Positions 1 to 64,000 of a stretch of DNA of 64,000 nucleotides are shown here, in pieces. The notes beneath the pieces are model-generated. The model ran no database searches. It saw only the letters and a program-made list of their open reading frames with translations, and was not told the origin of the DNA. Source of the DNA: Cucumis sativus (lineage: Eukaryota; Streptophyta; Magnoliopsida; Cucurbitales; Cucurbitaceae); NCBI RefSeq assembly GCF_000004075.3, contig NC_026655.2:15857489-15921488 (forward strand), given 5' to 3'. Position numbers and translations under genes: made by a program. Position 1 is the stretch's first letter, and each line of letters begins with the position of its first letter.

Positions 1-493
1 TTTTGTTTCTCTAAACTCAAGTTGTTGAGTACCACCACTACTATTCATAATGTCAAATAGAAAAAAGGTATGGTTTTCTTCTTTCGATGAATATAATATT
101 AAGCACATGATCCAAAGATAAATATATATATAATTTTAATGTGAATCTTGAGAGCATGTTCTTTTTTTTTTCTTTAATCAAAATGATGATGACCTAGATT
201 AAGATTTCACTATATAAACACCATCATGAACTTCATGTCTAATATGCAAACTCTTAATTTGCTACCAAGTTTGAGTGATTGCTGCAATTTGATTTTTGGC
301 ATCAATAATTAAAATTTAAATGCAATATTTGATCTTTTATGTATAAAATCAGGCATTCTATTCTATTATTAATGGTCAATTTTTTTTCCTTCCAATGTGT
401 GTCTAAGTCTCAATTAAATAATTGCAAATCTTGATTAAAAATAGAAATGAATTGAAATTGGATCATATATTTTCAAAATTATTACATATTAGT

Positions 494-531
494 CACGTGA
501 TCCAAGCATCGAATTGTGGGACTCTCACGTG
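494..531. promoter_or_regulatory. Pair of G-box motifs upstream of the EEP-fold gene
   Basis: Two perfect CACGTG hexamers lie at 494-499 and 526-531, 32 bp apart, about 250-290 bp upstream of the ATG at 781. CACGTG is the core bound by plant bZIP and bHLH factors in light and ABA responses. The motifs are seen directly; their use as a promoter element for the downstream gene is inferred from position only. Confidence 0.4.
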
Positions 532-780
532 CGTTCTCAGCCCCCACCCCGCAGTGTCCTCTTCAGACTTAAATCAAATTAAATTAATGATTTCTAATTC
601 TCTCTCTTCCCTTTCTTCAAAGTTTAAGCTCAGCCACTACTGATTCCTTAACTCGTTTCATAAGTATGGAATGTACCAACAGGTTTATAGATTCTTCTGT
701 TGCCTGCTGATCCCTTTTTAGGTTTAGAATCAATGTTCAGGAAAAGGTAGGGATTGTGGAGGAAATTCTGGATTAAAAAA

Positions 781-3177
781 ATGAGTGTTACTTTGACTGT
801 AATGTCCTTTAATCTTCACGATGATCAACCACCGGAGAGTTCCAATTCATGGGAGAAGAGAAGGGATTTGTGTATCAGTGTCATCACTAGCTATTCTCCA
901 GCGATTCTCTGCACTCAACAAGGTATTTCCCTTTTCTTTTTACTGTTCTGCTACTCTACTTGTTTGATTCTGTCAATGCTTGCCGATCTTGATCTTGGGT
1001 GCGATTTTGTCGCAATAATTCATCTGGGTTTTTGTTTGTTCGAGTTTTTTTGGTGGGTTTTTGGTTCTGTTGGATTTCGTTTGAGTTTTTGAGCATGGGG
1101 CTGGGTTATTTTGTTAGAGAGCTTCAATTGAGTAGTGTGTACTTCTAGTGGAGCTTTCTCTTTTTGGGCTACCTTTAATGATTGAGTTCAATGCATTTGA
1201 TTGTCAAGAAATTGATGACCTCCTTCCATTTACCTCTCTGATTCCTTCATTTCTCTTTGTTAATGGGTTTAGGTGTGAAATCTCAGTTGGACTTTCTTCA
1301 GCAGGGCTTGCCTGGTATGTGCTGCTACTGAGATTGTTTGTAAACTTGTTGGCTTGTTATTGTTTATATGAGATTAAAAGGTTTCTTTTTCTATGTTCAA
1401 CAATGAATATGCGATTGTATGGATTAAAAATTTTAACATATTGGATGGCGAATAACTTCAATAAGCCTGTGATGCCAAAAAATTATGAGATTTTTCTATG
1501 ATACAAAGAAGTTTCTCGCTGATTGGCTACCTGGATGAAGAATTTGGTGAAGCTCAAATAAATAGATTTTTTTATGATTAATCTTCAATTGTGAATGAAA
1601 TAATTTTTGAGGAACTGGAACTTGACAAGATCAGTAACAACTTTTCATTAAGTTGGCAAGATCAGTAACAACTTGGAGTCTTGAGCAACGTAGGAAACTG
1701 ACTCATGATCAATGAATGCTTCAATTTGAGGTGGCAAATGCCTAAACTAAGACTGTCATTAGGAACTGGAACTTTCTTCCCCATACAAAACTGTGGAAGA
1801 GAAATGGGGTGAAGAAAGAAACAACCATGATACAACTTCCTATAATCATATAAGATATTTTCTTAGGTCTTAGCCTGTAATTTTGAAGTATTAAATATTT
1901 TGTAGGCTATGACCAATTTGGAATTTCAAGAAAAGGATCCCACGACGATTCAGATGAACACTGCACAATCTATTATGACAAGGAGAAGGTATCAGATCGT
2001 TTTCCCTTTGATTTAGCATGTGTTTTAATTCAAGTCTGATAAACTGGTGTGGTTTTTCTGCTTCACTGTCTCTTTCCTCTATTAAAAAGGTAGAGCTGTT
2101 AGAAGGTGGCACATTTTGGTTGTCGGAATCACCTTCTGTCCCAGGAAGCATGTCATGGGGTTCGATTGCTCCACATATAGCAACTTGGGCGATATCCTTG
2201 AGATTTTATTACAGATTCTCTTTCATTGCATTTTAACATATCCTTTTGCCTTTGTGTATATGGTGAAACTTCCGTTATTTGTTGACTTGACGTGATGCCC
2301 ACACATTCCAACTGAAAGGAGTTGAACCTCCTGGGTTCTCATTTCAGATAGTAAATACAAAGATGGACGAGCTCAACCCTCGTGCCCGTAGACGAAGTGC
2401 TTTGCTTACATGGCAGCACATTGCATCCTTACCTCCTAGCTTGCCAGTTATATACTGTGGAGGTTTCAACACAGAAAAGGAATCAACTACCGGTCGTTTT
2501 CTTCTTGGGAGATCCAGGTAATCGAAAAAAAAAGTGTATTCTAATTAGTAATTTTCAACCTGGGTAGTGTGTTCAATCCTATAGGTCCTCATTTGTGGCT
2601 AGGAGAAAGAAACTTTTTCTATCTTAATCAACCTTATTAGCTCACATAGTTCATTTATCTTAATCAGCTTGCGGAACACTTTAGATTTTGTATTCAGTTA
2701 CCAAACTCATTCTCTTTAACTCTAGATTGTTTTGTGGCTTCTCTTTCTTGTTGGCAGAGAAAAAGGTGCAGTGGGGGACATGAGAGATACGTGGGCGATT
2801 GCTCGGGCGAGGAAGAATGTTTCTCTTATTCGAACTTATCATGGTTTCAAAGGTATGAAATTTAGCTGAGCCAAAACTTGCTTAGGAGCCTGTTCGGCCT
2901 TTTCCAACTCTGCGAGTCACTTGTTTCAGGTGACAAACAGGGGGCTTTTGAATTTTTCAAGTTGATTCTTAGAGCACTTTGCCTTTGCTGGGATCGTCAG
3001 ACACAAGATCTACATGTAGATTGGATTCTTTTCAGAGGTAGATCTTTGATCCCTGTCCTGTGTGAAGTAGTGAATGATAACATCGATGGATTTTACCCGT
3101 CATCTCACTACCCTTTATTTGCCGAATTCATGCTTCCACGTACGGTGAGAATGCTTGAAACAACATCTCAAGAGTAA
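781..3177 (+). CDS. Endonuclease/exonuclease/phosphatase (DNase I-like) fold protein
   Basis: Seven coding exons (781-922, 1273-1314, 1906-1988, 2090-2191, 2303-2517, 2758-2852, 2930-3177) join in frame into 308 residues. The order of motifs matches the plant endonuclease/exonuclease/phosphatase family: MSFNLHDD near the N-terminus, LLTWQHIASLP, CGGFNTEKESTTGRFLLG, VSLIRTYHGFKG, DLHVDWILFRGR and SSHYPLFAEFMLPR near the C-terminus. Family members normally cleave phosphodiester bonds using Mg-binding Glu, GD-N and S-D-H motifs. Here those positions read TQQG, GGFN and SSHY, so catalysis is doubtful. Exon 2 is only 42 nt. The fourth intron (2192-2302) has AT-AC ends while the others are GT-AG. 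The ATG at 781 is chosen because the conserved N-terminal motif starts there; the reading frame is also open upstream of it. The biological role is not known to me. Confidence 0.85.
2192..2302 (+). other. Probable U12-type AT-AC intron
   Basis: This 111-nt intron begins ATATCCTT, the exact U12 AT-AC donor consensus, and ends CCCAC. Joining the flanking exons restores the conserved residues TWA-TFQLKGV in phase 0. No GT donor near the exon edge does this. A branch-site-like TGACTTGAC puts its adenosine at about 2290, 12 nt from the acceptor, within the usual U12 spacing. This was read directly and not checked against transcripts. Confidence 0.75.
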
Positions 3178-4305
3178 GACTTGATCACCATTTGTTATAA
3201 ACTCAGAATTCTCCATTTTTTGTCTGTTTAAGCTCCAAATGATCTATTTATTGATGTTAGAAGTAAATGAGCCGTAAGTTTTGTGTACTGTTTTACACTG
3301 TATAATAATCTTAAAATGAGACTTTTGAATTATTACTTAAAAATGGCCACAAGTGTTAGTTTGTTTATGAGAGAGTTCAAAGTTGTATCAAATTTTCTTC
3401 TACGGTAAGAAGTTTCAAGAATGTAGACAATCTGCTCAGGTTCATTTTCTCTTTACTGAAATGGCTTCGTCTTTATTTTTGAGGGGAGGGGTAAAGTATA
3501 AGTTTAAATTCATATTCATGAGGTTTAAAAAGGATGAGTCCACAAATGTTTTAATATTTTTATGTAATAATATATTCCTTTCATATTAAAAACAATTAAA
3601 AGGCAAGACCTTATAATAGATGCCAAAATTTTCGTTTTTGTAGGAGAAAAGAAAGTTGAAATTCAAAGACGTGTTAAACAAAAGTATTACGCACAAGTTT
3701 TGAATTAGGGTCGACAAATATGTCACTCATATTTATTATTTTTGTCCAAAAGGAAAGTGGTAAAAAAGATCAAACTTGCTTTTCTCCATGTTTGTTTTTA
3801 ATAATCTAACCTAAAATTAAAATTGGTGCCTAAACTAGCAATCAATTTTATCTGAAATACAAAAGGATTAAAATAAAAAATAGTACTTCAAATGCATATT
3901 AAATAAAAATTGTTGCTAAATTTGACAAAAGAAATGAATCACAAAAATGATTTTCTTAATACACATTTTATAAACAATAATTTTAGAGAAAAGAATGGAG
4001 TGGTGAATGTGCGCTTAACAGAAAATTAATCAGAAATCAATATGTTGATATTGCAATCTACACCGCACGTTATGGCAACAAAAGAAGATCCAACGGTTAT
4101 CAATCCCCAATGGCTGCACCGTCTTCTATAACTCCACACGGCTTCGGGCACGAACAGTAATTGATTCGTTTTCTTCTTCTTCTTCTTCGTGTAAGGTAAC
4201 GAAGAAACCACTAAAAGTAAGGGATTTACAGTCTCTGAAAGAGGTGTAAGAGATTTCTGAAGCAATTTTTGGATCTGGGTTGGCTTTAGATCTCTTGTTT
4301 AAGCC
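3178..4305. other. Intergenic spacer
   Basis: AT-rich DNA without a supported gene. The last 200-250 bp probably hold the promoter and 5'UTR of the downstream TM9 gene, including a TCT/CTT-rich tract around 4170-4190. Nothing else was recognised. Confidence 0.5.
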
Positions 4306-7126
4306 ATGGCGAGACGGCCTTTCGTGTTCCTTCTTTGGATCTTCGCATGTCTCTTCCTTTTCTTTCGTGCTTCCTGTTTCTATCTCCCCGGTGTGGCTCC
4401 CCAGGATTTTCATAAGGTTTGTTCAATTCCCATCTCGTTTTGAGTCAATCAAGCTTTGATTGAATCTCCATCGTTTTTCGTTCTTGGGTTTCAGATCTTG
4501 CGTTTGCGTGTGATTATTAAGCGTTAATGATTTTCTTGCTATTTGGGTGGTTTGAAAAAATGAGGAATTTCGTTTTCTTTTTGGTTTCTTCTCTGGTAAT
4601 GCTTGTCGGTTATTGAATTTTTCCCGAATCTGTATGATCTTTTTGAACTGGAAATGAAGTGTTAAAGGACTATGAAATTGAAAATGGGTTCGAAATTATC
4701 GAATTAAACGAGAAGATTACATGTTGTGTGATTCCTTTGAGTCTCTGTTCCTTGCAGTTGAATAAAATGAGATTTCATGTTTTTCTGTTGAATGGTAATG
4801 AAATTCAGCTTAGATGTCTAATTCTTTTACTGGTGCAGGGAGATCTTCTGAGGGTAAAAGTTAACAAATTGACTTCCATTAAGACTCAGCTTCCTTACTC
4901 CTATTATTCCCTCCCTTTTTGTCGTCCAAAGCAAATATTTGATAGTGCTGAGAATCTTGGAGAAGTTCTTCGTGGTGATCGTATAGAGAACTCTCCTTTT
5001 GAGGTATGCTATAAGGAACTTTCACAATCTTTTTTTTGCTTTCATTTTTTGTTATTTATTAACTTCTAAGAGAAATTGTCTTCGTTTCTCACAGTTTAAA
5101 ATGAGGGAACCGGAGATGTGTACTATTCTGTGCCGCATAGTTCTTGATGCTAAAATGGCGAAGGACTTTAAGGAAAAGATAGATGACGAGTATCGGGTGA
5201 ATATGTAAGTCATCCTTTTGAACGACTAGACATAATGATTTTGAACTTATGGATTGTTTTGATAACCTTCCTTGTCATATATATAGGATTCTGGACAATC
5301 TTCCTCTTGTTTTTCCCATACAAAGGACTGATCAGGAATCAGCAATTGTGTATCAACATGGTTTTCATGTTGGTCTCAGAGGACAGTATGCTGGGGTAAA
5401 TGAGGATATGTTTAGAATGTGGATAATTTGACATTTTTATGCATGTAATCTATATTCTAGATAGATAAATCAATATATGTGTTTAATTTTTGCAGAACAA
5501 AGAGGAAAGGCATTTTATCTATAACCACTTGACCTTCACGGTCAAGATTCACAAGGATCAGATAACCGAGTTGTCAAGGATTGTAGGATTTGAGGTCAAA
5601 CCATTCAGGTTCTATTACTGCTTTTCTTCTTCTAGTAGCATTTTTCTAGTCTCACTTTTAGATAGAAATTGCTCAGCTATATAATTTGGTTGGTATATTG
5701 TATGATTAGTGTGAAGCATACGTATGAAGATTCTTGGACTGAGAATACCCGCTTGACAACCTGTGATCCGCATGCAAAACGTTTGGTTACCAACTCTGAT
5801 ACTCCTCAAGAAGTTGAAGAGAAGAATGAAATCATCTTTACTTATGATGTCGAGTATCTGGTCAGTTGCCATACGCGTATATAGAATTTTACGTGCATCT
5901 CTTTATTGTCATGTGCAGGCTAATTTTTCCCCCTTCTCCCTCTAATTATCACTACTTCGATGTTTTAGGAAAGTAATGTGAAATGGGCATCTAGGTGGGA
6001 TACCTATCTTTTGATGGCTGATGATCAGATTCACTGGTTTTCAATAGTTAATTCCTTGATGATTGTTCTTTTCCTCTCGGGTATGGTGGCCATGATTATG
6101 TTGAGGACACTTTACCGTGATATTTCTAAATATAATCAGTTGGAGACCCAAGAAGAAGCTCAAGAAGAGACTGGTTGGAAACTGGTCCATGGTGATGTTT
6201 TCAGGCCTCCATTAAAATCCGATTTACTATGCGTGTACGTTGGTACAGGTGTTCAGTTTTTTGGCATGAGTCTTGTCACCATCATATTTGCTGCTCTTGG
6301 TTTCCTCTCCCCTTCAAACAGAGGGGGTTTAATGACTGCCATGCTCCTACTCTGGGTCTTCATGGGCATTTTTGCTGGCTACACTTCTGCTCGTCTATAT
6401 CGAATGTTTAAGGGAACAGAGTGGAAGAAAATCACACTGAAAACAGCTATCATGTTTCCTGCCACAATATTTTCCATTTTCTTTGTTTTGAATGCTTTAA
6501 TCTGGGGAGAAAAATCCTCTGGAGCAGTGCCATTTGGAACCATGTTTGCGCTAGTATTCTTATGGTTCTGTATCTCAGTTCCTCTTGTCTTCGTAGGCGG
6601 CTATCTTGGGTTTAAGAAGCCAGCAATTGAGGACCCTGTGAAGACTAACAAAATCCCAAGACAGATCCCAGAACAAGCTTGGTACATGAACCCTACATTC
6701 TCCGTTCTCATTGGAGGGATACTCCCTTTTGGGGCAGTCTTTATTGAGCTGTTTTTCATCCTTACCTCCATATGGTTGCACCAATTTTACTACATCTTTG
6801 GTTTCCTCTTCATTGTGTTCCTCATCCTGATAGTCACTTGCGCTGAGATCACAATTGTGCTCTGCTACTTCCAACTGTGCAGTGAGGACTACCATTGGTG
6901 GTGGAGATCATATCTGACTTCAGGCTCCTCTGCACTCTACCTCTTCCTCTATGCTGCCTTCTACTTCTTCACAAAGCTTGATATAACAAAGCCGGTGTCA
7001 GGGATGTTATACTTTGGGTATATGCTGATTGGTTCATACGCTTTCTTTGTCCTGACTGGTACAATTGGATTCTACGCATGTTTCTGGTTCACAAGACTCA
7101 TCTACTCCTCGGTGAAAATTGATTGA
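4306..7126 (+). CDS. Transmembrane nine (TM9SF/EMP70, plant TMN) family protein
   Basis: Seven exons (4306-4416, 4839-5003, 5095-5204, 5287-5395, 5496-5608, 5710-5860, 5969-7126) give 638 residues, the normal size for plant TMN proteins. Residues 1 to about 24 form a hydrophobic signal sequence followed by [11 protein letters not shown], the typical start of the mature lumenal domain. The lumenal domain carries [21 protein letters not shown] and HLTFTVKIH. The last exon alone encodes all nine membrane spans, starting with [17 protein letters not shown] and including the TGVQFFGM and [17 protein letters not shown] loops. The C-terminus ends in K-I-D, the KXD/E signal that keeps TM9 proteins in the Golgi. 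Known members act in endosome/Golgi sorting and cell adhesion. It resembles the TMN8-10 group; the exact paralogue is not resolved. Confidence 0.95.
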
Positions 7127-8894
7127 TTTAATGGAGAAATGTTAAATACTTTTGAAGTTTTTGTTCATGTAGCAAAGGAGGAAGAAGAGGGTCACTCCGG
7201 GTTAGGAAAAGACAGACAACATTCTCCTGGAAATTGTTTGGATTTAGAAGCGGCTTTTTCAGTTTTTCTTTTTGTCTTTTTCTTTTGAATCTTTCTTAGT
7301 ACAGGGTGTTTTGGAGATTCCAGTTATTACTTTCTTGTTTGTTATGTTCTTTTACTGCTGAATAGGAGACTTGGAGAGAGAATTGTAAGCAACAAAACAG
7401 TTCCGTTGTAGTACTCCCCTTGTTCTGATAGTAATGGAGGAAACAAAAAATCATGTGCTTCACTCTGCTTACTCTTTCCTTTATATATATTTCACGGTTT
7501 GAACTATGTTCAACATTTTTCCTTGCTTCTTTCGTCATGTTTATATAGAATCAATAATCTACCTAATCTTTGATTTAGTCTGTTTGGAATGATTTTCAAT
7601 AAAATGAATGGTTGGAAATTGTCCGATTTGCCTTCAATACAGGTTCTGATATGATCTCTCTGTATTGTATGTATTTATGTATCTTGTAAAGAGGGTATAA
7701 TATTTGCATGTAGATTCATTTCATAAAAGCAAAAATATAAAATTCTCACATTAAACCTAAATGGAGAATTATATAAATCAATAAATCTGGACATTATTAA
7801 AAAGTTTAACCATTTGTTTAAAATCTTCTACATAAAGTCTAAAAGTCAGTTTCACCTTAGATTTGAACACAGTTCACAAATGGAATGAGAGTTATATCTC
7901 AAACTATGTAATATAACTTTGAAGTGTCCGGAAACATGACGAGAGTATAATCAAAGGTGTAAAGATAGCATGTTTATTACGCCGTTTTAATAGTTGTAAA
8001 AAGGTTGTCATGATACTTGGCTTATATTCATTTCTTTGAAAAAAAAGTTTAAGAACATGACGTACATGTGGTGAGGTGATTGATTTTAAGTATTATATCC
8101 TCGAACCTCCTCTTATCTTAAGTTATTTTAACACTTTTAAGTTATAAAATAACAATTTTTGCTAATTTTTCAACTAAAATGAGGATGAAAAATGTGACTT
8201 AATAGGAGGGGAAACAAACATTTTAAGGATTAAGTATGGAAGGAGGATAAAAAAAGTTGGAGACTTTTATCTCACAATTTATTGACAAAAACCACTTTAT
8301 TTGTTGTTATGCTAACTTCCACAAACCACTCTTTACTAAACTTTTCTCTTTGCACAAATTTCTTCTAAACGTTTGGCTTTTCATAGTGAAATGAGTTTGT
8401 TGGTTTCTATCTTTGCATGGTTTTTTCCGCAATCCATAACGTACTCCTTTCCATTAAAACTCTATTTCTTGAACTTATGTCAACTTCCTTACCAATGAAA
8501 CCATTTTTACTGTGATTAATGTCAAAGTCAATCTAATTCTGCTTCACAAGTTACATGTTAAAGAATCAATAGAAACCATTTCTTTTATTTTATTCTTTTT
8601 GTAAAAGATCTTCACAGTTCAATTCATCATTCAACAAAAGTAGAAGTGTAATGAAAATTTCTCTACTTTAAAACATGTATAACTAGGAGAAAAAAGTTAC
8701 ATAATTTAACATAAAAACCTATTACATATCATCGTATAAAAAGGTGAAAATAATAAAAACAAACGGAAAGATTCAAAAATAAAAGAATCTCTCTTTTTGT
8801 TTAGATGGACTTTCTAACTGTTCATAAATATTTTTCTTTTACTTGTACACATTTATTTTAAACCGTTAGAAAGACAATTCAAACACGTTTTAGT
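7127..8894. other. 3'UTR and gene-free spacer
   Basis: The first few hundred bases are probably the 3'UTR of the TM9 gene. The rest is AT-rich spacer with no open frame that looks coding and no recognised repeat. Confidence 0.45.
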
Positions 8895-9128
8895 CTAGGG
8901 ATATATCTGTACGTGCGAGGATGTGTGTGGTTGGGAGTAGAGATACCCGTGGTAACTTTGGCAACATCAAGAGCAGAAGCTTCCGGCTTATTCTTAGTAG
9001 CCAATCGCCATTCTCATTGGACAAACAGGAAGCTTCTTGCGCTGGTGAAGAACCTCAGTGGTGTGCTGAGCCAGAGATGGGCCGTTCATTCTGTCGCCGG
9101 TGGCATTTACTTGCTGTGATCCTGTCAT
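8895..9128 (-). pseudogene. Remnant of a small single-span plant protein gene
   Basis: Reading from 9128 downward, one frame gives MTGSQQVNATGDRMNGPSLA and then HTTEVLHQRKKLPVCPMRMA, and stops at a TAA just after IGY. After a frame change the sequence continues KNKPEASALDVAKV with TTGISTP and HTHPR, ending at a TAG at 8895-8897. I recall a family of short plant proteins (about 75 residues, unknown function) with LPxCPxxMAxGG, one membrane span and then KKPEAxAxDVAKV. Here the span between the two conserved blocks is missing and the frame is broken, so this looks like a decayed or retroposed copy. The family assignment rests on memory. An intron at the junction is an alternative, but no good splice sites were seen. 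Confidence 0.45.
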
Positions 9129-10292
9129 TGCCGATGCTCTGTTCTTCCTCTGTTTTTGGATTTTCTTTGTGAGAAGCCCGTGGTACTGAAATTGGTTTGG
9201 GGGATTTGGAATTAGAACAAAGAGAGGAAGAAAAAGGGGTATTGGAGAAGAAAGCGGGAAGATGTGAGGATTTGGATTGAACAAATGGCAGTTACTTGTA
9301 GATTATGGCAGTTTAAAATGGCCTTCAAATCAGCCATTGGACTCGCTCTGTTTCTTTTCTTTGGATTTCTTCTTTCAATATTGTATGTTTTTTATTAGAA
9401 AAATATAAATGGTTTCCCACATGTTATTACAAAAACTAAAAAAATTTAAACTTTTCTTTTCCTTTTTGTTTTGGGTTTGTGTTGTGACATCTATCGAACA
9501 AATGTTTAAACTTCATGAAATGAAGAGCATATGTCAATTACGATTGATCTATAATTACTTTAACAAAAGTGATACTTTTCTAGTGTATTTGTGGCCAAGA
9601 TGAATATAAAATAAATGATATCACGAGGCTTGAAATGTCATTTAAAATATGTTTTGATGGGGGAATGATTTGACTACGTTTAAATTGTTTATATGAGATT
9701 GTCTAAGTTTTGTAAACATGAGTTTTCTATTATGAACAAATTCAAGTAATATATGTAGATTCAACTTTTTAACTATAAGTTAGACTAATCTAACTTTGAA
9801 ATACCTTTTGTTTTCCTTTCATATCTAAAGTGGGACAATGGAAATTCCAATCTAGAGGCTGATAGTAAAAGTTTTTATGCTAGTTGAGCTAATCATTTTG
9901 GATGAACCCCAAATAAAAAAATCCAGATGTGACAAATTTTCAGAATATTCTATTAATTTAACTTAGAAGCTTAACGTGAGAAATTGTAAAAGTAAACAAA
10001 ACACATTTCATCTTCCACAAATAGCACCATTTGCAAGAAAGTAAAAGTTTGTACTTTTGTCACAATACCTCAATTAAATAATTGGTTAGAAGAGTGAGAA
10101 AAATAGAAACTATTTTTGAGCTAATTTTTTAATTTTCACACTTATCAGAGACTTCCAAGCTACAACTCAGACCATACACCTTTTTCGTGTTTCTTTAAGT
10201 TAATATTACAAATGGAAGATACAGCCATCTATTCATTTTGATAGTACACACTAATATTTTAGTGCTTAACAACTTAACAAGAAGGAAAAAAC
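9129..10292. other. Gene-free spacer
   Basis: AT-rich sequence between the small-gene remnant and the 3' end of APO2. A 64-codon plus-strand frame at 9409-9603 looks like chance. Nothing else was recognised. Confidence 0.4.
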
Positions 10293-12370
10293 TCAAACCA
10301 CCATTTCAGCCTCTTTAATGTCCAAGGGAATCCCCACATCCATTCGCATGGTTGATTTGTACTCATCTGGGATTGCAGCCCCAGCTTGAATGCACATTTC
10401 AACTATAGCAGGAGCCTGTCCATAAAAGTTTCTTAGCTCTCTCTGCAATGGTGGTCCATTTACGTCTGGAACGTGCCACACGTATCTTGGTGGTATCAGG
10501 TCGTCGAGCACGGCCCTTTGCCAACCATGTTGCCCATTTCGTTGTTGGTGCTTGAAAGCTCCACAGTTCTGTGCCTTGTGCCCACTGCTACCAACATGTA
10601 CCTCAGGGCAATACCCACATACTCTCACTGGATACATCTTAATCAGTCTTTTGGCTCCTCTCCTCATCTGCTCCCATGCTTGAATTGTTTGGTCAGCAAG
10701 CCAAGCTATGTCTTCTACGTCGCTCGGGGCAACAGCATCGGAATCTGGTATTTCTGTTAACAAAGGTTTTAGAGGTACTTCTGGTTCAGGGTCTGGTAGT
10801 TCACTTTCATCAGCATCAATGTATTCACTTTTTGAGATGCGGATGACTGGTTTCCTTCTTCTCTTTGCAGGATAGTCAGGAAGATCAACACCCGCTTGAA
10901 TGCAAAGCTCGACCACTGCAGGAATTCGTGGAATTGAGTATCTTTCCTGATGAGAAATACGTCTCCCAAGGCGATCGTAGAGGTGGTATGCTTCTACTGG
11001 CAGAAAAATGTCTTCAAGAGTTGCCTTCGTCCACTCATGAAGCCCCTTCCGGAGACTAGCATTTTTCCCTCTGCATGACTTGAATGGATGTCCAACAGGT
11101 CCCACATGGATTTCATTGCAAAACCTGCATAACTTTCATCACATTTAGACAAAGTTGTGAAGATCTGTTTGAGAAGAATGTGGCAGGATATCTCACATCC
11201 AACAGACCACGACTTTTAAATTATACTGGTGATTAATTGAGTCGGTAAGTATGAGTGGAAATTAGATTAAGCTCAAACGTTAATTTTTCAGGATGACATC
11301 CATATGATTTTTTTATGTGCAGTGATGTCTGACTTCTAAGATATAGGTGTCTGTGTAGACTATTAATGGTGGTTCGTATCATGTCTATTTTCAACCAAAC
11401 AATGCGGGACTTTAGCACCCATCAATCTTCGTTAAGTTGGGATCACAAATAACCGCATAAAGTTAAACCACCTATAAAAAAAATGCTGAAGTTACTTGCA
11501 ACTTAACATTCAACCACCACTTAATTTTCAGATTAGTATAATGCATTAATAAACTACAGCTGTTAGATTAAAAGAAATTCCAGTAAATGAACTGGAAACA
11601 ACATCGTCATATTTAATAGACCCAGTTAACATGGTAAGAAGATTCTTTCAAAGCGCCAAACTTCAAACGTGCCATGAAGTAACTTCAAGATACTTCTTAT
11701 TACTAGCTAAGGAGTTAATTGGAGACTAAAAAAGAAAATTACCCACAAGCATGAACAGGTATCACCTTCAAGAGCTTCTTGAGATTGTTAATCAATGTAA
11801 TTCTTGCATTGAATACCTTGTAGGCAATTGGTATCATGCTCTTAACTAACAACCCATTCTTTGGAGGTGGTACTCGCATTCTCGGCTGGCCTTTACTATT
11901 TTTCATCCTCTCCCTGGCTGCTCGTCTCAATTCCACAATGGGAACTGGAAATGGCTTCTTCTCCTTCTTGGAATAGTAGCGAGGAAAATCAGCATTTTGA
12001 GGATGGTCACATTTTATAACACAGGAATATGAACAAGGAATCTTCCATGATGATATCTTAGATTTGGTTAGGGCTTTGAAGTCGAAGTTACTAAGATGCT
12101 GCAAATCACAATAAAAATAAAAAATTCAAATGCTGGAAAAGAAAATAAGGTAAGACACAGTAGGTAAGAGCAAAAAATGAAAACTTAAGAAACTATTCAT
12201 ACCTGCAAAGAATCCAGCAAACTAAGACCAGGGCATGTATTCGGTTTTAAAAATTCAGATTTATTCTGAAAGGAAATTCTCCGGGACTCAAATTTTGAAG
12301 GGAATGCAACCCATTTAACAGAACAAGATGAAATAATGCTAAGGGAGTAGTTACAGGTGCTACAATCCAT
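10293..12370 (-). CDS. APO2: APO protein 2, chloroplastic
   Basis: Three coding exons on the minus strand (12370-12203, 12098-11743, 11124-10293) encode 451 residues. The serine-rich, low-acid N-terminus (MDCSTCNYSLSIISS) suits a plastid transit peptide. The mature part holds two APO (DUF794) motifs: PPKNGLLVKSMIPIAYKVFN leading to HACGFCNEIHVGPVGHPFKSC, and later VRVCGYCPEVHVGSSGHKAQ followed by HQQRNGQHGWQ. The paired Cys/His sets are thought to bind metal. The ELRRAARERMK block, the second APO motif and the C-terminus KEAEMVV match APO2 better than APO1, APO3 or APO4 as I remember them. APO proteins bind plastid group II intron RNA and are needed for photosystem I accumulation; APO2 is essential in Arabidopsis embryos. 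A TTTCAG acceptor 2 nt before the ATG and a GTAAGT donor at 13002 imply a 5'UTR intron (12372-13002) with a leader exon from about 13003 upward. Confidence 0.93.
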
Positions 12371-13100
12371 CCTGAAACCAGAAAAACTTAATTTTACAAA
12401 GTAATCAAAAGAAGGAATGCTGAGAATTAATAGTACCTATCTTGCAACAAATTAGAAAAGCTATAACTATAAGACTTACAAATATGCAAAATGAGCAAAA
12501 AAGAATTGAATGGTAAAAGGGAAAGAAAGAAGAGGGGCAAGCAATGCAGGATTAATATGCCGCCGGGAAAATCATATTGAGCAAAATAAAGAGAAATATT
12601 CGAATAGTTTAAGCTATTAATCATTCAAAACAAAGGGAGTCCAAAAGTAGGATAAATTTTAAAGCATCCCCTTAAGGCAACATCAATGCAGTCGCGTCAT
12701 TATGCAACTGTTGCTAAAAAAGATTATGGAAAATCAATAAAAGTAACTGAATTATACAAATAATAGCAACTAATCGAAGTGACAATAAAAAATACACAAA
12801 GCAAATTTTATCAAACACATGGGGGGCGACCAAAAGTTAATAACTTCTAAGTCATCAGCTTCAACTGGAAATCAATTTCGGCGTAAATTTAACGTAAACC
12901 TCTCAAAACGAAACGTATACTGAAAACCCAGAATTCATACTCCAGCAACAACAAGAGATGAAGAAAGGGGGAAATGAAATAGAATGAGAACTATGAACTT
13001 ACAAGGAAATCGATGGAGTAGTGAAACGGAATGCCGAAGCTTTGATTTTTGGTTAAGGATAGTTATCTTTGTAGTGACGGTAAAGAGAAGAATGCGACGA
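12371..13100 (-). other. 5'UTR intron and leader exon of APO2
   Basis: On the minus strand, CCTT/GTAAGTTC at about 13002 is a strong donor and TTTCAG/G ends at 12372, just before the start codon. The interval between is AT-rich and has no coding frame. The transcription start is probably near 13050-13110. Seen as splice signals only. Confidence 0.6.
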
Positions 13101-13342
13101 GGAATTTCATGGCATTGGGAGGATTTTTAACGAAATGATTGGTAATGTTTTCTATATCTCAAATCGTCGGATTGATGAATCTTTATATCTTTTTCGTAAT
13201 AATAAATATATGGAAATGAAAATTGAGAGGGGATGGAGTTTTGGGCTTCGTCATGGACCAATCCCTTGTTAAATTGGGCCCTTAGAAGGACGCCCAGCCC
13301 ATTGAATGGGCCCACGTCCACTCTTCTTCCATAAATTAAGGA

Positions 13343-13591
13343 GTTGTCGCAAATTTAGCATTTAAATTCAAATTAATTAAGTATATAGCACAATTTTAAA
13401 AAATTTGCCAAATTCTATCAATGATATAAGTCTATCAGTGATAGACCATGTTGTAAATATCCTGATATACCATATGAAGTCTATCGGCGATACAAGTCTA
13501 TTAATGATAGGTTTGTTATATTTGCAATTTTTTTAAAATGTTGCTATATCCTTAATTATTATTGCTAAAATAGTCCTCCATTGCAATTTCC
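13343..13591. repeat. Foldback MITE-like repeat, copy 1
   Basis: About 250 bp. The left end (GCAAATTTAGCATTTAAATT...AATTAAGTATATAGCA) is an imperfect inverted match to the right end (TTTGCAATTT...TGTTGCTATATCCTTAATTATTATT). The centre holds several near-palindromic TCTATCAnnGATAG units. Similar sequences lie at 50231-50505 and 54136-54290. Confidence 0.6.
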
Positions 13592-14934
13592 CATAAATTA
13601 AATTCTTTTTTTTAAATGAAATAAAATTTGGAGACCGTCTTCAAAACTATATTTGTTACCTTGAGAATCTAGGTTAGAAACACATTTGATTCATTAACAA
13701 TTAAGAAAGTTATAACAATTGAATGTATATTTGGATTAATTGAACGTATATTTGGATTGACTTCTCAACTGTTTATAAGTAAAAAAAAAATGTTAATAAA
13801 CACTTAGAAAGTTGCCAACATAAGTTTCGCTCAACTATATACAATACAGTCTTACTTATGAAAATTAAGTGTTAATTTTCTTTGCATAACAACTTATATA
13901 TATATAAACCAATCTTCTATATGTATATTGATTAATATGTATGTTTTTTTTTTTTGTCCTATGAATGTTTTTTTAACTACAACTTGAGAGTTTGGGATAT
14001 ATGAAACCGATATCTCTTGTCTTCGGAAACATACAAATGTCAGTTAAGTTAATTCCATGTTAACAATCTTACAAAAGTTTTCATGATAAAAAGAAATCAT
14101 TCAAATGATGAAGTATTAAATTATTATTTTTAATGCTTTTCAAGGTGACAATTTCGAGAGCGTTTTTTGAACCAATTGAAATTACTCTAAAAAATACAAA
14201 AAAGAAAGTTCCATTTTCCTAAATAGTTCAAATATAAAAAAAATATATCTGTTTTATCCAATTAATTCTTCAATATCTTACACAATTACTCGACAAAACG
14301 AGAATTTCAAAATACACTAAACTTGTTTAACCCGAAAGAATTTATCTATTCACTAAACTCACACCAACAAACACATTTTGTTCATCAAAATCCATCCTAT
14401 GACTACAAGGCACCAATTAAACTAAAGAATAGAATGTATATCATTCATCAAATAGATACATAAATAAATATACATATTCAACAAATTAAACTTGTGAAAT
14501 TATTGAATATTAAAATGGATTTCTCCCAGCATAATAAGATTGAAATTAATTTTTTTTTTTTTTAAAAAAAAGCATTGTTGGTTGGCTCTTAAAAGATAAT
14601 TAGTTAAGAATGTCAAATCCTAGCTGTCATTTCATAATCTGACATCAGCTTTTTATTATTAAAATATAATATAATTCAATTTTTTTGGACCCACATTTGA
14701 GCCAAATGGGTCCACCTCACAGTTCACATCAACGGTTTAAAGTTACTATAATTTTTTATCCTACGTTTAAATATCTCTTTTGTCCTAACTTCATTAAATT
14801 AATGGTTTATGCAAATCTTCTTTTTTTCCATTTAACTTAAACTTTGTATAAAATATTCTTAACCCTTTACCTATGTGTTTTGCTTCCACATATGATGAGT
14901 AGAAATGGTAAAATAAACCCTTTTTTTTATTTAA

Positions 14935-15415
14935 CGAGTACGAGTGAAATCAAGTTGGATTGAAAAATAGTTTTAACTCAACTCATATTTTCGAGTTATT
15001 TGAGTTGACAATCTGAATATAATTCAAATTTAGTTTATAACTCAACTCGTAAAATATGGGTTGGATTAGGTTGTCGGGTTGTATAATTGTTTCTTTCGTT
15101 TCTATTTTCTAATAGTTATAAAAGTTCAAAATTGTTACATTTAAATTTCAAACATACATAATTCAAAATTTCATACAATAAATTCAAAGTTTATATACCT
15201 AATTTATTTTTATTAAAAATATATATATATATATTATTAATTTGGGTTAATTTTTCAATTCTCCAATTAGAACTCAATCAAACCTGGAATAAAAATTAGC
15301 CCAACCCAACTCATATTTTAAACTAACCTAATCCAACCCTTATAATATGAGTTCCTTATAATATGAGTTTGGTAGTTCGTGTTATTTAGGTTCAACTCAT
15401 ATTCTTACACACCTA
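14935..15415. repeat. AACTCA/GGGTTG-rich dispersed element remnant
   Basis: The interval alternates CAACTCATATTTT-type words with their complements (AATATGAGTT, GGGTTGGATTAGG, CCCAACCCAACTCAT), giving weak inverted symmetry about its centre. Non-autonomous elements with such words are common in dicot genomes. The boundaries are approximate and no transposase is present. Confidence 0.35.
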
Positions 15416-18400
15416 CTAATAGGTTTCTAGGTTGTTCACGGTTAAAAAACATCAATTTTATATACCATCAACATTTTATAGTAATTTTAGCACGTACGTA
15501 CTTATATTTCTTTCTTTGCTTCATTCTTCATTCATATTTTTTTATCTTTAAGGGGGCCGTTTGGCCCACTCAATGGCACATTAAAAAGTTTAAAATTAAA
15601 ATGTTGAAGTTGGAAAGATTATGTTTGGGTGTAGAGTTGTAAAAAAAAATGTTTTTCGATAAATATAAAAAGAAGATAAAGAATGAAAAATGAAGTTATT
15701 TGATAAATGTGAAAAATAGAAAAAGATGGAAATGCAAAGTTACTCGACAAATATATAAGGTCACTATTAAAATTGAATTGTTTAAGTGTGCCAGATTACT
15801 TATAATTTTCCTACTTTCTTCTAATTATCTTCCTTATTTCAACGACTTTCTCCGAAACCTTCAAACTTACTTTGCTCTATTTAAATTTTAAATGGACATC
15901 CTTTTCGTGTCATATAACTCACTTCTCTGAACAACTCATATTCAACGATCTCTTAGTCTTCTATTTACCTACAACTAATCACAAACAAAATCCAAACAAG
16001 AACTTGATATATAAGTCTTACTTTAGGATATTTAAACTTTCATGACAATAACAATTAATTTAAACTTCTAAATTTTAGTTTGTAATAGTTTAGTCTCTAA
16101 ACTTTAATTAATATCAATTTAGTCTTTGTACTTTATAACCTACTTTATAATTTGTAATGATTTAGAGTTAAAATCTATTAAAATTTCTTATATGTGTAGA
16201 TTGACAAACTAAATGGTCAAGTTTGTTTATAAATTATAAAAACAAAATCATTGAAAACTAAGTTTGATGTTATTTTGTATGATAGGAATTAAAATATTAC
16301 AAACTTGAAACTATAAAAGAATGGATGGTTACAAATTTAAAAGTATAAAAACGTTCAATTACATGTTAAAGTTCAATGGCTAAATTACTATATCTTTAAA
16401 AGTAAAGTATAAGAACTATATCATTACAAATCAAAGTTCAAAGATAAAATTAACACTACTTTGCTAACTTAGGGACTAAAAGTAATATATATATTGTTGG
16501 CACATGAATCTCGTTCGCAATCATTGTCTTTTTGAGTCATTTGTGAATTTGACATTCACCAATGTAAGATATTCGTTTATTTTTGGAGCGATGTTGAACC
16601 TACCAAACTTTGTTGTTGGAATTAGTAAAGAGTGGAGTTTATTTAAACAAATAATAGATATTTATAGGACTTCCAATTTTAATTTCCCACTCGTTTTTAG
16701 TCAAATGGGTTCTTATGTCTTTATTTTGACTAAACTTCTGAATTTATAGTTTTATTCAAAATCTTAACCTAACCCCACATTAGCAGCCTAAATCTACTAT
16801 ATGTTTTACCTAATCTCTTTTACAATTTCCAAATTTAAGCTAAATCATTAATTTAAAAAAAAAATCTTAAACTTTACTTATCTAATGGCTTTCCTCCTAA
16901 TAATCGAATAAATTCTACATTTGAACGATTTAAAAAACGTTCTTCATTATATTTTAATTCTCCCCACACTTCTTAGAGTGAAAAAATTTCAGTTCAACAC
17001 TCTTCTCATTACACCTTTTACCTCTATTTCTTTTTTTGTTTTATCAACTATTTTAAGTTTTACCAATATTTTTTAAAAAAAATTAATTTTTTTTTTAATT
17101 TTTCTCTTTGTATTGAGCTAAAATTCAACTCTTCAATTTAATAAAGGTGCAAACAATAGTAAATTAAAGAGAGAAAAAAAAACAACTAAACAAGTTTAAT
17201 TTTAAAGATTTCAAATGGTTACGACCCCAAATTAAATATGATAAAAAATTTCTTTTTAAATTACTTACGATATTTTGGTTGCTAAACTTGATACGTTGTT
17301 TTGTTTTGATTCTTAAACTTTTAAAAAAATTGTTTTAGATCATAAGGTTTAGAAAGAAAAAAAAACTTACTTATATTTATACCCTTAGAATCTCGTTGAT
17401 GTGACTTCTATTTTGGATGATTAGAGTTTTCGTCATGTTAATTATTTTAAATTGATAGATAACCAAAAAAATACTCATTTATTCTCTAAATATTTTATGC
17501 CAATGTGAAAACATAATCAACCCATTTATCAAATAAACCTAAACACTAATTTGTTTTTCTTTTGAGAACTCAAATCTCTCTCCTCGGCTCTTCCACCTTT
17601 TACTATTTTTTATTTTTTTAAAATTGGAATCAGAAAGTGAATGACTAGAACATTGAGTAGAAAAGAAAATATAAAAGTAAACAATATGGATTCTAACATC
17701 CATAGCAAGGTCAAATAATAATAAAATAAAATAAGTGCAACTCAATATAACTAGAATTGTATGATAGAAAATCAATTTGTGATTCCATGTGCTTCTTTCT
17801 AGTAAGAAATAGGTGTTTGTTTCGTTAATCAGGTGGGAAGGGCTATTGATATCCTTGCTATTCCATCTAGTCTCTAACAAAAAATCAAATTTCTAAAATT
17901 TGAAGAGTAGTTTTATAAAGTGAAATAAAAGTCACTCCATAGTTGGGTTAGAGAATTAATTGAATCATAATAGACTATGAATAAATATATATATTTATTT
18001 AAGTTTAAAAACGAAAAGAAAATGATATTGTAATGTAAAGAAATTGAGGTATGGGTTAAAAGGGTAAAAGGCAAACAGGGCGCCGTAACCTTGGGGATAT
18101 CAACCATTTATTAAATAAATAAATAAATAAATCACTAAATTTCTATTTATTTATTTACTATATATATATATATTTTTAAAAGGACAATATTTGTATTTGT
18201 ATTTTATTTTTTCTTCTAAAAAAAGGGGTCATGTGCACATTTATGAAACTCTGACTTTCAAAAAGTTAACAAGGAAATAAAAACAAAAAACACAAATTTA
18301 ATGGTGGGATCATAGATTCAAAGTGGAAAAGCATTAAGAAAACAGAAAAAAGTTCTTCTATAAAAAGAAATAAGATGATACATTATTTGACTAATTTGGA

Positions 18401-20157
18401 ATCGATTACATTCAACTTCAACTCTTTTGTTTCAAACAAGATTTTTAATGATAATTGTAAATATAATCATTACATTAAACATTCAAAAATTTATTGGTGG
18501 AAAAACCAAATTTATAATAAGGGATTTGTGTCAACTTATTGTAGTGTACAGTGTAAGTGATTTTCTTTCCTAATTTAAAAAAGTGGTGGAAATATTCAAA
18601 TATATTTTTTTTTGTAGAGATGAAATAATATTCCAATCACATCGTAATAATTTATATTTTGAGATAATGAGAAATATTAATATTAGGTTTTTATAAAATG
18701 AAAGAAAGGTTAATTATAATTAAGAAAAAGAAGAATAATTGTAGAAAATGCACGCTTGGATGGAGCGCACGTGGGATATGTAAAGACTTAAACTTAAAAG
18801 GAAGCAAATGCCATTATCACTTCCTTTGACTTTTCCATCTTCCTCTTTTTCCTCCAACTACATTCATCATTCATCTACACCCAACCCCTTTTCATTTATT
18901 TCCTCTATTATTCTTTTATCAAATCTTTTCCAGGTAACAAGTGGATCTAAACTAGGGCTAACCCTCATACACCAAAAAGTCGAGTCTAACCCGACAAAAA
19001 ACAATCGACCAACCTTTACTCATCGATATTGAGATCGGTTTGACACTTTACTAAACCGACCATGATTGGTTCACGGTCGATTTTGTAAAAAAGAAATCGA
19101 TTCTGATTGACCGATGATCACCCCTAATTTGAACTACCATGAACTTGAGAAATGTCATATATCGAATTTTCTACATTTTCATGTGTTCAATGTCGACAAT
19201 GACTGTGTGAACGCTACCATAATTTAGGATTTTGACGTCAATTTATATTTTATAAATGATGACATGTTGACTATGTGATTTAATTATAATAAAACAAGTT
19301 TGTTATGATTGATAAAGTTTAATTTTATTGAGAATTGCATAAATGAGGATCGGGTAAAATTTGTCACCAAAAGATTATTATAATGTAGTTTAAAATTGAC
19401 ATATAACTTTATAAGTCATCATTATATTTCTCTAATATTTTTAACTTAGCTTGTACTCGTGAGTACCTGTAATCAAAAGTTCACGAAATCTACAAATTAA
19501 AATAAAATTAAAGTTTGGAACTGATTATTTTATTGAAGTAAACAATACCAATTTGAATTTCTGATCTGTTAGATTTCAAAGGATATATAATTAATTAATT
19601 AATTAAGATGGTCAAAAGATTTCTAGATATTAAATAATATTAAAGAGAGAGAGAGAGATCCCATCAGTCATATTATTAAATAATATATTCACATATCCAT
19701 TGAACTAAATTAATTCTCATTTCTTAATTAAAGGAAAACATAGTCTTACCTTTTGGAAAAAAGAATAAATTAATTAAATAAATCACCCTATAGTTAGATA
19801 GATATGATTATTGAATATTAATCCAATATTAGACCGTGCAAATAATAATAATAAGTTGACATTATGATCTAATAATGACAAAAACAATTTAACATAATAA
19901 TAAGAGAAGTCTAAATTTTATATTTTAACACTAGGATGTGATCTAAATAATAGAAAAATATAGTCCATAGATATTATTATATATGTACATATCTATACTT
20001 TTAAATACACAATTTAAATAACCCTTCATCCATCTTATTTCTTCCAAAGTTAGATCTCAATAGTACTAGCTAGGCATAAACTCGTTTCAATTGAGAAATA
20101 CTTTTTTTTTTCAAAAGTTGTCTAAAAAATAGATGAACTTTTAACTTATAATGAATT

Positions 20158-20590
20158 CAATTAAAGAGAGAGAGAGAGAGAGAATGGTGGATTTATGGAG
20201 AGATGGAGGGTGAGTAATGAAATTGGACCATTGCTAAATGGTCATATTATGATGTGTTTGGTATAGAAGAAGATGAAGAAGTAGGTATATATTTTGGAAA
20301 AAGAAGAAATTAGAGGTGGTGGTCAATAATAAGTCTTCATCAAAATTAGCTTTAAATATATATAGAGAGTTTAAAGAGATGAAAGTTATAATATGAGATG
20401 ATATAGGGCAGAAGAAGAAGATGGTGATGAGAATAGAGAGCTGGAAGGAAGGGATGAGAAAGTTAAGGGCACTATGAAGAGCCCTAATGAAAAGAGGCAT
20501 TGTTCCCAATCTCAATCTGATCATAATAGTTGATGATTTAAGGACCACACTCATTTGGTAGAGAGAGTGAGAGAGAGTGAGAGAGAGTGG
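20158..20590. repeat. GA-rich simple-repeat region
   Basis: GA tracts at about 20165-20182 and 20562-20587 flank AT-rich sequence upstream of the carboxypeptidase gene. Such GA/CT tracts are common in plant core promoters. No conserved small peptide or RNA was recognised between them, although a minus-strand frame is open across most of it. Confidence 0.4.
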
Positions 20591-20787
20591 GTGCATTTAT
20601 GACTTTGGTTCTCACTTACTCTTCTTCTTAACCAACCCCAACATCTCATCTCATTTACAACACTCTTCTCTCCACATAATTTGGACAGTGAGAGAAAATT
20701 ATTCAATTCTTTCTTTTACATATTTTGAATTTTGGTCCACATCGCCCTCTCTCTCACACACACAACTTGCCCTCTTTAAATTCCTCC

Positions 20788-20819
20788 ACTACTACTACTA
20801 CGACTACTACTACTACTAT
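20788..20819. repeat. (ACT)n microsatellite in the presumed 5'UTR
   Basis: Ten ACT units, one of them altered to ACG, lie about 150 bp upstream of the carboxypeptidase start codon, in a pyrimidine-rich leader. Seen directly. Confidence 0.85.
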
Positions 20820-20920
20820 ATATCTCTCTCCCTCCTCTTTTACTCCCACCATTTTCATTATTATTCACTCATCAATCTGTGATCTTCCTCTTTTTTTGTT
20901 TCCCTTCTTCCACCCCTTAA

Positions 20921-25006
<4,086 letters not shown>

Positions 25007-25546
25007 TTTAATATCTGCAAAGAAACAGACCAATGAACACAGAAGAAGATACTGGTCGTTTGTCTTGTTTCTAGATATATATTGGTCATAAATTTGAAAC
25101 AATTCCAGTACACAACAGTGCTGAGATTTAGGGGACTAGAATCGTATTCATTCTACAATTTATATTGGATACACCAAGTCAATGTTATTACCAATTTCAA
25201 GTTCCAAATGGAAAGGTTGAACAAAGATTATTTTACTAACATTTGTCGGTGATTACACACATTATAAGTTTAAAGCTCCTTTTCAAGAATTCAAATGCCA
25301 GCATCGATAGAAGCGCAATTCGACAATCTCGTTCTCATCTCATTCTTTTGATTCTTTGTTCTGATACCACAATAAACATCATAGCTTGTCTTTTTTACAT
25401 TTAGAGATGGAGAACAAGGTTTCGTTCCCAAACATTTAGTTCACCAGTAAAAACTAATATGGAATTTGATGCCGAGGTCAGATTACAATTAAGTCGTCCC
25501 GCTGCGGCTGTGTTCACAAAACTGATGCTCGACGGACATAAAATGT

Positions 25547-28500
25547 CTACTTTAATCCCTCACTGAGTCCCTGGGGCATGCCTAAGCTCTGGGCAAGATC
25601 ACTCATTCTTTGTTTCATGGCCTGAGAATCATAGAGTCAACAGTCAGTTCGGAAGAAACAAAACTTGGTAATTAAATTACTATTGGAAGAATTCTTACCA
25701 GAACGCTCTTCTGATGTGCGTCCTGATAAGCTTCAGTAACTAGAAGGGAAAGTTTCTGCATAAGAAAGTAAAGATCAGAATATTTCTTTTTTGGAATATG
25801 AAATCCATCATTAACCACGTTCAGAAATTTTAATGACCTATTTCACAATGGAAAACACCCATTCAAGAAATATTCTAGGGACCATAACTTTTACAAATGT
25901 TACTGGTAACTATTCTTAAAATATTCAAGTATGGTTGTCAACTTGTCAAACTTTTTTGAGCCATGTGCCAATGTTGGCGGGTCTTATTCCTGTAGCCAGC
26001 CAATTTTCAAACTCACGTGGAGTGAAAAGTCATTATTCCACCTAGCACCAAGAGAAGATATACTCCAAGCTTGCATTGAGGACATGACAGGTGGTGCAGC
26101 ATTAAGTTGTGACTTTGAGTGGATGTAAATAGAAGTTCAATGTAAAAATGCTAAATGTTAGAGTGCATTACAGTCTACAGCATTGTGCATACTCACTTCT
26201 GGTCCTAATTCCATTGCAGCCTCCGTTATCTCCGTGCGAATAGGTTGCTGATTCCCGGACAATGTCACCTATATTAGTCGACAGAAAAATATTAGGGTAG
26301 ATACGCGGTGATATTCAACATGATATGAACCCATTCTTTTATATAATAATTTTCATTAAATGAAAAGCCTATCCTAGCCTTGTATGAAACCAATTGTCAA
26401 ATCCATAACCTTCTGTCGCAAGCTCAATGCTTATTTAATTCTTTTGATAAATCGTGAACTTCACTTTTTTAAAATTCGCTGGACTTTCCATGTCCATGGG
26501 AATCAACACTGGAACACTGTCGATTGATGCAACAAAAATATTTTATAACAATCAACATCTCAGGGAGATGGCCCCAAGAGATTTTAATTCCAATACAACT
26601 CGGTTATTCAAGAAATTGGATATACTTATCATCTTAAAACGACATAGAAAGATAAGTAATCACAAGCTCTAGACCTGGCATCCTTTTTAAGCAGTACCCA
26701 AGATAAATTCAAGTCATTCCTCTAGAATCCGTTCATATTTACTAGTACCCTAAAATCAAGATGGAAAACATATTTACAATCGTAAGCAAAAATGTAACAC
26801 ACGCTCACTTCTCTAACAACCTCTTTTATCGTATAGTTCTCGGCAAAGTGAAAATGAACTTGATGCAAGAGAGGAAGGCGGGACATACCTTTATTAGCTC
26901 TCCTTCACAGTAGCCATCAAACTCTGCCCTGGAAAACAGAAACATGGAAGGGAAAAAAAAAAATTCAAACAACTTCGTAAATTACAGAAAGACATCTCCA
27001 AGTGGCAATACATTTATTTAACTTGTTTGGTCTTACGCTGCAAGTTCTTTTTGTACACGTACTGCCTCTACTTGGACAACCTTTTGCGCTGTCCTCACAG
27101 TTTCATATAACTTCTGCATGTTTCCAAAGATTCCTGCCTAAAAAAAGTTAGCATGTAAGTAACGATGGTCTCACCTCACTTGCAAACAAAAGTCACTTTC
27201 AGTCTCTCAAATATGATAAACATTTCTGTTTGATATCTAAATTACTGAAAATGACAATTTTATTGAGCATGATATCAAAAGTTATGATGTCTTTAATCAT
27301 ATTGCAGATAAAAGTTCTACCTTTGAAGGTGCATCATCACTCTTCTCCTCATCCTTTTTTCCTCCAAATAGACCATAAACACAAAGAGATCTATTATTTT
27401 TCTCAACTTTCCAAGGACCATAAGGTGAAAGTCGCGTACCAACTATATTTGACATTGAATTTAAGTTGCCTGTAAGAGCCAGACAGAAAAGCATAACATG
27501 CATTAATAAGTGTTTTGTGTACAATCAAATTTCACAAAGAGTGGAATTTGTCTCCAATTTCAGAATGGAAAATTGGAAATTTCTATCGTCCAAACTCCAA
27601 AGTATTATATTCAAATTGCAAAATACAGAAAAGAAAACACTAAATTCTAAAACAGTCCTACACAGCTAAGGTTCTGTTTGGAATGACTTCCTGAGTACTT
27701 AAAAACACTCTGTTTGTACAATTGAAAACGCTTGTTTTAGCACTTAAAAAGTCATTTGGAACCAGCCCTGTTTCTTTTGATGTATCTATCTAGTTTGTTA
27801 AAGAGTTCTCATGAAGCAGACATGGGATTTGTTCAGTTCTCACATTGGCATTATCAGATATGCAACCATCTTCAGTCCATATTAGAAATTAAGAATTAAA
27901 CTTGACTGGTTCATGCCATTCCTTCTCAATAAACTGTGTTCCACGAAATTACCCTCACAACCAGTGGTTTAAAAGGCACCTCGCCTTAAAAGAAAGATAG
28001 GTTCACAAAATAAGGCATGCCTCCTCTGGGCTGTGAGGCTTTTGTATTATTTTAAGAAAATAGTAATAATAAGGGCTTGTCCTTCTTTATTAACTACAAA
28101 AAAATCAAATTTATTAAAACACTACTCGCATCTAAGTTAGTTAAAAAGTTTTGAGGTCTATCCAAACTTATTGAATAGTTTTCAAGTAAATTACCCAGAA
28201 CACAGTCTTTCTCTTTTAAGTTCAATGGATTATACAAGACTCATCTGCCTACATGCTCAAATCAAGAGAATCTCCCCCACTCACCTATCACAATTTTACT
28301 ATAATTCTACGAAAAAACAATAATTTATTGAATAGAAATGAACATAACCCATCCAGTAATAAGAACTAAGGACACCGCCGCCAGACAATTCTATTTAGGG
28401 TCTAAACTTCAACCGATTGGCAAATCTTCCCAATCTACGCCAAACTAACCACCCGCACCAACTTAGATCCCACCGTTAGATTGAGTGGTTAAGAAATAGG

Positions 28501-28721
28501 TACAAACTATACAATAGAGAAGTAAGTCCCAAGCAAGGAATTAAATCCAGAGATACAGCAATTCGCAATGGATCGAAAAAACTCAAATTCCTAAGGTATG
28601 AGCAAACAGAAGAAAATGAAAAGAGAGAAAGAGTTGAAGAATGGGACTAACTTCGTTTCTTGAAATCAGAAATTCCTCGGAGATTTGGCAGCTGAGCACT
28701 CAGAGATATCGTCGACGCCAT
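25547..28721 (-). CDS. STIC2: Chloroplast nucleoid-associated YbaB/EbfC-type protein (STIC2-like)
   Basis: Seven exons on the minus strand (28721-28652, 27469-27321, 27137-27037, 26928-26889, 26268-26197, 25755-25699, 25621-25547) give 187 residues. The first about 50 residues (MASTISLSAQLPNLRG...) look like a plastid transit peptide. The rest matches the YbaB/EbfC domain: AGIFGNMQKLYETVRTAQKV, then VQVEAVRVQKELAAAEFDGY, VTLSGNQQPIRTEITEAAME and the C-terminal MKQRMSDLAQSLGMPQGLSE. Bacterial relatives are dimeric nucleoid-binding proteins; the Arabidopsis plastid form STIC2 was found as a suppressor of tic40 and is linked to thylakoid protein insertion. Length and motif order fit. Each exon is too short to stand out alone, so the model rests on frame continuity. 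The symbol is by resemblance. Confidence 0.9.
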
Positions 28722-31700
28722 TGCTCAAAGCTGCTGTTAATATGCTGAATAGAAAGTGGAGAGGATAAACTATAAAGAAGATTTTAGCTTTGAGAGACTA
28801 AGCCTAAACATCACCGGCCGTTCATATAACACAAAGACAGACCAATAAACAAACAGTACACGTTTTTTCATATTTTGCTTTTAACGAAAACAACCCTATT
28901 ATTTTTAACCGTGGATTATTACCGTCTATGTTATTAAAATATGTAAATTGTAATCAACTCTTCCTTATCATATTTTGTGTTTGAGTATAAATTATAGTCT
29001 TCCTAAATGTTGATTATTTTAGATCGTATACATATATTTTTTAAAAACATAGTTTAGACTATATATATTCTACCAATTATAGAAACTAATTTATTACCAT
29101 GTAAATATAACCTATTTTATAGAAATTAATATTTAATTTTATTATTCATTTAACTAGTTTTCAAATAAGATTTTATAGAATTTTCTCACTTTATAATTTG
29201 AAAATGTTATTAGACTAAATTAAGAATCTATACACATACAGCTTGAATAGATATACATAATTAATTATATATGTATATGTATGTATAGTTCATGTGGTAT
29301 TGTATGTACTTCAATGTTTAAGAAGTTAGAATATGATTGTCCCGTGTTATAGTAAACAATAGTAGTCTAGTATACGTAGATAAGAGGAGAGTCGTTTCAC
29401 ATATTTTAAATCACCAAATAAAATAACTCTAAAGTGACATTAGTTTATATTAAGATTTATAACATTTGTCGTGTTAAATGATGACAGTTCTATTTTACGT
29501 TCAGTGTGTTTTTGCTTGTGGTAAGGTCTTAAAGGGGCGAACACCTCAAACATCCTTACTCCTTACTATGATTAGCACCAATAAGCTGTAATGGGTTGAA
29601 TTATTTGATTGATTTCATACATTATGTATGAAATAAAATCAATGTGTAAAGATATTTATATATATATATATAAACTTATTTTATGTTTAAAGTGTAAATT
29701 TGTTTACGAGATATAATTTTCAAATTGAAAATTTAGATGTCAAATGAAACAAAAGAAAATGGTCAAAGTGACTTAGTTTGATTTTATTAGAAGCAATTAA
29801 ACATGTCTACTAATTTTTAATGAAAGGTTTAATAGAGTTCTAAATATTTTAATTTATTTTATTGTTTTTAAAAATGTTTGTGAGACAAATCTGGTGAAGT
29901 ATAATATTGAAAACTAAATATTAACTAAAAATTATACTTGATTTTAGGAGAATCTAAAAGCACTTATGATCTTACCTGAAGTAGATTTGCAATTAGCATA
30001 TTTCAAAGCCTTTCACTTTCCGTTTGTTGTTGATGGGTACATTGAAAGAGGTTATATAATAAGTCAAGAACCTATCAAGTATTACCCAATAAATATTTTT
30101 AGAGAGAAATTAATTATGAATAAAGTTACACTAACCTATTATATACAAAATTATAAGTTTACAAGCCTCTTAACAAAATTTCAAATTTGAGAAACCTATT
30201 TGATAAACAATACAATCATGAAAATTTAAATATTAAAACCTGTAATTGAATTCAATATAATTTTATTTAGTAGAAGAACATTATTTAATAGAACATGCTA
30301 AGGGATGCACTCAACTACTTATGACACGATTTATACCCAATTCAAACAATTAAGACATACTGGGGATCAAAAGATTAAAAATTTAAAAGTATTGGAGGAG
30401 TGATGAAAGTGAGTTGAAAATGAGATTTGATCCAAATTTAGGAGGAAGATAATGGTATGGTTTTTCTGGAAAGGTAAGATAATGCAATGTTATGTCAAAT
30501 CCTAATCACAAAATAGGGGAATGAGACTTCTCAAATTGAAAACCAATAAATGAAATCAAGTTTTGAATTGACCCAATACTTACTAGAGACAGGATATGTT
30601 CATCATCTGCTGCCTTCCAACTAAACCTTCATCCTTCCATTGATTTCATTGGATAGAAAAGTGACGGATACATCATTTATATTTATCAACTTTTAAGTTT
30701 TAATTTTTCATAACTATATTTCTCTTAATTTGGTTTGGAAAATATGTCAAAATTTATGTTTGAGAATTGTCAATATATAAATAGTTATAGGAAGTGTGAT
30801 TAAGATTACTGATAGATTATAAATTTAATTAATACAAATATTAATTGAGAGGTTAAATTATAGAAAAGGGTAGTCTCACTTGAATTGACTACTCTACCCC
30901 ACACCACAGAAGAAGCACATTGGGCAACTTGGTCTTTTCATATACATGAAGCCAAACCAGTTTAGCCTTTCCCTACATTACCTTCATTCACCAACTTTGA
31001 AAAAGCTATGGGATTTGGAGTTGAAGGGTTAAAAGAAAGAAAAAAGAGCAGAGGTAGAGATGGAAAGAGAGAGAGAGAGAGAAAGTAGGGGTGTTTTAGT
31101 CATTTCATGTAAATTGACCTGCTAAAATAATGAAAAAACAAAAGCAACTTCCCCTTCTTTCAGATTCATGAATATGCAGAACAGAAAAAGATGAAAAATG
31201 AAAAGAAAGAAAAACCACAAATCAAATAAGGCAGCCGGTCCGGTCCAGTCCACCAAACACAAACACAAACACGAACTACAGCAAGAAAAGGAGAGAGCCC
31301 TATAGAATAAGGTACTTTCACACCAAAACAGAAAAGAAAAACCTAATATAATCTCCTCCCATTTGGGAAAAGGAAAGAAAAAAGAAAAAAAGGCAAAATT
31401 TTGCTGGATGAAGAAGAAGGCCTCAAATTTTACTACTCTTTCCCTTTTTGTATCTCTCTCTAGAAGTCTAGATTTCTTTCTCTCTCCTTACAGGAAACAA
31501 AAAAAAAAAAAAAAAAAAAGGAAGAAGAAACAGAGAAACTCCACACATCAACGACAAGGAAGAGTCTTTACCACTCAAAATTCTGTCTTGCTTTCTTTCT
31601 ATCTTTCTTTTCTTTCTTGCTGTGCTGTGGTTTGCTTTGTTTCTTTCTCTTTCATTCACATTCACAAAGCTTTTAATGGCCCAGCTGGACCAAAATTTAT

Positions 31701-32243
31701 GTTAGGAAGAAAAACCAAAAAAGAAAGTGAAGATGGAATGGATGGATAGATAGATGGATAGATAGATGTCTTTCTAATGTCCTCCAACCAAACCCACTTC
31801 ACAATCACTCACATACACACATACACAAACAAACCCTTCTTTTCTTAAAAATGGGTGTTCCCTCAATTGCCCTTCTGCAACCCCCAAAAAATCCCCCCAT
31901 CTTCATCACTGTCTCTGAAAAGAACAATTTTTTTCACCGAGTTATGTGGGCTTTTTTGGGTTTTAGTTGGCTTGGTCAGAGCTTCCACAGAGAAAACAGG
32001 AAACCAGGAACCTTCACCCCCTTTCTCTTCCTCAATTCCCATCAATTTCTCTTTTCTCTTTCTATTTCTCTTCTTTTTCTCTTTCTTCTTTGTCCTTGCC
32101 TCTTCTTCTTCTTCACCCACTTTCTCTATTTTCTTCCCTACTTCTTCATTACCCATCTTCCTTTCTCTCCTTCTTTCCCATTCATCTAACTTTTTGCCTC
32201 TTTTCCCTTCTGGGTTTTTGTTTTCTTTCCTTCCTTCTCATCT
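28722..32243. other. Gene-free spacer and pyrimidine-rich leader
   Basis: From 28722 to about 30900 the DNA is AT-rich with no supported gene. From about 31000 it turns purine- then pyrimidine-rich: a GA tract at 31064-31083, a run of about 21 A at 31499-31519, GATG/GATA units at 31738-31767, then a CT-rich stretch to 32243. This is likely the promoter and long 5'UTR of the DLNQ-repeat gene. Several open frames here (for example 31855-32247) are low-complexity Phe/Ser/Leu and not credible proteins. Confidence 0.45.
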
Positions 32244-33975
32244 ATGAAGAAGATGAAAGGAGTTGTCTCTCAATACCCTGTTTACGAGGATTCCAAGACT
32301 AGATTCAAGCATCAGAGTCTCCTCCAAGATTATCATGACTTGGAGAAGGTAAAATTTCTTTTTCAGTTTTCAAGGATTTGGGGTTTTCTTCGTTGTTTCT
32401 ATCAGATCTGGCTTCTTTTGATCACGTTTGTTTAGTTTCTTCAGATCTTCTCTTCTCCTAAATTGGGGTTTCTGATATTTGGGTTCTTTTGCTTAATAGA
32501 ATTTTTAGTTTCGAAGAGGGGAAAGATCGTTTGATTAGTTCTCGATCATGGAAACTTGAATTGTTCTTTTTGTTACGTTTTTGGGTTAAGATGATCGTTG
32601 GGTTAAGTTTTAACCCTCCCTTGGGTTGCTCAATCATAATTTGGGGATTCTTTGTTGTAATTTGAAATACCCATCTCTAGCCAAAAAGGAGTAAAGTTCA
32701 TATATTAAAGTGCTTTTCCATTTGTTTATTTTCTTGCTTCTGAAAGATCCATACCTCTTTTGAACTTATATGATCTCCTCTTGTGGTGTTATCGTTACGT
32801 AACATTCTTCCAAGCAACTTTGGTTCATTCTTAGCCTGTGCTTAATTACCAATTTAGATCATCTTTCTGAGTCATATGTTTTTCTCTTCTACTCTCTTAA
32901 TTCATGTTCTTAAGCAACTTATCTTATTTGTATGGACTTCTGTTTTGTTTCTGCTTCACCTAAGTTTAAGACTTTAAAGGTCCATAGGAATTTTGATTCT
33001 GGTTAATGAAATTTGTCACTCCAAGTTCTGAGTTTGTGACATGAAGATCAGTTTAGGAGTAAGGAAAGCTATGGATGAAAAAACAATTGAAAGTTTGTTT
33101 TCCTTCCAGGAAACAGGGACTGTCAAGAGGAAATTACAAATGATGAAGCAAAAGAAGATGACCCTAATGGCAGAAGTCAGGTATAATCTTCATATTATTA
33201 CTTTCTATTTGTATTGATCTTCACAAGGAGTAAGTGAATTGTTTAGAACTAACTAAGAATCTATGTTTATATTGAAGATTCTTAAGGAAGAGATATGAAT
33301 ACTTAATGAAGAACCAACCATCAACAAAAGACCATTATTCAAATGTAGAGACAGTGCAGCAGAAGCAATGGAAAAATCAAGTGGCTAACAATAATAAGAA
33401 GGGGAAGAATGGTGGTAGAAGAAGAACTGCTTTGAAACCACTTCCGACTATCTCAGATATAAACCAAAAGGAAAGAATCGATATGCCTCTGCAGAATTCT
33501 ACTCCAATTCCTGTTCTTGACTTAAACCAGAAGGCAAAGACTTCTTCTAGGAAGAAAGCCAGTCAACATAACTCGACCCCGGTTTTCGACTTGAACCAGA
33601 AGGAAAGAATGTGCAGTGGGAGAGATGCTAGCGAGAGAAACATCACTCCATTTTTTGACTTGAACCAAATTTCGGTAACTGATAGGAACTTATGATAGCT
33701 AAACTCTACAAATTTAATTTTTCACTACAATCTTGACCACCCCCTTCTTCCTAACAATCTCTATATTTATTTTGGTTCAGATAGAGGAAGAGGAATTGCA
33801 GACCCATTACGAGCCGCTGAGAGTTGATGAGCTGAAGAAAAGCCTTCTTCGAGGAGGGAACGATGAGCAGCAAAACGATATCAAGATTTCTGCATGCAGG
33901 AGTATTGGAGATGGTCCAAGTCGAGCTGGTAAAAGAAAAATTTCATGGCAAGATCAGGTAGCTTTAAGGGTTTGA
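32244..33975 (+). CDS. Plant protein of unknown function with repeated DLNQ motifs
   Basis: Four exons (32244-32348, 33110-33180, 33278-33674, 33781-33975) encode 255 residues. The N-terminal about 80 residues are charged and helical (DYHDLEKETGTVKRKLQMMK, then AEVRFLRKRYEYLM), suggesting a short coiled coil. The middle is basic and disordered, with four related units: TISDINQKER, PVLDLNQKAK, PVFDLNQKER and PFFDLNQIS. DLN cores resemble the DLN type of EAR repression motif, although the usual +3 proline is absent. The C-terminus is KRKISWQDQVALRV. A nuclear role, perhaps in transcriptional repression, is only inferred. I recall similar uncharacterised plant proteins but no function. Its exons 2-4 are duplicated at 37530-38392. 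Confidence 0.75.
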
Positions 33976-34633
33976 GCTCATTGTAATCTCTAGTGTCACT
34001 TAGAACAATACCATATGGGTGATGGGGTTGAGGCATTTCCTTTGCCTGAAAGCCACCAAGGTTGATTGTAATTCCTTCTCTGATTCTGTATTTTTCTATG
34101 TAAAGGGAAAGTAAAGTAGTTTTTGTACATGATAATACATTTAAAAAGAATGATGATGAGATATGGAAAAGAATCAAAATGGCAATCCTTCAATCTTTTG
34201 TCTACTTTTGGCTTGTAAGTTATCAGATGAGTAGATGGTACATCTTTAACTGTAACAATAGCTGAAAAAGGAAATTGGATTTGTTCTTAAAAAGCTGTGC
34301 TAATTCTTTCTGCAAACCAAATTGTCATTTTATAAGAAGAAAAGATAGAAAAGATAATACGTTGAATCCATATGCTAACGGCCTTTTTAGGATTTTAATA
34401 TCTATGAGTTCTTTTAACACAAATACTGTAGGATCAAGACTGTATATTAGTTAGTTTGAACTCTTATGATATTAAAAAAAAACACAAATTACGTTCAGAT
34501 CAACCAAAGAAAACGTGAAAACTTTCACAACTGCAACATAGTATATGAAAACTAAAAGTTGGATTTGGATCTATGTAACAAAAATGTTAATGATAATGAG
34601 AATCTCAATTAATAGTAGGAGAAACATAAAAGT
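33003..34633 (+). repeat. Segmental duplication, unit A
   Basis: From TTAATGAAATTTGTCA at 33003 to AGGAGAAACATAAAAGT ending at 34633, this stretch matches 37423-38974 almost base for base, covering exons 2-4 of the DLNQ gene and about 650 bp of 3' flank. Unit A keeps about 100 bp near 34435-34540 that unit B lacks. Confidence 0.9.
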
Positions 34634-35860
34634 AGCAGAAAAAAGAAACAAGTCTAATAAAGTTCATGTAAAGTTATAAGTTGGAGCAGCTGTGGTCCAT
34701 ATCACTTTTAGAGTCAGTCAAGGATAGTGTGCAAAATCCAATATGGCATTAATTTAATTTTTTCCACCAAGAGTTTAGGGAGCCATATAATCCTCCATTG
34801 ATCACAAAATTACACATACCTAAACACAAAGTCAAGCATATTAAGAGTATCCAAGATTAGAACAAATTATCTTCATTCTTATTGGAAGAAAAAGAGTGCC
34901 TAATGATCAATAATTAGTAATGCTATGAAATCTATATAAAAAAAATTGGGAAAAAACAAATAATACAGTGCAATTTTGTGTACAACACACACTTAACCTT
35001 CAATCTTTTGTAAATTTTGACTTATTCAAAATCATGCTAAATGTTAAAATTGGTGAAAATATATACAAATTATAGCAAATTTAAAATCATATCACTGATA
35101 CACATTGGTAAATACTTTATTGTTAAGAGAATTTAATATATTTTTGCTAATATTTTGGTTCATTTTACTATATTTGAAAATGTCTCAATTTTTATTCGAT
35201 TAAAAACTAATTTAAAGTTTTTAAAAAATGGGTTAATATTCAAAAATATATTTCCATATATGATTGTATATTTTTCTATATATGAGTTGTATAGTTTAAA
35301 TTTTGATATGTATTTTAGTTCAATATTAGGTTGTAGGGCAAAATGCATTTTTGGTTTTTGAGATTTGGTGTTATTGTCTATTTGGTCTACGAAGTTTCAA
35401 TAAAGGTGACACTTTTGAGTTCTCAAGGTTTGAAAAATAGTTCTAAATGGTCTTTATGTTAAAGTTGACTAACGAAAAAATGACGTGACACTCAAAGAAA
35501 GCAATTGTTATAATAATTTTATATTTATTTGTGTTGCTTTATTTTATTTTCCTTTGTCTTTCTTCTCCAGCTTCCCGTCCCACAGGTTTCTTTTCCTCCA
35601 TGTAGATAGATTTTCGATTAGTACCATTTTTGTTATATGTTTAGTTCTTTATTCTCTCAAAATTTGAAATTTGCAAAGACCACTTACTCCCCGGCTATTT
35701 TTGGTATTTTATTATGTATTAATACTTTGTGCAAATATTTCAAAGATAGACTGAAGTTTTGCCAAAAAAAAAAAATTATGAGATTTAATTGTTTGTTATT
35801 TATTCCTATATTTCTTTAGGTTTACAAACTACTAACTCGTTCAATGAACAAACTCCAAAC
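34634..35860. other. Spacer between duplication unit A and the copia remnant
   Basis: AT-rich, no gene. A stretch near 35335-35475 (GGGCAAAATGCATTTTTGG onward) has the look of a common plant dispersed repeat, but no ends could be defined. Confidence 0.35.
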
Positions 35861-36990
35861 AAGAGTGGTAGCAAATTTAAGTATTAGAATTTGAGCTATG
35901 ATATAGGAGATCAATTAGGACATAGAATTAAATTTGCTATCATGTCTAGTGGTTCGAGATAAATTTAATTATATGTCATTAGCAGCTACAATGGAAGGGC
36001 ATGTTGCTTTTGCTAGAGGTTTCATGCTTGAACGTGTTCTATTTATACCCACGTTACATCGTATTTTGATATATGTGTCTCAACTAATTGAAGATGCTAC
36101 TTGTTTTACCTGGTTTGCACCTTCTTTACTGCTACAACCTTACATTCTGGAAATTTGATTGGCACCGGTCCACAAAAAAATGGACTCTATCGTTCTCGAG
36201 GAAGTTCTACAGTAGACTTTGGTGAAAGTTCCAGAATTATTAGAATTTGACTATGACATAGGAGATTGGGACACCCATCAGACAGAGTAGCAAATTTAAT
36301 TACTGTCACTCATCTTAGTTGAATAAAAAAAAATTGGACAAAGCATGAGTCACTTGTCCTCCGACTGAAAGAAGTCGTGATAATTACTGTTAGTGACAGT
36401 AAAGCTAGCCGTATCTTTGAACTTATTGATTGTGATTTGTGGGAGCCATGTAACCAAACGGTCCAAACCCCATCTTCATATGGTGATCATTGTTTTTTAT
36501 TACATTAGTCGATGATTTTTCAAGAGTTGTTTAACTGTACAAGATAAAACAGAAGTTTATATAGTTTTTCTTTCATTCTTTGCCATGATTGGATGTCAAT
36601 TTGAAACCGCCCTTAAATTAGTGAGAAGTGAAAAGGGCTTTGGAAAATAAACCAACTTAGGTCAATGGAAGTCTTACCTCCGAGCAAGGAAGAAATTTCT
36701 TGTTAATTTTTAACAACCACAAGGTTGAGAATGTGTTGATTATAATGAAACTTTTGCCCTAATGGCCAAAATGGTAATTGGTCGAACATTTTTACCAGTC
36801 ATAGCTGCAACCACAAGGTTAGATACGTGGTGTGTTGCCTCGTAACATCTTTATATAGATCTTTATATAGTTTACGTGAAGCTCCGAGGGGTTGGTTTTC
36901 TAGGTTGGCTACTTCACCAAATGATTTTCTTCACCTAGTTGGACATTTCTGATCCTCATGCTCCAACTTGGCCAGGATATTCAGAAATGT
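35861..36990 (+). mobile_element. Degenerate Ty1/copia retrotransposon fragment
   Basis: Translating the plus strand with many frame changes shows copia polyprotein pieces in order: ARGFMLERVLFIPTLHR and VSQLIEDATCF (after the protease, before integrase), RLGHPSDRVANLI (GAG-pre-integrase), KASRIFELIDCDLW (integrase core start), YNETFALMAKM and SLYSLREAPRGWFS (reverse transcriptase). Stops and shifts are frequent and the middle of integrase is missing. No LTRs are visible. It lies between the two duplication units in the same orientation. It differs from the copia element at 40729-44654. Confidence 0.8.
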
Positions 36991-37422
36991 ATTTTCTTAT
37001 ATAATATGATATATAATTTGTATATTTTTCTATTTATTTATTTTGATAGGTACATACTTTACTTCAATATGGGGTTGCCTATATATTCACCTCATCCAAA
37101 ATAAAAACCTAAGGGAAATACCTTTCCTTGACCGTTAATTAAATTGGAGAATTCAATCTCTTATATATATATTATACATTTAAAAATAAAAGAGCTAAAT
37201 TATTACAACCAAAGAGACATGAACTGAATTGTTGTTTTTCGGATAAAAAATATACCTTTTAACTTAAACCCTAACACAGTAAGAAAATTGAACTCTATTA
37301 TTGTTCAACAGCTCTAGGAAAACAAATCAAGACTGCAAATCCATGAAAAAATAACTCATGGGTTTGGTTCATTTACAATTAGTAACCTACCAAACTCCTT
37401 CATGGAGCATTGGTCAGTCATA

Positions 37423-38974
37423 TTAATGAAATTTGTCAATCCAAGTTCTGAGTTTGTGACATTAAGATCAGTTTAGGAGTAACAAAAGCTATGGATGAAA
37501 AAACAATTGAAAGTTTTTTTTCCTTCCAGGAAACAGGAACTGTCAAGAGGAAATTACAAATGATGAAGCAAAAGAAGATGAGCCTAATAGCAGAAGTCAG
37601 GTATAATCTTCATATTATTACTTTTTATTTTTGTTGATCTTCACAAGGAGTAAGTGAATTGTTTAGAACTAAATAAGAGTCTATGTTTATGTTGAAGATT
37701 CTTAAGGAAGAGATGTGAGTACTTAATGAAGAACCAACCATCAACAAAAGAGACCATTATTCAAATGGAGAGACAGTGCAGCAGAAGCAATTGAAAAATC
37801 AAGTGGCTAACAATAATAAGGAGAAGAATGGTGGTAGAAGAAGAACTGCTTTGAAACCGATCCCGACCATCTCAGATATAAACCAAAAGGAAAGAATCGA
37901 TATGCCTCTGCAGAATTCTACTCCAATTCCTGTTCTTGACTTAAACCAGAAGGCAAAGACTTCTTCTAGGAAGAAAGCCAGTCAACATAACTCGACCCCG
38001 GTTTTCGACTTGAACCAGAAGGAAAGAATGTGCAGTGGGAGAGATGCTAGCGAGAGAAACATCACTCCATTTTTTGACTTGAACCAAATTTCGGTAACTG
38101 ATAGGAACTTATGATAGCTAAACTCTACAAATGTAATTTTTCACTACAATCTTGACCACCCCCCTTCCTAACAATCTCTATATTTATTTTGGTTCAGATA
38201 GAGGAAGAGGAATTGCAGACCCATTACGAGCCGCTGAGAGTTGATGAGCTGAAGAAAAGCCTTCTTCGAGGAGGGAACGATGAGCAGCAAAACGATATCA
38301 AGATTTCTGCATGCAGGAGTATTGGAGATGGTCCAAGTCGAGCTGGTAAAAGAAAAATTTCATGGCAAGATCAGGTAGCTTTAAGGGTTTGAGCTCATTG
38401 TAATCTCTAGTGTCACTTGGAACAATACCATATGGGTGATGGGGTTGAGGCATTTCCTTTGCCTGAAAGCCACCAAGGTTGATTGTAGTAATTCCTTCTC
38501 TGATTCTGTATTTTTCTATGTAAAGGGAAAGTAAAGTAGTTTTTGTACATGCTAATACATTTAAAAAGAATGATGATGAGATATGGAGAAGAATCAAAAT
38601 GGCAATTATTCAATCTTTTGTCTACTTTTGGCTTGTAAGTTATCCGAATCCTTCAATCCTTCACAACTTTTTCTCTACTCTAGATGGTACATCTTTAACT
38701 GTAACAATAGCTGAAAAAGGAAATTGGATTTGTTCTTAAAAAGCTGTACTGCTAATTCTTTCTGCAAACCAAATTGTCATTTTATAAGAAGAAAAGATAG
38801 AAAAGAATACTAAGTTGAATCCATATGCTAACGGCCTTTTTAGGATTTAATATCTATGAATTCTTTTAACACAAAGGATCAAGAAATGAAAACTAAAAGT
38901 TGGATTTGGATCTATGTAACAAAAATGTTAATGATAATGAGAATCTCAATTGATAGTAGGAGAAATATAAAAGT
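37423..38974 (+). repeat. Segmental duplication, unit B
   Basis: Direct repeat of 33003-34633, offset by 4420 bp. It has a few percent scattered differences, a deletion of about 100 bp near 38875 and an insertion of roughly 20-35 bp near 38645-38680. The unit begins inside the first intron of the parental gene, so exon 1 was not copied. Confidence 0.9.
37530..38392 (+). pseudogene. 5'-truncated, frameshifted copy of the DLNQ-repeat gene
   Basis: Counterparts of exons 2 (37530-37600), 3 (37698-38093) and 4 (38198-38392) keep their splice sites and the same C-terminus. Exon 1 is absent: no equivalent of the 35-residue start lies upstream. In exon 3 the copy has AAAAGAGACC where the parent has AAAAGACC, a 2-nt gain that shifts the frame and brings a TGA at 37792-37794. 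Downstream codons remain well conserved, so the duplication is young. A product could arise only from a new internal start. Read directly by comparing both copies. Confidence 0.8.
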
Positions 38975-39046
38975 TTATGAATTACAGGAAGAAACTTTAT
39001 GATTATCTAGTTACTAAAATGAACGATATTGCTCCCAATTTGGCAT

Positions 39047-39256
39047 TTAAAATATATTAGTAAAAGGGTTATGGCAGATATCTTGAATACCATTGCAGTA
39101 ACATCTTTCGCAACAGGATATCCCTCGTTTTTTGCATCCACATAGTGGAGAATCGCATAGAGTTTGAACGCATTGGCAGCAATACATTTCTTCTTGAAGC
39201 TCCGGGGGGCCTTGATCTTCTACCTGTGGATTTGACTGTTGCTGTTGTTGCTCCAT
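39047..39256 (-). CDS. Small CXC-like cysteine-rich ORF
   Basis: A 69-residue minus-strand frame begins MEQQQQQSNPQVEDQGPPEL and continues into CCQCVQTLCDSPLCGCKKR and GISCCERCYCNGIQDICHNP. From the second Cys the spacing is C-x-C-x4-C-x4-C-x-C-x6-C-x3-C-x-C-x6-C, matching the Tesmin/TSO1 CXC module except for a longer last gap. CXC domains bind DNA with zinc in CPP transcription factors and occur in some transposon proteins. This ORF has only one module and no partner, so it may be a lone exon, an element fragment or a microprotein. Expression is unknown. The overlapping frame at 39069-39281 is probably a shadow. Confidence 0.45.
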   Translation of the reverse strand: MEQQQQQSNPQVEDQGPPELQEEMYCCQCVQTLCDSPLCGCKKRGISCCERCYCNGIQDICHNPFTNIF

Positions 39257-39355
39257 TTCTTGAAGGATTAACTACCAACACTTTTGAATATAGTTAGTAG
39301 TTTTGAAAGTATTTAATAAACATGGTTCATTTTTTAAACTATTTTTAAAAAAAAA

Positions 39356-39384
39356 GGGGGGGGGGGGGGGGGGGGGGGGGGGGG
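39356..39384. repeat. Homopolymer of 29 G
   Basis: Nine A (39347-39355) run directly into 29 consecutive G. Such a G run is rare in plant DNA. It could be a real slippage tract or a sequencing/assembly artefact; the sequence alone cannot decide. Confidence 0.9.
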
Positions 39385-39696
39385 TGTGATTGTTCCAACA
39401 GCAGCTTGAAAGAAGAAGAGGGTAGTAAAAGTTGACTTCTCTCTACTAGGATATTCATTCAAAGGAAAAGAAAGTACAGAAAGATACAGGAACGATCACC
39501 ATCTTCTTCATTCTCCCTTTATCATAACATCATCCACAAATTCCCATATGAGCATGCATTTCAACTTGCTGTTATAGAGCAATATGTTCTGAAAACGCTC
39601 TATTCGACTGCAATGTAGCAGAAATGAACACAAAAAATGAGGTCAACAATTTATCAAGTTCACTGCACTTTTGCCCTTCGGAACTTATCTTGCACT

Positions 39697-40463
39697 TTAC
39701 TGCACTGTTGCAGCAGTTGATGGGAAAAACCTCATAAGAAAACTTGAGAGAGACCAGATACAGATTATCCCAAGACATTGAAGAACATTCAACAGTGTAC
39801 CGAGAGAGCTGTTTATTGCCAAGTTATTTGGAGTCATTTCAGCTCCTTTTATGGTAAATGAAAGTGTTGTCACCAGTTGAGCTGTTATGTTAAGTTGATG
39901 CAATCTATAAACCTGTTTAATAGGAACTCTTCAAATCAAACGCCATGACATCGATGATTGAGTAAAATATTATTAAGGGCATGTAAATGTAGTCGAGGGG
40001 AATGATAGACTAATATATGGCTTTTTCTCCATAGAATAACTAAATGAAGCAAGTACAACATGGATGGGCAAGACAACAAAAGATGTGGAGAGAGAATGAT
40101 CATAGATGAATATTCTTACTTGAAAGACAATTTGAATAACAGGCCATGAACATGATTTCTTGCATCGTGCATACTGTTCAAATGCAAATTGGACAACAAT
40201 CCCAACAAGGTAAGGTGCTAGTTTTGCAGATGCTGCAGGGCCGGTCCATGGCCACACTAATCCCATGGTGACCATTGGTATTATTAAACTGAGTGCTAAG
40301 GTAGCTACAGAAGAGATCCCCCGTCCAAATTGATTAGACAGGGTTTGATAACTGTTTTTCAAAGTGTCAGATTCAGCAGTTCTCCTTGAACGATCAATTA
40401 AAAAAAGAAACACAGCAACACCACAATAGAACAGTGCATCCGTGAAGAATAATACAAGGAAAT
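39697..40463 (-). CDS. 3' exons of a plant membrane protein of unknown function (5' part not found)
   Basis: Two minus-strand exons join cleanly: 40463-40120 (acceptor TTGCAG, donor CAA/GTAAGA) and 39912-39697 (acceptor AAACAG, stop TAA). Together they give 185 residues beginning with DFLVLFFTDALFYCGVAVFL, a membrane span, then SRRTAESDTLKNSYQTLSNQ, a second hydrophobic region, PAASAKLAPYLVGIVVQFAF, the basic stretch EQYARCKKSCSWP and a last span before RFFPSTAATVQ. I recall similar uncharacterised plant proteins but no function. The first exon here starts in mid-codon, so one or more 5' exons must lie upstream (above 40463). The inverted copia structure begins 266 bp away and no 5' exon was found between them or just beyond. 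The gene is either split by the insertion or broken. Confidence 0.6.
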
Positions 40464-40728
40464 CTGCAATCAGAAGATAATTCGTAGTTTACAATAGAGA
40501 ATTTTGAACGGAAACTAAAAGATTCCAGCAGAATCTAAGTCTCGAAAGTAAATATTTAACATGAGAGAACAAATTTCATATTTAACAGAATATGAAACTT
40601 ATGAGGAACTATTTCTGATCTAAGAGCTCCCTTATGCCTTCAATCGCCATTGTTGATAAGGGACATGTTGACACACAGTAAAGATTACTTAATATATATG
40701 AAAATATTAACGTGGTTAAGAGATAAAG

Positions 40729-40968
40729 TGTTGGAATTCTTTCCTTTTTTTCTAGGCTTTTTCCTTGTTAGAATCCTAGAATAATTATGGAAAGATTATG
40801 GGAATGTATTCCTTATTTTCCTTTTTTATTCCATTGTGTACTCTATTTATTCTCTCATGTACCTATTGTTTTATTCATTAGAAAATAATAACAACAAACA
40901 ATCGTGGTTTTTCTCCCGGTACTCGGGTTTTCACGTAAATTGGTGTGAACTCGTTGTCTCTCTTTTCA
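40729..40968 (+). repeat. 5' LTR of the left half-element
   Basis: 240 bp from TG to CA. It is followed after two bases by the TGGTATCAGAGC primer site at 40972-40983. The opposite-strand copy is at 44402-44654. Confidence 0.75.
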
Positions 40969-42558
40969 ATATGGTATCAGAGCGGGACAATGAAAACACC
41001 CTAGAAACCCAAAAAAACCAAACCACGGATGAAAATCAAACAGAAGGGACAGCCATCAATTTTAGTGCTGCCGTAGTTGCTGCCATCGATGCTCGGATGA
41101 GTGCTGCCATGGACGAATTATTAAGCCGGCTACAGAAAACGTCAGAAAATAATTTTTCGTCATTACCGCAGTCGTCCGCGCCGTCACCGTACCACCACGC
41201 GCCTGGTTTTCTTCCTCAGACGGCGTCGACCATCCTGTCCAACCCTTTTCTTCGTCCGCGGCCTATATTGCTCCCCACGCCCTGATTTATGTTCTGCCAT
41301 CTAATTCCAATCGACTACCACCGCTTCTGCCGTCAAATTTGTATGGCCAGCCACCCAATGATCCTAGCTACCATCCCGATGTTAAAAACTCTCAAATTCA
41401 CTAAACATTTGAGGTTGGTGAATCTTCGGCATATTCCAACCGTAACGTGCAAGCTTCCTCGGGAATAGTTCATCAACAATTGGAAGGGCTTCGACAACAG
41501 ATAGCAGCACTTGAGGCTACCTTAGGGACGACATCCACTCTACCGATGTATTCTGAGAATCCGGTAAACTCGTTCCCTAATGTATCCTCTCCTTATGTGA
41601 CTAATACGGTGGCTCAGTCTTCCATGTATCATCTTTCAGGAGAAAAGTTGAATGGCAACAACTATTTCTCATGGTCTCAGTCAGTAAAGATGGTCCTCGA
41701 AGGACGACAAAAATTTAGCTTTCTGACAGGGGAAATACCTCGCCCCCTACCGGGCGACCCACATGAACGATATTGGAAGGCAGAAGACTCTATTCTTCGA
41801 TCCATATTGATCAATAGTATGGAACCTCAAATTGGCAAGCCGTTATTGTTTGCTGCAACAGCCAAGGATATTTGGGACACAGCCCAGACACTTTACTCAA
41901 AACGTCAGAATGCCTCTCGTCTATACACGCTGAGAAAGCAAGTTCATGAATGCAAGCAAGGAACCATGGATGTCACATCCTTTTTCAATAAGCTTTCTCT
42001 TATATGGCAAGAAATGGACCTATGCAGAGAACTAGTCTGGCGTGATCCCACTGATGGTGTACAGTACTCGAGAATTGAAGAGAATGACAGGATTTATGAC
42101 TTTCTTGCTGGTCTTAATCCTAAGTTTGATGTAGTTCGAGGGCGTATACTAGGTCAAAGACCGATTCCCTCCCTGATGGAAGTTTGCTCTGAAATCCGCC
42201 TCGAGGAAGATCGCACAAGTGCTATGAATATTTCCGCAACCCCTACTATTGACTCTGCTGCTTTTAGTGCAAGATCTTCTAACAGTAGCAGTGACAAGCA
42301 TAATGGAAAACCAATTCCTGTCTGCGAGCATTGCAAAAAACAATGGCATACCAAAGAACAATGTTGGAAGTTACATGGTCGTCCCCCAGGAAGTAAGAAA
42401 CGCCCTTCCAACGACAAACAGAACACAGGGCGGGCGTATGTGAGTGAGTCTGCTGAACCTCCTCAACAAACCGATCCACACAAAAACCAAACTGATCTCA
42501 GTCTTGCCACTTTAGGTGCCATTGTCCAATCAGGTATACCTCATTCCTTCGGTCTTGT
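40729..42558 (+). mobile_element. Ty1/copia 5' half (LTR, primer site, gag), left arm of the palindrome
   Basis: Starts with an LTR (TGTTGGAATTC...TTTTCA), then AT and the primer-binding site TGGTATCAGAGC, complementary to the plant initiator tRNA-Met end. A gag-like frame follows: YHLSGEKLNGNNYFSWSQSV, a retrotrans_gag-type region, and a CCHC-type knuckle CEHCKKQWHTKEQC. Compared with the right arm, this gag is broken by a 4-bp loss near 41235 and a stop near 41403. The element is cut off at about 42558, just before the protease region, where the sequence switches to the opposite strand of the second half-element. Confidence 0.85.
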
Positions 42559-44654
42559 TTGGGCACATGCAAAACATTATGTAAGGAGAGCCCTGCACAA
42601 GGAGAAATCTTCCCTTTTCCAACAATGGGGGCCAAGGAGCCATCTGCAATTCTAATTGTCTCGTTCCCAGCACAAGGAATGTAAGATACAAAATGTTCAA
42701 AGGACCCAGTCAAATGATCTGTGGCACCAGAATCCAGAATCCAGGGGTTCTTCCCATCAATACTAACAAGACCGAAGGAATGAGGTATACCTGATTGGAC
42801 AATGGCACCTAAAGTGGCAATACTGAGATCAATTTGGTTTTTGTATCGATCGGATTGTTGAGGAGGTTCAGCAGACTCACTCACATACGCCCGCCCTGTG
42901 TTTTGTTTGTCGTTGGAAGGGCGTTTCTTACTTCCTGGGGGACGACCATGTAACTTCCAACATTGTTCTTTGGTATGCCATTGTTTTTTGCAATGCTCGC
43001 AGACAGGAATTGGTTTTCCATTATGCTTGTCACTGCTACTGTTAGAAGATCTTGCACTAAAAGCAGCAGAGTCAATAGTAGGAGTTGCGGAAATATTCAT
43101 AACACTTGTGCGATCTTCCTCGAGGCGGATTTCAGAGCAAACTTCCATCAGGGAGGGAATCGGTCTTTGACCTAGTATACGCCCTCGAACTACATCAAAC
43201 TTAGGATTAAGACCGGCAAGAAAGTCATAAATCCTGTCATTCTCTTCAATTCTCGAGTACTATACACCATCAGTGGGATCACGCCAGACTAGTTCTCTGC
43301 ATAGGTCCATTTCTTGCCATATAAGAGAAAGCTTATTGAAAAAGGATGTGACATCCATGGTTCCTTGCTTGCATTCATGAACTTGCTTTCTCAGCGTGTA
43401 TAGACGAGAGGCATTCTGACGTTTTGAGTAAAGTGTCTGGGCTGTGTCCCAAATATCCTTGGCTGTTGCAGCAAACAATAACGGCTTGCCAATTTGAGGT
43501 TCCATACTATTGATCAATATGGATCGAAGAATAGAGTCTTCTGCCTTCCAATATCGTTCATGTGGGTCGCCCGGTAGGGGGCGAGGTATTTCCCCTGTCA
43601 GAAAGCTAAATTTTTGTCGTCCTTCGAGGACCATCTTTACTGACTGAGACCATGAGAAATAGTTGTTGTCATTCAACTTTTCTCCTAAAAGATGATACAT
43701 GGAAGACTGGGCCACCGTATTAGTCACATAAGGAGATGATACATTAGGGAACGAGTTTACCGGATTCTCAAAATACATCGGTAGAGTGGATGTCGTCCCT
43801 AAGGTAGCCTCAAGTGCTGCTATCTGTTGTCGAAGCCCTTCCAACTGTTGATGAACTATTCCCGAGGAAGCTTGCACGTTACGGTTGGAATATGCCGAAG
43901 ATTCACCAACCTCAAATGTTGAGTGAATTTGAGAGTTATTAACATCGGGATGGTAGCTAGGATCATTGGGTGGCTGGCCATACAGATTTGACGGCAGAAG
44001 CGGTGGTAGCCGATTGGAATTAGATGGCAGAACATAAATCGGGGTGTGGGGAGCAATATAGGCCGCGGATGAAGAAAAGGGTTGGACAGATGGGATGGTC
44101 GGCGCCGTCTGAGGAAGAAAACCAGGCGCGTGGTGGTCCGACGGAGGCGCGTGGTGGTCTGGTGGCGGCGCGTTGTGGTCTGGTGGCGGCGCGGACGACT
44201 GCGGTAATGACGAAAAATTATTTTCGGACGTTTTCTGTAGCCGGCTTAATAATTCGTCCATGGCAGCACTCATCCGAACATCGATGGCAGCAGCTACGGC
44301 AGCACTAAAATTGATGGTTGTTCCTTCTGTTTGATTTTCATAAGTAGTTTGGTTTTTTTGGGTTTCTAGTGTGTTTTCATTGTCCCGTTCTGATACCATA
44401 TTAAAAAAGAGACAACGAGTTCACACCGATTTACATGGAAACCCGAGTATCGGGAGAAAAACCACGATTGTTTGTGTTGTTATTATTTTCTAATGAATAA
44501 AGCAATAGGTACAAGGGAGAATAAATAGAGTACACAATGGAATAAAAAAGGAAAAGATTTAGGAAAATAAGGAATACATTCTCATAATCTTTCCATAATT
44601 ATTCTAGTATTCTAACAAGGAAAAAGCCTAGAAAAAAAGGAAAGAATTCCAATA
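42559..44654 (-). mobile_element. Ty1/copia 5' half, right arm of the palindrome plus spacer
   Basis: On the minus strand this is a second copy of the same element: LTR (44654-44402), primer site, gag from 44399 and the start of the protease region (NPWILDSGATDHLTGS, then GLSLHNVLHVPKQ), ending at the junction near 42559. Positions 42765-44654 pair with the left arm; 42559-42764 are present only here and form the hairpin loop. Its gag frame is better kept, with an in-frame stop near 43258, and has an extra proline-rich PPPDHxAP repeat (about 44120-44190) absent from the left arm. No integrase, reverse transcriptase or 3' LTR is present, so the structure cannot be autonomous. Confidence 0.85.
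44402..44654 (-). repeat. 5' LTR of the right half-element (inverted)
   Basis: About 253 bp, an inverted match to 40729-40968. Its outer end reads TATTGGAATTC where the left copy has TGTTGGAATTC. The flanking 5-mers of the whole structure (TAAAG on the left, AAAAT on the right) do not match, so no clear target-site duplication was seen. Confidence 0.7.
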
Positions 44655-44924
44655 AAAATAAAAGCACAGAGCCCATTAAATCAAATGATATCTTTAAGAA
44701 GACAGTGAACATTTATAGATCATATAGCACAATGAGAGAATACCAAGTTCAATATCAAAAAATTATCATACCATAACCATCTTATTACTTAGTAAACATC
44801 AGTTCAAACTAATAGTAATAGTAATAGCAGATTTCTCACAATAAAGTACACCATCAAAATATAAAATAAAAAGATAGCAAATAAAATAAAACAATAAGTA
44901 AAACAGAAGGTGATGTAACTTGGG

Positions 44925-45006
44925 GTGGCAGAACATGGGCGATCCGTTCGTTGAGGTGAACGGGTTTAGTGTGAAACAGGCTTTCGATGAGAAGAAATCC
45001 TGTTGG
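44925..45006. other. GC-richer, coding-like islet of unknown identity
   Basis: About 80 bp stand out from the AT-rich flanks. The minus strand reads LLIESLFHTKPVHLNERIAH and the plus strand reads MGDPFVEVNGFSVKQAFDEK, both open. Neither matches a family I know. It could be a lost exon, for example of the gene at 39697-40463, or a gene fragment. A 20-bp direct repeat, TTTTAAATCACACAACTTTT, follows at about 45008 and 45063. Confidence 0.2.
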
Positions 45007-45308
45007 ACTTTTAAATCACACAACTTTTTATACTTTTGTCCACGTATATATTTTCATATTTTCTTTTAAATCACACAACTTTTTGAATAAAAAAGTTTTA
45101 ATAGGTTATAAAGACAGTATAACAATGATGTTGTTAAATGGAATAATAAATTATTAAAGCAATTAATTTATATAATTTGTGTTGTTGATGGTTTGGTGTT
45201 CATGAATATGGGAAAGAAGAGGATGATATCATTCAAACCCAAATAAACTTCAAAAAAATTATAAATCTAATTGAATCCTGTTTCTTTACATAAATTGCTA
45301 ACAAAGTT

Positions 45309-46535
45309 TTAAATTTGTGTTCCTTCCAAAATTTGAGACAGACGACCAAAATTCAAGGATTCTATTTGACAAATATATCTCTTCTTCTTTTGATTCTTTG
45401 ATATGATCCTCTTCTTCTTACTTGAAGGATTATAGAAGCAAAAGAAGTCCATATTGATCATAAATAATATTTCTTCGTCTTCAAACATTTTGATGAGCTG
45501 AAGGTGTATCCATTCCCTTGATATATCACAAATAACAAATTTTCTAACCCATGAATCTTTCTCTTGCATCCTCCAAACTTGAATTGTCCTGCTATCTTTT
45601 TCCCAATTGATATGAAAAGTTGCATAAATGGTACCATTAAATTGATGTATCTTACCATATCCGTTAGAGGGAACTTGCAAGACAACAGTCATTTCAATAT
45701 GTTCAGTTTCAACATCAAGAGCATATATGACATACTTTTTCTCTTTATCTTTACCTTTTTCTTTTACCAACCAATAGATGATTCCATTCAAGTAAACACC
45801 ATCCGCAACAATCTCAAAAGGGAGGGTGTGAAGACGCCTCCATTGGTTATGAATAGGGATACTGTGGTTGGTTCCACTTCTACCAAAAGTCAGAACTTCC
45901 ATTGTATAGTGGGTGTCAACCGTACTAGATGTCCTCCTACATCTAAATCCTTTGTCGAAAACTCTGAATAATTTGTATTGTTTTGTAATAGGGCTGAAAC
46001 CAAATCCATAGAGATAAAAATCATCAAAAGTACCATGCTCCGAAACCTGTAGGAACTCATTGGTCATGGGATTGAATATGCCTTGACACCAAGTGTAATC
46101 ACTACATTTCGAAATAAGCATCAAACCATTACATGAACCTGCCATTATGATCGTATAGGTCCAATCACCATCAAATTGCAACGAGGCTGATTTAATAAAT
46201 TCCGATTCCAGATCAAAATCAAAATCATTCGAAAGTTGTCTGGTATCAAGATTGATACAATGCATTTTGGGATTGCATAATTTATAATTGAGCCCCCGGT
46301 CAGAGGTGGAGAGAAGGAAAGCGTTCTTCAGGAATTGTAACTGAGTAGAGGAGGCGTAATCTAAAACCAAATCATTCCAAGTATTAGAAACCAACCTGCA
46401 AGAGGGCAAATCGGAGATTACGAGTTTGGAGAAGATTGTTTTAGCAATGAGTGGCGGTAGCCCTTTACCGCAGTTAATAGTCATCCTCCTCTCACTTATT
46501 TCCATATTCTCAATCTGTCTTTCCATATCCTCCAT
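45309..46535 (-). CDS. F-box protein with an F-box-associated (FBA-type) domain
   Basis: A single-exon gene of 408 residues. Residues about 24-65 form the F-box (LPPLIAKTIFSKLVISDLPS, then CRLVSNTWNDLV), which would bind the SKP1 subunit of an SCF ubiquitin ligase. Downstream, AGSCNGLMLI, GIFNPMTNEFLQV, YGFGFSPITKQYKLFRVF and LNGIIYWLV are the repeated motifs of the plant F-box-associated domain thought to select substrates. Length and lack of introns are typical for this fast-evolving family. The substrate cannot be inferred. The start at 46535 is followed by two further in-frame ATGs within 11 codons, so the exact start is uncertain. Confidence 0.88.
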   Translation of the reverse strand: MEDMERQIENMEISERRMTINCGKGLPPLIAKTIFSKLVISDLPSCRLVSNTWNDLVLDYASSTQLQFLKNAFLLSTSDRGLNYKLCNPKMHCINLDTRQLSNDFDFDLESEFIKSASLQFDGDWTYTIIMAGSCNGLMLISKCSDYTWCQGIFNPMTNEFLQVSEHGTFDDFYLYGFGFSPITKQYKLFRVFDKGFRCRRTSSTVDTHYTMEVLTFGRSGTNHSIPIHNQWRRLHTLPFEIVADGVYLNGIIYWLVKEKGKDKEKKYVIYALDVETEHIEMTVVLQVPSNGYGKIHQFNGTIYATFHINWEKDSRTIQVWRMQEKDSWVRKFVICDISREWIHLQLIKMFEDEEILFMINMDFFCFYNPSSKKKRIISKNQKKKRYICQIESLNFGRLSQILEGTQI

Positions 46536-47927
46536 TTGTTAGAACCTCTTCGTATGGGAAAGATTAATCGAATAATGTAAGGGTTTGAAAAACCTAAAAT
46601 ATATATATACTTGTGTGAAATACCAATTACCTTTTTCATCTAGGATTTGGATTTTTTGCCTTTCTAAATTTTAAAACAATATTATATTGGAAATTATATT
46701 TAATAAACGAATCAAAAGAAAAGGAATCTTAGTTTTTTTTATTAAAAAAATGATAATCATGGTTATTCTTTAAAAAAAGCAGTCATATAAAAATGAATTA
46801 TAAAATTTCCGTATAAAATATAATTCTTGTTTTTTAAGAAAAAATATAGTATTGTTTTCTAGGAACAATATTTTTTTGTTAAATATATATTTTTACAATA
46901 TTTGGTCCATTGATCCTAACGTTAAAATCTTTTATGCAATAAAACAACTTCTTCATCATTTCTGGTTAGCAATTTATGTAAAATAATTCAATAATACATA
47001 TATGTATTCTTTTTTATGTTTTGTGGTTTTTTCTTTTTGCGTATATATATCAATACATACACATTATATATCTATTCAGTATTTTTTTTATTTCTTACAT
47101 ATATACTATTAAATAATTCATTTATGTTTTATGATTTTTAAATATATACTTGGCATATATTCAATAATACACATATTTTTTATCTTCAAATTTTGTAATT
47201 TTTTCTTACTGTATTTATATTTATATACCACTTTATATATAGATTATGTATCTCATCAAAAAAAAATTTCAATTTTTACTACTGCATAATATATATATAT
47301 ATATATATATATTAATTATATGATTTGTTATGTATGTACTACTTCATATATTCAATAATGCATAAATAATGATATCTTCAATATACTAAATATACCCTAA
47401 TATATTTCGAATATAGAATATAAATTTTTGTTAATCTAGCAGTTAGCCACCGAGGTTCTTTTTCCTCACCGTTTATACTTTCAATCTTCTATTATTGGTG
47501 TCTTTAATAAAGAAAGTGAATAAAAAATTCAACCTATTTGAAGAATGAAACTTTTACTATTTTCTTTTATAAAAAATTATAAACTATAACCCACATCCCT
47601 AATTTCTCTCCTTGTTGGTCTACATTTTATAAATAAATTGATATAAAAATATTTCATTTATAAAATATACACTATTCGATATATATCATACTTAAGTGGA
47701 ATATATGTGCAAAATAAAATAAAGAATTGACGGAGTGAGATTAGAAAGTGTGAGAGATCTAGAGGGAAGATATTTTGAAAAAATTAACCAAAATAAAAAT
47801 AATTAAGGAAAAATTTTATTATAATATTACTATAATAAAATTAATTCATTTACCAAATTTATCTAGAATATCTGATAAATACAAATATTAATCGTGATCG
47901 AGTGTGCTCTTTCTTTTTTTCTATTTT
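46536..47927. other. AT-rich gene-free spacer
   Basis: About 1.4 kb of very AT-rich DNA with a (TA)n tract at 47288-47312 and repeated ATATAT words. No gene seen. Confidence 0.5.
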
Positions 47928-49100
47928 TTAATATATTATAGAAAAATTAGTTAAATCTAGGATATTTAGATCAAAATTAGCTTTTTTTTTTTTCTGAACG
48001 ACTAGATTTTTATCTATGTTGTTCACTGGGTGGTCTAATTTTTCTTTATGATCTTCTTCCCTTTGGTTGGGTTCCTCACGAGTTGTTTGTACTTGGGTAC
48101 GACCCTCTTTGGCATTGTGTTTCTTCCCATTTATGTGGGCATTGAAGCTAATTTCACTTGTGGCCTTAACATTGCACATACTACAAACAAACCCGTCTTT
48201 TGCTAATTTCTTTGAACCAATCCAAGGAGATGGAATGATGGTTTGACTTTGATCTCTTTCACCCCGCCCTCCTATTGTTGCTGTTGCTTCTTGATATCCC
48301 TCTGCTTTTCTCTTCCCGATAAATTTTCCCGAGTCTGGCCTCTCCTCCAGTTTCCATGTTCCACATGTGAACTTTCAAATACACCGTCCCCAAATTTTGC
48401 CAAGTGTCGCTTAATGGATTTTCTAAGTTTTCGATATTGTGTTTAATAGATTCTAAACAGAGTTAAATTTTGAAAAATAATTAGTACATTCAGTGACATC
48501 TACCTCAAGTGCTATCGAAGATGGTGTTAAATATAAATTTTACATGAATTTGTAAGACATAAAATTAAAAAATATCTAACAAGTTAAAGAATTTACTTAC
48601 TACACAAGTTTATATATACTTATTTGATATTGCTAGTTCAGTAGCTTCCTATATAGAGAATTAAAAAGTTTGATTTTTCTTCCCGTTTATGGCATAAATC
48701 GTATAAACACAGCTATTTCACAAGTGTAGACATAAACAGCATTTGTTCAATCACATCGTTAATAGTGTGGAATAAGTTTAGTTTGAGCGTAAGAAAATAT
48801 TTATTTTACTACAATATTTTCTAAAGTGTTTATTTTTCGGATCGTTATCTCTTCTTTGATCCGTTGTTTCCAGAGCTCCTCCTTTAGAGAATCATCTGAA
48901 GTGATTACAATAAAAAGCTTATAAGCAACTGGTTGAATAATCGAAATGGAGGCTGGAGGGAATGTTTGTGTAATAGGATCTGAAGGTAAAACAAAGATTA
49001 ACATTTCGATTAAGCTTAAGTTACCTTGAAGCGGTTGATGGGAGGTGGAAGCGGCGGTGGCCGGTGATTTGTTATCTATTGCTCGGAACGTGAAATTCAT
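47928..49100 (-). CDS. U1/matrin-type zinc-finger protein, probably eroded
   Basis: Two coding regions seem to belong together. The first (49100-49025) reads MNFTFRAIDNKSPAT and ends at a good donor, CAAG/GTAACT. The last (about 48371-47928) contains GKFIGKRKAEGYQE and CSMCNVKATSEISF followed by NAHINGKKHNAK: C-x2-C-x12-H-x5-H, the U1/matrin-type C2H2 finger that binds RNA or dsRNA. A middle exon with SLKEELWKQRIKEEITI lies near 48840-48895. Plant relatives I recall have MEFxFRA, a charged helix and one or two such fingers. Here only one finger is left and the C-terminal 50 residues are unrelated-looking, so the gene may be truncated or degenerate. Middle exon borders are unresolved. Confidence 0.5.
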
Positions 49101-49950
49101 AAGGAAACGGGAAGAAGGAAGAGAGTGAAGGAAGATGGGAATATGAAGAAGGGGAAAAAGGAAAATGACTATACTGTTTAATTCCCGAATTATTAAGAAG
49201 AGTCGAAAACAGAACCTTTATTTTTATTTTTATTTTTATTTTTATTGTTATTATTATTTTTTTGTGCGGCTATTATTTTCAAACTTTTTTTTAATCATAT
49301 AAGTTTTGTGTTTATTTGGTTATGGTTTTGGTTTCAAAATGATTACTATAATTAATTTGTGGGGGGTTTTTAAAAAAATGTTACAAGTTGACACCAAACC
49401 ATTCTAAAAAAAAAAAACTCATTACACGATATATTAAATAATGCTCTATTTTACTATATTATGCTTATTGTGTAGTAGTTGTGTTCGTGTAAAAATCGAA
49501 GGTGCTCGTTCGGTTCTTGCCTATTACAATTATTTTTATAAAATAGTTTTTATTCCTAAAATTGAGATAATTTGATATATCAATGATTTTCTAATAATTT
49601 TCTTTTGGATGACTTCCTAAACTAAAGATAATTTGATATATCAACGATTTTTTAAATGAATTTCTAAAATGAAGGTAATTTGATTTTTCTAAACGGAATA
49701 TAATTTTGATTTCCTAAAATGAATATAATTTTCTTTAAAAAGAAAAAAGAAAAAAAAAACCTAAGAAAAACTCTACCTTATTTTTTGGGCCTTATTTGTT
49801 ATCTAACAAATATTTAGAAAAAAAATGCAACAAATTCAATATGATCCACACTTTTCCATTTTTTAGTGTGTTTGTTATATAGTGCCCCTACAAAAAATTT
49901 GTGAATATGTCACTGCCCTCGATCACACACGCATGAAAAAGGAATAAAAA

Positions 49951-50034
49951 CGATTTTGTACCTAGTTCAAACGATCTTGTACTTAGTCTAAATGATTTTG
50001 TACCTAGTCTAAATGATCTTGTACAAAATCTAAA
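49951..50034. repeat. 21-bp minisatellite, four units
   Basis: Four head-to-tail 21-mers: units 1 and 3 carry GATTTTGTACCTAGT, units 2 and 4 carry GATCTTGTAC, so variants alternate. Further partial units follow to about 50140. The array is open in one frame as a 7-residue repeat (NDFVPSx/NDLVxSL). Confidence 0.85.
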
Positions 50035-50230
50035 CAATCTTGATACACGATCTTGTACTAAAATTGGATAGACAGCGGATTATTTAGATATTGATACACG
50101 ATCACTTAAATCATGTACCAATATCATAGATCCTATACCAAGAAGAGAAAAAGAATATGAGAGATGAAAAAGAAGGAATAAATTCTAGAAGAAGAAGTGA
50201 TATGAACAAAAAGTAATAATAAAAATGGAT

Positions 50231-50505
50231 AGTTGCAAATTTAGCAATTAAATTCAAAATAATTAAGTACATAACAACATTTTAAAACAATTGCAAATAT
50301 AACAAAATTTGTGAAATTCTATCAATAATAGAATCTATCACTGATAGATCATGTTGTAAAACTTGGTCTATCACCGATAGATCATACGAGTCTATCAGTG
50401 ATACAAGTCTATCAACGATAGTTTTGCTATATTTGCAAAAAAAAAATTAATGTTGCTATATTCTTAATTATTATTTCTCAAATGGCCATCTATTACAATT
50501 ACCCT
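50231..50505. repeat. Foldback MITE-like repeat, copy 2 (most complete)
   Basis: The left end (AATAATTAAGTACATAACAA, then TTGCAAATATAACAAAA) is inverted at the right end (TTTTGCTATATTTGCAA, then TGTTGCTATATTC and AATTATTATT). The centre contains five TCTATCAnnGATAGA-like near-palindromes. No coding capacity. Relatives at 13343-13591 and 54136-54290. Confidence 0.7.
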
Positions 50506-52238
50506 AATAAAAGGAGAAGAAGAATATATTACAAAGAAGAAGTAAAGTGAACATGATCCCTCGATATTAAGCAACAACAAAGTTTAAATATGGAATTTAT
50601 GAGTTTTAATTTTTTTTGTTTGATAGACTAACCATAAATATTTGTAGGTTTGGTTATATTAAGCTAAATTTGGAATTTATTTTCAATTTTATCCTCATAT
50701 TTAAAAATGTTACTCTTTTTTAAATTTGTTTTCAATTTAGCTTTTGTTTTCAAATTGGTTTCTACGATTCAAAATATTAGTCTTCTTACTTCAAAATTTT
50801 GAGTTTATAATTATACTATTGATATTTAAGCTTTTATTTTCAATTTGATAAGTAGGTTTTAAGAACTTGATTTTTTACCAAACATTCTCAATAGATTTTT
50901 ACAGTATTAATTAATTAAAATTAATTGTGAAATGAAAGTTTTAAAACTAATTTTAATACTGATGAAATGATATTAAATCTTAATTAATTTGGTAATAATC
51001 ATCAATTAACCAAAAAGATGATAATGTATGAATAGTAAATATGATAAGATCATCTAATTTAATATTATATTATTTAAAACGCTACTTATACACTCAAATT
51101 AAAAAAATAAGAGAACTTGAGATAGATGGTATAACATTGTGTCATGTGTTAAATGAGGAGATTGAAAGTATCCCCCTTCCCTTAAAAGAAACAAAGTTTG
51201 ATATGTGTCAACCTCAAAATATAAATGCAATTAACATCACAAATTAGATGTAAGACTAAACACTTTTAACCGGTTGATTTGAACTAATAAGTAACACAAT
51301 GTTGGTATAAATACTTTAAATCTATATAATAGATTTAACTCAAGATCATTAATGTTAAATTATCAAGAATAAGTTACATGACATATTCCATTGATGATGG
51401 CGATAAAACGACTCTTGTCTAATGGCTATAAAATGCCTATCATTTTCCTCGATCAAAACTCTAAATGTCTTGTGTGGAGTCGTTCTCTTAATGAAATTAA
51501 AAAAAGATTGAGTGTTTATTGTTTTGGTATATTGAGGATCTTAGGCCTAAGTCTCTTTATATACTAATTCAATTAGAATCTTCATTAAATCCTAACAACC
51601 TACGAACATGGTTCTACACATTTAATCCATACTCAATTAGGAACATTGGGCCTTTAATTAAATAGATAACGTAATATGTCTAATTTAATAAAATAAACTA
51701 AGGTGATAAATTATTGAATTCACATACATAGCCCACACTTTAATTCGACATATTATTTAAATATGTCTAATACGTTATTAAAAATGATTTAAGAACTAGA
51801 ATAAATTAAATATAAAAGGTTGATCTATTTTGAGTTAAAATTTGAAACCAAATTTGATGGAGAAACCTATAATAATTTTTAAAAAAGAATCTAATTAATT
51901 GAAAGGTAATTTTGATTTTGAAGGGTTAAACAAATTTTTCTTATGTCAAATGGCTAACTTTGCCAAGAGACCACAATTAAACCCTTTTAAGTTAAATTTT
52001 AGAAAAGAATTAAAAGTAAAAAGGATTTGAAGATCTTTAAGAATGAGGTCAGCATGAGATTATCTGTCAAGTCCAACCAATGAAAATAAGCCACGTAAGA
52101 AATGGACCCCATATCCCCTATTTAAAGCCTTTTATATTTGGTTGTCTTCTTCCTTATTTTCAATTTCTTAACCTATTTTGGTTTCTGCCACACCTACCAT
52201 CGTCTTCCTTCTGAATTTGCTCAGACCGCCATTAAACC

Positions 52239-52587
52239 ATGCCATCTCGCTGTGAAATCTTCTGCGAGATTCTCATTGCTATCTTGATTCCTCCTTTGGG
52301 CGTCTGTCTCAGGCATGGATGTTGCACCGTACGTTTCTGATTCTTTTCTCCTTTTGTTTGAATTTTTCCTCTTTTCTTTTTTTTTTATCAATTCGAATGT
52401 AATTCTGATTTATGATTGCTTGTGGTGGTGGTGGTGCTTGTGGTTGCAGGTTGAGTTTTGTATATGCCTTCTTTTGACATTTCTCGGTTATGTTCCTGGA
52501 ATCATCTACGCTTTGTATGCCATCGTTTTCATCGATCGCAATGAGTACTTCGATGAATACAGACGTCCTCTGTATGCGCCGGCCTAG
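52239..52587 (+). CDS. Plasma-membrane proteolipid 3 / RCI2 (LTI6) family protein
   Basis: Two exons (52239-52328 and 52450-52587) encode 75 residues. The core is FCEILIAILIPPLGVCLRHG followed by FCICLLLTFLGYVPGIIYAL, giving the two membrane spans and the central PPLGV of the PMP3/UPF0057 family. These small hydrophobic proteins sit in the plasma membrane and affect membrane potential and Na+/K+ balance under salt and cold. The longer hydrophilic tail (DRNEYFDEYRRPLYAPA) marks the tailed subgroup. The single intron interrupts the codons between CCT and VEF, as usual for the family. The start codon is the first ATG after a pyrimidine-rich leader. Confidence 0.95.
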
Positions 52588-53692
52588 ATTCCTTAATCCT
52601 TAGGTATTTCGCTTTTACATCATTTCTTGTGCCGTAATTACTCCGAATTTCATCTGTTTGTGATTGGATCTGTGTATTGTGTATTCGCGTTCTGTTATTG
52701 CTAAAACCCTTGTATAAGTTCATCCGGATGGAGTAACCAATTAATCGATGTTGTTAATGGAACGACTACTATTTGCTTATTTGCTTGTTCAATTTTCTAC
52801 TTGAAAATTTGGGATTATGATAGAAGGAAAAACTAAAACCAGTTGAGTTTAATTCCTTCTGTTTCTTGTTGTGTTCGTTGGATCGATTCGTCATCCAATT
52901 AAGGTCAAGTTTCAACTTCTCTGAGTGTTATAAGTGGAATTATTAGAAAGAGAATGAGACAATGCTGAAATTTTTTGGTAGTGGTGATTAGCAATGCATT
53001 CTTAATGTGGAAATGACATCTATGAACTCTTTTTGAGTTTACGGAAGTTTGACATGTTGATAAATTACACTTTATAAACACTGTTAGAGTCCAAGCCAAA
53101 CACACTTGAAATCAACAAAGTTCTCATAATCCAAAATTGAAGAAGCTCCAATTATCTCCCACTAATATTGCTCAATTATAAACATGAAGATTCAATTCAA
53201 ATAAAAAATTGATTGTTTGGTAGTGGTTTTCAAAATGATAAAAGTTACCTATTTCAAAATCGTTTGAACCAAATTTTAGCTATGTGGTATTTTAACTTAC
53301 TATCTACAATATTACTATTTCAAATCTCTTTTTAAAATAGTTTGCATCTAAATGTAAATTACTATAACCCAAAGGAATATAGTTTGTACTAATTCAATGT
53401 CCCAAACAACCTTACCCTCTTGAGTAAATCAGACTCATAGGAAAGAGATGCTAAAACCAAATTTAATCCCGAGTCAAAAGACAAAGGAAATTACAAGTTA
53501 CTAACTTTGAAGCGTGGGAAACAGACTTGGAAGAAAAAGATTCTGGTCTACAAAGTAAAAAAGAGTGTAGAGAATAAAGCGTTATGAAGCTTCAACGTCA
53601 AGTTTTCCAACACTAACATTTGGTTAAGCCATTACTTAACCATGACACTTGCAACCTGCTCTGCTAAAACCCTACAACAGAGTTTGTTGTGC
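52588..53692. other. 3'UTR and spacer
   Basis: Probable 3'UTR of the PMP3 gene, then AT-rich spacer. No gene recognised. Confidence 0.4.
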
Positions 53693-54570
53693 TTAAAAAC
53701 CTTTAACAACAACACAGAAACCAAGGAATCCAAATGAAACTTTCCACACCAACGAAGAAATTGATTTGATCCATAAAGAGTTAGCATCATTCTTCGAGTG
53801 TCCGTGATGAATGTCGTTCGCACCACCGTAAACTGCTTTTGCTCTCATAACTGTCGCCACTGAAGCTCCACCATGTAATTCTTCACTGCTCTGTACATCT
53901 GTGGATCCAACAACACTTTGGATTGATTAGGGAAAATTTGTTTTTCAAAAAGCTATTTCTTATTTAAACAGTTTTTTCTAATAAACATTTAAGATGCTTG
54001 GGACATTGAGTTATTATTATAGTATGTATTTGGAATGCATGCTATGTTGGGCAGGATATATACCAGATAGAAAATAGAAAATGACAAACAATGTGCCAAA
54101 GAGTGAGAGGATGAGTAGACAGTAGTATGGATTTTTTGTTGTAAATATTGGTCTATCACCGATAGATCATACGAGTCTATGAGTGATACAAGTCTATCAG
54201 TCATAATTTTGCTATATTTGCAATTTTTTTCTAATGTTGCTATATTTTTAATTATTATTCCTCAAATGGCTATCAATTATAATTACCCTAGTAAATATTG
54301 TAGTAAAAGATGATTTAAAATAGTAACCCTAAATATGGAGTGAGCTCTTGTAACATGAAAGATAAAGCAAACACATGCCCCAAACCACTTTCCGGTCTTC
54401 AAGTGAAAAATTCAAAAGATAGATTTGTTACCTTTTCTGGGCCTCCCCTGCTTCAGCTGCTTGTTATGATCATCAGCTTTGGTGGTGAAATTGGTTTCGC
54501 ATAGGCAAAATGGAAGAAGATAGAGGAAAATAATGGAGAAGAGGAACAAAAGTAATAGCCCTTTCTTCAT
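53693..54570 (-). CDS. Putative secreted small-peptide precursor
   Basis: Two minus-strand exons (54570-54432 and 53898-53693) join in frame into 114 residues, with donor AAAG/GTAACA and acceptor CCACAG. Residues 1-24 (MKKGLLLLFLFSIIFLYLLP then FCLCE) are a clear signal peptide. The following stretch is hydrophilic: TKADDHNKQLKQGRPRKDVQ, then ELHGGASVATVMRAKAVYGG and ANDIHHGHSKNDA. The last 30 residues are hydrophobic. This plan (signal peptide, variable region, short basic/glycine motif) resembles plant peptide-hormone precursors, but I do not recognise CLE, CEP, RGF, IDA, PSK or CIF signatures. The 3' end may be longer or shorter if another intron is present. Function unknown. Confidence 0.5.
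54136..54290. repeat. Foldback MITE-like repeat, copy 3 (truncated), inside an intron
   Basis: Matches the central and right part of 50231-50505 (GGTCTATCACCGATAGATCA onward to AATTACCCT), lacking the left end. It lies in the intron of the putative peptide gene at 53693-54570. Confidence 0.7.
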
Positions 54571-56310
54571 GTGGATTGATTTTGATATTCAAATTCAATC
54601 TTCAATGAGTAAATGAAGGGTTGAAACTTCTCTTTTTAAACACTGAAAAGAACCAAACCAACAGTAGCCCCTATAAAGTGTATATAGCTTATAGAGACAT
54701 ATATGGATTGGAATATATACTCACAAAATAATGTTCTTTAAAAAAAAAAAATCTTAAGAGAATTCTAAACTTACTTCTTAGGTAATTTAATGTGTGGCTT
54801 AAAATGGACCCCTTTTTTGTAAATTCTTCTTGAAATGTAAATGTAAATGAGTCGTATACGAGCATTTAGAACTTTTAATCAAGTGTACCAATTAAGTTAG
54901 AATATAATAGACTCGTCTTAGGGATTGCCATTATTAATAAATTCTGGGGAATAGTATCACCCACATGATATTCTTAGAATATAACATTTATCTAATTTCA
55001 AGTAAAATAAGCAATTTATTAATCATCAAGATGAGATATCATTATGTTTAAGTCTTAGTGTATATATTTTTTTTTATTTAAAAAAGGTATCTGGCTATTG
55101 ATTCTTTTTATGTATTAACTATGAAGTAAAGAACATTACATAATAGTTATGTAAAACAAAAAAGGAAAAGAAAATGTGTGTAGACAGAACCTGAAACCTA
55201 AAGTAAACTTATGTGGAAAGATAATGATGATGGACAGAAACTTATGATAGAAAGTGCTTTTGTGAGAGAAAGGAAGAAGATAGCAACAAATTGACCAAAA
55301 AAAACAAAAAAAAGGAACTTGCATTTGAGTAGATATTTCAGTAAATTTAGGACGTTTGGATGACTAAAGAAAAATGTATTTTTAAAAAATCACTTTTCAA
55401 AACTATTTTAATAAAAATGGTTTAAAATATCTTTGAAATGCTACTCTAATCTTAATCAATTAAAATCTTAAACTAATATATGAAAACTATATATTATAAT
55501 TGCTTTTAAAAATTATGCATATATTAACTTTTAAATGTGTAAAGTTCTTTAAATATTGATTTTACAAAATGGAAGTTTAAAATAAATTCATAGAGTAGTT
55601 TTCAAAGAAAATTGGGTTGAAGAGTTTAAATAAATTCATTTAGGAAAGTTAAAGGGTTACTGCATTTATTACAACACTTTTACAAACAAAAAAAGAGTTG
55701 AGGGTTATTTTCTAAATTTCACATATATTTTTCTAAATGAACATAAGAAAGAGTATAATAGGATTATAAAAGTTGATGGTATAGAATCCCCTCAAAAATG
55801 GATGTATTTTCATTTAAAAATGGGAAAAAAAGAAAAAGAAAAAAATTGTGCTTTTAATATGATTCCAAAGAGGTAAGGTTCTTGAAGAGAGATTGGAGAA
55901 GGAAAAAAGGAAAAGGTGTGTTTGAATTGAAGAAGAAGAAGAAGAAGAAGAAGAGATGGGAAAATATTGTTCTGATGAGTCACTTTTAGATGATAAAAAG
56001 AATATAATTCCTTTCCTCTCATATCGTTCCCCAAATCAAAATTCTATTCAATTTGCTTCCCCACTTAACGTAAAAATACGAAGGAATAATCCCCCAAAAT
56101 TCACCCATTTTTCCCTTTATGGCGAACAAAAAAACAAATTTGAAGAACAAAATTCATGATCAAAACCAAGCAAATCCCCATATCCTCTTCATATCAAAAT
56201 TGAATCAACAAAAGCTTTTGCATACAATGGCAGCTTTTGCATACAATGGCAGTGAAAAGAGAACAAATAAAAAAAAACATTACCCCTACATTTCTTCATC
56301 TTGATCTTCA
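54571..56310. other. Spacer with a (GAA)n tract
   Basis: AT-rich, no gene recognised. A GAAGAA tract at 55928-55955 is flanked by purine-rich DNA. A stretch near 55345-55440 (ACGTTTGGATGACTAAAG onward) resembles common short plant transposon remnants, but the ends are unclear. Confidence 0.4.
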
Positions 56311-56748
56311 TCATCGAGGTGAGTTAAAATAAATTAGATTATGCAGAATGGACCAAAAAATTCCGAACCAAATGTACGACAAAGAAACCGTTAGACGACA
56401 ACCATGGGAGGAATAGTTGCGACGACGCCAAGCACGTTGGTGATTGCGTCTTCGACGTTTCCTAATCGAATCACGGCTAGATCTCAAGCGTTTGAGAGAG
56501 ATTTTAGTACCAGCGAGCTCATGAGGATGCGCTTTGGTCTTATTGTTTCGAGCAGCTCTTTGGTTGCTAAGAGGTGGAGAAAGATGTGGATCGGAGGAAG
56601 GGAGGTGTTCTTCTTCGTTGGTTGTTTGTTGGGGAAGATTGGAAGGAGTTGACGAATCTGTATGAGCGAAAATCAAGTTGAGTTGCGAGGCCAGAATAAG
56701 AAGAGGCGCAATTATTAAGAGAACATGGAGGGGTTTAAGATCAGCCAT
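56311..56748 (-). CDS. Putative secreted or membrane small protein
   Basis: An intronless minus-strand frame of 145 residues starts MADLKPLHVLLIIAPLLILA, a strong signal peptide, and continues with an acidic, Ser/Pro-rich segment (SSTPSNLPQQTTNEEEHLP) and a basic tract (SIRKRRRRNHQRAWRRRN). The far C-terminus is hydrophobic. The last third could be read in another frame (DLAVIRLGNVEDAITNVLGV), which looks equally protein-like, so a short intron or a frameshift is possible. No family recognised. A G-rich GGGAAT repeat lies just upstream of its start. Confidence 0.4.
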   Translation of the reverse strand: MADLKPLHVLLIIAPLLILASQLNLIFAHTDSSTPSNLPQQTTNEEEHLPSSDPHLSPPLSNQRAARNNKTKAHPHELAGTKISLKRLRSSRDSIRKRRRRNHQRAWRRRNYSSHGCRLTVSLSYIWFGIFWSILHNLIYFNSPR

Positions 56749-56768
56749 GGATATGAATATATGAGGAA

Positions 56769-56802
56769 TGAGAATGGGAGTGGGAATGGGAATGGGAATG
56801 GG
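56769..56802 (+). repeat. GGGAAT hexamer repeat with G-quadruplex pattern
   Basis: The plus strand reads GGGAGTGGG then repeated AATGGG units, ending in a run of five G: at least four G3 runs separated by 3 nt. It lies 21-54 bp upstream of the ATG at 56748, in the presumed leader or promoter of that minus-strand gene, with the G-rich strand as the template strand. Confidence 0.85.
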
Positions 56803-57248
56803 GGATCCATTGAAGTAAGAAAAAAGGGAGAAACAAGAAAAGGAAGAGACTAATATTAGAAGGGTTTGAATTTGAAGGCTCTCTCTCTTTTTGTTCCAAA
56901 TTTGTATAATTCATTCATAACCATATCCTCTGTCGATGTAGCTTCAGAGGACATGCTTTGAAGAACTAAAACCACGATTTGCTTCCTTCATTTGAACCCA
57001 TCCGAAATTTTGGTTTTCTACTCAAGAATTGGTTTGCTTTGGTTTGGTTCGGTTTGGTTTTGGATTTGTGAATCAAATGCTAAACCAAATCGACCTATTT
57101 ATATTATATATAAAATTGAAGGGCTCAAATCAAACAAACAATTTGGTTCAATATATATAAAGTTGAAGCTTTGATCCCAACCAACTATAAGTCTGTGTAA
57201 CAAAAATTAAATGAATTGAATGGAGAATCGTATATGAGTAAAAGAAAA

Positions 57249-57548
57249 TCACAAGAACATCGCAAGCACAAACGCTATGTTGAAACAAATCACAGAGCCC
57301 ACATTAAAGAACGACGACGACGACACTCGGGCGGACGACGATGTAGTCGAACGACCTGCAATTACACCGGACCGAACTCCTCTTTTGATACTGATTTTTT
57401 CGGTCAAGGAGGTGCCGGAATCCTTGTCCCCTGGCCGATTGGAATCCTGGATATGATCGGAAGAGGAGATAGCTGGGAGAGATTCAGAGAAAAGGAGAAG
57501 AGAAATAAGGGCAATCGGAAGTAAGAAGCGGTGAATTGCAGCAGCCAT
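57249..57548 (-). CDS. Putative small secreted/GPI-type protein
   Basis: An intronless minus-strand frame of 99 residues. MAAAIHRFLLPIALISLLLF is a signal peptide. The middle is Ser/Asp-rich, with RGVRSGVIAGRSTTSSSARV before a hydrophobic end, FFNVGSVICFNIAFVLAMFL. Signal peptide plus hydrophobic C-terminus preceded by small residues fits a short GPI-anchored or membrane-tethered protein. The plus-strand frame at 57216-57524 is Arg-rich and probably a shadow. The family is unrecognised. It is the third such gene on the same strand in 4 kb. Confidence 0.45.
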   Translation of the reverse strand: MAAAIHRFLLPIALISLLLFSESLPAISSSDHIQDSNRPGDKDSGTSLTEKISIKRGVRSGVIAGRSTTSSSARVSSSSFFNVGSVICFNIAFVLAMFL

Positions 57549-59698
57549 TGGAGGGGTTTAAGAGAAAGAGAATTAATTGATGTAAATTTGTGAGTGATGG
57601 TATAGATTTATATAAAGTTTGAGTGAGATATGTTTTGGGGAATTTTACAATCGCTTACATTTTCCGGGAAATATGAGATTTTCTTAGGGAAACTTCGTAT
57701 TGTTGCTTTTGAATGTCAAAAAGAAAAATCACAATGTTCATATTTGAACAAAAGTTTAATAATTCGTTCATAGAAATTGGTAATTGAAAATTAAGAAGTA
57801 AGAAGACGTGTGTTTCAATTTGACTTGTATTTTAATGATGGAAATGGAAGTGGAAAAGCCACAGCTTCGTCCACTACTTCCACGCGTTCAGGTTTATAAA
57901 CTCTCCACTTCCAATTTGTTGAATAGGGAAAAAAATAAATTAAATGAACTATAGAAAGTGATAGAATTTTGGTAGGACAATAAAATAAACTAAAATATTT
58001 ATAAATTATAATAAAATTTTATATAATTTTATATTTATTATTAATAAAATTTATAAAAATATATCGTTGGTGGACAGAATGTGAAATTTTATTAAGTAAA
58101 ATGTGTTATTTTTGACAAGTTTCTTTTAATATTTTGTAACTTTTTAAAATATCCCAACAAAAATCTATAAACCGTGTTTTAACAAAAACATAAAAGGGCC
58201 AACTTTAATTATAAATAATAGAAATTAAATTCTGTTTTTAAATAAGGAAAAAATTATTAGCAAAAGGATAAGTTTTAGCAATCATTTGCTAAATTATATA
58301 TATATATATATATTCATGAGTCATGTCCACTTGAGGAAAGTCTTCTCATAGTATATGGTCAACTTTGATTACATTCATAAAGAAAATATATGTATACAAA
58401 TATGAATATTCTATCAAAATCATAGAAATAAACTAAATATACCATTTAACTTGACCTAATTTGTACGAGTATCATTTTATGGTTTAATTAAGAAGAAAAA
58501 AACACTCAATGGCAAAAGGATAAGTTTTAGCAATAATCAGCTTAAATAAATATATTGCGATAGACTAACGTGCTATAATGAGGAAAGTGTTGTGATACTT
58601 AATGGGAAGGAAGAAGTGGTCAAGCTTTAAATCATAAAAAGTACATACTTAGCCATTGATTATCATCAATTTGAAAATGTGTACAAGTACAATGCCATGT
58701 ACTTCAAACCAAATACGAAGCTTTGTTCTTTTGAAAAATGATTCTTTCTTTCGAACTCCATAAATACACTATCAATAACTATGTGAATATGTTTTTGAAA
58801 GTAAGAGTATAAATGCTAATGAAAAAACGAAGTAACAAAACAAGTCCTACTACACTTCAAAGAAGAGGGTCTACAATTAAACAAATTTCAAAATACAAAA
58901 AAAATTATTGTATTAGTGAATTTCCAGAAATAAAACCACTAATTTTTAAATGAACATTTTTGCTCTACAAAACTTTGGTTTCAATTCTGAAAATATACAT
59001 AAAATGTAAAAAAAAAACAAAAAAAAAAAAAAAAAAAAAAAAAACAAAGGAGATATATAGTAATTGTAATGTAAAATAAAGAAATAAAGGGAAAAAACAA
59101 AAATACAAACGGGAAATATGTATTAACTATGGGCTTAATTTGGAAACGCAGTCTAAGAAATAAATCTGCCCACACGATCCAATATGAAAGAGCATTTAAA
59201 TCCCAAGAGATCAATCAAAGGTTCATTCATTTCCTCGAACTGTAAAGGAAAAAAAAAAAGGAAATTGATGTGTAAACTTAGCTCAATTTAATAGTCAACA
59301 AGACCCAAATAAAAATAAATAAATAAAAAATGAAAGGATTCAACATTTTCTTAAAAAAATATATATAAAAATAACAGGATCCCTTGAAGGGAACACTCTT
59401 TTGAGTTATTCAGCCATATGATTTAGCCATGTTTGGGAGAGCAAAATCCATGGCATTATGGGGTTTGATTTTCACTCTCAATAAACATGCTACAGACTCC
59501 GGAAACAAAAAAAAAAAAAATATACAACTCAATTAAAATTACCTGTTCTTTGTAGCCACCTTATCAGATAAGGAACAATACATGTGTGTCATGTGATGAA
59601 GGCAAACGAAACGGAGCACGCTGCAACAAAACTAAGTGCGACAAGTTTCATCTGATGCCTGTAACTAGAACAACTTGAAGCAAATAAGACTTGCCCTT
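57549..59698. other. Gene-free AT-rich spacer
   Basis: No gene found. Contains (TA)n at about 58290-58312 and an A-rich tract at about 59009-59045. The last about 300 bp may be the 3'UTR of eIF(iso)4G. Confidence 0.45.
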
Positions 59699-62600
59699 TC
59701 AATATGCCAGACTTCGACAGTCCTCGATATCAGATGCCAACGAATCCAATAATCCTCGCCCAGACACATTAGAGCTGATAGTTTGCAACACACCATCAAA
59801 TACATCTTTCCTGAACCTGTCATCTTCCACCTTCTTAATGGCTTCTTTCACCACCTGAAAATCTAAACACCGGGATAGAACAAGTTTCCCAATTATCTCA
59901 CCAAAATTGATGGGCGCTTTTGGCAAATCAATACCTGCGTCATGGAGCATAGACGCATATCCCAAACATCCAGTTTCAATGTCACTGGTTGTAAAGACCT
60001 TCTTGGAGAATAAATAGTCAAGAAACTTTACAACCGCTTCAACACAGGGTGGGCTTTCCTCTAGAGCTAAGGAAATGGCTTCTTTTACTACCTCAGGGTG
60101 GTAAGCCGGTGACATAAGTTCTTCCACACACTGTAAAGCTTCATCCAAAAACCGGATACTGAAATATTCTTCAAGAAGGGAGAGAGTTTTCTTTTTGAGA
60201 TCATCTTGTTTTAAAGATGCGACTGGAGCCTGTGGTCTCTCCGCCAGTGGAGTGACTGTTACTGCTGTAATAGGTTTATGAACCTGACCAGCAGGCTCTA
60301 ATCCATGCCCAAAGTTAACAGGACGAGCAGTAGATCCACCTGCACCCTGACCTTGCAATAGAGCACTAGTCTTATTATTAATGAGCCCACCGGTACCCTG
60401 GGGCAGTAGCCTTGCATTTAATGTTGGTGCTTTGCCAACCAACGGTTGACCACGTCCAGCATACTGGATACCAGATCCGTCTGCCCCCCTTGTTATAGAA
60501 CGAGCCCTAGGTACCTCCCAATTGTCATTATCCATACCTGGCATACCAGGCATCTTCCTTGTTCCAGGCATCCCAGGCATCATGCCCCCAAAACCAGGAC
60601 GATTGATAGGAAAGCCTCCAGGGCTAGTGTTGCCGGCAGAACCAGACGTAACACGACTATTTCTGATAGTAACAGTAGCACCAGGGCGTAGTCCCAGATT
60701 TTTTTCTGCCTCTGAATGTATTTCAGTTATAGTTTTGGCTTTAACCTGTAGGAAGAAAAGGGTGAAAGCATTAGAACAAAAGATCTAACATTCTGTTGGA
60801 CCCATCAGAAAAGAGAGTGGGAGATCGAGGGTCTACCTCCTCACGCCTAGGAACCCAATTGTTAGCACGCAAATCAAGAACATCACGGAGCATGAATTTC
60901 AATCGTGGGGCCAACTGAGTGTGTGTGGTCAGTTCTTTCAATCGGCCAAAGTACATGTCATTAATACGGCGCGATTTAGTGTTCTCGTCTAGCTGCTTAC
61001 CTATGGTGTTAAAGAATTGACAGATTGCCTCGACATTTTCTTCGGCAGGACAGGTTTTGTTATCTGGTCCTAAAAGTTCCTGATACATCACACGATATCA
61101 GAAATTGCAGAGCATTTTACAAAATATTATGGAGGGGTGAAACATTAGCAATAATACCGATATGCTTTAAATAAAGACCTGGACAATGTGGTGGACAATC
61201 TTCTCAGGCACCATCTTTTGCTTTAGAAGCTCTCCAATCAATCGAATATTTCCAAGAGTACGAAGTTTCACAAGTCTGTCTTTATCTCTGCGCTCACCCT
61301 CTTGTTCAGGGGCAGTCATCTGCCTAACCTCTTCCCTCAACTTGTCTGCACCTTCAAAAGCCTCCTGACAGATATTTAAGAGGACTCGTTTAAAAGTAAT
61401 TTCCCTACCACCCGGTTCATCAGAGGGAAATTGAGGTAGCTTCTGGTTCAGATCGGAACACAATTGTGCATACATGGGGCAAAATGTGGGCTCAAGAACA
61501 GCCTTGTCAAAAATGAGTGAAATGACATCCTGCATTACAAGCATTGTGAGGTTGGGGAAATAAGTAACACCACCTAGAATCAAACAAGTAGATGAAGAAT
61601 GAAGATAACCTTCAAAATATCAGCAGAGGTGATTCCAGAGTCAATTAGCTGACCCTTGAGGAGATCAAACTTTTCTGGTGTTAACTTGTTCAATATCCTG
61701 CATGATCAAGGCAATTCATCTCAAGTTAACGAAGGTTTTGAAGCATGTGCCTCAAAAGTCACCATCGATTTTCAAACATTGGTCTTGTAGAAAATGAGGC
61801 ACTAGACCTGCAGCTTGAGCCTAGGCGCACGCCCAAGAGAGTGTTTTAAAACAAGGGCTTGACACAGGGCATTCTAAACATTTTAAGATATTGAATAAAT
61901 CTTGATGTAATTGCGCTAAGAATTTATCCTATTGACCAGGACTTCAATACAGGTAATGGTATAGAATGCATAAGCATGAAAAGATTGAGTGATAATTCAT
62001 TAATTACAACAATACTCAAATCCAATTCAAAATTATAAATGGAAGCCAAAAAGAGAATATACAAGGATAGTTGTGATTTGTGAAGAATATGTATTACCCC
62101 TTTACAGTCTTCAAGACACGATCCTTATCAGAGAGATTTCCTCTCCTAGCTGACCATGGTACCTCAGCTTTGATTAATGTAGGAGGTGCTCCCTAAAATA
62201 AGTAAAGTGATGTGAACTAATTAGATATAGGGCTTTCAGAGCAGCAATTTAATAACAAAAATGAAGTGGAGTGAAAAGGGACCAAAGCATAAGTGCCCTG
62301 CACGTAAGTCATTTTTCCCCCAGTAATTCGGTCAAGAAAAATATTTGGTTTGTCTGAATCATGTATTTTTAAAGAAAAGGAGAAGAAATAATTTTCAATG
62401 AGATAAAATGAAACAATACGTGGATATGCAAAAAACTCCCTTATAAGAAGGGACTCCAACCATGCATAACCATACCTATAGTGTAATTACAAAAAAGAAA
62501 ATCGAGATCGAAGTATACAAAAAACATGAAAACAAACAAGGGACCAAACAGACATTTATCTTGTCAATGATTTTGTAACAGCAGAACAGCTTTATATATG

Positions 62601-63291
62601 GCACATCATTTCCAGAAAAAAATGCCTTAAACTGAGAACATACAGCTCAGATAAGAAGTTTTCACTCAGCTCAGTTATCAAAAGTAAAATAAATTGATTT
62701 AAAGGGATTGCACAAGAAGTAGTCAGTTGAGCTAACAAGTTGTCAGAATAAACTACAAACTTCGATATGTATATCATAAAATTTCTGAGGCAGACCATGT
62801 ACAACTTCAATGCTATTTGATTTTATATGAGGTTTGGATCTTGTTTGAAATAAAAGTTGGGCAAAGATGTTTTTATCTGAATGTATACACATTTCAACTG
62901 TATCAACTAGTGAAAAATGAAGGAAGAAATACAAAAATTACCCCTTGGTTAGAAGTGGTTCGGGTCCAAGATGAGTGAGAATCTTGACGATTCAAGTTAT
63001 TCGCATCTTGCTGTCTAGAGTCAAAATGACCACCAAAATCTCTGTCTCGATTGGTTTCCCTGGACCTCTCCTCACCGGAAGGAGAGAATTGGGCAGAGCG
63101 CCCACGCCAGTCACGATTGTCAGGCTCAGAATACCGATTCTGAGACTGATTGAGTTGCTACAAACAAGGACAGGGAGAAGTTAAAATCCTGCATTCTACA
63201 AGTTACCCTTAACAAATTTGAAGGGAGACGTGTGGTTAAGAAAATCATTTGGTGCAGATAAAAATAACATTAAATTTAAACTAATGACCTC

Positions 63292-63363
<72 letters not shown>

Positions 63364-64000
63364 AAGAAGAAAACCAATTGACTGAACAAACAACAAATAC
63401 TTACATTGCTCTCTCCACGACTCCAACTTTGTTCCTCGCCAAAAATTTCCACTTCAATTTCCCGTTTAAGTTTTAGTATATCATCTGGAACTTCCACACC
63501 CTTCAAGAAACAAGAGAAATCGGGTATTCAGAAAACATCCAAAGACAGCTATGCCATTCTAAACAAATTCATAATGTCTGTCTTCCCAGAGAAAGTATCA
63601 ATAAAAGTATGCAAAACGGTAGACAGTGATAGAAAGAAGTATCAACAATACAGATAACTGTGACATTGAAATATTTAAAACTAGGTAGCAGCTGTCAGTG
63701 CTTTTTCTTCATTTAGAAACCAAAAGAGAGATTAAAAAAAAAAGAAGGAGCAATGCCAATGAGGCAATTATCATAATAACTAAAAGAACAAAACAAATGA
63801 GAGAAAATGTATATCAATCAAAATATCCCAAGAACAACCAAAAGTTAAAAACTTTCATTTGATTATGAATTCAGCTTACGAGAAATTGAGAAAGAGGAAG
63901 TAGACACATGCACCGCAAAGACTAAATGAGACCATAATGTTTACCTCCCGAAGCTGCAAAAGCTGATCTCGGGTATATCGAACACGCTCACGACCCTCAA
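59699..64000 (-). CDS. Eukaryotic translation initiation factor (iso)4G, C-terminal 730 residues
   Basis: Eight exons are visible on the minus strand (63945 to beyond 64000, 63500-63405, 63157-62942, 62192-62098, 61697-61610, 61529-61179, 61079-60837, 60745-59699), all in frame; the 5' end lies outside the window. The product is the plant isoform scaffold that joins eIF(iso)4E, eIF4A and eIF3 on capped mRNA. The edge exon carries YTRDQLL, an exact Y-x4-L-hydrophobic eIF4E-binding motif. The MIF4G domain spans [40 protein letters not shown] and [20 protein letters not shown] through the exon ending PRREE. The C-terminal MA3 domain includes [20 protein letters not shown] and [13 protein letters not shown]. 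Between them is a Gly/Met/Pro-rich linker (GGMMPGMPG repeats). A compound TG/AG microsatellite lies in the intron at 63293-63358. Confidence 0.95.
63293..63358. repeat. (TG)19(AG)14 compound microsatellite
   Basis: Nineteen TG units followed directly by fourteen AG units, in the eIF(iso)4G intron between exons 63500-63405 and 63157-62942. Seen directly. The frames open across it (Ser/Leu or Thr/His repeats) are not protein-coding. Confidence 0.95.

Follow-up and report, generated by a model that had tools for sequence, protein, structure and literature searches.

Plant LTR retrotransposons degrade by illegitimate recombination that makes use of short stretches of homology. The locus described here lies in a window of 64,000 nucleotides from cucumber (Cucumis sativus, contig NC_026655.2, positions 15,857,489 to 15,921,488; all coordinates without a contig name count from the first base of this window). 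It resembles such deletion-degraded LTR elements in being truncated, in having a few bp of homology at its junction and in having lost host DNA, but differs from them in that its deletion appears to join two opposite copies, leaving a remnant that looks palindromic.

Two further systems share this inverted arrangement. According to the excerpted text of PMC3440606, Mu killer of maize is a partial inverted transposon duplication and the proposed source of a long hairpin RNA. As far as that excerpt goes, the cucumber pair is like Mu killer in being a partial inverted duplication of a transposon and unlike it in that the maize locus silences a DNA transposon, as tests have shown, whereas the pair described here belongs to an LTR element and is known from sequence alone. 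The covered portion of PMC11624286 reports an antisense nested insertion of EVD in an Arabidopsis rdr6 line, points to tandem insertions, head to head or tail to tail, as one conceivable origin of LTR hairpins and gives no assay of siRNA production at the EVD locus either. Going by the same portion, both loci hold two opposite copies of one LTR element from which dsRNA would be possible in principle, but one EVD copy sits inside the other, whereas the cucumber copies appear to be side-by-side insertions trimmed to their 5' halves. A literature search of partial coverage turned up nothing on exactly such an arrangement, which is not a claim that it is unpublished.

Structure of the pair and its parent family

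Positions 40729-44654 of the window consist of two 5' halves of one copia-type LTR retrotransposon that are joined tail to tail. Element positions refer to L014, a 5.5-kb copy with two LTRs from the same genome, and the segments of both elements were placed by BLAST against this reference as follows:

40729-42559, plus strand: left arm, comprising 5' LTR, primer-binding-site-like stretch and copia-type gag; element positions 1-1849
42557-44654, minus strand: right element, arm and loop together; element positions 2057-1
42765-44654, minus strand: right arm, from a different copy than the left one and with the same three parts (5' LTR, primer-binding-site-like stretch, gag); element positions 1-1849
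42560-42764, minus strand: loop of 205 bp, part of the right element only; element positions about 1850-2057
42557-42559, no strand: putative deletion junction, 3 bp common to both parent sequences and seen as the overlap of the BLAST segments

The near-palindrome proposed in the earlier note, which had been made from the letters of the sequence, is real: inverted repeats in register pair 40731-42559 with 42765-44652 (six pairs). Its description of the arms as near-identical holds for the inner 1.3 kb, with 98% identity, but is too generous for the outer part at 89-96%, and its 206-bp loop does belong to the right copy but is one base shorter than given. Both outer ends are 5' LTR starts as it had stated, reading TGTTGG on the left and TATTGG on the right, and a check of the arms for breakpoint homology, which it had suggested, yields the 3-bp overlap at the junction. 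Within 38001-48000, no further element part gives a match longer than 100 bp to the reference (E 1e-10), the sole other rows being the two 5' LTRs that match its 3' LTR, and the reported absence of the 3' part is thereby borne out. The 5-bp sequences at the outer ends (TAAAG left versus AAAAT right) show no matching duplication, in agreement with the remark that clear target-site duplications were not found. Both arms score above the Pfam cut-off for PF14223 and PF14244 (copia gag), and the right element has a Pol_BBD match in the loop part of its minus-strand reading; each arm also has a stretch that resembles a primer-binding site. When a 501-bp query of the junction was searched against the genome, only the window's own sequence spanned the junction among the 81 matches listed (best 40 of 237 candidates scored).

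The search of the genome for the family (226.6 Mb in 88 contigs; 939 loose candidates, best 40 scored) also uncovered the full-length parent that the earlier note had expected, in the form of two-LTR copies of about 5.5 kb such as the reference. Copies with both LTRs are present in 7 of the 20 loci examined; five of these copies are about 5.5 kb long while the other two (L022 and L023) are internally deleted, and the family LTR, with CAATA at its end, measures about 257 bp. Exact target-site duplications of 5 bp flank five of these seven copies, the one at L022 matches at four of five bases, and L012 has no match. Since the LTR pairs differ at just 0 to 12 of about 255 positions, most two-LTR copies are probably young. 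Judging by the gag domains in both arms and by the LTRs and target-site duplications of the complete copies, we classify both arms as a Ty1/copia-type LTR retrotransposon. As a side observation, the two-LTR copy without a target duplication (C2:15703000-15711000) is flanked by fragments that are about 78-85% like the family.

Host flanks and ancestry of the arms

The host DNA on either side of the pair belongs to a single duplicated segment:

39388-40727, minus strand: left host flank, a duplicated gene fragment with exon-like readings, 93-95% identical to C1:~827-828.6 kb
44655-44801, minus strand: right host flank, the same duplicated segment resumed, about 803 bp further on in the paralogue than where the left flank ends

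The empty site, which the earlier note had proposed to seek in relatives, was found as a paralogue in the same genome at C1:~0.83 Mb, with collinear boundaries at the LTR ends. This stretch, C1:818500-829345 (L039 and L034), is a duplicate of the window's host DNA and matches 39388-40588 at 95.5% and 40584-40727 at 93% identity; the exon reading of the left flank, which has only three hits in the genome, matches C1:827555-827845 at 94%. On the left, homology ends at 40727, two bases before the LTR start at 40729 (base 40728 differs), and on the right, it restarts at 44655, the first base past the LTR, with 92.5% identity over 147 bp; the matches of the two flanks to the paralogue share one strand and keep their order. 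Of the five bases next to each LTR, all are identical in the paralogue on the right (AAAAT) and all but one on the left (TAAAG). No part of the reference element matches the paralogous stretch, which on these alignments serves as the empty site.

Between the two boundary points, the paralogue holds 803 bp (L039 7788-8590) that are absent from the window, among them a 67-aa exon-like reading. In the whole genome, this reading hits just the paralogue itself and, weakly (27%, E 0.2), a site on C3. This site is on the same strand as the match on C3 to the next exon and about 320 bp upstream of it. A loss from the window is for this reason more likely than a gain by the paralogue, and the exon, as far as one weak match can tell, was probably ancestral and lost in the window. 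The host gene reading matched 0 Pfam families.

Several other features were recorded in the surrounding DNA. The host fragment 39388-44801 lies in the opposite orientation on its contig relative to the related C1 region near 0.827 Mb. At 40584-40588, the window lacks 146 bp of the paralogue (L039 8734-8879) with a 5-bp overlap, possibly a second small deletion. An exon-like reading at 44913-45006 (beginning MGDPFVEVNGF) matches the paralogue at 86% over 94 bp, but 6.4 kb further on, and the genome contains five matches to this reading at E up to 10; in view of these matches and this displacement, we left it out of the collinear segment. The product of a 408-aa open frame on the minus strand at 45309-46535 resembles, by eye, an F-box protein.

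Compared directly, the two arms differ by 50 substitutions over 1830 aligned positions and by several indels. In an alignment of 37 rows, nine left-only and 12 right-only variants were found in at least one other row, and no variant was common to both arms and other rows. The length of a repeat stretch in gag, measurable in 29 of the 37 rows (its end motifs were not found in the other eight), sets the left arm (140) apart from the right arm (186); among the right arm's four best genome matches, it is 186 in L024, L026 and L028 and 207 in L048. Over the same 1830 columns of the 37 rows, the left arm carries eight private substitutions and the right arm 21 (binomial p = 0.024), a difference that had been stronger with 24 rows (9 and 25) and became weaker once rows were added. 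Among 200 bootstrap trees built from 24 rows, the arms came out as sisters in 0%, the tree being mostly unresolved with 17 of its 21 inner branches open. By plain distance, L016 and L048, both near the family majority, are among the nearest rows of both arms, and different ancestry is for this reason based on the unshared variants and the repeat length. Together with the modest difference in divergence, these show that the arms derive from different copies. Gene conversion between the arms had been considered as a cause of the identical inner part and was dropped: from alignment column 600 on, the other 20 rows depart from the majority at a median of 0 to 0.5 positions in every 150 columns, and because this stretch is nearly invariant across the family, no conversion is needed. 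In this alignment, the close similarity of the inner parts is characteristic of the family.

Origin of the pair

We favor an origin by two independent insertions in opposite orientation, about 0.8 kb apart, that were joined by one later deletion, and put the probability of this reading at about 0.88. Two copies of one low-divergence copia-type family would have inserted independently into a duplicated gene fragment, and a single deletion would then have joined the inner parts of both copies. Lost with it would be the 3' part and the 3' LTR of each copy together with about 803 bp of host DNA, in total about 7.9 kb provided that both copies were full length. The 3 bp of shared junction sequence are as expected of microhomology-mediated end joining, and the outer ends would not match because each outer LTR keeps one half of its own target duplication. 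Each outer end adjoins a separate site of one collinear target, with the target DNA between them lost, as judged by comparison with a paralogue. Close opposite pairs do occur in this family, for example a head-to-head pair on C1 (L010, C1:11698500-11708000) with LTR starts 2.2 kb apart. Against the two-insertion reading, the right-flank homology is only 147 bp long, and both arms end within 208 bp of the same element position, a slight coincidence if the two breakpoints were random. What the sequences show is the structure itself, the separate ancestry of the two arms, the collinear boundaries of the empty site where the LTRs end and the homology at the junction; the order of events, the full length of both copies before the deletion and the repair pathway are parts of this account that we infer. 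The most likely effect of the deletion would be only the loss of the host exon and of the mobility of both elements. Among the three origins that the earlier note had offered, the empty-site paralogue and the ancestry of the arms thus favor two insertions followed by a deletion and speak against self-integration and template switching.

A single event could also explain in one step the two different source copies, the outer 5' ends, the lack of a matching duplication and the loss of 803 bp, if the 5' ends of two co-packaged cDNAs made half-site integrations about 0.8 kb apart and their broken inner ends were joined to each other while the intervening DNA was lost. This would require two aberrant integrations simultaneously, however, and it predicts equal divergence since insertion where we observed 8 versus 21 private substitutions, a departure that is modest at p = 0.024. 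We consider such an event unlikely in itself and less likely than two insertions and a deletion.

Integration of one palindromic cDNA, formed by self-integration, template switching or a hairpin intermediate, is very improbable. It would explain why both outer ends are LTR ends and why the arms are in register, and switching between two co-packaged RNAs could even yield different arms; in the portion of PMC11044480 covered, autointegration appears only in the reference list. One integration, however, predicts a matching 5-bp duplication, whereas the outer ends read differently, and an intact target, whereas about 803 bp are missing relative to the paralogue. The arms also have no shared variants and differ in repeat length (140 versus 186), and a cDNA made from one molecule would have given them one ancestry and one age, which is not what was found.

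Mis-assembly of two repeat copies, conceivable in a family with so many copies (939 loose candidates, best 40 scored), is hardly probable, given host flanks that run collinear with the paralogue as far as the LTR ends and a left exon reading with just three hits in the genome. Least probable of all is an inversion breakpoint between two distant copies, which would likewise give tail-to-tail 5' halves of two different copies and came to mind on account of an exon-like minus-strand reading in the left flank and a start-like plus-strand reading in the right flank, but which we rejected as a single paralogous locus contains the matches to both flanks, 803 bp apart, in unchanged order and on one strand.

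Other paired copies and hairpin potential

A second tail-to-tail pair of 5' halves of the same copia family lies on C7 (L009, C7:9260500-9270000, at 2074-7233) and consists of element positions 1-2272, 36 bp, and then 3338-2710 and 2191-1 on the opposite strand. Its outer ends show no matching target duplication, and about 30 of the 36 bp at its joint are, by eye, an inverted copy of the element sequence beside the break. The left flank and left arm of this pair recur at 99% identity about 47 kb away (L044, C7:9214500-9223500, at 757-5673), where a longer arm reaching position 4313 is joined to inverted 4631-4065. This layout suggests that the shorter C7 pair arose by loss from the middle of a longer pair, and the longer copy looks like a sister stage of the same locus. 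Unlike the window's arms, those of the shorter C7 pair share three variants that otherwise occur only in the longer one (37 rows); partial conversion or related source copies could lie behind them. In a search for its empty site, the left flank matched C1 at 88% up to a point 5 to 8 bp short of the LTR start, and the right flank was found to be a repeat (116 candidates).

Both LTRs of the window's pair face inward, the longest perfect match between its arms is 406 bp, and 1033 of the 1811 21-mers of the left arm are also present in the right arm. When the distinct 21-mers shared by both arms were compared with 32 copies chosen from the best genome matches, with the arms of the two C7 loci left out, a median of 93% (range 41-99%) was found exactly in another copy. 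The pair therefore has the long inverted duplication matching other family copies that is a feature of Mu killer-type loci, and a hairpin formed by read-through RNA and serving as a source of siRNAs, as the earlier note had envisaged, is structurally possible. It would be a much stronger proposition that the pair is a natural hairpin locus, transcribed from its inward LTR promoters or by read-through, with siRNAs that silence the family in trans, and that tail-to-tail pairs, including the one on C7, are recurring self-limiting products of copia bursts; we give this only a slim chance, and from what its sequence offers, a function of the pair is unlikely.

An origin by ordinary genome turnover is well supported and requires no function. 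If siRNAs were made, the pair would be a natural counterpart of Mu killer built from an LTR element. In either case, a palindrome of retrotransposon 5' halves as striking as this one can arise by ordinary insertion and deletion, as the empty site in the same genome supports.
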